A stretch of DNA of 64,000 nucleotides from Rossellomorea aquimaris TF-12 (lineage in GTDB: Bacteria > Bacillota > Bacilli > Bacillales > Bacillaceae_B): assembly GCF_001648555.1 (NCBI RefSeq), contig NZ_LQXM01000025.1:62001-126000 (forward strand), written 5' to 3'. Below the pieces are notes generated by a model that saw nothing but the letters and a program-made list of their open reading frames with translations, was not told the DNA's origin and ran no database searches. This document shows, piece after piece, positions 1-64,000 of the stretch (positions are counted from its first letter, which is position 1; every line of letters starts with the position of its first letter). The translations under genes and the position numbers were made by a program.

Positions 1-1175
1 AGGATTGGTGGCTATTTTTCGAGAGTCTATTAAAGCAAGAGGATCTAGAGTTACTTGAAAGACAACCATACTTAATGGACGTCCATGTACAGAACATCAC
101 CAAACGGTTTATGAAGGAAGCTCCCTTTGAACGCGAATGGAAGCCTCTTTATCAGCTGTTTGCCACCCTGTTTCTGTCCATTCATATTGATTTATATTTA
201 CAGCAACGGAAAGTTGACTTAAATCGTGAGCAGTATAGCATGTACGATTTTCTCCTGGGTGAAATGGAGGAAGCCGTGGAAAAGCTGTCGATTCATGCCA
301 TGCCATTCAGCTTTGATCCGTATATTGCTTTTTTGAAAAAGAAAACCGTTGAAATGAGTGACTCTCAGGAACAAAGCACTCTGATGAAGGCGGAGGTTTA
401 TCGATTCCTTTGGTATTATTTGTTCAAGCAAAAATCTTGGCGTAAAGATGAAGTAGCGAGATTAGAAGAAAGTTCGGAACAAGATTCTGCCTTCTATCAA
501 GTAGCTCTTCTACATCAATATCTACTTTTAGAGGATCTTGATAAAGCCAGCCATGTGGTGGACAACTTAGGAACTGAACTCGTAACCTATTCTGAATTTT
601 GGCTAAGAAAATTTTTCGTAGGAAAACGGTATGAGGTTGGATTCTTTCTTGTGAAAAATATTTTATCAAGAATGCCTGATTATATTGGTCAGCTAGATTA
701 TTATGAAGCGACACGCTTTGTCCGCTGGTTTGTGCGTGTATTGCCGATGGACTGGCTGATGGAAAAGGATCGAGGTCTGGTCAATGAGCTCCTTCTTTCT
801 ATGCTCCCGTATAGCTTCTTTACGTATAATGAATATTTGATTAACGTGAAAGCCTACCGTGAGTGGGTTGAGCTTCAGAAATATATGAGCTACTCCATTC
901 AGGAAATGGATGGGATGGGTTTACGCGATGTATACAAGGAAGCACCTGAGCTTGCTCTTCCTATTTATTATACTGGTGTGCTGAATGCCATTGAGCAAAA
1001 AAACCGTGACAGCTACAAGCTGGCCGTTCGTTATATGAAGAAAATTAGAACCATCTATAAAAAAACAAAGCAGACGGATAAATGGGACGTCTATTTAGAC
1101 TATATTTTAACTCGGTACAAACGATTGAGAGCATTTCAAGAAGAATGCAGAAAGGGTAAGTTAATCGATGCTTAA
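1..1175 (+). CDS. C-terminal part of a SWIM zinc-finger-type protein (YwqB-like), 5' truncated
   Basis: The reading frame is open from base 3 through the first ATG at 75, so this is the C-terminal ~390 residues of a gene that begins before the window. No catalytic or zinc-binding motif is visible in this part; the sequence is helical and rich in aromatic and charged residues. The assignment rests on context: it overlaps the SNF2 helicase by 8 bp, and in B. subtilis and relatives ywqB, a SWIM-domain protein, lies directly before ywqA. The SWIM zinc-binding motif would be in the missing N-terminus. The overlap implies translational coupling with the helicase and a shared role, probably on nucleic acid. 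The family call is inference. Confidence 0.6.
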   Translation, partial: DWWLFFESLLKQEDLELLERQPYLMDVHVQNITKRFMKEAPFEREWKPLYQLFATLFLSIHIDLYLQQRKVDLNREQYSMYDFLLGEMEEAVEKLSIHAMPFSFDPYIAFLKKKTVEMSDSQEQSTLMKAEVYRFLWYYLFKQKSWRKDEVARLEESSEQDSAFYQVALLHQYLLLEDLDKASHVVDNLGTELVTYSEFWLRKFFVGKRYEVGFFLVKNILSRMPDYIGQLDYYEATRFVRWFVRVLPMDWLMEKDRGLVNELLLSMLPYSFFTYNEYLINVKAYREWVELQKYMSYSIQEMDGMGLRDVYKEAPELALPIYYTGVLNAIEQKNRDSYKLAVRYMKKIRTIYKKTKQTDKWDVYLDYILTRYKRLRAFQEECRKGKLIDA

Positions 1176-3996
1176 ACTGTCTTCCGTAAAAATCAATGTC
1201 AGCACAACTGAATATGAAGACCGTTTTTTCATTACAGCTGAAAATGCTGATGGAGAACGCTTATCACCGACGGAATGGAAAAACCAGCTGTTTCTTTGGC
1301 ATGAAGAAAGCTATTACGGAACTCTCTTGCAAGACTCTATAGATGAAAAAGGGATTGTCGTAACCAAATGGCAGCTCCTTACTTTGCTTGCCGGTGAGCA
1401 TTTCAGCTCCATGATCCAATGGGATTGGGATGAAACAGGTCAGGCCTGTATTGCCATTGCTCCTGTTATCTATGAATCCATTGAAGCTGGACGCTGGCTG
1501 CCCCGATTCGAAGAGTGGCAGGAAAAAGGACTGCAATTTCACATTCCTGAGGAAGTTTGGTCGAATTTTAATGATGAGTTTTGGGAGGAGGAGCTTCCTG
1601 GTGGAGGTCCGTCCCTCAAAGAACTTACTTCTGATTGGTTTCAGGGTGCTCTGAATGAGGCGATGGCGGTTGGTGGTTCGAGTGCGATGAAGCGAATTCA
1701 GAGGTTGAAGGAAAGCACGTTGACGTCTGAGGAGCTGGATGCGTATTTTGATGAAAAGCGTTGGAGTGAATGGATCGCTGGTGAGGATGAAGAGCTTCCT
1801 TTTTCCATGGGGCTTCGAATTACTGAGCCACTTGATGAGGATGAATCGTGGCAGCTTGAAACGATTTTACGTGACCGCAAGAAAACCAATCGCGTTATTT
1901 CATTAGCTGAAGATACAGTTCCTGTTGCTTGGAAAAACCATTTACCAGAGGTTCGCGAAGAGCAGGAACGCTGGATGAACATGATGCCTTTGTTGCGTGA
2001 TGGGGATGGTTCCCTGCGAGACGCTCTTGGTGAACAGGATGCCTGGGATTTTCTATCTGTGTTAAGCGAGAAATTCATCGATTTGAATATAGAGATTCTA
2101 TTACCGTCCTGGTGGGAAGCCATGAAGGATGCCCAAGTTCTCGTAAAAGCAAAACTAAAAAACAGCGATACAAGCTATCGTCCATCCTTCGTCGGTTTAA
2201 ATGCCATGCTCGATTTTGATTGGCGATTATCTATGAATGGCGTCACTTTGTCAGAGGATGATTTCAACCAGTTAGTGGATGATCAGCGACGACTTGTGAA
2301 AATCCGCGGTCAGTGGATGAAGCTGGACCCTGCTATGATTCGCCGAATTCAACAAATGATGAGTAAAGCGAAGGAAGAAGGATTTTCGATTCAAGATATG
2401 CTTGAGCAGGAGCTTGTTCCCCGTGACTCTGATGAGCCTGAAATCGAAGCTGATGACGACTATGATCCGTTTGCATACGCCCGTATTCAGCTGGAATTGA
2501 ATCGTTCTATGAAAAAGATGATTCACCAGCTTACAAATGTGTCATCGATTCCGCTAACAGAAACCCCCGATGCATTTCAAGGAGAGCTCCGTCCCTATCA
2601 GCAGCTGGGGATGAGCTGGATGCTATTTTTACGTAAGTATGGTTTCGGAGCTTGTTTAGCAGATGATATGGGACTTGGTAAAACCGTTCAATTGATTACG
2701 TATTTGCTTCATATAAAGGAAACAGAAAAGCCGGAAACACCTTCCTTAATTATCGCTCCTACTTCCGTACTTGGAAACTGGCAGCGTGAGATTGAGAAAT
2801 TCGCTCCTGAGTTGAAGGTCCATCTTCATTACGGACCTAATCGTTCAAAAGAAGAAGGATTTTCAAGAGATATTAACGAAATGGATATCGTTCTTACCTC
2901 TTATGGGTTATCACATATTGATTTTGAAGAGCTCTCACAAGTGGATTGGACCTCGATTTCTTTAGATGAAGCGCAAAATATTAAGAATTCGAACACGAAG
3001 CAATCCCGTGCAATTCGAAAATTAAAAGGAAAGCATCATATCGCCTTAACAGGGACACCTATGGAAAACAGACTATCGGAATTATGGTCCATCTTTGATT
3101 TCCTGAATCATGGATATCTCGGCGCGTTTACACAGTATCAAAAAAATTATATTGCTCCTATTGAGAAGGATGAGTCTGAGGAGAAAGTAAAAGAGCTTCA
3201 GGCTAAAATCAAACCGTTCCTACTGCGTCGAACGAAAAAAGACCCGGAAGTAGAATTGAACCTTCCTGAAAAAATCGAGCAAAAAGAATACTGTCACTTA
3301 ACGGCTGAACAAGCCGCTCTCTATGAGCAATTGGTGCAGGAAACCTTATCTCAGCTTGAAGCATTGAGCGGATTCGAACGAAAAGGATTAATCCTCCAAA
3401 TGCTAAACAGGCTAAAACAATTATGCAACCACCCTGCTCTTTATTTAAAAGAGCCTGACCCTAAATCGATCTTATCTCGTTCAGAGAAAATGCAGAAATT
3501 AAAGGATATTGTGGAAGTAGCCCTGGAATCTGGAGAAGCGTGCTTAATCTTCACCCAGTACATTTCCATGGGTGAAATGATTCAAGAAGTAATGAAGCAG
3601 GAATTCAACGTAGATGTTCCATTCTTAAATGGAAGCATGCCAAAAGGAAAGCGTGATGAATTAGTCGAGAAATTCCAAAACGGCGAATTCCCCGTCTTCC
3701 TTCTGTCTCTAAAAGCTGGAGGAACGGGACTTAACCTAACCGCCGCCAATCACGTTGTCCACTATGACCGCTGGTGGAACCCAGCCGTTGAAAACCAGGC
3801 AACCGACCGAGCCTACCGAATTGGACAACAACGCTTCGTCCATGTCCACAAGCTTGTCTCATCAGGCACTCTCGAAGAAAAAATTGATGCCATGTTAGAG
3901 AAAAAACAAGCCCTAAACGACGAAATCATCAGAAGCGACCAATGGGTTACTGAATTGTCTGATCAAGACTTGGAGTCGTTGTTGGTGTTGGAGTAA
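1168..3996 (+). CDS. ywqA: SNF2-family DNA-dependent ATPase/helicase (YwqA)
   Basis: A 942-residue Swi2/Snf2 ATPase. Residues 1 to about 440 form the N-terminal region seen in bacterial SNF2 proteins. Helicase motif I (ADDMGLGKT) begins at residue 498, motif II is DEAQ at 600-603, motif III is LTGTPMENR, and motifs V and VI (AGGTGLNL and ATDRAYRIGQ, starting near residue 878) close the C-terminal lobe. Such proteins translocate on duplex DNA and remodel bound complexes; the cellular target is not known to me. The ATG overlaps the preceding gene by 8 bp with AAGGG upstream. Codons near residue 147-150 (GGPSL) contain the 12-mer AGGTCCGTCCCT that recurs across the window. A strong terminator made from the same 12-mer follows. 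Confidence 0.95.
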   Translation: MLKLSSVKINVSTTEYEDRFFITAENADGERLSPTEWKNQLFLWHEESYYGTLLQDSIDEKGIVVTKWQLLTLLAGEHFSSMIQWDWDETGQACIAIAPVIYESIEAGRWLPRFEEWQEKGLQFHIPEEVWSNFNDEFWEEELPGGGPSLKELTSDWFQGALNEAMAVGGSSAMKRIQRLKESTLTSEELDAYFDEKRWSEWIAGEDEELPFSMGLRITEPLDEDESWQLETILRDRKKTNRVISLAEDTVPVAWKNHLPEVREEQERWMNMMPLLRDGDGSLRDALGEQDAWDFLSVLSEKFIDLNIEILLPSWWEAMKDAQVLVKAKLKNSDTSYRPSFVGLNAMLDFDWRLSMNGVTLSEDDFNQLVDDQRRLVKIRGQWMKLDPAMIRRIQQMMSKAKEEGFSIQDMLEQELVPRDSDEPEIEADDDYDPFAYARIQLELNRSMKKMIHQLTNVSSIPLTETPDAFQGELRPYQQLGMSWMLFLRKYGFGACLADDMGLGKTVQLITYLLHIKETEKPETPSLIIAPTSVLGNWQREIEKFAPELKVHLHYGPNRSKEEGFSRDINEMDIVLTSYGLSHIDFEELSQVDWTSISLDEAQNIKNSNTKQSRAIRKLKGKHHIALTGTPMENRLSELWSIFDFLNHGYLGAFTQYQKNYIAPIEKDESEEKVKELQAKIKPFLLRRTKKDPEVELNLPEKIEQKEYCHLTAEQAALYEQLVQETLSQLEALSGFERKGLILQMLNRLKQLCNHPALYLKEPDPKSILSRSEKMQKLKDIVEVALESGEACLIFTQYISMGEMIQEVMKQEFNVDVPFLNGSMPKGKRDELVEKFQNGEFPVFLLSLKAGGTGLNLTAANHVVHYDRWWNPAVENQATDRAYRIGQQRFVHVHKLVSSGTLEEKIDAMLEKKQALNDEIIRSDQWVTELSDQDLESLLVLE

Positions 3997-4015
3997 GTTG
4001 TTGAGAATAAGTTGA

Positions 4016-4053
4016 GAGGGACGGACCTTGGGAGGTCCGTCCCTCGATTTTTT
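4016..4053 (+). terminator. Rho-independent terminator of ywqA, built from the AGGTCCGTCCCT repeat
   Basis: The arms at 4016-4028 and 4033-4045 are perfect 13-bp inverted copies of GAGGGACGGACCT around a 4-base loop, followed by a T-run. The stem is two copies of the 12-mer found elsewhere in the window. Confidence 0.85.
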
Positions 4054-4069
4054 CCCGCGAAGTGAAGTT

Positions 4070-4195
4070 TGCACATTTTGGTTGGTTTTTCGCACATTCT
4101 TTGTTTGGTTTCGCACATTCTTGGTGGCTTTTCGCACATTTATAGCCGCTTTTCGCACATTCTTTGTTTATTTCCGCACATTCTCAATCCCATGC
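4070..4195. repeat. Array A: CGCACATT repeated every 21 bp
   Basis: The word (T/C)GCACATT occurs at 4070, 4091, 4112, 4133, 4154 and 4175, exactly 21 bp apart, each followed by a different T-rich 13-bp spacer. The array begins 17 bp past the ywqA terminator. The open frames across it on both strands are by-products of a period divisible by three. Confidence 0.9.
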
Positions 4196-4231
4196 CCCGA
4201 TTTCTCTACTCACTCCTCTACTAATACACCT

Positions 4232-4333
4232 GAATTGGGCCACTTTGAGTTAGAATTTGGCCAGAATCCTGAGGAATTGGGCCACTCTTCACATTAATTG
4301 GGCCACTTTCCAGACGTATTGTGCCAAATTGTG
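4232..4333. repeat. Array B: GAATTGGGCCACTTT-like word every 21 bp
   Basis: Variants of GAATTGGGCCAC start at 4232, 4253, 4274, 4295 and 4316, exactly 21 bp apart, with the last copy most degraded. The array is in the same 21-bp register as array A although the word differs (4238 = 4070 + 8 x 21). Confidence 0.85.
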
Positions 4334-4341
4334 AACAACAC

Positions 4342-4373
4342 AAAAAAACGCCGGCTCCTAAAGAAGCCGGCTC
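4342..4373 (-). terminator. Terminator of the ssb transcription unit
   Basis: GCCGGCT (4350-4356) pairs with AGCCGGC (4365-4371). The seven A residues at 4342-4348 give a U-run on the minus strand. It lies downstream of the small ORF that follows ssb. Confidence 0.85.
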
Positions 4374-4510
4374 AATATGAAGACAAAAAGGGGAACTGCA
4401 TTACTTAACATAGACTATTCTTCTTTTTCTAAGGAGGTTGGTTAGAGGAATGGTTCGGTGAATATTGAATTTAAGACATCATTTATAGGTTGAATTTTTT
4501 TAATGGAATT

Positions 4511-4684
4511 CTAAGAAGTGGTTTTCAAGGCTGGATCAGGGTACTCATAGCCTTGTTCGAGGGCTGTTACTCGCTGGGATAAGTAGAAATTTTCTACATT
4601 TGTTCGAGCGACTTTTTTGATTAGTTCTTCCGTTAATTTTTCCATACCTTCAATTTGTTGTAGAAGGGTTTCCAACGTTACCAT
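4511..4684 (-). CDS. Small hypothetical protein (57 aa) downstream of ssb
   Basis: ATG at 4684 is preceded by AAAAAGGAGATGAAGTC, a strong Shine-Dalgarno, and the frame runs to TAG at 4511. The product begins MVTLETLLQQIEGMEKL and ends PALKTTS; it looks helical, with leucine and glutamate spaced as in a short coiled coil, and has no cysteine, signal peptide or membrane segment. It starts 20 bp after the ssb stop and is followed by the unit's only terminator, so it is co-transcribed with ssb. I do not recognise the family. The coupling to ssb suggests a DNA-processing or accessory role, which is inference. Confidence 0.75.
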   Translation of the reverse strand: MVTLETLLQQIEGMEKLTEELIKKVARTNVENFYLSQRVTALEQGYEYPDPALKTTS

Positions 4685-4703
4685 GACTTCATCTCCTTTT
4701 TGT

Positions 4704-5069
4704 TTAAAACGGGATTTCGATTGGTTCCTTTTTTGACTGTTCAGGAGCTGGTTTGCTGTCTAGGAATCTAACGGATTCGGCTACTACTTCCGTTACATAG
4801 GTTCGTTTACCTTGGTCGTTTTCGAAGTATCTTGTTTGAATTCTACCGGTTACTCCAATCACTGATCCTTTCCGACAATATTTTTCCGTGTTTTCTGCTG
4901 TTTTGTTCCATAAGGTGCAGAGCACGAAATCTGTGTCAATCTGACCCTGCTGGTTCCTGAATTGTCTGTTTACAGCAACAGCAACATTCAAAACAGTTTT
5001 TCCATCTAATGTTTTTCGAGCTTCTGGATTTTTCGTAAGCCTTCCAACTAGAGTCACTTGGTTAATCAA
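4704..5069 (-). CDS. ssbB: Single-stranded DNA-binding protein (SsbB/YwpH-like)
   Basis: 121 residues with one OB-fold, from MINQVTLVGRLTKNPE through the VTGRIQTRYF and VAESVRFL strands. It coats single-stranded DNA. Its position next to ywpF matches B. subtilis ywpH (ssbB), the competence-linked paralogue, not ssbA in the rpsF-rpsR operon. The linker and tail are very short and end EPIEIPF, so only a weakly acidic version of the usual DDDLPF partner-binding tip is present. The start is TTG at 5069 with GGAGA about 13 bases upstream; the alternative GTG reads into a stop. A 57-aa ORF follows in the same transcript. Confidence 0.9.
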   Translation of the reverse strand: MINQVTLVGRLTKNPEARKTLDGKTVLNVAVAVNRQFRNQQGQIDTDFVLCTLWNKTAENTEKYCRKGSVIGVTGRIQTRYFENDQGKRTYVTEVVAESVRFLDSKPAPEQSKKEPIEIPF

Positions 5070-5350
5070 TTGGGTTCACTTTCTCCTTTCTTTTTAAGGT
5101 GATTACATCTTACAATTCTTTTTCTCCTGTTGTAAAATAGTGAATTTGCCAAATTCAAGCGAAATCTGCCTCGAATTTCACAAATTCTCCTAGGGGAATT
5201 TCCCATTTTCAACCTCAAAATGGTCATAAAAATACAAAATTGCATATTTCGATATTTTTTTCATGCCGCGTGCAATTAGATATTTGTTATGGAATCAATT
5301 GTCACTATGATATAATTTTTATAAAACCTAGAAATGGGAGATGTTCGTTC

Positions 5351-5791
5351 ATGAAAACCTTTAAAGTCATTTCACTTCAAGTAGTCGAAAACGATGAGCT
5401 ACGTGATTTTGAAATAGTGGACGGTCTGATTATTAATAAAGAGGATGAACACCAAACGTGGCTTGTAGAAACTTATTTATCAATTGATGAGATTGATTTT
5501 TTCAAAAAGGCTCAGCAACAAGAAGAGGAATTAGAAATTCAAGTTGTGATATCTCATGAAGCAAATGATCCAGCTGCTTTCATGACCTCTATCCGCTGTA
5601 TTAAAGAGATGGATGATCATGTGAGTATTATGTTTGAAGGAAAATTAAAAAAGAATCGAAATGAGTATGCAGAAATCCTTTTAGATGATCTTGTCCAAAA
5701 AGGTTTTTCAGGCGAAGAACTTGTTCGGGAATTCCGAGAGAAAATGGTATCTAAGCCTCGTATTTCTGCTACGGCAAAGCCTAGTGTCTAG
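5351..5791 (+). CDS. ywpF: YwpF-like protein
   Basis: The product from ATG 5351 is 146 residues, begins MKTFKVISLQVVENDEL and is rich in acidic residues. The frame extends upstream to 5240, but GGGAGATGTTCGTTC precedes 5351 and the upstream part reads poorly, so 5351 is preferred. Length and start resemble B. subtilis YwpF (about 136 aa), and its neighbour ssb fits that order. The function is not known to me. It is divergent from ssb and co-oriented with sinR. No signal peptide or membrane segment is visible. Confidence 0.75.
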   Translation: MKTFKVISLQVVENDELRDFEIVDGLIINKEDEHQTWLVETYLSIDEIDFFKKAQQQEEELEIQVVISHEANDPAAFMTSIRCIKEMDDHVSIMFEGKLKKNRNEYAEILLDDLVQKGFSGEELVREFREKMVSKPRISATAKPSV

Positions 5792-5894
5792 GCTTACTCA
5801 ATTGTGTAATATTTCATATGGAGTGAAGGCAAACACTTTGATATAATTAAATTATTACTTTTTTTATTTTGAACTTCTTAGGTAGGTGTACTCA

Positions 5895-6215
5895 GTGATT
5901 GGCGAAAGAGTTAAAAAATATAGACAAGAAAAAAGAATGTCCATGACCGAGCTTGCTGATAAAGCGGGTGTAGCCAAGTCATACTTAAGTTCGATTGAAC
6001 GTAACTTACAACAAAATCCTTCCATTCAGTTTCTTGAAAAAGTCTCTTCTGCCTTAGGTATACCGATGGATTCATTGTTACACGATGAACCAGAAGATCA
6101 CAGTGTCGATCGTGAGTGGGTCAAGATAGCAGAAGAAGCGATGGATTCAGGAATTACAAAAGAACAGTTTAGAGAGTTTATTGAATTCAACAAGTGGAAA
6201 TTAGGCAATAAATAA
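5895..6215 (+). CDS. sinR: SinR-like master regulator of biofilm formation
   Basis: 106 residues from GTG 5895. The N-terminal XRE helix-turn-helix (about residues 5-62, including AGVAKSYLSSIERNLQ and NPSIQFLEKVS) matches SinR closely. The C-terminal segment EWVKIAEEAMDSGITKEQF is the SinR/SinI dimerisation helix pair. In B. subtilis SinR represses matrix operons and is antagonised by SinI. GTG 5895 is chosen over 5886 because TAGGTAGGTG lies at suitable spacing and it gives the native V/M-IGERVKKYR start. The stop lies inside the palindrome shared with the convergent sinI. In B. subtilis sinI lies upstream of sinR in one operon; the arrangement here is different. Confidence 0.9.
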   Translation: MIGERVKKYRQEKRMSMTELADKAGVAKSYLSSIERNLQQNPSIQFLEKVSSALGIPMDSLLHDEPEDHSVDREWVKIAEEAMDSGITKEQFREFIEFNKWKLGNK

Positions 6216-6248
6216 AGTCTTGCGATTCATTCGCAAGACTTTATTTAT
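6208..6248. terminator. Bidirectional terminator between convergent sinR and sinI
   Basis: Perfect 18-bp inverted repeat (6208-6225 and 6231-6248) with loop TTCAT. The outer part is A-rich on the left and T-rich on the right, giving a U-tract in both directions. The sinR stop codon lies inside the left arm and the sinI stop is 3 bp beyond the right arm. Confidence 0.85.
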
Positions 6249-6250
6249 GA

Positions 6251-6388
6251 TCAAATCGCCTTATATTCTGTATTTAGCTCTTGGGACTCAGTTTGTAGAA
6301 ACTCTCTAATCTCTTTTTTGGATATTCCGGCATCTAAGGCTTGTTTGACTAATTCAACCCACTCTTGATCTACTTCTCTATTCCCCAA
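6251..6388 (-). CDS. sinI: SinI-like antirepressor (45 aa)
   Basis: From TTG 6388 the product is 45 residues. Residues 7-32, DQEWVELVKQALDAGISKKE onward, correspond to the SinI helix-hook that binds SinR, and they mirror the C-terminal segment of the SinR encoded next door. The Shine-Dalgarno AGGAGGG lies 7 bases before the TTG; no ATG is present in frame. SinI titrates SinR and releases matrix genes. The gene faces sinR tail to tail, has its own leader of more than 100 nt and its own promoter region, so SinI dosage is uncoupled from sinR transcription. A c-di-GMP-I-like aptamer lies upstream. The small size and TTG start explain why it is easily missed. Confidence 0.88.
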   Translation of the reverse strand: MGNREVDQEWVELVKQALDAGISKKEIREFLQTESQELNTEYKAI

Positions 6389-6493
6389 ATTATTTCCCTC
6401 CTAAAATACATTAAACGTATTCCAGGCAATCCAGCCGCCCTAGTATTATATGTACTTAACTTCTAATTCCAATGAAGTAACTATCTATTTATG

Positions 6494-6575
6494 TGAGTTA
6501 GCACTAATACAGTAGACCTGTGACTTTGCGTCCCTACCTTTCAATAGGTTTGCCTTTGTCTGCCCCTTGTCTTTA
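6494..6575 (-). promoter_or_regulatory. c-di-GMP-I (GEMM-I) riboswitch aptamer in the sinI leader
   Basis: Read on the minus strand, GGCAAACC (6554-6547) leads into a CCTATT/GGTAGG stem capped by a GAAA tetraloop (6542-6539), then GGGACGCAAAG (6534-6524) and a second helix region around CACAGGTCTAC. These are the conserved joining strands and tetraloop of the GEMM-I class. A consensus -10 (TATAAT, 6592-6587) lies just upstream. The next gene is sinI, about 105 nt downstream. No clear terminator lies between, so the expression platform is not resolved. A second promoter-like pair (TTGGAA, 16 bp, TATAAT) near 6446-6473 lies between aptamer and gene. Confidence 0.8.
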
Positions 6576-6748
6576 ATCATATTTTCATTATACACATAGT
6601 ACTATTATCCTTATGTTATTTTTTGTCTATTCTGAAAACTTTTTAACTCTTTTTTACTACAATACAACAGTTATTTTGACAATTTGTATGCATATTAGTT
6701 CAGTAAAGAAGTGATTTGACATAGATGGTGGTGGTATTTGTCGAAACA

Positions 6749-6946
6749 TTATAGATATCTTTTGCTTACATGAATGTTATAGGCCTCTATCTTTTTTCTT
6801 AGGGGAATGATTTTGTCGGGTCTTAAGGATGAGGTATAAAAGGGTGCGTCTGTTAAGTTCATTCCACAAGATGGGCAGATCCAATCTCCTATTTCTGTGC
6901 TACTAAAGGACGAACGAGTACAACGATTGCAGATTTTTTTATACAT
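6749..6946 (-). CDS. Small zinc-ribbon protein (65 aa)
   Basis: 65 residues beginning MYKKICNRC. Two CxxC pairs (C6/C9 and C24/C27) predict a zinc ribbon in the first half, and a basic tail follows. The start has GAGGTG seven bases upstream. Similar one-ribbon proteins in Bacillaceae are of unknown function; nucleic-acid or protein binding is possible. It precedes the sinI leader on the same strand. No terminator is obvious between them, and a 9-base Spo0A-box-like sequence (TTTGTCGAA, 6736-6744) lies just past its stop. Confidence 0.75.
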   Translation of the reverse strand: MYKKICNRCTRSSFSSTEIGDWICPSCGMNLTDAPFYTSSLRPDKIIPLRKKIEAYNIHVSKRYL

Positions 6947-7117
6947 TAATTCACCTCTCTTCTTTTTCTATTAATATATTAAATAGTTATAAATAATATT
7001 CGTTATAGTGAAATTTTCTAAAACCTAGTTCTTTATAAAGAACATTTTATGTTTAGTATAATACAATATGGAATTTATTAATACCTTTAATTTTAATTTT
7101 TTCTTAATTAAGAACAC

Positions 7118-7153
7118 AAAAAAGCAGAGGCTACTTTTTCTGCCTCTGCTTTT
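7118..7153. terminator. Terminator downstream of the acidic lipoprotein gene
   Basis: AGCAGAGGC (7123-7131) pairs with GCCTCTGCT (7142-7150), flanked by A6 and T4. It serves the minus-strand lipoprotein gene and could act in both directions. Confidence 0.85.
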
Positions 7154-7156
7154 ACA

Positions 7157-7450
7157 TTACTCGTCCTTATTATCCTTATCCTGCACATCAATATCATCTT
7201 CTATTACTTCTTCTTCAGGTGTGTTTTCATCCTTAGCAGCGTCTTTATCACCTTGTACGTTCTTATCCTCGGACTCATCTAATTTGTTGTCATCCATGTC
7301 TCCGTTTTCATTCATTCCCTCATCCTCTGGAACTTCTTCCTCCATTGGCGCTTCATCTTCTGGTGGTGGCTCCTGGTTTACGTTACAGCCTACTAGAAGC
7401 ATTGCTGCCAGTGCAGAACCACCAAGTATTGATAACAATTTTTTGCTCAT
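7157..7450 (-). CDS. Small, highly acidic lipoprotein
   Basis: 97 residues. The N-terminus MSKKLLSILGG, a hydrophobic stretch and the lipobox LLVGC (Cys22) define a lipoprotein signal peptide. The mature chain is nearly all Glu, Asp, Asn, Pro and Lys with no recognisable fold, so it is probably a disordered, negatively charged surface tether. AAAGGAG lies 10 bases before the ATG. It is monocistronic with its own terminator. I do not recognise an orthologue. The acidic composition would suit a halotolerant organism or cation binding, which is inference. Confidence 0.8.
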   Translation of the reverse strand: MSKKLLSILGGSALAAMLLVGCNVNQEPPPEDEAPMEEEVPEDEGMNENGDMDDNKLDESEDKNVQGDKDAAKDENTPEEEVIEDDIDVQDKDNKDE

Positions 7451-7582
7451 GATGTATAACTCCTTTCTTCACGTGTAAATTAATTAAGACCGATACTTAT
7501 GGTCTTTCGTTAGCTTTCCCAAAATTTATTATAACTTGCATCAGGTTATAGATTTTTTGCATAGATTTATACGGTAAATAAG

Positions 7583-7619
7583 AAAAAAAACCGGACTACC
7601 TATTAAGGTGTCCAGTTTA
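7583..7619 (-). terminator. Terminator of fabZ
   Basis: Imperfect stem AAACcGGACtACCT / AGGTgTCCaGTTT, with the A-run at 7583-7590 giving a U-run on the minus strand. Confidence 0.75.
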
Positions 7620-7630
7620 TTATTCATTCC

Positions 7631-8068
7631 TTACTCTTGCTTATCTCCAAGAGCAAACATCATTTCCAGTTCACATGCTACTTCACCATCAACAGTAGCA
7701 ATACCTTTTCCTTTACCGATTACGCCTTTAAAACGAACCATTTCCACTTCAAGTCTCAGCTGGTCTCCCGGTTTGACCTGACGCTTAAATCGGCATTTAT
7801 CAATTCCAGTGAAGAACGCTAATCGTCCGCGGTTCTCTTCTTTTTTCAGCATAGCCACAGCTCCTACTTGAGCTAGTGCTTCTACAATAAGAACCCCTGG
7901 CATTACAGGGTAATCAGGAAAATGCCCGTTGAAAAATTCTTCATTCGTCGTCACATTTTTAATCCCAACCGCTTTCTTTCCTTCTTCCACTTCTAAAATT
8001 TTATCCACCAATAAAAATGGATAACGATGGGGAATAATATCTTTGATTTGATTAATATCAAGCATCAT
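7631..8068 (-). CDS. fabZ: 3-hydroxyacyl-ACP dehydratase FabZ
   Basis: 145 residues, the usual FabZ length. It has the hot-dog fold signature: [11 protein letters not shown] near the N-terminus and the catalytic segment [16 protein letters not shown], where His and the downstream Glu are the active pair. It dehydrates (3R)-hydroxyacyl-ACP to trans-2-enoyl-ACP in cytoplasmic fatty-acid elongation. TAGGAGG lies six bases before the first of two consecutive ATG codons. Its place downstream of the flhO-flhP region matches B. subtilis ywpB. It is flanked by its own terminator and by a 387-bp spacer upstream. Confidence 0.95.
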
Positions 8069-8455
8069 AAAAATCCTCCTACCAATATGTATGTTCCTCT
8101 ATTGTACAGAAATACCGTGTGAATTGGAATAGCACGAATGGTTTGAGAAAAAAACACGATGTTTAGGTCCGTCCCTCAAAGTGGGGTCAAAAGTTGATCC
8201 GTTTGCATACGAAATTGCATATCGATTAAGAGACCAGATCCCTTTGATTTGGTCTTTTCTTATTCCTTTTATATTAACGATTATTGGGTTTTAGCTCATA
8301 ATATGTCCATTTATTTTCAATTAAGATAACATGATGAAAATAATAAAAATTGTCATTAAAATGCTGTTTGCTGAGTTGATTTGATACACTTAAAAGGGAA
8401 GTATCATCTTGTGTTAAAGTAAGTTAGTGTTTAATCGTTAAAGGAGAGAAAGTAG
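8069..8455. other. Spacer between fabZ and the DedA-like gene
   Basis: No gene seen. The stretch holds one AGGTCCGTCCCT copy (8165-8176), a terminator-like hairpin at 8228-8262 (AGACCA paired with TGGTCT, then TTTTCTT), and AT-rich sequence that must contain the promoter of the DedA-like gene. Confidence 0.6.
8165..8176 (+). repeat. AGGTCCGTCCCT repeat copy
   Basis: Exact 12-mer followed by CAAAG, as at 1605-1616. Confidence 0.8.
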
Positions 8456-9007
8456 TTGGAGTCGTATCTCTTAGATTTGTTTAAGGTATTAGGTGATTTT
8501 GCTATTGCGTTAAGCATTATATTGAATATTTTTATTAGTGTTCTTGGAGTAGTACCAAGCGTTGTGATCACTGCTGTAAATATAAAATTTTTCGGATTTG
8601 AAAATGGATTATTCATATCGATTATTGGGGAAGCACTTGGCTCAATTGTTAGTTTTTATCTATATCGTAAAGGCATAAACAAACTATTGAATTCGAAGGA
8701 AATAACCAATAAATATGTAACAAAATTAATGAAGTCAAGAGGAATAGAAGCGTTCTGTATGATCATCTTTCTCAGGGTATTTCCTTTTATTCCTTCAGGT
8801 ATCGTGACGTTAGCGGCTGCTATAAGCAAAGTTGGGATAATCAATTATTCCGTTGCCAGCACAATAGGAAAAATACCTTCGCTGGTGATAGAAGCGTATT
8901 CTATTCAGCAGGTCTTGATATGGAATTGGAAAGGAAAAGGAATATTATGTTTATTTTTATTATTCAGCATTTGGTTTATATATAGTAAAAGTAGAGGGAA
9001 AAAATAA
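8456..9007 (+). CDS. DedA/TVP38-family membrane protein
   Basis: 183 residues with four to five hydrophobic segments. The central sequence IFLRVFPFIPSGIVTLAAA matches the F-x-R-x-x-P-x-x-P core of the SNARE-associated (TVP38/TMEM64/DedA) family, thought to act as lipid scramblases or flippases; the substrate here is unknown. The start is TTG 8456 with AAAGGAGAG eight bases upstream. Base use is clearly more AT-rich than in neighbouring genes and it is the only plus-strand gene between 6.3 and 19.4 kb, so later acquisition is possible. A bidirectional terminator separates it from the epuA-like gene. Confidence 0.8.
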   Translation: MESYLLDLFKVLGDFAIALSIILNIFISVLGVVPSVVITAVNIKFFGFENGLFISIIGEALGSIVSFYLYRKGINKLLNSKEITNKYVTKLMKSRGIEAFCMIIFLRVFPFIPSGIVTLAAAISKVGIINYSVASTIGKIPSLVIEAYSIQQVLIWNWKGKGILCLFLLFSIWFIYSKSRGKK

Positions 9008-9047
9008 AAACAGAGCGCTTGGATTTCAATGTCCTCGCGCTCTGTTT
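9008..9047. terminator. Bidirectional terminator between the DedA-like gene and the flh unit
   Basis: AAACAGAGCGC (9008-9018) and GCGCTCTGTTT (9037-9047) are perfect 11-bp arms. It lies between the two convergent gene ends. Confidence 0.85.
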
Positions 9048-9063
9048 ACTTTTCCCATGGTGC

Positions 9064-9339
9064 TTAGTTCTTTTGAACAATGTCGATGATGTGCTGCCAG
9101 GTTTTTGCTTTGAATACGTCAGATGGGTTTCCGTCTCCGATGACTCCGTAGCCAACCATGGCACCTAGGACGAGACTTCCTGCAAGAAGAAGGACAAACA
9201 GAAGGATTCGAAGCCAGATTGGAAGCATTCGAACACGAACCCAACGCTTTGGTTTGGGTTCTTCCAGTTGTTTACTCTTTTTTTCTGCTTTTACTGATTC
9301 TCTTGTTTTTTCTTCTTGTAGTAGGTCTTTTTCACTCAT
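9064..9339 (-). CDS. EpuA-like membrane protein (DNA-directed RNA polymerase subunit beta family name)
   Basis: 91 residues: a charged N-terminal half, one membrane segment near residues 42-66, and the family signature MVGYGVIGDGNPSDVF followed by TWQHI. This matches the EpuA family (Pfam PF11772), often mis-named as an RNA polymerase beta subunit in databases; its role is unresolved. It starts 15 bp after the flhP stop and therefore belongs to the flhO-flhP transcript. The association with flagellar basal-body genes may be conserved synteny only. Confidence 0.8.
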   Translation of the reverse strand: MSEKDLLQEEKTRESVKAEKKSKQLEEPKPKRWVRVRMLPIWLRILLFVLLLAGSLVLGAMVGYGVIGDGNPSDVFKAKTWQHIIDIVQKN

Positions 9340-9354
9340 AGCATTTAACTCCTT

Positions 9355-10197
9355 TTAGCGTATCCCGTTAACAAGGCCCATCATTTGATCTGCAAGGGAA
9401 ATTGAACGAGTTTGAAATTGGTACGATCGTTGGACATTCAGCATATCCGTCATCTCTTTACCGATATCTACATTTGAAGACTCTAACGAATTCTGGACCA
9501 TTGATATACCTGTACGGTCGGCTCCAGCAAAATTTGTTACGACTTCATCTTCGGTCACACCTAGTTCTTGAAGATTATCAGCAAACCCTAATAGATTACT
9601 TCCATATTGCTGAAGAAATTGAGGTTTTTCAACTGATATGATTCCTAAATTCACTTGTTGTGAAGCTCCGTTTTCTTCTGAGATGGTTAAAACTCCATTA
9701 TCCCCCATCTCAAATGTTGAAGCGTCACTTGAAAATGTGATGTAGTTATCGTTTTCATCTAAAACAGGAAAACCACTCCCATTTACCAGTATGGATTCAC
9801 CATTTCCTGTTGGACTTACGAAGAATGCTCCGTCTCTTGTATATCGAACATCACTTGAATTTTCATCTTGGACAAGTACTTTGAAAAATTGTCTATCATT
9901 GGTCAAAGCGAAATCCAAAGGTCTACCTGTTGATTTTAATGATCCTTGAGTTAAGATGAGCTGGGATTGTGCAAGTTTAGCTCCAGTTCCCTCTCGAACT
10001 CCAAAAGGCGTCAGTCTGCCTGTTTCAAATCGATCTACGCGCTGGTTATTTACCTGTTGAACGAGCAGCTCAGAAAATGCCGCTTCTTTTCTCTTATATC
10101 CCGTAGTATCAGCATTTGAAAGGTTATGACCAATCATATCCATTTGTTTTTGCAATTGGCTTAACGTATTGGTTGCTGTAATCATTGTTCGATTCAT
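9355..10197 (-). CDS. flhP: Flagellar hook-basal body rod protein FlhP
   Basis: 280 residues with the rod/hook N-terminal signature (MDMIGHNLSNADTTGYKR) and the C-terminal heptad pattern (SSNVDIGKEMTDMLNVQRSYQFQTR) that packs as a coiled coil in the axial structure. It resembles FlgG-type distal rod proteins and is exported by the flagellar type III apparatus, so no Sec signal is present. AAGGGG precedes the ATG. It follows flhO by 58 bp and precedes the epuA-like gene by 15 bp. Confidence 0.92.
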   Translation of the reverse strand: MNRTMITATNTLSQLQKQMDMIGHNLSNADTTGYKRKEAAFSELLVQQVNNQRVDRFETGRLTPFGVREGTGAKLAQSQLILTQGSLKSTGRPLDFALTNDRQFFKVLVQDENSSDVRYTRDGAFFVSPTGNGESILVNGSGFPVLDENDNYITFSSDASTFEMGDNGVLTISEENGASQQVNLGIISVEKPQFLQQYGSNLLGFADNLQELGVTEDEVVTNFAGADRTGISMVQNSLESSNVDIGKEMTDMLNVQRSYQFQTRSISLADQMMGLVNGIR

Positions 10198-10255
10198 GTC
10201 ATAGCCCCTTTTATTATAAGGTATTCAGTGACGAATTACATTTACAATCGTATAA

Positions 10256-11098
10256 CTATCCGTTTACTCGACCAATTTCATTAGCCGCTTTTTCCATACT
10301 TCTATCATAGGCTTGAAGAATCTTTTGATTTGCTTCAAAGGCTCTATAAGCCGTTAACATATCCGTCATGGTTCGAGATGCATCCACATTAGAACGTTCG
10401 AGAAAGCCTTGCTGAGTTGAAAATGCTACATCATTTTGATTATAAGCATTGGCAAGGGGCTCGTTTTCTTCAGTTGCAAACAAGCCGTCGCCTTGTTTCA
10501 CTAATCGATGGGGATTTTCAGAAAAGCCAATGCCAAGTCTTCCTACGACATTGTCATTGACGATGATTTGCCCATTTTCACTCACATCGAATTGGTCGCT
10601 GTCTAATTGAATTCTTGCTCCGTTATCATCTAGTACATAAAAGCCACTATTGGTTGTCAGAAAACCGTTTCCGTTTACAGTAAGGTTTCCATTTCGAGTA
10701 TAACGGGGGTCTCCATCTGGTCCTTCAACCGTTAAGAATACAGATCCTGCCGAGCCAGTTTCTTCGTTCACGGGCATAGAAATATCTACTAATGCCAGGT
10801 CTGCTTTTCTACCTGTTTCTTGCAGGTCTCCTTGGATATAGGAAGGAATCGTTTCTTGCATGTAAACGCCAGTATTTAATTCTCCTACCTTTTTATTAAA
10901 AGGTAGTGAGAGTTTGTTCTCAGTGGGAATGGTTTTCGTGTCCATTCGTTCTAAGAGCATTTTTGGAAAGGCACGCATAGACGACTGATCTGCTTTGTAG
11001 CCAGGAGTGTTAGCATTCGCCATATTATTTGTCAGCATTTCTGTTTTCCGTTGTTGAGCAAGCATCCCAGATGCTACCGTATAAAATCCTCGAAACAT
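10256..11098 (-). CDS. flhO: Flagellar hook-basal body rod protein FlhO
   Basis: 280 residues, starting MFRGFYTVASGMLAQQRK, with the NNMANANTPGYKAD axial-protein motif and the C-terminal segment RSNVDASRTMTDMLTAYRAFE. It is paralogous to flhP and likely forms the proximal rod. The Shine-Dalgarno AGAGGTG lies six bases before the ATG. The leader contains six perfect AGAACG units and, upstream, a sigma-D-like -10 (ACCGATAT). Downstream of mbl, as in B. subtilis. Confidence 0.92.
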   Translation of the reverse strand: MFRGFYTVASGMLAQQRKTEMLTNNMANANTPGYKADQSSMRAFPKMLLERMDTKTIPTENKLSLPFNKKVGELNTGVYMQETIPSYIQGDLQETGRKADLALVDISMPVNEETGSAGSVFLTVEGPDGDPRYTRNGNLTVNGNGFLTTNSGFYVLDDNGARIQLDSDQFDVSENGQIIVNDNVVGRLGIGFSENPHRLVKQGDGLFATEENEPLANAYNQNDVAFSTQQGFLERSNVDASRTMTDMLTAYRAFEANQKILQAYDRSMEKAANEIGRVNG

Positions 11099-11114
11099 AG
11101 TTTCACCTCTTTAC

Positions 11115-11150
11115 CGTTCTCGTTCTCGTTCTCGTTCTCGTTCTCGTTCT
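11115..11150. repeat. Hexanucleotide microsatellite (CGTTCT)6 in the flhO leader
   Basis: Six perfect CGTTCT units start at 11115, 11121, 11127, 11133, 11139 and 11145. On the coding strand this is (AGAACG)6, lying between the probable transcription start and the flhO Shine-Dalgarno. Confidence 0.95.
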
Positions 11151-11160
11151 TGCCTTTATT

Positions 11161-11187
11161 ATATCGGTTGACGGAAGGAATTGTTGC
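11161..11187 (-). promoter_or_regulatory. Candidate sigma-D promoter of flhO
   Basis: Minus-strand ACCGATAT (11168-11161) matches the sigma-D -10 GCCGATAT in 7 of 8 bases. The -35 at the expected 15-bp spacing is GCAA, a poor match to TAAA. B. subtilis flhO-flhP is sigma-D dependent. Confidence 0.45.
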
Positions 11188-11219
11188 GTGTTTTGGAAAG
11201 AGAAGATATTGGAAATAAA

Positions 11220-12233
11220 TTAACTGATTCTTCTTCTGGAAATTTTATCGATATTTTCAAGCATTAATCCTGTACCAACAGCCACACAGTCCATTGGATT
11301 TTCTGCAACTAAAACGGGTACCTTCAACTCTTCTGCAAGAAGCTGATCCATTCCGTGAAGAAGAGCTCCTCCTCCAGTTAAAATGACACCTCGGTCAATA
11401 ATATCTGCGGAAAGTTCAGGTGGCGTTTTTTCAAGCACGTTTTTGGCAGCCTGTACAATGACGGACACTGATTCACGAAGTGCGCCTTCAATTTCTTTAG
11501 AATTAATGGTAATGGTTCTTGGAAGACCTGAAACCATATCTCGACCTCGAATATTCATTTCATTCAGTTCTTCTTCATCACGGTTATCAGAGAACACAGT
11601 TCCAATCGTTACCTTGATATCCTCAGCCGTACGTTCACCAATTAGAAGCTTGTACTGTTTTTTAATATAGTTAAGGATCTCATGGTCAAATTTGTCTCCA
11701 GCCATCTTGATGGATTGACTTGTTACGATATCACCCATAGATAGAACCGCAACGTCCGTTGTTCCTCCACCAATGTCTACGACCATGTTACCTGTCGGGT
11801 TGAAGATATCCATTCCAGCTCCGATAGCAGCCACCTTTGGTTCTTCTTCTAAGTATACTTTCTTACCGCCGCTCTTCTCAGCTGCTTCTCTGATTGCCTT
11901 CTGTTCAACACTTGTAATGTTCGTTGGACAACAGATAAGAATTCTTGGCTTAGAAAGAAAGCCTTTTACATTCAATTTATTGATAAAATGCTTAAGCATG
12001 GCTTCTGTTACATCAAAATCAGCGATAACCCCATCTTTTAGAGGACGTATTGCTACGATGTTTCCTGGAGTACGGCCCACCATACGACGAGCTTCCTCCC
12101 CGACTGCTAAAACTTTACCTGTGTTTTTATCTAAAGCCACAACAGATGGCTCATTTAAGACAATCCCTTTTCCTTTTACATGAATTAAAACATTAGCCGT
12201 TCCAAGATCAATCCCAATATCTTTCGCGAACAT
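11220..12233 (-). CDS. mbl: Cell-shape actin homologue Mbl
   Basis: 337 residues of the MreB/Mbl actin family. Phosphate-1 motif DIGIDLGTANVL is at the N-terminus, phosphate-2 VVDIGGGTTDVAV is central, and the adenosine motif GVILTGGGALLHG is near the C-terminus. It polymerises with ATP under the membrane and directs lateral wall synthesis. Its position downstream of spoIIID and upstream of flhO identifies it as Mbl, not MreB or MreBH. It lies in its own unit, with 356 bp of spacer before it. Confidence 0.96.
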   Translation of the reverse strand: MFAKDIGIDLGTANVLIHVKGKGIVLNEPSVVALDKNTGKVLAVGEEARRMVGRTPGNIVAIRPLKDGVIADFDVTEAMLKHFINKLNVKGFLSKPRILICCPTNITSVEQKAIREAAEKSGGKKVYLEEEPKVAAIGAGMDIFNPTGNMVVDIGGGTTDVAVLSMGDIVTSQSIKMAGDKFDHEILNYIKKQYKLLIGERTAEDIKVTIGTVFSDNRDEEELNEMNIRGRDMVSGLPRTITINSKEIEGALRESVSVIVQAAKNVLEKTPPELSADIIDRGVILTGGGALLHGMDQLLAEELKVPVLVAENPMDCVAVGTGLMLENIDKISRRRIS

Positions 12234-12534
12234 CTTGTGTTTCTCCCTTCTTCTACTCCAAAATAATCGTTTTTTATTTCATCTATGTTTGGTTGTTTGT
12301 AGTTACGTTAAAGTGTTACGTCAAAACTTTCACCTAATTCACTATTTTACCATAAAAATGTCGAAATAAGGTGTACATTGTCAAAAAAATGTATTGAAAT
12401 TGTTATTTTTTTGAAATGAAGCGGACGGTTTATTTCATGAGTGTAAAAAAGATCTTACATTCCCGTTGTAAATAGATTTTTAAAGATGTTCAGTCACGCA
12501 CCAACTGGCTTGATTACACGACGTAAACCTTAGC
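12234..12534. other. Promoter-containing spacer upstream of mbl
   Basis: No gene seen. AT-rich, with direct repeats of the form ACGTTAAAGTGTTACGTCAAAA on the plus strand (GTTACGT occurs twice at 12301-12322). The mbl promoter must lie here, but I cannot fix it: TTGACG at 12326-12321 lacks a convincing -10. Confidence 0.5.
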
Positions 12535-12586
12535 AAAATAAAAAATACACCAAGCGCTCTCCATTTGTCTGGGGCTTGGCGTATTT
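12535..12586 (-). terminator. Terminator of spoIIID
   Basis: Stem AATAC.CCAAGC / GCTTGG.GTATT with a minus-strand U-run from the A-rich block at 12535-12545. Confidence 0.8.
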
Positions 12587-12589
12587 CCA

Positions 12590-12850
12590 CTAGCTGTGAA
12601 GCTCTTCTTTTTTGTACTTTTGTTTCGTGGCTTCTCCACCTCGTAGATGTCGGATTGATTTATGATAATCGAGTATTATTTTGACTTCATTCGCTAGTTC
12701 TGGGTTAATTTCTGGCAGGCGTTCTGTTAGATCTTTGTGAACAGTACTTTTGGAAACGCCAAACTCCTTCGCAATTACACGAACAGTTTTTTTCGTCTCC
12801 ACGATATACTTGCCAATCTTGATTGTTCTCTCTTTGATGTAATCGTGCAC
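12590..12850 (-). CDS. spoIIID: Mother-cell transcription factor SpoIIID
   Basis: 86 residues from GTG 12850: (V/M)HDYIKERTIKIGKYIVE, then the helix-turn-helix RVIAKEFGVSKSTVHKDL and the basic C-terminal helix SIRHLRGGEATK. It is almost identical to B. subtilis SpoIIID (93 aa), which switches mother-cell genes between sigma-E and sigma-K stages. GTG 12850 is chosen because AGGGAGGT lies nine bases upstream; the longer frame to 12937 adds 29 residues that no SpoIIID has. The stop codon of a small upstream ORF overlaps this Shine-Dalgarno. Confidence 0.95.
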   Translation of the reverse strand: MHDYIKERTIKIGKYIVETKKTVRVIAKEFGVSKSTVHKDLTERLPEINPELANEVKIILDYHKSIRHLRGGEATKQKYKKEELHS

Positions 12851-12864
12851 ACCACTCGACCTCC

Positions 12865-12951
12865 CTAAATTGGATGTGAGAAGTGTGAAATGAGACTCGT
12901 TTTCGGGAACAATGAAATACCACAGACCGCTACACAAATCCTCTTATGCAC
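12865..12951 (-). CDS. usd: usd-like upstream small ORF of spoIIID (28 aa)
   Basis: GTG 12951 opens a 28-residue frame (VHKRICVAVCGISLFPK...) that ends in TAG at 12865, and that TAG is the first three bases of the spoIIID Shine-Dalgarno TAGGGAGGT. In B. subtilis translation of spoIIID requires translation of a small upstream ORF, usd. The geometry here fits the same mechanism: ribosomes finishing the small ORF would clear the spoIIID site. No clear Shine-Dalgarno precedes the GTG, which weakens the call. Confidence 0.55.
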   Translation of the reverse strand: MHKRICVAVCGISLFPKTSLISHFSHPI

Positions 12952-12998
12952 GCGGCAGAAAGCTTTATTTTTTAATCATGCTAGCTTCCTGATGTTAG

Positions 12999-13028
12999 AA
13001 CGTATGAACAGATACTCAGCTAATATAA
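12999..13028 (-). promoter_or_regulatory. Candidate sigma-E promoter of usd-spoIIID
   Basis: Minus strand -35 TTATATT (13028-13022), 15-bp spacer, -10 CATACGTT (13006-12999), close to the sigma-E consensus KMATATT / CATACAMT. SpoIIID is sigma-E dependent in B. subtilis. It lies about 48 bp before the usd-like start. Confidence 0.55.
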
Positions 13029-13173
13029 AGTAGTAAAAATACGATTCCTCACCTCAAACACTCTCTAATATTTTTGATAGGTTTGTATCATTTTATTACC
13101 CTATGTCCCCATATATGCACAAAAAACACAATAAGGACAAGGTTCGAGCGTAATTTTCTGAAAAATCAATTTG

Positions 13174-13185
13174 AGGGACGGACCT
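13174..13185 (-). repeat. AGGTCCGTCCCT repeat copy
   Basis: Exact 12-mer in the spacer between spoIIID and the exonuclease gene's terminator. The rest of 13029-13237 shows no gene. Confidence 0.8.
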
Positions 13186-13237
13186 CCATTCCATTCTTAG
13201 ACGTTCAAGAAGGATGATAAATGCCATTTGGAAAGAC

Positions 13238-13268
13238 AAAAAAACCTCTCACTAAAAGAGCAAGAGGC
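13238..13268 (-). terminator. Terminator of the symporter/exonuclease cluster
   Basis: CCTCT (13245-13249) pairs with AGAGG (13263-13267); the preceding A7 gives a minus-strand U-run. Confidence 0.7.
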
Positions 13269-13282
13269 ACTAAAATATTCAA

Positions 13283-13942
13283 TTACTCACTCCCACGACT
13301 AACCCGTATTAGCTCACCCCATGTGCTCACATTCTGTTCTTTTAGGAGCTCTAATAGCTCCACAAATAAGTAAGCCGTCGTAAGAGCATCTTGTAAGGCT
13401 CTATGTCTTGGGTATATACGAGTTCCAAACATTTGGGCGTAACGTTCGAGATCCCTCATATCATTCGAGGGTGTAAGATATCCAATCATATTTAACGTAT
13501 CAATACTTGGACCTATTTGCAGATTCACACTTTCTTTCTTCATTTCACTTTTCAGAACTAATTCATCAAATCGTACATAATGGCCAACGAGACTATCTAC
13601 ATTATTTCCTTCTATAAAAGTGAAGAATTGTTGAATCACCTCTATTGCTTCAGGAGAATGTTCGACATCCTTAGAGGTAATTCCAGTTAAATGGATTATT
13701 TCCTGAGAAATGTGTCGATGTGGATTGGAAAATGTCTGAAAGGTGACTTTTTCCTTCACCTCATATCCTTCTACTTTAACAGCTCCGATTTCTAGAAGAC
13801 GATCCTCTGCTGCAACTCGAAATCCTGTCGTTTCTGTGTCGAACACAACAAAGGTTAAATCCTCAATTTTCCGATTCAGGGGAATTAAATCATAATGTAC
13901 AGGACATTGGATCTTTTTTTTAGAAAAAATGAAGGTCATCAC
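13283..13942 (-). CDS. DnaQ-like 3'-5' exonuclease (DEDDh family)
   Basis: 219 residues (or 218 from ATG 13939). Exonuclease motif I is FVVFDTETTG (Asp and Glu metal ligands), motif II lies in LVGHYVRFDELVL, and motif III is HRALQDALTTAYLF with the His and Asp of the DEDDh class. It hydrolyses nucleotides from 3' ends; the substrate in this context is unknown. It starts only 5 bp after the CBS/nucleotidyltransferase gene with GAGGTG overlapping the start, so coupling is likely. DUF294-type proteins are commonly paired with such exonucleases. Confidence 0.85.
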   Translation of the reverse strand: MMTFIFSKKKIQCPVHYDLIPLNRKIEDLTFVVFDTETTGFRVAAEDRLLEIGAVKVEGYEVKEKVTFQTFSNPHRHISQEIIHLTGITSKDVEHSPEAIEVIQQFFTFIEGNNVDSLVGHYVRFDELVLKSEMKKESVNLQIGPSIDTLNMIGYLTPSNDMRDLERYAQMFGTRIYPRHRALQDALTTAYLFVELLELLKEQNVSTWGELIRVSRGSE

Positions 13943-13947
13943 CTCAT

Positions 13948-15858
13948 CTAGTTTAGGGAGTAATGGGAAAGCATCATTTGTTGAAACTCTCGAATGGTTT
14001 TCACACTTTTGTATAACACCTCTTTTTTCTGAGTTGAAAGGGAGGAAAGGTGAATCTGGTCACCTTGTTTTTTCCTTTTCAATTCCATATAAAGCTTCAT
14101 CATTTCTTGAAATGCTTCAAGTAGTACCTCTTCAAACTCACTTGAAATAGATCCTTTTTCCTTTAAGAATCTGATTTTCGTAAGGGTTGATCCTGTTACG
14201 TGTCCATGGGAAAGACTTAAGATTTGCAGAGCATGATGAAAAGGAAACAGAATTTCTTTTTTGATGGAAATGCTTTTACGATCCATACCTAATAAAGAAC
14301 GAATAGAAGAGTGAAGAACTGGTACTGGCTTAGTCTTCTCTACTTGGGCTAAACGTAGCATCAGGATTTTGGCATTTTTCAGTTGTTTTTCTGTGTTTTG
14401 TTGAAACGTTCGATGGACCGATTCATCTCCATATAAAAATCGATACGAAAAAAAATTTTGGGCGGTTAATAGGGTTTCTTCTGAAGAATGAATCGACCAT
14501 TCTCTCACTCTTTCTTCCCACCTATTCAAACCCCCTCGCCAGTTTTGCTGATTACTCATCATCCCACCGTCGCATAGACGCAATCCTGCCTTTGCTAAGC
14601 CCTTCACTACTTTTTCAGACAGATTATAAAAATAGTTTACAGCTTTTTCATCTTGAGTTTCATAGACCAGGAAATGATCTTGATCGGTTAACATGAATTG
14701 CTCTTCTCTTCCTGCCGAACCCATGACATAGAAGGCGAATGAACAAGGAGCGATTTCCCCTTCTTGTTCCAATTCTAACTCTGCTTGTTTGAGGACTCTC
14801 CTGTACAGACGATCAATCAGTCCAGACATGATATCAAGGATGTTTAGAACAGGCGCTTGCCCATTCCAGAGGCTTGCTAGCATTCCTTCTAGTATGGGTT
14901 TGATTTTTTCTAAAGGGAATTGCTGATCTTCTATTTTTCTAGCATTTGTTAAAGCTCCTGTGTGACTGGCTTTCATAATATCCTGCATGGTGATGATTCC
15001 CACAGGTCCGTCCCTCTTTTTTGTATCTGTGACGGGGAGGTGTTTGATGGAGTGGTCGATCATGGTGGTGAGGGCTTCGTAGAGGTAGGCTTGCTGGTGG
15101 ATGAAGGTTGGGTTAGGTGTCATCCCTTGTTTTACTGGTTGGGAGAGAGGAGTGTCCCCTGCGAGGCACCTGGTGACGAGGTCTCTTTCTGTGAGAATAC
15201 CAACGATTTGTTCGTTTTCTATTACAATAACGGAACTGACTCTATTCTTTCCCATCTTACTAGCCGCCTCATGTAACGACTCGCTACTCTCTACAGTTAT
15301 CACCTTCTGGACCATCACATCATTCACTCTTTTTAAGATAGTTGCTCGTTCTTCAATCCCGGTGGTCTCCTTAACTTGTTTGGATAAAGAATAGTATACA
15401 TCCTGCAATCGTTTTGACGTTTCATTTAGCAGGAAGTTCTTTATATAAGTCTCCTCCCAATAATCTTCTAAACTTTTATATGGAACGAGACATAGCAGGC
15501 CATCCATTTTAGCCCTTACTTCAACAGAAGAGTAGAGTCCCTTACTTCTCTCTCCTTCTTGTAAAAAAGAATAAAGGCTTGATAGACCTAGAATTCCACC
15601 TTGAGATATGATCTCCAGAACCTCTTCTTTTCCTTCTCCCTCCTTTGGCACCACCACCTCTACCTCACCTTTTACGACTAAATAGAGTCCTAAGCGATCC
15701 TCAAAGCTTTGAATAATGGAGTGATTTGCTGTATATCCAATCTCTTTACATTGGATTAATAGGGAAAGAGCTGTACTACGCTCCATCCCTTTGAAAAAAG
15801 GATGGCGCAGTACAGCTTTTTGAAAGGATTCATTATGATTTGAAATCGACATCGTCAT
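13948..15858 (-). CDS. Cyclic-nucleotide-binding / CBS / DUF294 putative nucleotidyltransferase
   Basis: 636 residues. A cNMP-binding-type beta roll spans about residues 15-135, a CBS pair about 175-300 (VITVESSESLHEAA and a second repeat ending VGIITMQDIM), a GlnD-like nucleotidyltransferase about 330-470 with GSAGREEQ...TDQDH, and a DUF294 C-terminal helical domain follows. By analogy with GlnD it may modify a partner protein or sense nucleotides; the target is unknown, but the overlap with a symporter gene suggests control of uptake. Codons for RDGP in the second CBS domain contain the 12-mer AGGTCCGTCCCT on the opposite strand. Confidence 0.85.
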   Translation of the reverse strand: MTMSISNHNESFQKAVLRHPFFKGMERSTALSLLIQCKEIGYTANHSIIQSFEDRLGLYLVVKGEVEVVVPKEGEGKEEVLEIISQGGILGLSSLYSFLQEGERSKGLYSSVEVRAKMDGLLCLVPYKSLEDYWEETYIKNFLLNETSKRLQDVYYSLSKQVKETTGIEERATILKRVNDVMVQKVITVESSESLHEAASKMGKNRVSSVIVIENEQIVGILTERDLVTRCLAGDTPLSQPVKQGMTPNPTFIHQQAYLYEALTTMIDHSIKHLPVTDTKKRDGPVGIITMQDIMKASHTGALTNARKIEDQQFPLEKIKPILEGMLASLWNGQAPVLNILDIMSGLIDRLYRRVLKQAELELEQEGEIAPCSFAFYVMGSAGREEQFMLTDQDHFLVYETQDEKAVNYFYNLSEKVVKGLAKAGLRLCDGGMMSNQQNWRGGLNRWEERVREWSIHSSEETLLTAQNFFSYRFLYGDESVHRTFQQNTEKQLKNAKILMLRLAQVEKTKPVPVLHSSIRSLLGMDRKSISIKKEILFPFHHALQILSLSHGHVTGSTLTKIRFLKEKGSISSEFEEVLLEAFQEMMKLYMELKRKKQGDQIHLSSLSTQKKEVLYKSVKTIREFQQMMLSHYSLN

Positions 15859-17500
15859 TCACCCATACTTCACCATTTTTAAACGTCATCTGTTCTGGGT
15901 AACGTAAATCCATGACCTCTTCCTGGATTTTTTGAGATGGTGCTTTTGTGATAAGGGACACAACGATATTCGCGATAACAGCTGCTGTCGCTCCAAACAC
16001 CCCTGCACCTGTATCGATAATACCAAATAGACTAAAGCCTGATTTGGCTAAGAAAATATAAGTGAAGGTGACGCATAATCCTACAAGCATTCCAGCGATA
16101 ACCCCTTGGGCATTGGACCTTCTCCACCAAACCCCGAGAATGAGCGCAGGAAAGAATGTACCCGATGCTAACGCAAAGGCCCAGGCTACAATTTGAGTAA
16201 TGACTCCAGGAGGATTCAAGGCCACAATTCCAGCCAGTACCGTTGCTACCACGATAGACCAACGTGCAACAGCGAGACGATTTTTCTCCGTTGCATTTGG
16301 TTTAAATACACGATAATAAATATCATGAGCAAATGAAGAGGAAATAGCAATCATCAGCCCACCTGCTGTTGATAAAGCTGCCGCCATGGCTCCAGCTGCT
16401 ACAAGTCCAATGACAAACACTCCGAGATTAGCAATTTCAGGTGTAGCCATAACAACGATATCATTGGAAATCATAATTTCCTTCCATTGTAGAATGCCAT
16501 CACCACTTGTATCAGCAACCTGCAATTTCCCTGTATCAACCCAGGAAGCAGTCCAAGCAGGCAGCTCACTTATCTTACTTCCCGCTACCTTTGTCATTAA
16601 AATAAAGCGGGAAAACGCTGCATAGGCAGGTGCCGATAAGTAGAGAAGTCCTATGAAAAGCAACGCCCAAGCCCCTGACCAACGAGCCGCTTTCATCGTG
16701 GATACTGTGTAGAAGCGCACAATGACATGTGGAAGACCCGCTGTTCCAGCCATCAACGTAAACATCAGGGCTATAAATTGCCACTTCGTTCCGTTCGTAA
16801 ACGGTGCAAAGTATTCAGAGACACCCAGCTCCCGATCAAGCTCTCCAATTTTTCCAACAAGCTCACCATACGAAATCCATGGCGCGGGGTTTCCTGTAAT
16901 TTGAAGTGACATGAAAATAACGGGTATTAAATAAGCAATAATAAGGACGATATACTGAGCAACCTGTGTCCAGGTAATTCCTTTCATTCCACCAAAAGCC
17001 GCATAGAAGGCAATGAGAATAACTCCGATCATCGTTCCCACCTTGGCGTCAATTTCAAATAGTCGACCGATAACGACACCAGATCCAGATAGCTGACCAA
17101 TAGAATAGGTAAAACTGATAATAATAGTACAGAGGGCCGCAATCACACGAGCCGTATGACTGTTATACCGGTCTCCAATAAATTCCGGTACTGTGTAGCG
17201 CCCATATTTTCGAAGCTGAGGTGCTAACAAGAACGTTAATAGTAAGTATCCGCCTGTCCAGCCCATTATATAGGCTAGTCCATCATAACCTAGGATCATC
17301 ACCGTACCTGCTAGTCCAATAAAGGAAGCAGCACTCATCCAATCTGCTCCAATGGCCATTCCATTGAAAATTGGTGGTACACCTCGACCAGCTACATAAA
17401 AGTCTGAAGTTGCTTTCGCTTTATTGTACACCGCTATCCCAATGTATAACGCAAACGTCAAAAGAATTATGGATGTGGAGACTAAAAACTGTAAATCCAT
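15833..17500 (-). CDS. Sodium:solute symporter, acetate-permease (ActP) type
   Basis: 555 residues with about 13 predicted membrane helices, of the SSS family. ADWMSAASFIGLAG and GYDGLAYIMGWTGGY are typical of the ActP/monocarboxylate branch. It probably couples Na+ to uptake of acetate or another short organic acid. It overlaps the downstream DUF294 gene by 26 bp and follows a DUF4212 small subunit by 31 bp; this trio plus exonuclease is a known genomic arrangement. Substrate is inferred from family. Confidence 0.88.
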   Translation of the reverse strand: MDLQFLVSTSIILLTFALYIGIAVYNKAKATSDFYVAGRGVPPIFNGMAIGADWMSAASFIGLAGTVMILGYDGLAYIMGWTGGYLLLTFLLAPQLRKYGRYTVPEFIGDRYNSHTARVIAALCTIIISFTYSIGQLSGSGVVIGRLFEIDAKVGTMIGVILIAFYAAFGGMKGITWTQVAQYIVLIIAYLIPVIFMSLQITGNPAPWISYGELVGKIGELDRELGVSEYFAPFTNGTKWQFIALMFTLMAGTAGLPHVIVRFYTVSTMKAARWSGAWALLFIGLLYLSAPAYAAFSRFILMTKVAGSKISELPAWTASWVDTGKLQVADTSGDGILQWKEIMISNDIVVMATPEIANLGVFVIGLVAAGAMAAALSTAGGLMIAISSSFAHDIYYRVFKPNATEKNRLAVARWSIVVATVLAGIVALNPPGVITQIVAWAFALASGTFFPALILGVWWRRSNAQGVIAGMLVGLCVTFTYIFLAKSGFSLFGIIDTGAGVFGATAAVIANIVVSLITKAPSQKIQEEVMDLRYPEQMTFKNGEVWVNDDVDFKS

Positions 17501-17531
17501 CTATCGTTTCCCCCTCTACTATACTTTCTCT

Positions 17532-17834
17532 TTAGTGATCTAACGTTTTCCCGTAGCTTACTTGTTCATTTTTCTTTTCATCAATTCCATATTTCTTATC
17601 AATACCGTCACTGACCTTCGCATTGATAAAAAGCAGAAGAATAAAGATAACGATACTACCTTGTGCTCCCATAAAATAATGGAACGGAAAGCCATTGATG
17701 GTCATCTTTGAAAAGCTCTCTGCAAATAAGACCACTCCAAAGGATGAAACGAGCCAAATGACTAAATACAGGGCCATATAGCGGTTTTTTTCTTTGAAAT
17801 ATCGATCGGCTACAGCTCTTTCAATTTTCTTCAT
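17532..17834 (-). CDS. DUF4212 small subunit of the sodium/solute symporter
   Basis: 100 residues with two membrane segments (about 20-41 and 55-75). The N-terminal YFKEKNRYMALYL matches the DUF4212 family, the small partner of SSS transporters. AAAGGGGTTACATAA precedes the ATG. It lies directly before the large symporter gene and is presumably needed for its assembly or activity. Confidence 0.85.
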   Translation of the reverse strand: MKKIERAVADRYFKEKNRYMALYLVIWLVSSFGVVLFAESFSKMTINGFPFHYFMGAQGSIVIFILLLFINAKVSDGIDKKYGIDEKKNEQVSYGKTLDH

Positions 17835-17858
17835 TTATGTAACCCCTTTTCAATCTGT

Positions 17859-18041
17859 TTATTTTAGACTAAAAATAAATTTAACTGTCTCAAAAAATGG
17901 CGCAGGTACTATGGCGATTTGAAAAATAAAGTAAACAAATAAAGACAAAAATGGAACGGTTAAGAACAACGCTCTTTTCTTTTTTATTGCGAAGACGATA
18001 CAAGCTACTGTTATGAGTAAAAACAAGATGAAGTAACCCAA
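17859..18041 (-). CDS. Small two-helix membrane protein heading the symporter cluster
   Basis: 60 residues, nearly all hydrophobic, with two membrane spans separated by KKKRA. The start is TTG 18041 with a strong GGAGGTG six bases upstream, which supports translation. It ends 24 bp before the DUF4212 gene and should share its transcript. I do not recognise a family; a transporter accessory role is suggested by context only. Confidence 0.65.
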   Translation of the reverse strand: MGYFILFLLITVACIVFAIKKKRALFLTVPFLSLFVYFIFQIAIVPAPFFETVKFIFSLK

Positions 18042-18285
18042 TCTTTCACCTCCAACTAATTAATATTGAATATTCTGAACATTTTATTCATGACATCATT
18101 ATCTTTATAGAGAAAAGCTTGGTCAATACATACTTTACGACAAATTCAATTTCAATTTTTTAAAAGTATTTTCTTACGATAGTGATTTTTAAAGAACTTA
18201 TTAGATTTCATTATTGGAAATGTTTTTCCAATGTAGTAACCTTCTTGTCGAATTTTAAGGAAATATTTGTATTAAATTCTGAAAG

Positions 18286-18329
18286 CAAAAAAACTGACTA
18301 GACGGGAAACTCCCGCTAGCCAGTTTTTA
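18286..18329. terminator. Terminator of spoIIQ
   Basis: Arms AAAAACTGaCTAG and CTAGcCAGTTTTT enclose an inner CGGGA/TCCCG stem. The A-rich side gives the minus-strand U-run. The 18042-18285 stretch shows no gene and should hold the symporter cluster promoter. Confidence 0.85.
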
Positions 18330-18337
18330 TTTATTGA

Positions 18338-19192
18338 TTACTCATTATCCTTTGCGTCTTCCTTCTGATCAGCGTCTTCTTGCTTCGGCTTTTTTTCTGC
18401 CTCTTCTTGTTTGCCTTCAGTCGCGTCTTTTTCAGAAGTATCATCTTCTACTGCATTTTCTTCTGCTGGTTCGGCTTCTGGCTGATCACCTGAAACATTT
18501 TTCTCTTCTACATTTACTTCTTGAAGAGTAGCAAGGGATTTGTGGAAGTAATCCAGTGGATTAACAGCTACATTTTCCTTGCGAATTTCAAAGTGTACGT
18601 GAACGCCAGCATCTTCGTTAAACAGGCTCTTTCCAGCTTTTGCGATAACTTGTCCTTGATCGACGATATCTCCAACTGCTACATCAAAGTCTTTGACTGA
18701 TTGATAACGAGTGACAATTCCTTTGCTGTGCTCGATTTCAACTGTGTTACCTAAAAGTGAATCCTCTTGAACCTTTGTAACCGTTCCACTCATAGCTGCT
18801 AGAACATCAAACTCTTTCCCATCCATGGAGATGTCGATTCCCTGGTTTGGATAATACATATTTCCATACACCACTAAAGCTGCTTCCTGTTGCTCAGCAG
18901 AAGCTTCAGAATCGTAGAATTCTTTTTCGATTACTGTATCTTCTGGATTTTGAACTGGCATCACAAAGTTTTCTAATGTACGATTAACTTCTTCTGCCGG
19001 CTCATTAAACTCGTTGTCTGTAGGAATTCCATCATAGCTGTAATCCTTGGCTTTTTCCGACACATCATTTCCTGCTTGGTACCACAGAATCCCCGTGATA
19101 ATGATTGCTGCACTTGCTAAATAGATTGCTGGGTATGCCCAACGTTTTTTCAAAAAGTTTTGAGAAGGTTGTTTCTTTTCTTCCTCTCTCAT
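18338..19192 (-). CDS. spoIIQ: Stage II sporulation protein Q (LytM-type, engulfment)
   Basis: 284 residues. After MREEEKK and a basic stretch there is one membrane span (about residues 23-41), an extracytoplasmic linker, and a degenerate LytM/M23 domain at about 105-225. The first zinc ligand position reads NQGID where active M23 enzymes have H-x-G-x-D, while HVHFE is kept, as in B. subtilis SpoIIQ, which is not an active peptidase. The tail is long, acidic and low complexity. SpoIIQ in the forespore membrane binds SpoIIIAH across the septum. The start at 19192 is chosen because GAGGTG lies six bases upstream. Confidence 0.93.
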   Translation of the reverse strand: MREEEKKQPSQNFLKKRWAYPAIYLASAAIIITGILWYQAGNDVSEKAKDYSYDGIPTDNEFNEPAEEVNRTLENFVMPVQNPEDTVIEKEFYDSEASAEQQEAALVVYGNMYYPNQGIDISMDGKEFDVLAAMSGTVTKVQEDSLLGNTVEIEHSKGIVTRYQSVKDFDVAVGDIVDQGQVIAKAGKSLFNEDAGVHVHFEIRKENVAVNPLDYFHKSLATLQEVNVEEKNVSGDQPEAEPAEENAVEDDTSEKDATEGKQEEAEKKPKQEDADQKEDAKDNE

Positions 19193-19398
19193 TTTCATCA
19201 CCTCAGCAATCATTCTGAACAGAATTCTGAAAATATATACATATTCCTAAAAAAATTTTTAATTCTTATCTTTCGACAAAACCAATTAAATTATGTATTA
19301 TTTTAAAAATAAGTTTGAACTAAGCTACAAATGTGGCATTACATAGCTCTCTATACTCCTATATCATGGTACAATGAAGAAAAAGAAAGGACTTGCTT

Positions 19399-19845
19399 AT
19401 GAGAATATTGCTTAAATTTGCTTTAACTGCTGCGCCTTTTCTCTATATGATTCTCATATGGGTCATGTCCAGCAATCCTGACGATGCTGTCATTCGCTTC
19501 CCAAACGACACTTGGGATCGTTTTATAAAAGAATCTCTCCATCTCATTGAATTCGCCATTCTCTATGGATTATTTGTATTGGCTCTGTTAGCACATGGAA
19601 TGCTTCGTTATACATTAAACTTTGCCGTAGCATTGATTGCTATATTTTATGGCTTTATCGATGAAATTCATCAATCTTTTGTTCCTTACCGCTCTTCAAC
19701 AATGATTGATGCAGCGAAGGATTTACTTGGTGTTACCATTCTCTTTTGGATCGTCAATCGCACCTATTTTAAAAAATCCCATCACTTCTTAACAAAGTTT
19801 ATGAAGAGTATTGAACACTATTTTGAAGGAATAAAAAAGGATTGA
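19399..19845 (+). CDS. VanZ-family membrane protein
   Basis: 148 residues with four membrane segments and the family hallmarks: a polar loop after helix 1 (MSSNPDD), HLIEFAILYGLF, and DEIHQSFVPYRSST with the conserved acidic and His residues. VanZ proteins confer teicoplanin resistance in enterococci; most chromosomal homologues have no known role. ATG 19399 has AAAGGA eight bases upstream; the TTG at 19393 is too close to it. It is an isolated plus-strand gene between two sporulation genes. Confidence 0.85.
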   Translation: MRILLKFALTAAPFLYMILIWVMSSNPDDAVIRFPNDTWDRFIKESLHLIEFAILYGLFVLALLAHGMLRYTLNFAVALIAIFYGFIDEIHQSFVPYRSSTMIDAAKDLLGVTILFWIVNRTYFKKSHHFLTKFMKSIEHYFEGIKKD

Positions 19846-19886
19846 TTCTTTAAAGGCTTTCAGCACGCCTTAAAGAATCAATCCTT
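19837..19886. terminator. Bidirectional terminator between the VanZ gene and spoIID
   Basis: Arms of about 20 bp, AAGGATTGATTCTTTAA(A)GGC and its complement, with one unpaired A and flanking A and T runs. Confidence 0.88.
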
Positions 19887-19891
19887 TTATT

Positions 19892-20905
19892 TTATCGTTG
19901 TGCCGTCACTTTTTTCAGGAGATTGTCGGACTTTGTAATCTCTACACCTTTATAATAATGGGTAACAATTTCCTGATAGTCTTTCCCCTCTTTCGCCATA
20001 CCGTTTGCTCCATATTGGCTCATTCCTACACCGTGTCCAGAGCCTTTCGTCGAGATGACAATGTGATTATCCTTTAAATACCAGGTAAAATCTGAGGATC
20101 TCAAGCCAAGCTTATCTCTTATTTCCCTGCCCGTGAAACCTTTACCGCTAATCTCTACATTTGCTACCCTTTTTCCTTCTGTTCGGGAAGTGATGGTCCC
20201 TACTGAACCATCATTCGGCAAGGCCACCCCTAATTTCTGCTGAAACTCGTTAATTGGAATGATCTTGGTATCCTCAAATCTAGGAGACGCTGAATCCCAA
20301 GGACTCTCCACACTCCTTAAATACGGTAATTCAGCCTCCCAATAAGCCTCGGAATTTTCCGTATATCCATTACTAGTCGAAAAGAAGGCGGCTGTAATAG
20401 GCTTTCCATTATAAGTGAGAACCTGGCCCATCGTTTCTCGTACTGCTTCTGAAATTTTGTTGATTTTCCATTCATAATCAGCACCCCAAAGATTCGCAAG
20501 CTCCTTTTGATTTTTATAAACCTGATGAGTAACCGTATCCGTTACATCAGCCCCTTTTGGAACATTGGCGTCATCTATAAGCAGATGATTGACAATATAC
20601 GTCCTTGCAGCAAGAGCCTGTGCTTTTAATGCTTCTTTTTCAAAATCTGCCGGCATCTCTCCAGCCACTACTCCTACAACATACTGTTCTAAAGGAAGTT
20701 TTTCAATTAGATCCTGTTTTGATCGGTAGACAGCCACTTCTACGGAATCCCCTAATTCTTCAACAGATGGTGGATTCTTTAGCTTTTCATCTAAATTTGC
20801 TGTTTCTTTGTCTGAGGAGAAAGGGAGTACAAGGAGTGTTGGTACGATAAAAATCATGCTAATGAAAATTGAGAAGATAATCAGTACTGGTTTTAATTGC
20901 TTCAT
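19892..20905 (-). CDS. spoIID: Stage II sporulation protein D (peptidoglycan lytic transglycosylase)
   Basis: 337 residues: an N-terminal membrane anchor (about 7-27) and the SpoIID domain with [15 protein letters not shown] (Glu of the catalytic region), AARTYIV and [16 protein letters not shown]. It cleaves glycan strands during engulfment in the SpoIIDMP complex at the mother-cell membrane. ATG 20905 has TTGGAGG eight bases upstream; the in-frame TTG is the Shine-Dalgarno itself. A sigma-E-like promoter lies about 65 bp upstream. Confidence 0.95.
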
Positions 20906-20970
20906 GTTCGCTGCCTCCAATGCAAGAATAAATAGGAGAATGCCCTAGCACAATTCTCCACTCATTTACA

Positions 20971-20999
20971 TATGTATGGTAGTGGACAAGCTTTTATGA
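20971..20999 (-). promoter_or_regulatory. Candidate sigma-E promoter of spoIID
   Basis: -35 TCATAAA (20999-20993), 14-bp spacer, -10 CATACATA (20978-20971). Both fit the sigma-E consensus, and spoIID is sigma-E dependent in B. subtilis. Confidence 0.65.
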
Positions 21000-21133
21000 G
21001 AATTTTATATAGTTGGGGGATGTTTTTCTTTTGAGAGTCATGAAGCTCACTTTCCGCTCTAAATAGCCTATTTTATTGAGGAAGGATGAGAAACCTCTTA
21101 CTGTTATATAAAAAACGAGCCGACTTCCACCAT

Positions 21134-21228
21134 AATCAATCCGATTTGGGGTGTAATCGAGTCAGTTTACCTAGTAATCAATCCATTCCAAACTGAAATC
21201 GATCCAAAACTTTCAATTATCGATCCGT
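21134..21228. repeat. Array C: AATCGATCC/AATCAATCC every 21 bp
   Basis: Words at 21134 (AATCAATCC), 21155 (AATCGAGTC), 21176 (AATCAATCC), 21197 (AATCGATCC) and 21218 (TATCGATCC), exactly 21 bp apart. It lies between the murAA terminator and the spoIID promoter. Confidence 0.88.
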
Positions 21229-21257
21229 TTTCCAATTCTATACAAACACACCGTAAA

Positions 21258-21300
21258 CAAAAAAAGTAAGCTTCTCTAAAAGAAAAGCTTACCCTTTTTT
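21258..21300 (-). terminator. Terminator of murAA
   Basis: GTAAGCTT.TCT / AGA.AAGCTTAC stem with A-run on the left giving a minus-strand U-run. Confidence 0.85.
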
Positions 21301-21310
21301 CTAACCTATT

Positions 21311-22621
21311 TTATGCATCTTTAATCATGTTTTGTTCAGAAACTGCTACATCTGCTTCTTCAACGTCATTAATACGTTCGATGTCAGCACCTAAGCCCGC
21401 AAGCTTTTGGTGGAAGTTCACATATCCACGATCTAAGTGCTTAAGTTCTGTTACGCGTGTATAGCCGTCTGCTACTAGACCAGCAATAGATAGGGCCGCT
21501 GCTGCACGTAAATCTGTTGCAGCTACTTCTGCTCCTTGTAGCGCTGTAGGTCCACTCATGATAACGGAACGACCTTCAATTTTAATGTCTGCTCCCATGC
21601 GACGGAATTCTTCTGCATGCATGAAACGGTTTTCGAACACAGTCTCAGTGATTACACTAGTACCGTCAGCTGCAAGAAGCAGGGCCATCATTTGAGATTG
21701 CATATCTGTTGGGAAACCAGGATGAGGCATTGTTTTGATATCGACTGATTTCAACTTTTCCGGTCCAATAACGCGCAGACCTTCTGCTTCATCAATAATG
21801 GTTACACCCATCTCTTCCATTTTGGCAACTAATGAAGATAAATGCTCAGGAATTGCTCCCTTTACAAGAACATCTCCTTGAGTAATAGCAGCTGCCACCA
21901 TAAATGTTCCTGCTTCGATGCGGTCAGGAATTATGCTATGCTCTACTCCGTAAAGACGGTCAACACCTTCAATACGAATCGTGCCAGTACCAGCTCCGAC
22001 AACATTTCCTCCCATTTTGTTCAGGAAGTTCGCTAAATCAACAATTTCAGGTTCTTTTGCTACGTTTTCTAGAATCGTTGTTCCTTCTGCAAGAGCTGCA
22101 GCCATCATAATGTTTTCTGTCGCTCCTACACTTGGGAAGTCAAGATATACTTTGGCACCTTGTAATCTGCCATCAACTTCTGCTTCGATAAAACCATTTC
22201 CAACCTTCACTTTTGCTCCCATTGCTTCAAAGCCTTTTAAGTGTTGGTCGATTGGTCTTGATCCAATAGCACATCCACCAGGTAGAGCTACACGAGCTTT
22301 ACCAGTACGTCCTAATAATGAGCCCATTACTAGAACTGATGCACGCATTTTGCGTACATATTCGAATGGTGCTTCTACAAATAACTCTCTTGATGCATTC
22401 ACGATAACTTCATCAGAGTTAAACTCAACATCTGTATTTAAATGACGTAATACTTCATTAATCGTATATACATCGGAGAGTGGTGGTACGTTTTTAATTA
22501 TACTTTTTCCTTCACTTGCTAATAATGTAGCAGCGATGACAGGTAAAACGGCATTTTTTGCTCCTTCAACTTGAACAGTACCGCTTAAGCGCTGACCGCC
22601 GCGGACGATAATTTTTTCCAA
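21311..22621 (-). CDS. murAA: UDP-N-acetylglucosamine 1-carboxyvinyltransferase MurAA
   Basis: 436 residues from TTG 22621, the same length as B. subtilis MurAA. It adds enolpyruvate from PEP to UDP-GlcNAc, the first step of peptidoglycan synthesis. The catalytic Cys is in the loop [15 protein letters not shown], and HPGFPTDMQ and HLDRGY are family blocks. GGAGGGG lies six bases before TTG; the longer frame to 22663 adds 14 residues absent from the family. A second MurA is encoded at 48865-50148. It is followed by a terminator and array C. Confidence 0.96.
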
Positions 22622-22652
22622 GGTATTCCCCTCCGCGTCCAATTTCTCTATA

Positions 22653-23402
22653 TTAATATTCAATGATTAGGATGGGTGTGCCAATGACAAAGGTTGTCTT
22701 GGTGCCCAATCCACTTTTCCGAAGACCTAGTTGTATGTTCATTTCATGATTTTTTGTTGGTATATTCCGTGACATTTGTTTCGAATATGCTGAAATGGAG
22801 TAAAAGTCATCTTCTTTTAAAGATTCCAATTCTTGAGCATCTAAATTAGACATCAAATCGACAGCTTGATTCGACAAAACTTTATCAAGCTTATCATTGA
22901 ATTCGCCTTTTATACAAGAGAAAATCATAGGTTTATTAGTGAAAATGATTTCCATATTTGGGATAAAATGTTTCTTTAAATACTGCTTTGTTTTTTCTCC
23001 CAATGCTTTCTGATCACCACGTATTTCATACATAATATACGAGACACCATGGTCATTTGTAAGGGTGTGCTGAATCTTAATCGTTTCTTCCCCGTGAGAA
23101 CTCTGACGAACTCCCACAACGATTATTTCTTCGGCTTTTTTATTTGTCACCCATTTAAAATCAGAAAATTTTTCTTGCATAGTCATACTATATTTGGCAA
23201 ATCCTTTATTCGTGAAGCTTTTTCCATTTTCTCTTGCATATAGAGACCATTCAGTTACTTGACCTTGTGTTTGATCAATAGCCTGATCAAGCTTTTCGAT
23301 GTCTAATAAATGATTGGCTTCGATAGTGTTGTTCCCATTAAAGACAGGAAGAAAACCTAATCCAACAAAAAATATTAAAAAAATGTAAAGATACCGTCTC
23401 AT
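22653..23402 (-). CDS. ywmB: YwmB family protein
   Basis: 249 residues with an N-terminal hydrophobic signal or anchor (about 3-22) and a mixed alpha/beta body. The position between murAA and ywzB and the length match B. subtilis YwmB, a family named for a TATA-box-binding-like fold. The function is unknown; location outside the membrane is predicted. It ends 31 bp before the murAA start and is probably co-transcribed with it. Confidence 0.85.
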
Positions 23403-23685
23403 TTTCCATTCCTCCCCTTAGTAAAAGTCTTTCCGATTAGGGGGAGAACATACTTTCAAAATGTCGTCATCTTTTTACAATTCTCTTCATTGTTGAATGT
23501 CCTGTTCGTGTGAATCGTTTAATGAAACTTTTTCACAAAGGTACAAACACAAAATCAATCTTACTGAAAACATGCGGTGATGAAAACATGTAGGAAGTCC
23601 TATTTTTTAACAGAAAAGCGGAAGATGTAAATGTAATTGAGAATATTTACTCCTTTTCGCTTAAACGTGACTACTACTTAACGAT

Positions 23686-23922
23686 TTACTGAAAGAATAC
23701 AGGTAGCTGCTGAGACCATAAGTAATAGTCTAGTAAAAACTTGCTGACGGCTGACCCGATTGCAATTGTTAATAAGATATACAATAGTCTTCCTTGAGCT
23801 ACTCGATTTTTCTTCAATAGCTTATCAAGCTGAATAGCTTGAAGAGACCAAAAGGTAATCCCAAAAACAAATAGATGAACAATCATGCTTATAAGGGCCT
23901 GCTGACCGAAGCTTTCTACCAT
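23686..23922 (-). CDS. ywzB: DUF1146 membrane protein YwzB
   Basis: 78 residues from ATG 23922 with two membrane spans (about 10-28 and 46-68). It matches the DUF1146 family (B. subtilis ywzB, 77 aa), found next to atpC. TTGGAGGA lies seven bases upstream; the longer frame to 23955 adds 11 residues without support. No function is known. Confidence 0.82.
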   Translation of the reverse strand: MVESFGQQALISMIVHLFVFGITFWSLQAIQLDKLLKKNRVAQGRLLYILLTIAIGSAVSKFLLDYYLWSQQLPVFFQ

Positions 23923-24257
23923 TATTCTTCCTCCAATCGAATATTTTCGACACACTTAGTCATTTTACCACATAAAGCTCTCACAATATATGTAATTTAC
24001 AAAATTTTTAAGATGAGTTTTGTTATGAGATTTCCTTTGAGGTCCGTCCCTCAAATGGGCTCTTTTTTTTGGGGGTTTTTTCTCTCTTATTTAGAGCAAC
24101 AATGATGTGGATGTTTATATTAAAAACCTTTTCCTAACATCTCATGGAATACGTATATAAAAACAACTATCTTCATCATTCCAACTGGGTTGTTTATAGG
24201 GTTATTTGCTCTTTATCTTTGGGTCCAGTGGTTAACTTAATTTGAAGGGGGTATTAA
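23923..24257. other. Spacer upstream of ywzB
   Basis: No intact gene. It contains the AGGTCCGTCCCT copy at 24040-24051 inside a small TTTGAGG/CCTCAAA hairpin that is followed by T8 at 24063, so it could terminate plus-strand transcripts, although no plus-strand gene precedes it. Confidence 0.55.
24040..24051 (+). repeat. AGGTCCGTCCCT repeat copy
   Basis: Exact 12-mer forming the middle of a hairpin followed by a T-run. Confidence 0.8.
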
Positions 24258-24815
24258 ATGACGAATAAAATTTTATATTCAATTTATTCGTGAAGTCATA
24301 CGAGTAGAGTTAGCAGGAGGAAAGTAATCAACGGCTACTTTATAAGGGTTGGAAATGAAGTTCTCATGCTTTTTGATGGGAAAGATTACGTTTTACGAGC
24401 TATATTCAAAATATCCAGTTGTTAGCCAAAGATTCCTGTGGAAATTACTGAGCCACTGAAATTTCTTTGGTTGAAGATGATGATGAAAATGCTTTAAGAA
24501 AAATCCATAGGAAGCTTTTTAGAAATCTACACAACCGGCAACCAGTCTATACACGGTTATATTACAAGTATTATGAATGGTTACTTAACATTCTTTTCCC
24601 CCATGTATAAAACGATGCTGATTCCCCTTCAACACTTAGATTGGATCATTCCAAATTCTAGTCAATCTTCACCATCCGTCTTTAATTTAGGAATCGGAGA
24701 GGATTCTATCGGTAAAATTGATAGAGTAGAAGATAATATTATAGAAATCATTACTGCCAAAGGGGAACCTAGCTTTGTCGATATAGGGCATATCCAATCG
24801 GTACACTTGTGTTAG
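24258..24815 (+). pseudogene. Decayed gene for a repeated beta-barrel-type protein
   Basis: A good Shine-Dalgarno (AAGGGGG) precedes ATG 24258, but the frame stops after 11 codons. Coding similarity continues in shifted frames: FIREVIRVELAGGK, then VINGYFIRVGNEVLMLFDG, then LEIYTTGNQSIHGYITSI, then an 80-codon open stretch from 24573 ending DIGHIQSVHLC. The pieces repeat one pattern (GN/GK-x-x-I-x-GY...ML.FDGK..V.I...IQ), as in small Sm-like barrels found in spore-associated proteins of Bacillus. At least two frameshifts are needed to join them. The family call is tentative. It sits in front of the terminator shared with the atp operon. Confidence 0.6.
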
Positions 24816-24821
24816 ATACTC

Positions 24822-24855
24822 AAAAAACACCTTTCCAATTGGAAAGGTGTTTTTT
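24822..24855. terminator. Terminator of the ATP synthase operon
   Basis: Perfect 17-bp palindrome (AAAAAACACCTTTCCAA and its complement) with no unpaired loop bases, A-run and T-run at the ends, two bases from the atpC stop. Confidence 0.92.
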
Positions 24856-24856
24856 A

Positions 24857-25279
<423 letters not shown>

Positions 25280-25283
25280 CTAA

Positions 25284-26702
<1,419 letters not shown>

Positions 26703-26758
26703 CTAGCTTTTGACAAAAACTTTATAAAGTATAAACGGTTATAAAAACCGTTATCGTT

Positions 26759-27622
<864 letters not shown>

Positions 27623-27724
27623 TCACCACCCTTTACATATTGTCAGACGTAAGGGAGCTTGGTACGAGAGCACAAGCTATTCCCCTACGGTTGTTGTTGC
27701 CGTTTAGCCGACAACCTTTATCCC

Positions 27725-29245
<1,521 letters not shown>

Positions 29246-29260
29246 TCATTTATACGAAAG

Positions 29261-30375
<1,115 letters not shown>

Positions 30376-30469
30376 CTATACTTGCTCGAATAATTCTTTC
30401 AGTACATACGAATGGCGAAGATAATCGTCAAGACGAACTTCGCCATTTAACATTATTGCGTCAGTTCTA

Positions 30470-30697
<228 letters not shown>

Positions 30698-30759
30698 TTA
30701 ATGTATAAGAAAAATATTTTTTACATATATGTTTGTCCACCGTAATGAACAGGTATATA

Positions 30760-31479
<720 letters not shown>

Positions 31480-31495
31480 TCACCTCTCTTCCCCG

Positions 31496-31870
31496 CTATT
31501 TATTAGTTTTAAAAGTGCTAAAAAAATAATCTATCATAATGACAATATAGGTTGTCATTAATCCAATAATAAGACTTAGGAGATGAAATGTTTCTGGAAA
31601 ACGGGTAGCAATTATGACACCTAAGGCTGCTGCAGCCATCCTGGAAGTGGTCCCTAGTGATCTCACTTTTTTTCCTGCTAAGACGGCGTCTCCAAATTTG
31701 GTGACTCGCTTTGCCATGCCCCAGTGCATAAAGAAACTTAAACTTGTCCCTAAAATTAACCCTAAGAATACTGATTTGTGGGCGGTGAATCCCCAACCCA
31801 GGACGTAAATAGAAAGCACGTATACTATGTATTTCCGCTGTCTATTAAACATTTGATGAAGTTCCGGCAT
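31496..31870 (-). CDS. atpI: ATP synthase protein I
   Basis: 124 residues with four membrane segments, at the standard place before atpB. AtpI assists assembly of the c ring in several bacteria and has been linked to divalent cation handling. Ends 23 bp before atpB. Confidence 0.88.
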   Translation of the reverse strand: MPELHQMFNRQRKYIVYVLSIYVLGWGFTAHKSVFLGLILGTSLSFFMHWGMAKRVTKFGDAVLAGKKVRSLGTTSRMAAAALGVIIATRFPETFHLLSLIIGLMTTYIVIMIDYFFSTFKTNK

Positions 31871-31876
31871 ATCTTA

Positions 31877-32098
31877 TTATTCTCCTAAGAAGAAATGTCG
31901 TACTGTACGAAGCATCGCATAGATTCCTGCTGCTAACCCCAGGAGTAATCCGATGATTAAAAAGAGTGGTGCTGAATCTACTTGTTGATCAATCCATTTC
32001 CCTAGAAAGATTCCTATTAAAATAGAACCAACAAGCTGTGATAAAATGGCAGAATAAATCGCCATCGCTTTATATGGGCTTTGGTTTTTTTGACCCAT
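31877..32098 (-). CDS. atpZ: AtpZ-type small membrane protein heading the atp operon
   Basis: 73 residues from ATG 32098 (MGQKNQSPYKAMAIYS) with two membrane hairpin segments. AtpZ is encoded before atpI in many Bacillaceae, and has been studied in the alkaliphile B. pseudofirmus with AtpI in Mg2+ or Ca2+ transport; B. subtilis lacks it. AAGGG lies five bases upstream of 32098. It ends 7 bp before atpI. Confidence 0.85.
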   Translation of the reverse strand: MGQKNQSPYKAMAIYSAILSQLVGSILIGIFLGKWIDQQVDSAPLFLIIGLLLGLAAGIYAMLRTVRHFFLGE

Positions 32099-32629
32099 TT
32101 TAACCCTTCCCATCCATTAAAAATTGAAGGTGAGTTAAACACTATTCATATGATGTAAAACCGTTTTCATCATGCTTATACACTTGTGAAAACCCTATCA
32201 TTTTACATCCTTTGTAAGCATACAATAGGGCTTTATCTATGTCAATGCAATCAAGTTAAAAAGTTCACAACCTATCCACGCGTTTCAAAATTGTTCACAT
32301 TTTCAACACATTTACTAGAAAAAAAGGCGCAAAATATTTAAACGTGCCCTTCACAGTATAAGCGTTTTTTGCTTTTTGGGGTTATCTGATCGCCTTCTTC
32401 AACTCCAATAGAAGCTGTGACAATTAGGACTAAATAACCTCATCGTCTGTGCTCTCAAACTCTACCAATTGCCCAACCATTTAATAGACATTAAATCATT
32501 ATGCCCCCCTCATTATATAGAAAATTCCGTTATGGAGTAACCCATGAATTTAATGTAAATACTTCCAATCAGTCAGAAACGAAGCTCATTCAACCATCAG
32601 TATCACCACTATGAAACAGAAATTAAAAC
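32099..32629. other. Leader and spacer upstream of the atp operon
   Basis: No gene found. It contains the operon promoter (32217-32245). In the leader, a plus-strand AACCCTATCATTTTACATCCTTTGTAAGC block can fold with CAATAGGG, but no terminator is seen. The part from 32260 to 32629 is featureless AT-rich spacer. Confidence 0.6.
32217..32245 (-). promoter_or_regulatory. Sigma-A promoter of the ATP synthase operon
   Basis: -35 TTGACA (32245-32240), exact; 17-bp spacer; -10 TATGCT (32222-32217). It lies about 119 bp before the atpZ start. Confidence 0.8.
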
Positions 32630-32663
32630 AAAACCGGATTTCTTTAAATAGAAATCCGGTTTT
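32630..32663. terminator. Terminator of upp
   Basis: Perfect 14-bp arms AAAACCGGATTTCT / AGAAATCCGGTTTT around a 6-base loop, eight bases from the upp stop. Confidence 0.92.
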
Positions 32664-32671
32664 GTTTTAAC

Positions 32672-33301
32672 TTATTTCGTTCCATATAGTCGATCGCCTG
32701 CGTCTCCTAAACCAGGGACGATGTAGCCTTTTTCGTTAAGCTTTTCATCAAGTGCTGCAATATAGATATCTACATCTGGATGTTCTTCCTTGATAGCATC
32801 TACCCCTTCAGGACATGCAACTAAACACATGAAAGTAATGTTTTTTGCGCCACGTTTCTTTAATGAATTAATCGCTTCCACTGCTGAACCACCAGTCGCA
32901 AGCATTGGATCTACTAAAATGAAATCACGCTCTTCAACATCACTTGGAAGCTTTACATAATATTCAATCGGTTTTAGAGTCTCTGGATCACGATATAATC
33001 CTACATGGCCAACCTTAGCCGCAGGGATTAGCTTCAGAATTCCATCAACCATTCCTAAGCCTGCACGCAGGATCGGAACAATCCCTAATTTTTTTCCTGT
33101 AAGGGTTTTCGCCTTCGCTGTGCTCACAGGCGTTTCAATTTCAATCTCTTCAAGGGGAAGCTCACGTGTAATTTCAAACGCCATAAGTGTAGATACTTCA
33201 TCTACCAGCTCGCGAAATTCCTTTGTACCTGTGTTCTTATCACGTATAAACGTTAGCTTGTGTTGGATTAATGGATGATCAAATACATATACTTTTCCCA
33301 T
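32672..33301 (-). CDS. upp: Uracil phosphoribosyltransferase
   Basis: 209 residues. The PRPP-binding loop is [14 protein letters not shown], uracil is bound by the C-terminal [18 protein letters not shown] segment. It salvages uracil to UMP. GGAGAG precedes the ATG. Between glyA and the atp operon as in B. subtilis. Confidence 0.97.
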
Positions 33302-33367
33302 TCGACTCTCTCCTTTAAATTCATTTTATGTAAAAATAATTTATCTATATCATTTACACCTTTGACT

Positions 33368-33396
33368 ATTGTACATAAAAGACTATTTAAGAGCAA
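33368..33396 (-). promoter_or_regulatory. Sigma-A promoter of upp
   Basis: -35 TTGCTC (33396-33391), 17-bp spacer, -10 TACAAT (33373-33368), about 67 bp before the ATG. Confidence 0.6.
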
Positions 33397-33513
33397 TAAG
33401 ATAGGGAATGTGTAATGAAATCGTTAGAATGTTTTTAACAACTTCCTTTAATCTATTCTATTATTCTATTGACTCTGTTAATTAAAGTGTGGATTGGTTC
33501 TAGCAATGTCTAT

Positions 33514-33563
33514 TAAAAAACCTCCTTAAAAGGGAGGTCCGTCCCTAATAAAGAGGTTTTTTT
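33514..33563. terminator. Terminator of glyA carrying an AGGTCCGTCCCT copy in its loop
   Basis: AAAAAACCTC (33515-33524) pairs with GAGGTTTTTT (33553-33562). The internal CCTCCTTAAAAGGGAGG is a second, nested stem, and the 12-mer (33535-33546) sits right after it, as if inserted into an older terminator. Confidence 0.75.
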
Positions 33564-33571
33564 AGAATCCA

Positions 33572-34813
33572 TTATCTTTCAGGATATAATTCGAATTTGC
33601 TTGTTAAGTCGAGAACACGCTTGCGTGCTTCTTCCAGCTTTGCCTCATTTTCGTGGTTTTTCAATGTCAGTGCCATGATAGAGGCAATTTCATCCATGTC
33701 TTCTAAACCGAAGCCTCTAGATGTTACAGCTGCAGTACCAATACGCACTCCACTCGTTACGAAAGGACTTTCCGGATCAAACGGGATTGTATTTTTGTTT
33801 ACAGTAATCCCAATTTCATCTAATACCTTTTCAGCAATCTTCCCTGTTAAACCCAGTGAACGAAGGTCAATTAATAATAGATGATTATCGGAACCACCTG
33901 ATACTAGATTAATCCCTTCTTTTACTAATCCTTCTCCTAAGCGCGCAGCATTATCGATAATGTTCTGAGCATACTCTTTAAAAGAATCCTGCAACGCTTC
34001 TCCAAATGCAACGGCTTTTGCAGAAATAACATGCATTAGAGGTCCACCCTGTAGTCCCGGGAAAATAGATTTGTCGATTTTCTTCGCAAACTCTTCTTTA
34101 CACAGAATCATCCCGCCACGAGGACCACGTAGTGTTTTGTGAGTCGTCGTTGTCACGAAGTCTGCGTATGGAACTGGATTCTGATGAAGTCCAGCCGCTA
34201 CTAATCCAGCGATGTGAGCCATATCTACCATTAAATATGCGCCCACTTCGTCTGCGATTTCACGGAATTTAGCAAAATCGATCTTTCTTGGATACGCACT
34301 TGCTCCTGCTACAATCAGCTTCGGCTTGTGCTCTAACGCTTTTTGTCTTACATCTTCGTAGTTGATTAGGTGCTTCTCATCATCCACACCATACTCTACG
34401 AAATTATATTGAATTCCACTGAAGTTCACTGAACTCCCGTGAGTTAAATGTCCGCCATGAGATAGATTCATTCCAAGAACTGTGTCCCCTTGTTCTAGAA
34501 TGGTAAAGTAGACTGCCATATTGGCTTGTGCTCCTGAATGGGGTTGAACATTCGCATGCTCCGCTCCAAAAAGTTCTTTCGCACGGTCGCGAGCTAAATT
34601 CTCAGCTACATCTACGTGCTCACAGCCACCATAATAGCGACGACCAGGGTACCCCTCTGCATACTTATTCGTTAAAACGGAGCCTTGTGCTTCCATAACG
34701 GCTTCACTAACAAAGTTTTCAGATGCAATTAACTCGATTTTCGTTCGCTGACGCTCTAATTCATCTTGAATCGCTGCATAAATTTCCGGATCTTGCTTGG
34801 CAATCTTACTCAT
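33572..34813 (-). CDS. glyA: Serine hydroxymethyltransferase
   Basis: 413 residues from ATG 34813. The PLP lysine is in [15 protein letters not shown], and [15 protein letters not shown] near the N-terminus is diagnostic. It converts serine and tetrahydrofolate to glycine and methylene-THF. GGGGGATATGT precedes this ATG; the frame to 34834 adds seven residues. A PurBox-like sequence upstream suggests purine control as in B. subtilis. Confidence 0.97.
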
Positions 34814-34876
34814 ACATATCCCCCTTTTAATCATAGGCCCAACTTCTCTAGGTGCCTCATTGATTCATTCACTACC

Positions 34877-34940
34877 ATTCTATCATGATTAATAAAAACT
34901 CGAAATAAAAACGTATAGGCAAAATGGAATGTTCGTGTTT
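34877..34940 (-). promoter_or_regulatory. Candidate glyA promoter with PurR-box-like site
   Basis: Minus strand: AAACACGAACATT (34940-34928) matches the PurBox AWWWCCGAACWWT at most positions; downstream are -35 TTTCGA (34905-34900) and -10 TAGAAT (34882-34877), 17 bp apart. A second inverted PurBox is not clear. Confidence 0.45.
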
Positions 34941-34944
34941 GGAG

Positions 34945-34956
34945 AGGGACGGACCT
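34945..34956 (-). repeat. AGGTCCGTCCCT repeat copy
   Basis: Exact 12-mer abutting the glyA control region. Confidence 0.8.
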
Positions 34957-35036
34957 TGAAGAGGGATTGTATTGTTGATGAAGGTTAAGATTGGTTGATT
35001 TTTCGGGGGTGTGTGTTTGTCGAAAAATCGGTAGCT

Positions 35037-35131
35037 CGCTGATATATTTCGAATTTCGCTCGATAAATTGAGAATTTCGCTGATATATTTGTTTTTTCGC
35101 TCGATAAATTCCAGATTTCGCTGATATATTT
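35037..35131. repeat. Array D: alternating CGCTGATATATTT / CGCTCGATAAATT, 41-bp dimer period
   Basis: CGCTGATATATTT at 35037, 35078 and 35119; CGCTCGATAAATT at 35057 and 35098. Each word repeats at exactly 41 bp, so successive CGCT words are 20 or 21 bp apart. It lies between the ywlG terminator and the glyA promoter. Overlapping open frames are by-products. Confidence 0.88.
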
Positions 35132-35280
35132 CTTCGGCCCTCACAAAAAGCATGGAATCTCCATTTGGAATCAGACAACTCTCCCATTAATGCTTAATTA
35201 GCTATGTATTCTCTATTAATTAATATGAAAAACAGCTATTTTTCATAAAAATATGGAGTTTTTGCCCCAATCCTGGGTCC

Positions 35281-35330
35281 AAAAAAGAGGTGCGTCCCTC
35301 ATCGCTTTAACGCAACGAGGGACGCACCTC
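35281..35330 (-). terminator. Terminator of ywlG, from a variant 12-mer pair
   Basis: Perfect 14-bp arms GAGGTGCGTCCCTC (35287-35300) and its complement (35317-35330). A6 at 35281-35286 gives the minus-strand U-run. The arms are AGGTCCGTCCCT with one C-to-G change, compensated on the other arm. Confidence 0.85.
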
Positions 35331-35345
35331 CGATATCAGATTTAT

Positions 35346-35888
35346 TCATTCATACACAGCCCGCACTCCACCAATTAACTTTGGTCTTGTTTTCGCAAGG
35401 GTGACGTGGGCTTCACCGAGGCTTTTTTGTGATACTCGGATTGGGACCGCAACGTGTTTTAGGTGCATTCCGATGAAGGTGTCACCGATATCAATGCCGG
35501 CATCTCCTTTGATGTGTTCGACCATCGCGGGATTTGAAAAGGAATGGTACGCATGAGTCGCCATGGCTCCACCGGCTTTTCGCACAGGAACAACGGTTAC
35601 TTCATCCAGACCTCTCTGTTCAACTAGCTCTCTCTCCACCACTATGGCCCGGTTCAAATGTTCACAGCATTGAAAGGCAAGGAAGACTCCAAGGGAATCC
35701 GAGAAGGTTTTCAGCTCAGAAAAAATCATTTCTGCCACTTCAATGGTTCCCGCTGTACCAATTCGTTCTCCCATTACTTCAGACGTGGAACAGCCTACAA
35801 CAAAAACTTGTCCCTGTTTCATTGGAACCTTATTCTTAAAATCGTGTAAGATTTCTTGTAGTTGTTCTTTTAGTTGAGCGATTTCCAT
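35346..35888 (-). CDS. ywlG: UPF0340/DUF436 protein YwlG
   Basis: 180 residues, matching YwlG (TIGR01440-type family) in length and in blocks such as [16 protein letters not shown] and ALTTHAYHSF-like [12 protein letters not shown]. No function is established. It starts 12 bp after rpiB and shares its transcript, ending at the strong terminator at 35281-35330. Confidence 0.88.
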
Positions 35889-35900
35889 GAAATCCTCTCC

Positions 35901-36344
35901 TTAATGTTTGTCTTCGTAAGCGGCAATTTTCCCTATTCGATTGGCGTGACGTCCGCCTTCAAACTCTGTTTCTAACCATGTTTTAGCGATTTCACGTGCT
36001 AGTCCCGGACCGATGACACGTTCACCCATAGCAAGAATGTTGCTATCATTGTGTTGACGAGTGGCTTTTGCACTGAAAACGTCATGCACAAGGGCACAGC
36101 GAATGCCTTTTACTTTGTTCGCAGAAATGCTCATTCCAATTCCAGTTCCACAGATGAGAATTCCACGATCAAACTCTCCACTTGCTACTTTTTCAGCTAC
36201 TGGCACTGCATAGTCTGGATAGTCTACAGAGCTTCCACATTCACATCCGAAATCCTCAAACTCCAACCCGATTTCTTCTAATAATGATTTGATTTCTTCA
36301 CGAATAGTTACTCCACCGTGATCTGATGCAATAGCGATTTTCAT
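35901..36344 (-). CDS. rpiB: Ribose-5-phosphate isomerase B-type protein (YwlF)
   Basis: 147 residues of the RpiB/LacAB family: N-terminal IASDHGGVTIREEI, catalytic Cys in GILICGTGIGMSISANK, and HNDSNILAMGERVIG. It interconverts ribose 5-phosphate and ribulose 5-phosphate. Order rpiB-ywlG-glyA matches B. subtilis. Confidence 0.92.
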   Translation of the reverse strand: MKIAIASDHGGVTIREEIKSLLEEIGLEFEDFGCECGSSVDYPDYAVPVAEKVASGEFDRGILICGTGIGMSISANKVKGIRCALVHDVFSAKATRQHNDSNILAMGERVIGPGLAREIAKTWLETEFEGGRHANRIGKIAAYEDKH

Positions 36345-36423
36345 TCTACGTCACTCCTCTATTTTTTCTATTGTTTGTTAGTTTTATTTTGACATACCCA
36401 TTTCAATATATAAAGTTTTTGAT

Positions 36424-36460
36424 AAAAAAACTAGCATGAGAAATCATGCTAGCTGTTTTT
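36424..36460 (-). terminator. Terminator of the chemoreceptor gene
   Basis: CTAGCATGA (36431-36439) pairs with TCATGCTAG (36444-36452), A7 giving the minus-strand U-run. Confidence 0.88.
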
Positions 36461-36461
36461 C

Positions 36462-37751
36462 TTATAAATGGAAACGAGTAATTGTACTCTTTAACGATTC
36501 TGCTTGTGCCTTCAGATTTAACGCCAATTTTTCTACGTTTTCCATTACTTCTGCTTGCTCTTTTGTGGATTCTGATACTTCTTCAGCACCTGCTGAGGTT
36601 TCTTCTGCTATGGCTGCTACTTCTTGTGATTGTTGGGAAGTTAATTGAATACTATCCATTTGTTGATCCACAAGCGTTGAGATTTTTTTAACAGAGTCAG
36701 CCACTTCATGAATGGTGTGGGTCATGACTTCTATCATTTCATTTGTCTTCGTACCTTTTTCCGCTTCACTGTTGGCAGAGTCTACTTGAGACGTGATTTG
36801 TCCGACTACATTTCCTACTTCGGTTTGGATGTTTTGGATCAGTTCAGAAATTCCCTGAACGGCCTTTCCACTTTCATCTGCCAGTTTACGTACTTCCTCG
36901 GCAACGACTGCAAATCCTTTTCCGTGCTCTCCTGCACGTGCTGCTTCAATGGAAGCATTTAATGCTAGTAAGTTCGTTTGATTCGCTATATCTCCAACGA
37001 GTTGAATAATTTGTTCTACTTTTTTCGCATTATCTTCTAAGCGACGAACCGCTTCTAAGGAGTCTTCGTTTCCTTTTGCCAAACGACTAATTCCCGATAC
37101 AAGGGAGTGAATGACTTCTTTACTTCCTTGAAGCTCTGTCACCATATTCGTCGATATTTGCTCAGATGACTTGGAATGATTCTGCACTTCCTGAGCGATG
37201 CGAATGACGTCTTCAACGGACTCAGCTGTTGTCTGAATAGACATGGCAGAGCTTTCGGCACCTGCTGAGATTTCACTGATTGTTTTTGAAATCGAATCGG
37301 CTTGAATAGAAGCCATTTGCGACGCCTTAGATAAATCAATTACATTTGAGTTTGTCTTATTGAAGTTCTCATCGATACTCGACACCATATCACGAAGGTT
37401 ATGAAGCATACGATTAAATGCTAACGCCAACGAACGTATCTCGTCATCAGATTTCGGAACCTCTACTTCTACGGCAATATCCCCTTCTGCTGCTTTTAAC
37501 GCAGCCTGCTCTAATCGTTGAAGTGGTTTGACGATAAACCTAGCGGCAAAAAAGGCAAGTACTCCTGACCAGAATACACCCATTCCTAGCGTCATGCTCG
37601 TAAAGGCAAATTCACTTACATTCGGTGCGAAATTTGGCTTAATAAAATAAATGAAAAATGCACTGGTTGAATATGTTACCACGGCAAGAATTGTGATAAA
37701 AAATACTAATTTCTTTCTAAGACCTGATTTGTAACCTTTCACTTTCCCCAT
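36462..37751 (-). CDS. Methyl-accepting chemotaxis protein with minimal sensor region
   Basis: 429 residues. Two membrane spans (about 14-36 and 50-73) enclose only some 14 extracellular residues, so there is no periplasmic-type ligand domain. A HAMP domain follows (about 74-127), then the signalling coiled coil with the conserved hairpin tip [27 protein letters not shown]. It signals to CheA/CheW. In B. subtilis no receptor lies between ywlE and rpiB, so this is an accessory insertion. GGGGAGAG precedes the ATG, 25 bp after ywlE. Confidence 0.92.
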
Positions 37752-37776
37752 CCTTTTTTCTCTCTCCCCATCTAAG

Positions 37777-38226
37777 TCAATCTTTTTCTTTTTCTAGCTT
37801 TATGATTAATTCCTCAATCAACTCATTCAGTTCTCTGTAAGTATGTCTATAGATGTCGACGCTTCCTCCAAAGGGATCTGATACGTCCAAGTTGCCTGGA
37901 TCAGTAAGTACGTATTCCTTTAAAGTGAAAATTTTATCCGCCACAGAAGGATACTGATCAACAATGGCACGTTTATGATTGGAGGTCATCGTAAAAATAT
38001 AAGAAGCCCAGTCCAAATCTTCCTTCGTTAACAATTTAGATTGATGTCTATGTATTATATCGTTCTCTTTTAGAACTTCTTTAGCCTGAAATGAAGCATC
38101 TGTTCCATCCATGGCAAAAACACCCGCAGACTTCACTTCAAAATCCTCATTTCCTCTATGCTTTAAAACCGCTTCCGCCATAGGACTTCTGCACGTATTT
38201 CCCGTACAAACAAACAAGATATTCAT
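37777..38226 (-). CDS. ywlE: Protein-arginine-phosphate phosphatase YwlE
   Basis: 149 residues of the low-molecular-weight phosphatase fold. The P-loop is CTGNTCRS with nucleophile Cys7, Arg13 and Thr11, the residue that gives arginine-phosphate specificity in B. subtilis YwlE; the general acid Asp is in DPFGGS. It counteracts the McsB arginine kinase. Synteny (ywlE next to mntP) agrees. Confidence 0.93.
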
Positions 38227-38340
38227 AAGTCATCCTCCTTATCACCTATTATAAATTATTTTCCATCCCACCCATAGCTCATTCACAAAGAATACATAAA
38301 GAAAAAATACCACAACAAAAACGCCCCACCACCAATCGTG

Positions 38341-38352
38341 AGGGACGGACCT
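38341..38352 (-). repeat. AGGTCCGTCCCT repeat copy
   Basis: Exact 12-mer between mntP and ywlE. Confidence 0.8.
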
Positions 38353-38375
38353 TCTCTTTATTCAATCAAAACGAT

Positions 38376-38930
38376 TTACAATGGAAGCAGCAGCTTAATC
38401 CCAAATGCAAACAAAATACTCCCACCTAATGCCTCACTATATGCACCTAATACCCCTTGAAACTTTCGACCGATTAATAGACCCGTCCATGTTAGAATCG
38501 TTGCAGCCATCCCGAAGCAAACAATGGCCACAGCTGTTCTAGCACCGAAGATTCCTAATGTTAGTCCCACTGAAAAGCTATCCAGGCTTACGCTCAAGGC
38601 AAAAAGGAGAAGTCCGAATCCTACGGGAGAAATGAGGGTGTTTTCATCTTCTTTAAAGCTCGACATAAACATTTGTACTCCAAGGACAATGAGGAGAATT
38701 CCCCCTGCATATGCTGCAAAGGAACCGAATGTTTGTGATAAAAATTTCCCTGTGACCATTCCTAACAAAGGCATCCACACATGAAAAATCCCCACCGTTA
38801 AGCCTATGTATAAAATTTGCTTTAGCCTGAGCTGGAACATCCCCATACCGATTCCAATTGAAAAGGCATCCATTCCAAGAGCAAATGCCATTAACATCAG
38901 GGTTATCAATTCTCCAAGCATAGTCGTCAA
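38376..38930 (-). CDS. mntP: Putative manganese efflux pump MntP
   Basis: 184 residues from TTG 38930, with six membrane spans. The motifs [18 protein letters not shown] and [19 protein letters not shown], each with an intramembrane Asp, are diagnostic of MntP, which exports Mn2+. The TTG is preferred because GGAGGAAG lies eight bases upstream and the longer frame adds a hydrophilic stretch. No yybP-ykoY Mn riboswitch is visible upstream. Confidence 0.88.
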
Positions 38931-39009
38931 TTTTTCTTCCTCCTCTGGACGTGCCTTCAAGACAAACTTATGCATGTCCAGAGGAAAATAGAATCAGAAA
39001 ACGAGCAAA

Positions 39010-39043
39010 TAAAAAGCTCCTATGGAAACCATAGGAGCGAAAA
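39010..39043 (-). terminator. Terminator of ywlC
   Basis: Perfect arms GCTCCTATGG / CCATAGGAGC, loop AAA, with A5 giving the minus-strand U-run. Confidence 0.9.
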
Positions 39044-40084
39044 TTAAGGTTTAATTACACGGTAACCTGCTGCCTTTTGAAGGCGGTTCATAATTGCTAA
39101 TCCAACGCCTTTTTCAGGGAACATTTCAGAGAAAATGATATCCACATCACTTCCGTTAAAAGCTCGTAACGTATCGTATAGGTGGTGTGCAACCGTATGA
39201 AGGTCCCTTCTCTCACCTACTGAAAGAATCGTATCCGCATTGAAGTATGCAAGATATTCTTTAGTCGTCAATACACCGACCTTCATCCCTTCTGCCCGTT
39301 TTTCATCTACTAATTGTTGAATATACTCTCTGCTGCCGTCCACTAAATAAACAGGTGCATCAGGAGCATAATGAGTATATTTCATACCAGGTGACTTCGG
39401 AGCTCCTTTTCCTTCTTTTAAAGATGGATCTACCGCAACCTTACCTACAACTTCCTCAATTTGTTCTTTGGTTACACCACCAGGACGCAGGATTACAGGA
39501 ATTTCGCCAGTACAATCCAATACCGTCGATTCTACTCCAACTCCCGTCTCTCCACCATCGACTACTCCAGCAATTCTACCTTCCAGGTCATCGATTACGT
39601 GCTGAGCCGTTGTAGGACTTGGTTTACCCGATCGGTTTGCACTAGGGGCCGCTATTGGAAGTCCTGATGCTTCTATAATCGCCAGAGCCACTGGGTGATC
39701 AGGCATGCGAATGGCTACGGTATCTAAACCTGCCGTTACTTTGCTGGAAAAGACCCCTGCTTTATTTTTAAAAATAAGCGTTAATGGCCCTGGCCAATAG
39801 GCCTCTATTAATTTAGCCGCTGCCGATGGAATATCTGCTACGAGCTCTTCTAATTGAGTCTTATTTGATATGTGGACAATAAGTGGATTATCAGATGGTC
39901 TACCCTTAGCTTCAAAGATTTTTTCAACAGCTCTATCTGATTTTGCATTCGCACCTAAGCCATAAACCGTTTCGGTTGGGAATGCAATCACTTCATCTTG
40001 TTGAAGAATGGTCGCTGCATCCACAATTTGTGGATAACTTTCTTTACTATCCACATCATTTTCCACAATCCAACGTTTTATCAT
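39044..40084 (-). CDS. ywlC: L-threonylcarbamoyladenylate synthase (Sua5/YwlC)
   Basis: 346 residues from ATG 40084, equal to B. subtilis YwlC. The N-terminal YrdC-type domain carries VIAFPTETVYGLGANA, KGRPSDNPLIVHI and IAAPSANRSGKPSPT; the C-terminal Sua5 domain follows SPGMKYTHYAPDAP. It makes threonylcarbamoyl-AMP for the t6A37 tRNA modification. The 5' end contains DnaA-box sequences that continue into the upstream spacer. Confidence 0.95.
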   Translation of the reverse strand: MIKRWIVENDVDSKESYPQIVDAATILQQDEVIAFPTETVYGLGANAKSDRAVEKIFEAKGRPSDNPLIVHISNKTQLEELVADIPSAAAKLIEAYWPGPLTLIFKNKAGVFSSKVTAGLDTVAIRMPDHPVALAIIEASGLPIAAPSANRSGKPSPTTAQHVIDDLEGRIAGVVDGGETGVGVESTVLDCTGEIPVILRPGGVTKEQIEEVVGKVAVDPSLKEGKGAPKSPGMKYTHYAPDAPVYLVDGSREYIQQLVDEKRAEGMKVGVLTTKEYLAYFNADTILSVGERRDLHTVAHHLYDTLRAFNGSDVDIIFSEMFPEKGVGLAIMNRLQKAAGYRVIKP

Positions 40085-40461
40085 TTCTGTCATTCACCTT
40101 CTTCATTCAAACATCAAACTATTCACAAAGTGTGGATAAACACTGAATAATTAAGTGTTCCACAATTCTACTTCTTTGAAAGTATAAAAGAAACCTCTCG
40201 AATTCTCAAGTGCTATCCACAAAACGTGAATAATTTAAATACCGCTGTGGATAAACCTGTGGATGAATGTGAATAATTCTGAAAACAACAACATTTAGGG
40301 AATAAGAGAATATTGTCGAATTTCAAACAAAAAAACTGAATCAATTTTCAATATAAATGATTCAGTCTTACGTTTATTTATTTTCTATAGTAATCGATTT
40401 TTGTCGAACTTTCACTTTAGATATCAAGCTTCATGATGATACAGTTATCCACAGTGGATAA
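40029..40461. promoter_or_regulatory. DnaA-box cluster around the ywlC-ywlB spacer
   Basis: Exact DnaA boxes TTATCCACA or complement at 40029-40037, 40131-40139, 40246-40254 and 40445-40453, with one-mismatch copies at 40047, 40213, 40258, 40269 and 40453. Published DnaA ChIP work in B. subtilis, as I recall it, includes a ywlC-ywlB site, so a conserved DnaA-titrating cluster is likely. The spacer holds no gene. Confidence 0.75.
40328..40368 (-). terminator. Terminator of ywlB
   Basis: ACTGAATCA (40335-40343) pairs with TGATTCAGT (40358-40366); the A7 before it gives the minus-strand U-run. Confidence 0.75.
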
Positions 40462-40857
40462 CTTTTTGGCATGAACAAAGCTGTTTAATTCATCCACAGA
40501 AGCATTATGTTCCTGTTGAAAACCAAGAAGATCAAAGAATGTTAGTGACGCTTTACGATTTGAAATTAAATAAAGTCGACTAAGCTCCTTTTCTTTTGCC
40601 AGCTTTAAAATTTCTTGGAAGAGAGCAAATAATTCTTCACTATCAAATGAAGAGGTAACAACGAGTGAGCGGAGAAGACCCGTTTTGTCCTGAACTTCAA
40701 TTCCTAGAGTCCCTATAACATTTTTATGAGAATCTTCCACTACTAAAAAGCAATCAATGCTATCTTTTATTCCTTCTGTACTTAATCCTGCCTTCAGTAA
40801 AAAAGCTACGATCTCATTAATGTCTTCATATGTTGCTTGGCGAATCACCTTTAACAT
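40417..40857 (-). CDS. ywlB: GNAT-type N-acetyltransferase YwlB
   Basis: 146 residues from ATG 40857 (MLKVIRQATYEDINEIVAFL). The fold order and strands LGIEVQDKTGLLRSLVV and LYLISNRKASLTFFDLLGF match GNAT acetyltransferases, but the acetyl-CoA R/Q-x-x-G-x-G/A loop is poorly kept, so activity is uncertain. GGGAGGACAAACC precedes this ATG. B. subtilis ywlB is the positional counterpart. Confidence 0.8.
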   Translation of the reverse strand: MLKVIRQATYEDINEIVAFLLKAGLSTEGIKDSIDCFLVVEDSHKNVIGTLGIEVQDKTGLLRSLVVTSSFDSEELFALFQEILKLAKEKELSRLYLISNRKASLTFFDLLGFQQEHNASVDELNSFVHAKKLSTVDNCIIMKLDI

Positions 40858-40951
40858 GGTTTGTCCTCCCTTTTCTATCATCCTCTACTGATACTTTATG
40901 AATGAGAGCAGAGAATAGAACTAAAAATGCTAGAAAGAGAGAGTGACACAC

Positions 40952-40980
40952 AAAAAAAGCCCCATCAAATTGATGAAGCC
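40952..40980 (-). terminator. Terminator of spoIIR
   Basis: CATCAA/TTGATG core extended by GCCC/GGC-type pairs, overlapping the spoIIR stop, with A7 giving the U-run. Confidence 0.75.
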
Positions 40981-41717
40981 TAATTGAACCAGCCCTTCAC
41001 TAAATCTACTATGAGAAAACGTACCTCCACTTCCTCCTCATCGCCTTCTTCTACAAACACGGTTGCCTTTTCCACCTTATTCGTTACAGTTGAAGAGGTT
41101 CCCATTAGATTGTTCAATTTGCTTACGTTCTGTTTCGTTTCTGCATCATCATCAACCTCTGTCACTTCATTCCCGCTTGCTTCAACCTTCGTTTCAAATC
41201 CAGGGCTTCTAACTGCATTGCCAGTAGAGAAATCAAGGAAACATAGAGGAGGGTATAATACACACCACCAGTTGGCTCCTTCTCCTTTTCCTAACGTGAT
41301 CAATACGGCTTCATATTCTCCTGCAGGGTATAAATACTGCCCATATAATTTTGTGGGAAACTGAACGGTTCCAAACTCGATTTGAACCGATTGATTTAAG
41401 CCTTCTTCTTCAACCACTCTCTCGGCAATTTTTTGCAGCTTTGGTAATCCTACCTGTATGACATTCTTTGCTTCTTCATGGGAGGTTAAGTCTCCAACCC
41501 AAATGGCTATCTCTTTATTAACTTCATCACGGACAAGTCTTTTGACTGCTTGATCTTTCTCAATATCGCTATTAGCTAGAATTCGTAAACGAATGGCTTC
41601 CTCTGGAATTACCATTGTTTCTTGTGCCACCATTTCTTGCTTTGGTATATATAAACTTAAAATCGTTCCAAGTGAAAGAATCAAAATATACAATACAACC
41701 ACGTTTTTTGTTTTCAT
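40980..41717 (-). CDS. spoIIR: Stage II sporulation protein R (forespore signal)
   Basis: 245 residues with an N-terminal signal segment (about 5-24) and the SpoIIR core: IRLRILANSDIEKDQAVKRL, VRDEV and GANWWCVLYPPLCFLDF. Secreted from the forespore, it triggers SpoIIGA cleavage of pro-sigma-E in the mother cell. GGAGAGATA precedes the ATG. A sigma-F-like promoter lies immediately upstream. Confidence 0.95.
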   Translation of the reverse strand: MKTKNVVVLYILILSLGTILSLYIPKQEMVAQETMVIPEEAIRLRILANSDIEKDQAVKRLVRDEVNKEIAIWVGDLTSHEEAKNVIQVGLPKLQKIAERVVEEEGLNQSVQIEFGTVQFPTKLYGQYLYPAGEYEAVLITLGKGEGANWWCVLYPPLCFLDFSTGNAVRSPGFETKVEASGNEVTEVDDDAETKQNVSKLNNLMGTSSTVTNKVEKATVFVEEGDEEEVEVRFLIVDLVKGWFN

Positions 41718-41744
41718 TATCTCTCCACCTTCCCCTCAGTAAAA

Positions 41745-41774
41745 TAGTCTAGTCAAAAGGGGGAAATCTTAAAC
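41745..41774 (-). promoter_or_regulatory. Candidate sigma-F promoter of spoIIR
   Basis: -35 GTTTA (41774-41770), 15-bp spacer, -10 GACTAGACTA (41754-41745), which fits GYWTA / GGNRANANTW with one mismatch. spoIIR is sigma-F dependent in B. subtilis. Confidence 0.65.
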
Positions 41775-41915
41775 TAGTAAAATAACATTTTTTTGGTGGT
41801 TAGAGATAAGTGAAAATGGATACGGTTATTCCGCTCTTAAGTTGATTGCAGAGAGAGTACGTATTGCTTTCACTCCAATCATCTGTTTACTAGAAAACAA
41901 CAATCTTTGAGTCAC

Positions 41916-41944
41916 AAAAAAACCCCTAATTAACATTAGGAGTT
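41916..41944 (-). terminator. Terminator of prfA-prmC
   Basis: ACCCCTAAT/ATTAGGAGT stem with A7 giving the minus-strand U-run. Confidence 0.82.
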
Positions 41945-41952
41945 TCTCAGTT

Positions 41953-42819
41953 CTATCTTTTCACACAAAACACCATTCGATCTTTTCCATTGATATCATG
42001 AACAACTTCCACTTCAGCCTCTGGGAATGTATTTCTTAGCATCTCAGCAACGGTCTCTCCTTGACCTACACCTACTTCAAAGCCGATTAAGAAACGATCC
42101 TTCATTACTTGAGGAAGCTCAGTCATTAGTCTTTTATATAAGTCATAACCATCCTTACCGCCAAATAAGGCAAGCTCCGGCTCATGCTCAATTACGACAT
42201 CTGATAATGTTTCACGATCTGTTAAGGGAATATAAGGTGGATTGGATAATAAAATATCCAGCTTCACACCTTCTTTTATCAAGGGCTGCAATAAATCCCC
42301 TTCATAAAAAGAAATCTCTGCATCTAAACGCTCACTATTTTCTTTCGCCACAGCTAAGGCTTTATCTGAAATATCTACTGCCATCATGTTTACTCCATAT
42401 CTTTGAGCCGCCTCTAGCTTCAATGTAATAGCGATGGCACCACTACCCGTTCCAATATCCGCAGCCTTTAATGAAGAAGCTTCCTCTGAAAACATCTTCA
42501 TTTTTTCCAACCCGTAATAGATAAGCTCTTCCGTTTCAGGTCGTGGAATCAACACATCCTCACTCACCACAAACCGTCGACCATAAAACTCCTCAAAACC
42601 AATAATATGCTGAATTGGCACACCATCCGCATGCTCCTGAATCCCAGCCTGAAATTCCTCCCACTTCTCTTGAGGGACGGACCTCCGCTGATCTGCCAAT
42701 AGCTGCGAGCGCTCTTTCTTCAAGATATGCCGTAAGTATATTTCACCCACATTTTCATCACGGCCTCTTTCGCCTAAAAAAGAAGAAGCCCATTTTAGGG
42801 CTTCAAATATAGTTGGCAT
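41953..42819 (-). CDS. prmC: Release factor glutamine methyltransferase PrmC
   Basis: 288 residues. The SAM site ADIGTGSGAIAITL and the catalytic NPPYIP identify PrmC, which methylates the GGQ glutamine of release factors. It overlaps prfA by one base. Residues around 46-50 (RRSVP), in the loop between the N-terminal helical domain's helices, are encoded by the 12-mer AGGTCCGTCCCT, an apparent insertion in a tolerant region. Confidence 0.95.
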   Translation of the reverse strand: MPTIFEALKWASSFLGERGRDENVGEIYLRHILKKERSQLLADQRRSVPQEKWEEFQAGIQEHADGVPIQHIIGFEEFYGRRFVVSEDVLIPRPETEELIYYGLEKMKMFSEEASSLKAADIGTGSGAIAITLKLEAAQRYGVNMMAVDISDKALAVAKENSERLDAEISFYEGDLLQPLIKEGVKLDILLSNPPYIPLTDRETLSDVVIEHEPELALFGGKDGYDLYKRLMTELPQVMKDRFLIGFEVGVGQGETVAEMLRNTFPEAEVEVVHDINGKDRMVFCVKR

Positions 42820-43892
42820 TAAGACTCTTCCAATCTTTCCAGAAGCTTGGATTGATCTTCGATTATAAGTGCATCAATGACTTCATCCATTTTACCTTCA
42901 AGAATTTGGTCAAGCTTTTGAATCGTTAAGCCTATGCGGTGATCCGTTACACGATTTTGTGGGAAATTGTACGTACGAATACGCTCAGAACGGTCACCTG
43001 TTCCAACAGCTGATTTACGATTCGCATCATATTCAGCTTGAACTTCTCTTTGGAACTTATCATATACTCGAGCACGCAATACTTTCATTGCCTTCTCTTT
43101 GTTTTTAATTTGTGATTTTTCGTCCTGACACGAAACCACTACACCTGTTGGCATGTGTGTTAAGCGAACGGCAGACATCGTGGTGTTAACACTTTGTCCT
43201 CCTGGTCCACTTGAAGCAAAGGTATCAACGCGAATATCTTTATCATGAATATCCACTTCAACCTCTTCTGCTTCTGGAAGACAGGCAACCGTTGCTGTTG
43301 ACGTATGAATACGTCCACCAGATTCTGTTTCAGGAACACGTTGCACACGGTGTGCACCGTTTTCGTATTTCATTTTGGAAAACGCGCCATTTCCGTTAAT
43401 CATAAAGATAATTTCTTTATAACCACCTACACCAGTAGTGTTTGCTTCCATGACTTCAATTTTCCAGCCTTGGGTTTCTGCGTAACGACTGTACATACGG
43501 TATAAATCTCCCGCAAACAGTGCCGCTTCATCTCCACCTGCTGCACCACGAACCTCCATGATTACGTTCTTATCATCATTAGGGTCCTTAGGGATTAATA
43601 ATATTTTTAAACGATCTTCTAGCGCTTCGATTTGTTCTTCGAGCTCAGATACTTCTTCTTTCACCATTTCACGCATCTCAGCATCTAGCTTGTCATCTAG
43701 CATCGCTTTCGCATCTTTAAACTGCTGATTAATGTCTTTATATTCTCGATACGCTTCTACCGTAGCTTGAATATCTGATTGCTCTTTCGAATAATCTCTT
43801 AGCTTTTTTGGGTCATTCACAATTTCTGGATCACTTAACAGTTCGTTTAACTTGTCATAGCGATCTTCCACTGCTTGTAAACGATCGTACAC
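42819..43892 (-). CDS. prfA: Peptide chain release factor 1
   Basis: 357 residues; GTG start with GAGGTG seven bases upstream. The GGQ loop is in [13 protein letters not shown]. The domain order and [17 protein letters not shown] segments ([16 protein letters not shown]) are standard for RF1, which reads UAA and UAG. It is translationally coupled to prmC. Confidence 0.97.
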
Positions 43893-44001
43893 AGCTATTC
43901 ACCTCAATTTTAATCCATAACAGTCTAATTATATTATATGAAGTATGTAAACACAAGAACCATAAGGAAGCTGAGGTGGTAAATTGGGTTTATATGTAAA
44001 A

Positions 44002-44127
44002 CGGATTGGTTTGTAGCTGGATTGGATTGATTATCGTCGTTTTCGGCTAGATTTTGGTGGAAATCGGATCGTATTTCTCGTAAATCGGACCTATTTTAAC
44101 TATTTTCGGATCGATTCCCCACGCAAA
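44002..44127. repeat. Array E: CGGATCGATT-like word every 21 bp
   Basis: Words at 44002 (CGGATTGGTT), 44023 (TGGATTGATT), 44044 (CGGCTAGATT), 44065 (CGGATCGTAT), 44086 (CGGACCTATT) and 44107 (CGGATCGATT), exactly 21 bp apart. It lies between the lipoprotein gene's hairpin and the prfA leader. Confidence 0.88.
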
Positions 44128-44129
44128 CA

Positions 44130-44157
44130 ACATTAGGCAGGCAGAAACCTGCCTACC
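44130..44157 (-). terminator. Hairpin downstream of the YhcN/YlaJ lipoprotein gene
   Basis: TAGGCAGG (44133-44140) pairs with CCTGCCTA (44147-44154). No U-run follows, so it may be a weak or Rho-assisted terminator. Confidence 0.5.
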
Positions 44158-44163
44158 CGTTCT

Positions 44164-44616
44164 CTATCGCTCTGTAATTTTTACATTTACATTGTATCGA
44201 GGAATGGCTTTTTCTAATCTTTTCTTTAATTTTGCTTCTTCTTTATCAATTTGAGCCGTATTCATTTCTTTTCGAGTATGTGCTGTCACCCACATCTGTT
44301 CTCCATTTATCCATACTTCGTCTGCATCGTATTCTGTATATTTATTTACTACTTCCCTAGCTTTATCTTCGTATACACCCATTGTGGTTGAAGTGTTTTC
44401 CATTGAATTCGTTAAATTAGGGAAATTTGGGTTTTGATTTGTTATTTCTCTCACATTTCTATCTTGTCGGTTGTCTAATTTGTCTGTTCGATTATCAATA
44501 AATCGGGTTCCATTTCGATCTTCATGATAGCCGTATTCTGACTCCTGATTCACTCCGCAGGCTGTCACCAAAATAAACACAAGCGTAAAAAACAGAGCAA
44601 GTAGCATTCTTTTCAT
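44164..44616 (-). CDS. YhcN/YlaJ-family sporulation lipoprotein
   Basis: 150 residues with a lipoprotein signal ending LVTAC (Cys20), an Asn/Asp-rich linker and the C-terminal domain (about 80-150: KAREVVNKYTEYDADEVWI and KRLEKAIPRYNVNVKI) of the YhcN/YlaJ family (PF09580). Members are forespore or spore-coat-associated lipoproteins needed for normal germination in Bacillus. Which paralogue this is cannot be told. Confidence 0.82.
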   Translation of the reverse strand: MKRMLLALFFTLVFILVTACGVNQESEYGYHEDRNGTRFIDNRTDKLDNRQDRNVREITNQNPNFPNLTNSMENTSTTMGVYEDKAREVVNKYTEYDADEVWINGEQMWVTAHTRKEMNTAQIDKEEAKLKKRLEKAIPRYNVNVKITER

Positions 44617-44683
44617 TCAAAACACCTCCTGTATTTAGGATTTCCATCTCGGAGGTGCTTATGTTGGTGTTTTTTGCCTATAA

Positions 44684-44716
44684 AAAAAGCAAAGCCTCCT
44701 ATACAGGGACTTTGCT
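44684..44716 (-). terminator. Terminator of tdk
   Basis: AGCAAAG / CTTTGCT stem with inner pairs, A7 giving the minus-strand U-run. Confidence 0.82.
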
Positions 44717-44726
44717 TATAATAAAA

Positions 44727-45338
44727 TTATAATTCCTTTACCATATCAGGTGTTACGCTAATTCCTTTTGGAACTTCATGATGATGACGGCATCTTGGTT
44801 CATATGCTTCAGATGCTCCAACCAGGATGATGGGATCATCATATCCAGCTGGTTCACCGTTGATTAATCGTTGTGTTCGACTGGCTGGAGAGCCGCAAAC
44901 TGCACAAACTGCTTGTAGCTTCGTTACTTGTTCTGCAACGGACATAAGGTCTGGCATTGGTCCAAATGGTTCCCCACGAAAATCCTGGTCTAGTCCGGCT
45001 AAAATGACGCGGTATCCACTGTTGGCTAATTTTTGAACGACGTCCACGATGCCTTCATCAAAAAATTGAACCTCATCAATAGCGACTACGTCTACCTTTG
45101 GATCTAGATGTTCAAGGATGATTGTTGAACTTTCTACGGCATGGGCAATGACAGAGGTACCGTTGTGAGATACAACTGATTCATCACTATAGCGATTATC
45201 TAGTTTCGGTTTATACACAGCAATTGCCTGTTTAGCGAATTGGGTGCGTCTTACTCTGCGAATAAGCTCTTCTGATTTTCCAGAGAACATACTGCCGCAA
45301 ATGACTTCTACCCAACCCGTCTGTTTCATGACATACAC
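44727..45338 (-). CDS. tdk: Thymidine kinase
   Basis: 203 residues. P-loop GSMFSGKS near residues 15-22, [10 protein letters not shown] as Walker B with catalytic Glu, and a zinc site formed by CAVC and CRxHH. It phosphorylates thymidine for salvage. The GTG at 45338 has AGGAG about ten bases upstream; ATG at residue 4 is the alternative. Confidence 0.95.
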
Positions 45339-45470
45339 GAAAGCGCCTCTCCTTCCTAACGCAATATTTTATAGAAAAATTGACGAAAAACGAACGACAA
45401 ATACAATATCTTTATCATAAAGCATTCCTTTATGTACGAGAAAAATGCTTGAATTCCTGTTATTTGACAG

Positions 45471-45506
45471 AAAAAAAGAGGCACAGCTCTTAAATAACTG
45501 CCTCTA
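45471..45506 (-). terminator. Second terminator downstream of rpmE
   Basis: AGAGGCA (45477-45483) pairs with TGCCTCT (45499-45505), A7 giving the minus-strand U-run. No gene lies between it and the first terminator. Confidence 0.75.
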
Positions 45507-45533
45507 TGTCTAAAAATAAAGCTTTAAACGTAA

Positions 45534-45570
45534 TAAAAAACAGGCAAGCATGAAGATCCTTGCCTGTTTT
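45534..45570 (-). terminator. First terminator downstream of rpmE
   Basis: AAACAGGCAAG / CTTGCCTGTTT, loop about 10 bases, with A-run giving the U-run. Confidence 0.85.
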
Positions 45571-45622
45571 GATGAAGTGAAGAACAAAATCCTATGCAGC
45601 ATTTTGTTCTTCTATTTCTTCA

Positions 45623-45835
45623 TTATTGTTGTTTTTCTTTAAGACCGTATTTTTTGTTGAAACGGTCAACACGTCCACCAGCATCGGCGAATTTTTGACG
45701 GCCTGTGTAGAATGGATGGCATTCAGAACATACCTCAACGCGCATTTCTTCCGCTACAGAACCAGTTTCAAATTCATTACCACATGCACAACTAACAGTG
45801 ATAGTGTTGTAATTAGGATGAATTCCTGATTTCAT
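45623..45835 (-). CDS. rpmE: 50S ribosomal protein L31, zinc-binding form
   Basis: 70 residues. CACG and [10 protein letters not shown] supply the cysteines of the zinc-binding C+ form of L31, which is replaced by the C- form (YtiA) under zinc limitation in B. subtilis. GGAGATG precedes the ATG. It lies between rho and tdk as in B. subtilis and has two consecutive terminators. Confidence 0.96.
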
Positions 45836-46056
45836 TTCTTTTCATCTCCTTCCGCCCTGAATCATCTGAAACAGAGTAATTTATTACGAGATATATGCGA
45901 TATGAGCATAAGCATGAGAGTTATAGCCAGCCCCTTACCGCATCCAATTTTAAAAACACATTGATAATAGTATAACAAGGACAAGTGATTTTTGCAACCT
46001 ACTAAATGGAAAATTAGCGATCACTTTTTCACTTGAAATGGAATCCGATTTACAGC

Positions 46057-47319
46057 TTAACGCTTCTTGGATTCTTCTGTCAACACATTGAAAAATTCTT
46101 CATTTGTTTTCGATTGCTTTAGCTTACGCATAAGCTTTTCAGCAAAATCCGGCTGATCCGACATGGCTTTTCGAATAGCCCAAAGCTTCTCAAGGTGATC
46201 TGGCTGAATAAGAAGTTCTTCTTTACGTGTACCAGAACGACGGATATCAATCGCTGGGAAGATACGGCGTTCAGCTAGTGAACGATCAAGATGAAGCTCC
46301 ATATTTCCTGTTCCTTTGAACTCTTCATAAATGACATCATCCATACGAGAACCGGTGTCAACAAGAGCAGTAGCAAGTACTGTCAAGCTTCCACCTTCTT
46401 CAATATTACGAGCAGCACCGAAGAATCGCTTCGGACGGTGGAATGCAGCCGGGTCAATACCACCAGAAAGAGTTCGTCCACTTGGTGGGATTACCAGGTT
46501 ATAAGCACGTGCTAAACGAGTAATACTATCCATAAGAATGACAACGTCACGCTTGTGTTCCACTAAACGCATGGCACGCTCAAGAACCAATTCGGCTACC
46601 TTGATATGATTTTCTGGCACTTCATCAAAAGTAGAGCTTACGACTTCCGCTTCAACCGAACGTTCGATGTCCGTTACTTCCTCTGGACGTTCATCAATAA
46701 GAAGAATGATTAGTTCTGCTTCTGGATGATTCATTGTGATAGAGTTAGCAATTTCTTTAATCAGCATCGTTTTACCCGCTTTAGGCGGAGCTACTACTAA
46801 TCCACGTTGACCAAAACCTACTGGAGCAATTAAATCCATCACTCGTGTAGAGATTTTATTTGGTGTCGTCTCTAATTTCATTTGGCGATCAGGATATAAA
46901 GGCGTTAAACCAGGGAAATGAACACGTTCTTTCGCTGCTTCTGGCTCTTCTCCATTTACCATTCCTACATGAAGTAATCCAAAGTAACGCTCGTTTTCTT
47001 TTGGAGGACGTACTTTTCCAGACACTTTATCTCCATTACGCAGATCAAAGCGACGAATTTGAGAAGCCGAAATGTAAATATCCTCAGAACTTGGAGAATA
47101 ATTGATTGGTCTTAAAAATCCAAATCCTTCTGATTGGATAATTTCAAGTACACCTTCCATAAAGAAGAAGCCCTCTTGTTCTGCACGAACTTTAAGAATG
47201 GCAAAAATCAATTCTTTTTTTGTTAATTTACTATAATAAGAAACTTTGTATTGTTTGGCTAGCTCGTAAAGCTCTTTTAGCTTCATATTTTCTAAGCTAG
47301 AAATTGTTAACTCTTCCAT
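46057..47319 (-). CDS. rho: Transcription termination factor Rho
   Basis: 420 residues. N-terminal Rho_N helical domain, cold-shock-like RNA-binding domain with EGFGFLRP and [13 protein letters not shown], then the RecA-like ATPase with APPKAGKT (Walker A), [15 protein letters not shown] (Walker B) and the Q/R loops. It ends transcription at C-rich RNA. The Shine-Dalgarno is weak (GTGGTG). Confidence 0.96.
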
Positions 47320-47743
47320 TATGACACCACGCTTTATTAATTTGTTCTACCATAGATATCGATTTGATGGGTAGTTTTTAAAATGAAGAAGTAATCGTTG
47401 AAGCATATTAAAGGCTTTTTTCTATTAAGAACCTTTGTAAGAGAATAAATGCTGAAGATAAAAAACCTAATCTATTGTAACCTTATTCTAGTGTAAAGTG
47501 CAAGGAGCCTTTTAAGGGCCTATCATATAATAAGAAAGATAGGTCATATTAGCCAATCTCCTATGAAGGTAGACCTCATATGTTTTCCCTATTTCTTTAA
47601 AAGTAATCTCTAGTGAATAAATAAAAGGAAGGTAATTTAATGAAAATTAGGTAGCTTCATACTAGAAGAAAAAAATGAATGATAAGATTCCTGAAAGGGC
47701 AGAGGTTTGAATCTACCCTTTCATGGATTCTTAGTAGAAGAGT
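47320..47743. other. Spacer between glpX and rho
   Basis: No gene seen. An imperfect GAAAGGG..CCCTTTC hairpin at 47690-47724, with a U-run only some bases later, may terminate glpX. The remainder should contain the rho leader and promoter, which I could not fix. Confidence 0.5.
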
Positions 47744-48706
47744 TTATTTCATGACCAGGTTAGGCTTTTTCTGAAGGCTGTGACGTCCATCAATGAAGCG
47801 GACTGTTCCAGACTTTGCACGCATAACGACAGAGTGAGTTAAGCCGTATGCCCCTTTAAGCTGAACACCTTTTAGCAATTCACCGTCAGTTACTCCTGTT
47901 GCAGCAAAAATGGCATCGTCTCCACAGACAAGGTCTTCCATTCTTAAAACTTTTTCTACATCAAGTCCCATGCTAATGCAGCGTTTAAGCTCAGCATCGT
48001 TTTGAGGAAGAAGCTTTCCTTGTATCTCTCCGCCTAAGCATTTTAATGCAACGGCTGCAAGCACTCCTTCAGGAGCACCGCCTGAACCAAATAAAATATC
48101 TACACCCGTATGATCAAACGCTGTATTCATAGCACCTGCAACATCTCCATCATTGATCAGCTTAATTCGAGCTCCTGCTTCTCTAAGCTGTTGAATAATG
48201 TGTTCGTGACGCGGGCGATTTAAAACAGTGGCAACGACATCTTCAATGTCCTTGTTTTTCGCTTTCGCTACGGCCTTTAAATTATCGATAACAGAAGCAT
48301 TAATATCGATTTTCCCGACTGCTTCTGGTCCTACTGCTATTTTATCCATATACATATCTGGTGCGTTTAGTAGGTTTCCGTGGTCCGCCACTGCTAATAC
48401 AGCCAGTGCATTCCATCCTCCAGAAGCAACAATGTTTGTTCCTTCTAACGGATCTACAGCTACGTCTACACGTGGACCATAGCCTGTCCCTAGTTTCTCA
48501 CCTATATATAGCATTGGTGCTTCGTCCATTTCTCCTTCGCCGATTACAACAGTTCCCTTCATAGGGACGGTATCGAAAACGTCACGCATTGCAGAAGTAG
48601 CAGCATCATCTGCTTCATCCTTCTTACCGCGACCCATCCACCTAGCCGATGCAAGTGCAGCTCCTTCAGTTACTCGAACTAGCTCCATTGATAAACTTCT
48701 TTCCAT
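47744..48706 (-). CDS. glpX: Fructose-1,6-bisphosphatase class II (GlpX)
   Basis: 320 residues, nearly identical in pattern to B. subtilis Ywj[27 protein letters not shown] (metal and phosphate site) and [12 protein letters not shown]. It hydrolyses fructose 1,6-bisphosphate in gluconeogenesis. GGGAGG precedes the ATG. It lies with fbaA and tal, the other triose/hexose enzymes. Confidence 0.95.
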
Positions 48707-48864
48707 GTATATAGCCTCCCGTATTCCCTTTTGTTTTACAATAAACGAAATTGTATAACATATTAACAGATTTATTGTAACACATTAGAGGGATTAGGGA
48801 GACTTTTTTTAAAAAAAGGTACACAATAGCTCTTAAGGTAGAGAAATTTACACGTTCTTTCCAA

Positions 48865-50148
48865 CTATGACTTTAATTGCTCTAATTCTTCTGCTGTCAT
48901 TTTTTCACGCCAAATGGTTGCTCCAAGTCCTTCGAGCTTTTTCACAAGATCGCTGTAACCACGATCAATATGTTCAAGACCTGTTACTTCAGTGACTCCT
49001 TCGGCCATAAGACCAGCAATCACAAGGGCTGCTCCTGCTCTTAAGTCACTTGCTTTCACCTTTGCCCCTTGTAGTTGAACTGGGCCATTTACGATGGCGG
49101 AGCGCCCTTCCACTTTTATCGTGGCGTTCATTCTTCTTAATTCGTCGATATGCTTGAATCGAGCCGAATAAATTGTATCCGTCACAACAGCTGATCCCTC
49201 TGCTCTATTTAATAAGGCAGTAAAAGGTTGCTGTAAGTCTGTTGGAAAGCCTGGATATACCAATGTTTTAATGTCCACGGCCTTTAGCTTGTCTGCTCCA
49301 CCAATAAAAATTTGATCATCGTTGGTTTCAACAGGAACGCCCATTTCCCGGAGTTTCGCAATGACCGATTCCATATGTAAAGGGATGACATTGTCTACTA
49401 AAACCCCTTTTCCAACCGCAGCTGCAAGAATCATGAAAGTACCAGCTTCGATACGGTCTGGAATAATGGTGTGACGACACCCATGAAGCTCATCTACTCC
49501 ATCAATTCTGATAACATCGGTTCCTGCCCCTTTAATCCTGGCTCCCATATTACTTAATAACGTAGCAACATCGATAATTTCCGGTTCTTTTGCTGCGTTT
49601 TCAATAATGGTTCTGCCTTTGGCACGAACAGCTGCAAGCATAATATTAATAGTTGCCCCTACACTTACAACATCGAGATAGATTCGAGCACCTTTTAATT
49701 CGTCAGCCCGAAGATAGATAGCCCCTTGCTCATTGGTTACTTCAGCTCCCAGGGCTTCAAACCCTTTAATATGCTGATCGATGGGACGAGGTCCAAGATG
49801 ACATCCACCTGGTAAACCAATTGCCGCTTTTTTAAAACGACCCAACATTGCTCCCATTAAGTAATAAGAAGCTCGTAGTTTCTTTACTTTCCCACTAGGT
49901 AACGGCATGGATACCATTTGACTTGGGTCAACAGTCATATCTCCATCTTCTAACTGAACTGTTCCACCGATTTCTTCTAACAAGTCTTGTAGGGTTCTTA
50001 CATCAGAAATATCAGGTAACCCTTCAATCGTTACTGGAGAATCCGCAAGAATAGTTGCTGGTATTAAGGCTACTGCGCTATTTTTCGCTCCACTTACTTT
50101 GATTGTTCCTTCAAGTGGGTAGCCTCCTGCAATTTTAAGCTTTTCCAT
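48865..50148 (-). CDS. murAB: UDP-N-acetylglucosamine 1-carboxyvinyltransferase MurAB (MurZ)
   Basis: 427 residues. Same reaction as MurAA; the catalytic Cys is in [15 protein letters not shown], and [10 protein letters not shown] and EHIDRGY replace the MurAA blocks. GGAAGGGAG precedes the ATG. Low-GC Gram-positives usually keep two MurA enzymes, and this is the secondary copy by position (between glpX and tal). Confidence 0.95.
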
Positions 50149-50347
50149 TTTAAACTCCCTTCCCTGTTCATTGATGAGGACGTTTGTCTACTAGTTGATA
50201 GACAATGAAATTCTCAACCAAAGACAAAAAGGATTATTTTTCCAATAGTAGACGGTCTAAGAAGTATTGTCTACTAGTTTATACATAATTCTTTAAAACA
50301 TGTATAGGATAAACGAATTTTTTTCGGTTAGCCCATTTGACCTACTC

Positions 50348-50989
50348 TTATCGATTGTTCCAGTCGTTAAGGAATGCTTCAATTCCTTTATCAGTTAAAG
50401 GATGATTAAATAATTGCTTTAACACCTTAAGAGGAACCGTTGCAATATGAGCACCTCTCATAGCAGCTTCAGTAATGTGCTGCGGGTGACGAGTGGAAGC
50501 AGCGATGATTTCTGTTTCTAAACCATGAATCGCAAAGATTTCAGCAATTTTAGAAACAAGCTCTAGACCATCATGGCCGATATCATCTAATCTTCCTAAG
50601 AAAGGAGATACATACGTCGCTCCAGCACGAGCAGCTAAAAGCGCTTGGTTCGCACTAAATACTAACGTAACATTCGTTTTAATTCCTTCTTTAGCAAACG
50701 TAGATGCAGCCGTTAATCCATCTGGCGTCATTGGAAGCTTTACAGTAATGTTTGGCGCTATTTTCGCAAGCTCTCTACCTTCTTTAATCATTCCTTCTGC
50801 ATCCGTTGCAATGACTTCTGCACTAACGGATCCAGGGACGAGCTCCGTAATTTCTTTCAGGCGTTCTTCGAATGTCACATTTTTTTCCTTTGCTACTAGA
50901 GAAGGATTGGTTGTTACTCCTGAGATGACGCCCCAGTTGTATGCTTCTCTGATTTCATCCATATTTGCTGTATCAATAAAGAATTTCAT
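50348..50989 (-). CDS. tal: Transaldolase / fructose-6-phosphate aldolase-type
   Basis: 213 residues from ATG 50989 ([20 protein letters not shown]). The Schiff-base lysine is in ITVKLPMT, and [12 protein letters not shown] is typical of the short TalC/MipB class. It moves dihydroxyacetone units in the pentose phosphate pathway. The frame to 51022 adds 11 residues without support. Confidence 0.94.
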
Positions 50990-51041
50990 TTTATAAATCC
51001 CATCCTTCGACAAAATTTTCAATAAACTTTAAGTAACGGAA

Positions 51042-51090
51042 AGGACTGACCCAAAAGGTTCAATCCCTCTCCTGGTGCCAGTCCTATCCA
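51042..51090 (-). terminator. Long hairpin between fbaA and tal
   Basis: GGATAGGACTGGCACC and GGGTCAGTCCTTTCC (minus strand) form about 14 pairs with a ~20-base loop. No U-run follows, so it could be an attenuator, a processing signal or an RNA-stabilising element and not a terminator. Confidence 0.5.
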
Positions 51091-51168
51091 ACCGTTTCAT
51101 TCTATTTCTACCCCATAAGGAAAGCCTTTAATCGAAATTAGAACACTTTCCAAATATCGCCTTTATCT

Positions 51169-52026
51169 TTACGCTTTGTTAGAAGAACCAAATTCGCGCA
51201 TTTTACCAATTACTGTTGCCTTGATTGCTTCACGAGCTGGTCCCATGTATTTACGTGGATCATAAACTTCTGTGTCAGCCGCTAATACTTCGCGTACTGC
51301 TTTAGCAGAAGTGATTTGATTTTCAGTGTTTACATTGATTTTTGCCGTTCCGTAAGAAATCGCTTTTTGGATATCCTTAGTAGGGATTCCAGTTCCACCG
51401 TGAAGTACTAATGGTACTCCTGCAGCAGCCCCGATTTCTTCCATTTCTTTAAATCCTAGGTTTGGTTCACCTTTATATGGTCCGTGTACTGAACCTAGAG
51501 CAGGTGCAAGCGTATCAATACCTGTACGTTCTACAAGTTCTTGACACTCTTTAGGATCTGCATAAATGACACCGTCAGCAATGACATCGTCTTCTTGTCC
51601 GCCAACTGTTCCTAGTTCTGCTTCAACAGAAACACCTTTAGAGTGAGCATATTCTACCACTTTAGAAGTGATTTCAATGTTCTCTTCGAAAGGACCGTGA
51701 GAAGCGTCGATCATAACAGAAGTGAACCCTGCATCGATTGCTTCTTTACATTTATCAAAGCTTGAACCATGGTCTAAGTGGATCGCAACAGGTACTGTAA
51801 TGTTTAAGTCTTCCATAAGACCTTCAACCATTTTCACAACTGTTTTGAAGCCACTCATGTAACGAGCTGCCCCTTCAGAAACACCAAGAATAACAGGTGA
51901 TTTCTCTTCTTCAGCAGCTTGTAGGATCGCTTGAGTGAACTCAAGGTTATTCAGGTTAAATTGACCTACAGCATAGCTGTTCTCTTTTGCTTGAATAAGC
52001 ATTTCTTTCATAGAAACTAAAGGCAT
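51169..52026 (-). CDS. fbaA: Fructose-bisphosphate aldolase class II
   Basis: 285 residues. Zinc ligands lie in [12 protein letters not shown] and VLHGGTGIP, and [15 protein letters not shown] carries the catalytic Asp region. It cleaves fructose 1,6-bisphosphate. GGGAGGAAATAAAT precedes the ATG. It is upstream of tal, downstream of spo0F. Confidence 0.96.
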
Positions 52027-52201
52027 ATTTATTTCCTCCCTTTATTGTAGTCAGTGTACCATTTGGGTATAAATGGCGGTGTTTTTTACAGCACCTTATG
52101 ACATTGTTTACAATTTCACTTGTATCATACCAAAAGAGAATTGATTTTACCAACCGCAGAGTCGAAATGTTAAAAATACTACTATTTTTACTATTCGCAC
52201 A

Positions 52202-52570
52202 TTAACGCTTGGCAGGAATATATTGTTTCACAGCTTGGCGAATATCATCAATATCAAACGGCTTGGCAAAGTGCGTAAGGGCTCCAAGATCCTTTGCTTC
52301 CTGAATCATATCCAATTCTCCATAAGCTGTCATGATTATGACGCGTATGTCTGCATCCTTCTGTTTCATTCTTTTTAAAATTTCAATTCCATCCATACCT
52401 GGAATCTTCATATCAAGTAATACTAAATCTGGGGAATGGTTATCTACTATTTCTAGTGCCTGAATTCCATTAGCTGCTTGAAAGGTTTGGTAGCCTTCCT
52501 TTTGCAATACTTCATTTAATAGGATTCTTATACCAAACTGATCATCCACAATAAGAATTTTCTCATTCAT
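52202..52570 (-). CDS. spo0F: Sporulation phosphorelay response regulator Spo0F
   Basis: 122 residues, a lone receiver domain: acidic pocket near residues 10-11 (VDDQ), phosphoacceptor Asp54 in [10 protein letters not shown], Thr in IIMTAYG and Lys in FAKPFD. It passes phosphate from Kin kinases to Spo0B. AAAAAGGGG precedes the ATG. About 95 bp upstream is AGGATAT (52670-52664), a possible sigma-H -35, and TATAAT follows nearer the gene. Confidence 0.96.
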
Positions 52571-52776
52571 TCGACTTATCCCCTTTTTATTGAAATTTAG
52601 TTTATGTAAATAAGTAATAAAAACGATTTATTATATCTCTATTACTTCTCTCTTTCTAGCAAAATATCCTTCTTTTTCTCAATATTTTACTTGTGACCAT
52701 CTTCCCCTATATAATAAGCCTTACATTCATAAATGTCGAAGAGGAAGTTATAGGTTTCAGTAAAGGAGTAGAGAGT

Positions 52777-53301
52777 ATGATAAAAATGTTTACCACCCAA
52801 TTAACAGGACTATTTAAAAGGATATATGATAAACAAGAATTTCAAATTGAGGATGCCTCCCGTTTACTGGCTCAAGCTGCCATCGGGCAAGGAAATATTT
52901 ATTTACAATCCTATGGTGAAATGGAGGCTGTAACAGCGGAAGCCCTTTATGGTGCCGAACCTTTACCTTCTGCAAAGAGATATGACTCCTCTGTCAAACT
53001 GACTGAAGCAGACCGTGTATTCGTTGTTAGTCGACTTTCAACAGATGAGGAAGCTCTTTTATTCGGGAAAAAATTAAAGGCAGAAGGTGTCCCTTTTGTG
53101 GCTATTTCCGGCTTAGTAGAAGCGGAAGATAGCCTGGAAAAAATAGCGGATCTTCATTTAGATACAAAAGTGGTAAAAGGATTACTTCCTGGAGATGAAA
53201 TAGGAGAAAGAGTATGCTTTCCCTCAAGTATGGCAGCCCTTTATCTTTATTTCGCCATTGGGTTTGTCATTCGGGAAATGTTAGAAGAGTATGAAGAGTA
53301 G
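52777..53301 (+). CDS. ywjG: DUF2529 protein YwjG
   Basis: 174 residues from ATG 52777 (MIKMFTTQLTGLFKRI), matching YwjG in length. The fold resembles a SIS-like sugar-binding domain (ARLLAQAAIGQGNIYLQ-type helix-strand pattern and the VFVVSRLSTDEEALLF strand), but no function is known. AAAGGAG lies eight bases upstream; the frame to 52693 adds 28 unsupported residues. Divergent from spo0F, convergent with pyrG. Confidence 0.85.
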   Translation: MIKMFTTQLTGLFKRIYDKQEFQIEDASRLLAQAAIGQGNIYLQSYGEMEAVTAEALYGAEPLPSAKRYDSSVKLTEADRVFVVSRLSTDEEALLFGKKLKAEGVPFVAISGLVEAEDSLEKIADLHLDTKVVKGLLPGDEIGERVCFPSSMAALYLYFAIGFVIREMLEEYEE

Positions 53302-53316
53302 ATAGATATTCGGGAT

Positions 53317-53344
53317 CCATTCCTTGGTTAGGGATGGGTTTTTT
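53317..53344 (+). terminator. Terminator of ywjG
   Basis: CCATTCC (53317-53324 region) pairs with GGGATGG (53331-53337), followed by GTTTTTTG. Confidence 0.8.
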
Positions 53345-53369
53345 GTTTTGGGTTTTTTAGGGGGGGTGC

Positions 53370-53460
53370 TGGATGGTGAGACGAATAGTTTCACTTCCTG
53401 GGTCTCCTCTTCTCCGTACTTCCGCAGGAGTTTGCGGAGTCACCCCTCACCATCTATAAG
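53370..53460 (-). repeat. Diverged copy of the GC-rich Bacillaceae repeat
   Basis: Read on the minus strand it shares ACTCCTGCGG, the GGAGACCC block and the CTCACC end with the element at 53565-53690. An inner TCCGCA/TGCGGA hairpin is kept. The overlapping short open frames have no coding support. Confidence 0.45.
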
Positions 53461-53564
53461 AAATTTCATGATCGAGATTAGTAATGACAAAAACAATTTC
53501 GAAAGCTGTAATTGACAAATACTCTCTTTTTTAAAATTTCTTCTAAAAGAATTCATGCTTAGAA

Positions 53565-53690
53565 AGTTGATTGGAGCGGAAGGTGCTCGACTCCTGCGGG
53601 AATAGCGGGAAGGTGAGACCCCACAGGCGCAGCCGAGGAGGCTCACCGCCCGCCCCGTGGAAAGCGAGCATCCTAGAGCGGAAATCAACT
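53565..53690. repeat. 126-bp GC-rich structured repeat between convergent ywjG and pyrG
   Basis: Ends are AGTTGATT and AATCAACT, an 8-bp inverted repeat; inside, AGGTGCTCG pairs with CGAGCATCCT. The core contains GACTCCTGCGGGAA, GGTGAGACCCC and GGCTCACCGCCCG. I recognise this as a widespread Bacillaceae interspersed repeat, likely folding as an RNA or DNA hairpin. Its GC is far above its surroundings. Confidence 0.8.
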
Positions 53691-53755
53691 ACTATTTTCT
53701 TCTCGATAAAAGCAACGTTTTCTCCAATAATTAGCTACAAAGCTCTTCCAACATA

Positions 53756-53791
53756 CAAAAAACCGCCCTCCTAAACAGAGAGCGGTTTTAA
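53756..53791 (-). terminator. Terminator of pyrG
   Basis: AACCGCcCTC / GAGaGCGGTT-type stem, A6 giving the minus-strand U-run, ending 9 bases from the pyrG stop. Confidence 0.85.
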
Positions 53792-53799
53792 ATCAACTA

Positions 53800-55691
<1,892 letters not shown>

Positions 55692-55734
55692 AATAAAAAA
55701 CGCCCCACTTACAATATAGTAAGGGGAGCGTTGT
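55692..55734 (-). terminator. Terminator of rpoE
   Basis: AACGCcCCaCTTAC / GTAAGgGGaGCGTT stem, A6 giving the minus-strand U-run. Confidence 0.85.
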
Positions 55735-55845
55735 AATCTCTTATTCGTCCTTTTTTAAGGAGCCCAAATAAAATACTACCTTCCTACAAGAAAGAAGTCA
55801 AGCATAGAATAAAGAGAAGATATACTAATTGAGTAGGAGAATGAA

Positions 55846-56436
55846 TTACAGCTTTTCATCTTCCTCGTCTTCGTCATCATCTTCCTCTTCAGCTTCATCA
55901 TCTTCAATCTCTAATCCGTCGATTTCTAATACCTCTTCATCATCGTCATCATCTAAGTCATCCAGATCATCTGATGTATCATCAGCAACGTCGTCATCGT
56001 CATCATCATCGTCGTCATCTAAAAGATCATCATCTTCTGTATCATCAAGATCATCATAATCAAGATCTTCATCGTCTAAATCATCATAATCTTCTAAATC
56101 GATTTCTTCATCTTTTTTCTTTGCTTTTTTCTTTTTCTTAGATGAAGATTTCATCGTTGGAACCGTTTCTTCTTCTATTTGATCAACAGGATACCATTCT
56201 CTTAAACCCCAACGGTTATCACCAAGGGCAAGGAAACGGCCGTCAATGTTTAAGTCTGTATAAAATTGAACTAGACGCTTGCGGACTTCTGATTCAGAAA
56301 TCCCAAGTAAACTTTTAATTTCCTTTAAAACCTCTTCAAATGACATTGCTTTCTTTTTCTCAACTAAAAGTTCATGTGCAATTTCAATGAATGACGTTTG
56401 ACGCAATTCTTCTTTAGATAACTGTTTTAGACTCAA
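55846..56436 (-). CDS. rpoE: RNA polymerase delta subunit
   Basis: 196 residues from TTG 56436. The N-terminal winged-helix domain (about 1-90) contains FIEIAHELLVEKKK and FYTDLNIDGRFLALGDNRWGL; a Lys-rich stretch follows, then about 80 residues almost entirely Asp and Glu. Delta displaces RNA and speeds polymerase recycling. The tail is longer than in B. subtilis (173 aa) with an unbroken Asp run, encoded by GAT/GAC repeats. AAAGGA lies ten bases before TTG. Confidence 0.94.
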   Translation of the reverse strand: MSLKQLSKEELRQTSFIEIAHELLVEKKKAMSFEEVLKEIKSLLGISESEVRKRLVQFYTDLNIDGRFLALGDNRWGLREWYPVDQIEEETVPTMKSSSKKKKKAKKKDEEIDLEDYDDLDDEDLDYDDLDDTEDDDLLDDDDDDDDDDVADDTSDDLDDLDDDDDEEVLEIDGLEIEDDEAEEEDDDEDEEDEKL

Positions 56437-56565
56437 TTTACGCACTTCCTTTCTCTATTTAACACTCTACTATGTAGAGTAAAAAGGGCAAAAATTCTCC
56501 ATTATTAATACTAGAGCATATCATCCATTATAAACAATAAAAATGACTTTATGCTAGATTTATCT

Positions 56566-56590
56566 GGTTTTTCTCCAGTTTTTTTCTATT
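56566..56590 (-). terminator. Weak terminator of the 60-aa membrane protein gene
   Basis: CTGG/CCAG stem with a U-run from AAAAAAA. Confidence 0.5.
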
Positions 56591-56596
56591 AACTGT

Positions 56597-56779
56597 TCAG
56601 GATGGCTTCCCCTTGCCCCATTTCTCTTCTTTTTCACCGTTTCGAATGATTCGAAACGCTTCATAAAAGAGATAAAAGGATACTAAAAAAAACGGGATTG
56701 CCCCTAAATGAAATCGATATAAGAGAATGGCCAAGTACATGATCATAATAAAAAAAGAATAGCGTAAAATGGTCTTCAC
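56597..56779 (-). CDS. Small membrane protein (60 aa), hypothetical
   Basis: 60 residues with two hydrophobic spans (about 5-22 and 26-44) and a charged Lys/Glu tail. The start is GTG 56779 with only a weak Shine-Dalgarno. A small terminator follows. I do not recognise a family. It lies between rpoE and icmF on the same strand. Confidence 0.5.
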   Translation of the reverse strand: MKTILRYSFFIMIMYLAILLYRFHLGAIPFFLVSFYLFYEAFRIIRNGEKEEKWGKGKPS

Positions 56780-57046
56780 AGTTTCACATCCAGTATGTGT
56801 TATTCTTACTTATCTGACAATTTCCATTATAAAGCAAATATATCCATTGTACTATTAAGAAGATGTTAAAAATTGTGTGATTTCGTATAAAGGATAGACG
56901 TTGTTGTGGATTTTTAAACTAAATAGGGGATTTTTTTATTTTGTGTAGCTCTGTCATCCGATACGTTCTAGATGATGAGGGATAGGAAATAAAGAGTAAA
57001 CCAACAGCATTTCGGAGATTAGCTACTCCTTTTTTAGAAAGTGTGC

Positions 57047-57210
57047 TTGATAATAAACGTATTCTATTGAAAATAAAGATTAGAACTTATTAATAACCAC
57101 ACAAAGTTGCCTATAAAAGCGAGACAACTAATTTAGTTGAAAATAAAAATGCCCGTCTTGATAATAAATGTCGAAAAGCTGATAATTACTCTTCAAAACT
57201 TGATAATAAA
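57047..57210. repeat. Array F: TTGATAATAAA every 20 then 21 bp
   Basis: Words at 57047, 57067, 57087 and 57107 (20-bp steps), then 57137, 57158, 57179 and 57200 (21-bp steps). TTGATAATAAA is exact at 57047, 57158 and 57200. Located between the icmF terminator and the small membrane protein gene. The remaining 56780-57046 shows no gene. Confidence 0.88.
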
Positions 57211-57280
57211 AAATTCCATCACTATTCCAAAGTCATCATTTTCATTCAGAAATGCACTTTTGTCTCAAGAATCATTCTTA

Positions 57281-57316
57281 TCGAAAAAAAGACCACCGAA
57301 ATTTTACGGTGGTCCC
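57281..57316 (-). terminator. Terminator of tetR-icmF
   Basis: GACCACCG / CGGTGGTC, perfect 8-bp stem, loop AAATTTTA, A7 giving the U-run. Confidence 0.9.
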
Positions 57317-57323
57317 ATCCTCA

Positions 57324-60300
57324 TTACATATTACGGCGATATTGACCGCCTACTTCATAAAGAGCGCGTGTGATTTGGCCAAGGCTGGCTACTTTCACGG
57401 TTTCCATCAACTCTTCAAAGATGTTTCCTCCGTTTACGGCTGCTTGCTTTAAGCGAAGCAGAGCTTCTTCGGTTTCATCTTCGTTTCGTGATTGGAAGTC
57501 TCGTAGGTTATGAATTTGAGTCTCTTTTTCTTCCTTCGTAGCACGAGCAAGCTCCATACTATCCATATCCTCTTCTGAAGGAGGATTCGGATTCAGATAC
57601 GTATTCACTCCTACGATTGGAAGCTCCCCTGAATGTTTTTTCATTTCATAATACATAGATTCTTCTTGGATTTTTCCACGTTGGTATTGAGTTTCCATTG
57701 AACCTAATACACCACCGCGATCGTTGATTCGATCAAATTCAGTAAGGACCATTTCCTCAACCAAATCTGTTAGCTCTTCAACGATGAACGAACCTTGAAG
57801 TGGATTTTCGTTTTTCGACAATCCGTGTTCCTTCGTAATAATCATTTGAATCGCCATGGCACGACGAACAGATTCCTCTGTTGGTGTTGTAATCGCTTCA
57901 TCATAGGCATTCGTATGCAGAGAGTTACAGTTATCTTGAAGAGCCATTAATGCTTGAAGCGTTGTACGAATATCATTAAAGTCAATCTCCTGAGCATGAA
58001 GTGAACGACCAGATGTCTGAATATGGTACTTCAGCTTCTGACTGCGTTCGTTGGCACCGTATTTATCACGCATGACCGTTGACCAGATTCGGCGAGCAAC
58101 ACGCCCAATGACCGTGTACTCCGGGTCTAAACCATTTGAGAAGAAGAAGGATAAGTTTGGTGCAAAAGCATCGATATCCATTCCACGACTTAAATAGTAT
58201 TCTACGTACGTAAATCCGTTTGCTAATGTGAAAGCAAGCTGAGAAATCGGGTTCGCTCCCGCTTCTGCAATATGATAGCCGGAAATAGAGACAGAATAAT
58301 AGTTTCGTACTTTATGATCGATAAAGTACTGCTGTATATCCCCCATCATTCGAAGAGCAAATTCCGTAGAGAAGATACATGTGTTCTGTCCTTGATCTTC
58401 TTTTAAGATATCCGCTTGAACTGTTCCACGAACCACTTGCATGGTTTGTTCTTTTACTTCTACATATTCTTCCACCGTTAACACACGACCAAGCTCTTCT
58501 TCCTTTATGCGAATCTGTTGGTCGATAGCAGTGTTCATATACATAGCAAGGATGATGGGTGCCGGGCCATTGATGGTCATAGAGACTGAAGTTGATGGAG
58601 CGCAAAGATCAAATCCTGCATACAGTTTCTTCATGTCATCCAATGTACAAATGCTGACGCCGCTTTCTCCAACTTTCCCGTAAATATCAGGACGGTGATC
58701 AGGATCTTCTCCATATAATGTAACCGAGTCAAAGGCTGTACTTAAGCGTTTCGCATCATCATCTTTAGATAAGTAGTGGAAACGGCGATTCGTACGCTCC
58801 GGCGTTCCTTCTCCAGCGAATTGACGTTTAGGATCTTCACCCTTTCGTTTAAAAGGAAACACTCCTGCAGTGTAAGGGAACGAACCTGGAACATTCTCTT
58901 TGTATACCCAATCCAAAATCTGACCATAGTCCTTATATTTTGGAAGGGAGACCTTCGGAATATCTAAACCTGATAAGCTCTTTGTTTTTAACTCCGTCAC
59001 AATTTCTTTATCACGGATTTTGGTGATGAATTGATCCTTACTGTATGTTTCCTTTAACTCATCCCACTTTTGTAGAATCTGGTTTGATTCTGGAGTGAGC
59101 TTGCTTTCTACTTCCTGCTTTAACGTTGTAAGGGAAGTAAGTACTTCGTCGTTTGCTTCTTTTTCTTGAACAGCTTCCATTGCCCCTTCTATTTGGAACA
59201 GTCGACGGGCAAGATTTACTTGCTCTTCTGCTTTTTTGTGATAGTTACGAACAGTTTCAGCAATCTCACGAAGATAATAACGACGGTTATTTGGAATAAT
59301 CACGTTTTGTTTTTCTACATCTACGTCTTTTGAAAAACTTGTTTTCCAATCTACCTTCATTTTTTCATTCACTGTTTCAACAATCGCAGCAAATAAAGCG
59401 TTTGTTCCTGGATCATTGAACTGACTGGCAATTGTTCCATACACAGGCATGTCATCCAGCTCTTTATCGAATTGAACATGACTGCGTTGGTACTGCTTCT
59501 GAACCTGACGTCTTGCATCTTCAGAGCCTTTGCGTTCAAATTTGTTGATGACGATAAGATCTGCAAAGTCGATCATATCAATTTTCTCAAGCTGTGAAGG
59601 AGCGCCAAACTCACTTGTCATGACATACATAGACATATCACAGATTTCAGCGATTTCCGCGTCCCCTTGGCCGATACCGCTTGTTTCAACGATGACAAGA
59701 TCATATCCCGCTGCTTTTACTACATTGATGGCATCCTTGATGGCAAGGGAAAGCTCCGTTTTAGAACCACGAGTAGCCAGACTACGCATGTACACACGTG
59801 GATTAAAGATAGCATTCATACGAATACGGTCTCCTAAAAGTGCTCCACCTGTTTTTTGTTTCGTTGGATCTATGGAAAGAATCGCAATTTTCTTCTCAGG
59901 TAATTCATTTAAGAAGCGACGAATCAATTCATCTGTTAAGGAACTCTTCCCTGCTCCACCAGTCCCTGTAATCCCTAATACAGGCACCTTCTTCGCCAAT
60001 GCTTTAATCTCAGAAAAAACAGTTTGAGCCGTAGCAGCTACTTCTTTATTCGCCCCAACCTGGTATTCAGCAAGAGAAATCAGCTTTGAGATGGTGTTCA
60101 CATCTCCTGTAGCCAGCTTCTCCACCTCTTGATTGACATCATTTTTAATCGTAGAAAAATCACATTCTTTAATCATGTTATTAATCATGCCTTGAAGACC
60201 TTGTGTTCTCCCATCTTCTGGTGAAAAGATACGTGCAATCCCGTATTCATGAAGCTCTTTGATTTCGCGTGGAATAATAACGCCTCCACCTCCACCATAG

Positions 60301-60590
60301 ATGCGAATATGAGATGCCCCTCTTTCTTTTAAAAGATCATACATGTATTTAAAGTATTCTACGTGTCCACCTTGATATGAGGAGATGGCAATTCCTTGAA
60401 CATCCTCTTGAATAGCCGCATTCACGACTTCTTCCACTGAGCGATTATGTCCTAAGTGAATGACTTCTGCCCCACTTGCTTGAATAATCCGACGCATTAT
60501 GTTGATCGATGCATCATGTCCGTCAAACAGACTTGATGCTGTGACAAAACGAACATGGTGCTTTGGTTTATAAATCTCAACCGTGCTCAT
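57324..60590 (-). CDS. icmF: Fused isobutyryl-CoA mutase IcmF
   Basis: 1088 residues, three parts in the IcmF order. Residues 1-140 bind adenosylcobalamin ([10 protein letters not shown], the DxHxx motif, and [11 protein letters not shown]). A MeaB-like G-protein chaperone follows with [12 protein letters not shown] near residue 205 and NKFER as a base-recognition motif. Residues about 560-1080 are the TIM-barrel mutase. It interconverts isobutyryl-CoA and butyryl-CoA. Its start overlaps the TetR gene by 4 bp. Confidence 0.95.
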
Positions 60591-61276
60591 ATTACTCCCC
60601 CTGTTCTCCCTTGTTTTTCAAAGCCTATGACACCTGAAAATAACAGTTCGATTTGAATCTCAATGTATTCTTCTAATGAATACCGTTTCTGTAATGCCCA
60701 ACGACGAAATCCCCACATCTGTCCTTGGACAAACACATTTTGAGCGAGCATATGGATTTGGTTTTCATCCAGTTCAAGCTTCCCATTTTCCACGCAGCGA
60801 ATGATAAGGTTTTCTACCATCCCTACCATCTCAAGCTCTTTTCTCAGAACATAAGGCAGGGCATCCTTTGATAAGGACTTGGCTTCCTGATACATAACCA
60901 GGACTTCATCCTGCATGCGATCCATCACTTGAAAATAGTGTGCAATCCCAACCTTTAAGCTTTCCAGCGTTCCTGTTCCACCGTCTAGTTCTTCCAGCTC
61001 TAATCGAACCTGTTCATAAATGCTGTCACAAACCAGGTACAATACATCTTCCTTTGTTCGTATATATTCGTATAGCGTTCCGATACTAAATCCAGCGGCC
61101 TTTGCGATCTCCCTTGTCGTGGTGCGATGAAACCCCTTTTGTTTAAATAGAGAGACAGCTCCCTGAATCATTTGATCACGCCGCTTTTCTACTAAACGTT
61201 CATCTTTGACCGAAGCATGAACTTCTCTTTTCTTATTCAAAACAACCGACCGCCTTTGTACTTCCGATTCTCCCAT
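60587..61276 (-). CDS. TetR-family regulator of the icmF module
   Basis: 229 residues: a charged N-terminal arm, a TetR helix-turn-helix (about 34-80: [25 protein letters not shown]) and a helical ligand domain. It is the first gene of the icmF transcript (ATGA overlap) and resembles FadR-type TetR repressors that sense acyl-CoA; it probably controls its own operon and the neighbouring acyl-CoA dehydrogenases. AGGGG precedes the ATG. Confidence 0.85.
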
Positions 61277-61335
61277 TTGACCCCTACACCTGCATTATCC
61301 CCCAACAAAGCAGGCAACCAACTACTCATACAAAC

Positions 61336-61422
61336 CGTGTCCGGCACCCAAAAAGCAGCATACAATCAAACGAACCCCAATTACGCTAAGAAGCAAGCAA
61401 ATCCAATAGGGTGCCTGACACG
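61336..61422. repeat. CGTGTC-GGCACC element, copy 1
   Basis: CGTGTCCGGCACC (61336-61348) and GGTGCCTGACACG (61410-61422) are 13-bp inverted ends with one mismatch, 87 bp overall. Confidence 0.85.
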
Positions 61423-61520
61423 ATTCCAGAATGGTCCAAGTAACACTCATCAAAAACCCACCTCATCCCCCAACAAAGCAGGCAACCTATCTCTATCTCT
61501 TACCAATCACACACACAAAC

Positions 61521-61606
61521 CGTGTCCGGCACCCCAAAGCAGCATACAATCAAACGAACCCCAATTACACTAAGAAGCAAGCAAATCCAATCGGGTGTCT
61601 GACACG
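61521..61606. repeat. CGTGTC-GGCACC element, copy 2
   Basis: CGTGTCCGGCACC (61521-61533) and GGTGTCTGACACG (61594-61606), 86 bp, nearly identical inside to copy 1. Confidence 0.85.
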
Positions 61607-61643
61607 ATTCCAAAATAGTTCAAGCAACACCCATCAAAACTTC

Positions 61644-62783
61644 CTACTTCGTCACCATACGAGAAATAACCAAACGCTGTATTTCTTGAGTCCCCTCATA
61701 AATCTGAGTAATCTTCGCATCACGCATATAACGCTCTACTGGATAATCCTTCGTATATCCATATCCACCAAAGATTTGAACCGCTTCTGTTGTAACTTTC
61801 ATTGCTGTATCTCCAGCCATTAGTTTCGACATAGCCGATTCTTTCCCGTATGGAAGACCTTCCGATTCTAACCAGGCAGCTTGATAGGTTAATAGACGAG
61901 ATGCTTCAATGGACGTTGCCATATCGGCAATTTTGAAGGAAATTCCTTGGTTTGCTGCAATTGGCTTGCCGAATTGCTCACGTTCTTTTGCATATTCGAC
62001 GGACGCATCAAGTGCTCCTTGAGCAATCCCTACTGCTTGAGCAGCGATTCCGTTACGGCCACCATCAAGTGTCATCATGGCAATTTTAAAGCCATCGCCT
62101 TCGTTACCAAGCATGTTTTCTTTTGGCACCTTACAATCTTCAAACACAATCTCCGTTGTAGGAGATGAACGAATTCCCAGCTTCTTCTCTTTCTTTCCTA
62201 CTGAAAACCCTTCGAATTCTTTCTCTACGATAAAGGCGCTAGTTCCACGTTGACGCTGTGAAGGATCTGTTAAAGCAAATACGATATACGTGTCCGCGAT
62301 TCCTCCGTTTGTGATGAAAATTTTAGAGCCGTTCAATACGTAATGATCACCTTCTAGGCGAGCCGTGGTTTTCATTCCACCTGCATCTGAACCGGAACCT
62401 GGCTCTGTTAATCCATAGGCACCAATTTTTTCACCTTGAGCCATTGGGCGAAGGTACTTCTGCTTTTGTTCTTCTGTACCAAATTTGTATACAGGCCATC
62501 CTGCTAAAGAAGTGTGAGCAGAAAGTGTTACACCGATTGAAGCACACACTCTTGAAAGCTCTTCAACTGCGATACAGTACGCAAGATAGTCACTTCCGAT
62601 TCCACCATACTCTTCTGGCCAAGGAATTCCTGTCAGTCCCAGCTCCGCCATTTTATGAAACAGCTCCATATCGAAACGTTCTTCCTCATCTCGCTCAGCA
62701 GCAGTAGGTGCTACCTCTTTTCGTGCAAAATCCCGTACCATTTTACGTATCATTTCATGCTCTTCTGACAATTTAAAATTCAT
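61644..62783 (-). CDS. acdA: Acyl-CoA dehydrogenase
   Basis: 379 residues, FAD-dependent short-chain type. [13 protein letters not shown] and [16 protein letters not shown] line the flavin pocket; the catalytic Glu is in [12 protein letters not shown]. It oxidises acyl-CoA to enoyl-CoA in fatty or branched-chain acid breakdown. It lies upstream of tetR-icmF on the same strand, with a 367-bp repeat-filled gap. Confidence 0.94.
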
Positions 62784-62812
62784 CTCTATTCCTCCTATAA
62801 TCTACTACATAC

Positions 62813-62898
62813 CGTGTCTGGCACCCTAAAAAGGCAACCAAAGAAACAAACCCCTTTACGCCACTAAACATTACATTCCATATCAGGTGCCTGACACG
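62813..62898. repeat. CGTGTC-GGCACC element, copy 3
   Basis: CGTGTCTGGCACC (62813-62825) and GGTGCCTGACACG (62886-62898), 86 bp, between the two acyl-CoA dehydrogenase genes. A stray half-copy GTCAGGCACA lies at 62939. Confidence 0.85.
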
Positions 62899-62956
62899 CT
62901 AAGAATATGCGCAAGAATACACCCTTCCAAGAGTGCAAGTCAGGCACACCCCTCAC

Positions 62957-64000
62957 CTAAACCAACAAATTCTTCCCAATAACCATTCTCTGAATCTCAC
63001 TCGTACCCTCGTAAATTTCCGTCACTTTTGCATCTCGGAACAGTCTTTCTACCGGATATTCCTTCGTATAACCATAGCCACCGTATACTTGGATTGCTTC
63101 GGTCGTTACTTCCACTGCTGTTTTTGATGCGAAAAGCTTTGCCATGGATGCTTCTTTTCCACAGGAGATGTTTTGGGCACGAAGGTTAGCTGCTCTGTAA
63201 ACAAGTAGCTTGGATCCTTCAACAGCTGTCGCCATATCTGCCAGCTTAAAGCCGATTCCTTGTTGAGCAGCGATTGGTTTTCCAAATTGCACACGCTCTT
63301 TTGCATAAGCTGTGGAATGCTCAAAGGCACCTTCTGCTATTCCCAGTGCTTGAGCAGCGATCCCTATGCGCCCCACGTCAAGGTTTGCCATGGCGATTTT
63401 AAAGCCTTCACCCTCTTGACCAAGAAGGTTTTTAGCCGGCACCTTCATGTCTTCAAACGTTAACTGAACTGTTCTCGATCCATGAAGACCCATCTTATGT
63501 TCGTCTTTTCCAATGACAAGACCTGGAGTGTCCTTTTCAACGATAAAAGCCGATACTCCACGACTTCCTTTTGTAGGATCAGTTGTAGCAAACACAATAT
63601 ACGTGTCTGCCTCTCCACCGTTTGTAATGAAAACTTTAGATCCATTTAAAACATAATGGTCATCGCGCTTTTCTGCTTTTGTTTTTAAGCTTTTCGCATC
63701 AGACCCTGCACTTGGCTCTGTTAAGCAAAACGCTCCTAAGTATTCACCTGAAGCAAGCTTTGGAATGTACTTCTGCTTCTGTTCTTCATTCCCAAAATAG
63801 AGAATAGGGTTGGTTCCCACAGATGTATGAACTGAAAGAATGACCCCAATGGTGGCGCTTACCTTTGAAAGCTCATGAATCGCAATGATATACGATGTGA
63901 AATCCATCTCCGATCCGCCATATTTCTCTGGAATCGTGATGCCCATTAATCCAAGCTCAGCCATTTTATTTAATATTTCTCTAGGAAAATGACCTTCTTC
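62957..64000 (-). CDS. Second acyl-CoA dehydrogenase, 5' end beyond the window
   Basis: 348 residues are visible; the frame stays open to base 64000 (...[12 protein letters not shown] before the first in-window ATG at 63964), so the N-terminus is missing. Motifs [27 protein letters not shown] and the catalytic [13 protein letters not shown] match the family. It is a paralogue of the neighbouring gene (about half of positions the same by eye) and likely differs in chain length or branching preference. Confidence 0.93.

Follow-up and report, generated by a model that had tools for sequence, protein, structure and literature searches.

The stretch of DNA under study, a 64-kb window of the 4.04-Mb genome of Rossellomorea aquimaris TF-12 and a small sample of the arrays of that strain, contains two rows of short words between an SNF2-family helicase gene and the convergent gene for a single-strand binding protein (SSB), each of which rows adjoins a terminator, and further arrays at other places. 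The features are the following:

1168..3996, + strand: SNF2-family helicase gene, 942 aa, 5' of the arrays (Pfam SNF2-rel_dom, E 5.6e-70)
4018..4053, + strand: hairpin terminator GGGACGGACC..GGTCCGTCCC plus a T run; GGGACGGACC is also a dispersed palindromic repeat
4068..4184, - strand: array A, six copies of TTTCGCACATT (AATGTGCGAAA on the - strand) in 21-bp steps
4232..4327, + strand: array B, five copies of ATTGGGCCAC and variants in 21-bp steps
4327..4336, + strand: fixed end motif AATTGTGAAC, one helical turn past the last array-B word
4342..4371, - strand: terminator of the facing gene, an A run plus GCCGGCTCC..GAAGCCGGC (by eye)
4704..5069, - strand: SSB gene, downstream of the arrays (Pfam SSB, E 4.6e-32)
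21133..21230, + strand: array C, TAATCRATCC-like word, 21 bp, five copies by eye and three by scan
35035..35132, + strand: array D, five copies, TTTCGCTGATATATTT (20 bp) alternating with TTTCGCTCGATAAATT (21 bp)
about 44040..44117, + strand: array E, TCGGAYC-like word, 21 bp, some four copies by eye and three by scan
57137..57210, + strand: array F, four copies of a TTGATAATAA-like word, 21 bp

The arrays of the window

The original prediction counted at least five loci with six words, and arrays A to F are indeed six arrays at five loci. It also placed the array-A word six times at exact 21-bp steps, and the spacing was borne out: the shared GCACATT core starts at 4071, 4092, 4113, 4134, 4155 and 4176, each step being exactly 21 bp; but the word itself, CGCACATT, is exact in five copies, the first, at the left end of the array, being TGCACATT (variant TTTGCACATT). 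Likewise, the five copies claimed for array B at 21 bp are present, but GAATTGGGCCAC is exact only at 4232 and 4274, the other three copies being variants. The further proposal that the two arrays lie in one continuous register had to be abandoned, in that they have different words and opposite polarity, and nothing shows a common register. The fixed end motif of the sister arrays is present in array A in a degenerate form, and array D has TTTGTCGAAAAAT at its left side.

The phased arrays are real and far beyond chance, and to that extent the original observation is confirmed in part. In the first 10 kb of the window, where exact 7-mers at a constant lag of 12–40 bp were searched, the longest run comprised six copies; shuffling the entire 64 kb 60 times by dinucleotides gave a longest run of two copies (56 shuffles) or three (four shuffles). 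Strand folding of four window arrays in six folds gave z values from -1.5 to +2.2, not beyond the shuffles, and an Rfam search over the window arrays returned no match; elsewhere in the window Rfam recognized a c-di-GMP-I riboswitch at 6422–6564 and an L31 leader at 45846–45876.

Frequency, word families and placement

We counted noncoding arrays in 847 kb of TF-12 (the window, 384 kb picked mostly from the surroundings of array loci, and 400 kb that fill in contig C29), an array being counted if at least four copies of an 8-mer, with no more than one mismatch, recurred at a lag between 12 and 40. The count of 26, in which one place is entered twice (L027 and L028, on contigs C2 and C14) and array D is hidden by the ORF mask, comprised 22 arrays of period 21, three of period 20 and one of period 25, no such array occurring at any other lag in that range. 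Contigs C2 and C14 both carry the same array with its flanking genes, and the estimated contamination is 9.56%; the two together might reflect a duplicated assembly or a mixed strain.

The autocorrelation check that had been proposed with the original prediction (a local-identity threshold, with expectations from shuffles) revealed a strong excess at lags 20 and 21 in the TF-12 genome and in the genus, so that the prediction withstood it. Of the 412 gaps in the array-enriched TF-12 sample, 38 passed at lag 21 (1.2 expected) and 13 at lag 20 (1.0 expected); in the C29 filling, which was not chosen for arrays, the respective figures were 13 and 7 of 199 gaps (0.0 expected each), and 18 of the 199 intergenic gaps in those 400 kb had a 20- or 21-bp periodicity. 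Among 272 gaps of 22 related loci of the genus, lag 21 was found in 19 (1.0 expected) and lag 20 in 14 (1.2 expected), lags 18 (12 gaps) and 25 (16 gaps) being raised as well. For the other families of the order, with 171 gaps, lag 21 was found in four (0.4 expected), a number equaled by lags 12, 17, 18 and 29 (four each); the scan alone therefore shows no special peak there, and the evidence comes from single arrays, built on different words, that turned up in three such families (TTCGGTAA, G063; TTTATGCGT, G039; TGGTCGATAAA, G081). Four genomes sampled at 40–60 kb yielded no array with four copies. On contig C1 of G039, at about 702900–703600 (L181:3923-4595), lie 26 matches of the TTTATGCGY type with far more homogeneous spacers, beside which no special neighbor gene was seen by eye.

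The words, which the original prediction had taken to be different at each locus and locus-specific, proved on the scale of the genome to be specific to families and species. The array-A word CGCACATT forms arrays at some 14 TF-12 places (grouped by hand from the listed matches, C14 being left out as a repeat of C2), and the array-B word at ten, by the same hand grouping of listed matches, in both instances with at most two mismatches; at that tolerance TF-12 has 61 CGCACATT pairs at 21 bp versus one for a reversed control. Among the 35 other congeners CGCACATT was found in none (at most one mismatch), and exact CGCACATT pairs occurred in three of 299 genomes of the order: TF-12 and two with one pair each. 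Arrays of TGACGCAAT are present in 19 of 36 congeners and absent from TF-12, and GGGCCAC-type arrays are present in nine of 36, TF-12 included (at most two mismatches), with TGGGCC prevailing in G020, TGTGCC in G021 and G029, and both in G004. The spacers are mostly unrelated among the CGCACATT places; in the listed matches, shared spacers occur only at rRNA-type loci, in one duplicated contig stretch and in one tandem duplication. Near-identical arrays lie at four TF-12 contig ends, on C13 and C29 behind 5S rRNA, and on C15 and C17 presumably behind 5S rRNA too.

The motif AATTGTGAAC is fixed at one end, one turn past the last word, in CGCACATT, GGGCCAC and TTTATCCGT arrays, the opposite end fading to degenerate copies (by eye). 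There were 33 motif-bearing rows, 29 of them with a known neighbor, and the motif faced a gene 3' end in 26, a count to which convergent sites contribute by design; automatic detection placed a terminator behind the motif in 8 of the 33, by a criterion that was too strict. With respect to gap orientation, 81 arrays were distributed as 27 convergent, 50 codirectional and 4 divergent, the corresponding background being 40, 172 and 72 gaps in TF-12 and 54, 167 and 69 in the genus loci. Arrays are thus rare in divergent gaps (4/81 versus 72/284, P = 2e-5) and enriched in convergent ones (27/81 versus 40/284), in counts that omit eight further arrays at edges or coding masks, enter orthologous loci repeatedly, and draw on loci partly picked for their arrays. 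At the codirectional loci of three families, the polarity bias relative to the genes was weak (25:12, P = 0.047) and was carried by GGGCCAC (12:3 after removal of orthologues by hand, P = 0.035), the ratios for CGCACATT and GACGCAAT being 3:3 and 7:5. The genes neighboring 40 TF-12 arrays or fragments were ordinary, as judged from translations by eye and from four proteins through Pfam, and at the loci inspected no dedicated partner gene flanked by 21-bp arrays was seen.

Conservation of words, phase and sites

A comparison of orthologous spacers, also proposed at the outset, left the prediction standing in that the arrays hold their phase while the spacer letters drift. In 15 pairwise comparisons of orthologous arrays the words matched at 592 of 623 positions and the spacers at 591 of 733, with the words higher in 14 and one tie; in the seven less redundant comparisons, which were picked after the fact, the figures were 265/277 versus 272/343 (Fisher P = 5e-10). 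A position was scored as word if either sequence matched, which procedure introduces a slight bias in favor of words. In those seven comparisons the flanks were 84% conserved, so that the spacers lie near the flank level and the words above it. The preference of the original prediction for selection on words in helical phase over slippage is accordingly well supported, by the lag excess as well as by the orthologue comparison; its reading of the words as protein-binding sites on one face stands as regards the phased selection, but the binding protein is something that we only infer.

The GACGCAAT arrays enable a closer view of that phase. Of 103 intervals between neighboring exact words, 99 measure 20 bp (43 instances) or 21 bp (56), and four measure 40–41 bp. 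The 20-bp spacers have 87% A+T (a mean of 1.6 G+C) versus 61% (a mean of 5.1 G+C) in the 21-bp spacers, which difference in G+C holds between 40 and 51 distinct units (Mann–Whitney P = 2e-13), and unlike-length neighbors number 56 of 84 versus a within-array shuffle mean of 46.3 (P = 0.003). In solution the helix of A-rich DNA has a tighter twist, so that two turns then take fewer bases; that the shorter spacers are AT-rich therefore fits a selection on helical angle and not on base count. A crystal dinucleotide table did not reproduce this twist compensation (690.8 versus 721.7 degrees), and the argument consequently draws on solution data for A-tracts. In the 20-bp TTTATCTGCC arrays of L061 the spacers are mixed and not AT-rich (by eye). 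The 101 neighbor steps of the GGGCCAC type comprise 84 at 21 bp, four at 42 bp (skipped units) and one at 20 bp; nine at 25 bp and one at 61 bp belong to palindromic repeats of L041, L043 and L048, and those of 22 and 68 bp to a scattered group in L166.

One and the same site may hold different words in different species. At the site behind a pyridine-nucleotide oxidoreductase gene—read in 19 relatives, with any match at all in 26 congeners besides TF-12—the TF-12 word is AATGTGCGAA (also written AATGTGCGAAA), that of G004 and G020 is TTGGGCCAC, and that of G029, G021 and G002 is TTGTGCCAC; all six arrays have the same polarity and end in AATTGTGAAC near the terminator of the gene, G021 with the variant AATTGTTGAAC. 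G022 has ATTGCGTAA (ATTGCGTAACTTT) there, on the same strand and without the end motif, and G007 a TTGTTCCAC-like word; in others of the relatives read the array is down to one or two units, is degenerate, or is absent. The helicase–SSB spacer was followed through 22 loci, retrieved by means of the helicase protein and labeled Rossellomorea or Bacillus (20), Niallia (one) and Cytobacillus (one). GGGCCAC/GTGCCAC arrays occur there in five relatives and GACGCAAT arrays in another five; two loci have a remnant of two copies, three have a long inverted repeat, and in seven no array was recognized by eye, so that an array can be dispensed with at any one such site. In this spacer a palindrome near TTTACAAGTATAATTGTAAA was seen by eye, beside the array or close to it, in L029, L030, L031, L036–L039, L045 and L046. 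At yet another spacer, some members of the genus have TTTATTTTCAA and TTTATTATCGA arrays, and others have palindromic 25-bp arrays. Behind the 5S genes, TF-12 has CGCACATT with GGGCCAC (in the two operons shown), and GACGCAAT arrays occur in G004 (four operons) and G020 (one).

Interpretation and comparison with known systems

At the level of sequence, the arrays are characterized by the 20–21-bp step, by conserved words among drifting spacers, by an end motif common to three word families, by an intergenic placement away from divergent promoters that includes rRNA operon ends, and by same-site words that differ between species. We read the arrays as phased rows of binding sites for a putative fast-evolving DNA-binding protein, and assign to that reading a probability of about 0.55. 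Each array would consist of asymmetric sites on which a sequence-specific protein might assemble head to tail on a single side of the double helix, with one protomer per two helical turns; the specificity of the protein would evolve along with the words, and the several words per genome might then correspond to several paralogues or specificities. Because of the position of the arrays, a boundary function at the 3' ends of transcription units also comes into consideration, although we hold it to be doubtful: an assembled row behind a terminator could block stray RNA polymerase or insulate the neighboring units. We tentatively entertain, at not quite even odds, a broader proposal in which the Bacillales would possess genome-wide phased polar arrays behind genes and rRNA operons, recognized by a predicted family of fast-evolving binders whose specificity would be exchanged from one species to another on an unchanged scaffold of site, polarity, end motif and two-turn step.

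If the proposal is true, about a tenth of the TF-12 intergenic gaps would hold binding arrays for an as-yet-unnamed factor, the in-place exchange of words would offer a natural test bed for studying how a DNA-binding protein shifts its specificity together with that of dozens of target sites, and the arrays at gene ends and rRNA operons would point to a role in boundaries or packaging.

Among the other explanations, a REP-like system would have a domesticated transposase-like enzyme, with a word of its own, write and maintain the direct 21-bp repeats, much as RAYT enzymes are thought to write and keep REP palindromes. RAYT (Y1_Tnp) genes are present in 36 of 36 congeners (1–7 matches each), the species-specific repeats GCCTGTTAAAT, CAGCTGCTGAA and GTGCCAGGCAC flank some of them (L235, L240, L243, L246, L248, L250 and L251), and the dispersed intergenic placement is a common trait. 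Nevertheless, a scan of 20 fetched RAYT loci, two of them from TF-12, gave six arrays at five loci (L235, L243, L246, L248 and L251), all of period 25 and none of 20–21, and the 21-bp arrays thus do not belong to this type of RAYT repeat; the 21-bp words, moreover, are non-palindromic, and the intact TF-12 RAYT has look-alikes (by eye) in the congeners from which CGCACATT is missing. We consider this explanation unlikely. That the arrays should be selfish or neutral tandem repeats, duplicated in place and spread by chance without function, would agree with the common spacers that adjacent units sometimes have (for example, in L160 and L161), with copy numbers that differ between orthologues, with the 26 word matches of the G039 array, and with a spacer conservation near that of the flanks; yet the words outlast the spacers, one word recurs at some 14 places among mostly unrelated spacers, and slippage leaves unexplained both the 20- and 21-bp steps tied to spacer G+C and the different words at one site, all of which renders such an origin improbable.

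An element of DNA mechanics, in which phased A/T tracts bend the DNA around gyrase or a nucleoid protein at places where positive supercoiling accumulates, namely 3' ends and rRNA operons, would account for the two-turn phasing, for the A/T tracts beside each word, and for the arrays in convergent gaps and at rRNA ends; but bending alone needs no exact, genome-wide word of 8–10 bp that differs in sister species, and we judge it quite improbable. The 12:3 polarity of the GGGCCAC family to the preceding gene is what might be expected if read-through transcripts carried repeated sites for an RNA-binding protein or a small RNA; the two other families, though, have no strand preference, the window arrays gave neither an Rfam match nor a folding signal, and helix phasing has no role in RNA, so that an RNA-level element has hardly any likelihood.

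As for named systems, we found no published description of 20–21-bp phased intergenic arrays in Bacillaceae in the literature accessible. The STAR elements of Staphylococcus resemble the arrays, according to the accessible part of the source (PMC3532100), as interspersed intergenic direct repeats with locus-specific spacers, at several loci per genome that differ between species; but their consensus, T(G/A/T)TGTTG(G/T)GGCCC(C/A), is a single GC-rich sequence of 14 bp, with at least 40 bp of recurrent sequence between copies, and that same part mentions neither a 20–21-bp helical step, nor a fixed end motif, nor an exchange of words at one site. With words of 8–10 bp spaced at 20–21 bp, the arrays are not STAR elements. 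The stoperators of mycobacteriophages, in the portions available of PMC6550527 and PMC9283540, are asymmetric dispersed 13-bp sites, the consensus of which varies among relatives in step with the repressor; asymmetric sites with a consensus varying between relatives are found in the arrays as well, but according to those portions stoperators are bound by a known protein, oriented with transcription, located in phage genomes, and not in phased rows. We reject a stoperator or phage origin in view of the location of the arrays in chromosomal gaps and of viral repeats that read unlike the host arrays: four scans of viral contigs gave 5, 4, 17 and 3 stretches (29 in all, of which 19 were wholly within ORFs, one partly, and nine outside), and the 11 that were read were coding, had shared spacers, or resembled unrelated iteron-type repeats. 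On two viral contigs (L230:1972-2029 and L229:4931-4989) GGGCCAC repeats some 20–31 bp apart have shared spacers and resemble unrelated iteron-type repeats.

Iterons of plasmid origins are direct repeats that recur on the same face of the helix after about two turns; they form one origin per replicon beside a rep gene, whereas the arrays occupy many chromosomal places. REP/BIME elements with RAYT are likewise dispersed intergenic repeats, but, as far as the sources available describe them, are palindromic and RAYT-linked, in contrast to the non-palindromic arrays with their step of 20–21 bp versus the period of 25 at RAYT genes; membership was rejected, since the four window arrays folded showed no hairpin signal beyond shuffles and the arrays found at the scanned RAYT loci had that other period. 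Some DDE transposon ends begin with TTGT, as do several array end motifs; transposon ends and MITEs were rejected, since one site holds arrays across several species and the spacers are rarely shared. The loss of the array in L044 resembles an imprecise deletion (by eye), and no target-site duplication was seen by eye at the few loci considered. CRISPR was rejected on account of repeats of 8–10 bp and spacers of 10–13 bp versus some 20–40 bp in CRISPR, and coding repeats (21 bp being seven codons) on account of the location in gaps and of one family mixing 20 and 21. The TAACTGA repeats of Beggiatoaceae are also intergenic direct repeats in many sets per genome, but, according to the accessible part of PMC4679880, lie, in the main genome, mostly just upstream of start codons, with the same heptamer in distant lineages.

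The occurrence of 21-bp arrays and 25-bp RAYT arrays in one genus suggests a division of bacterial intergenic repeats into two mechanistic classes. In another Rossellomorea subclade, arrays of GAGCCTGGCTC, GTACCTGGTAC and GTGCCTGGCAC (L041:7877, L043:18186, L040 and L048) have a period of 25 where measured, and at one spacer of those arrays relatives have 21-bp arrays in place. The dispersed palindrome GGGACGGACC/GGTCCGTCCC has 14 matches in the window (at most one mismatch) versus 0.9 expected, with sites at 1606, 4018, 4034, 8166, 13175, 15005, 24041, 33536, 34946, 38342 and 42674, and at 4018–4043 it constitutes the stem of the terminator; similar hairpins were seen by eye upstream of look-alike RAYT genes in several species.
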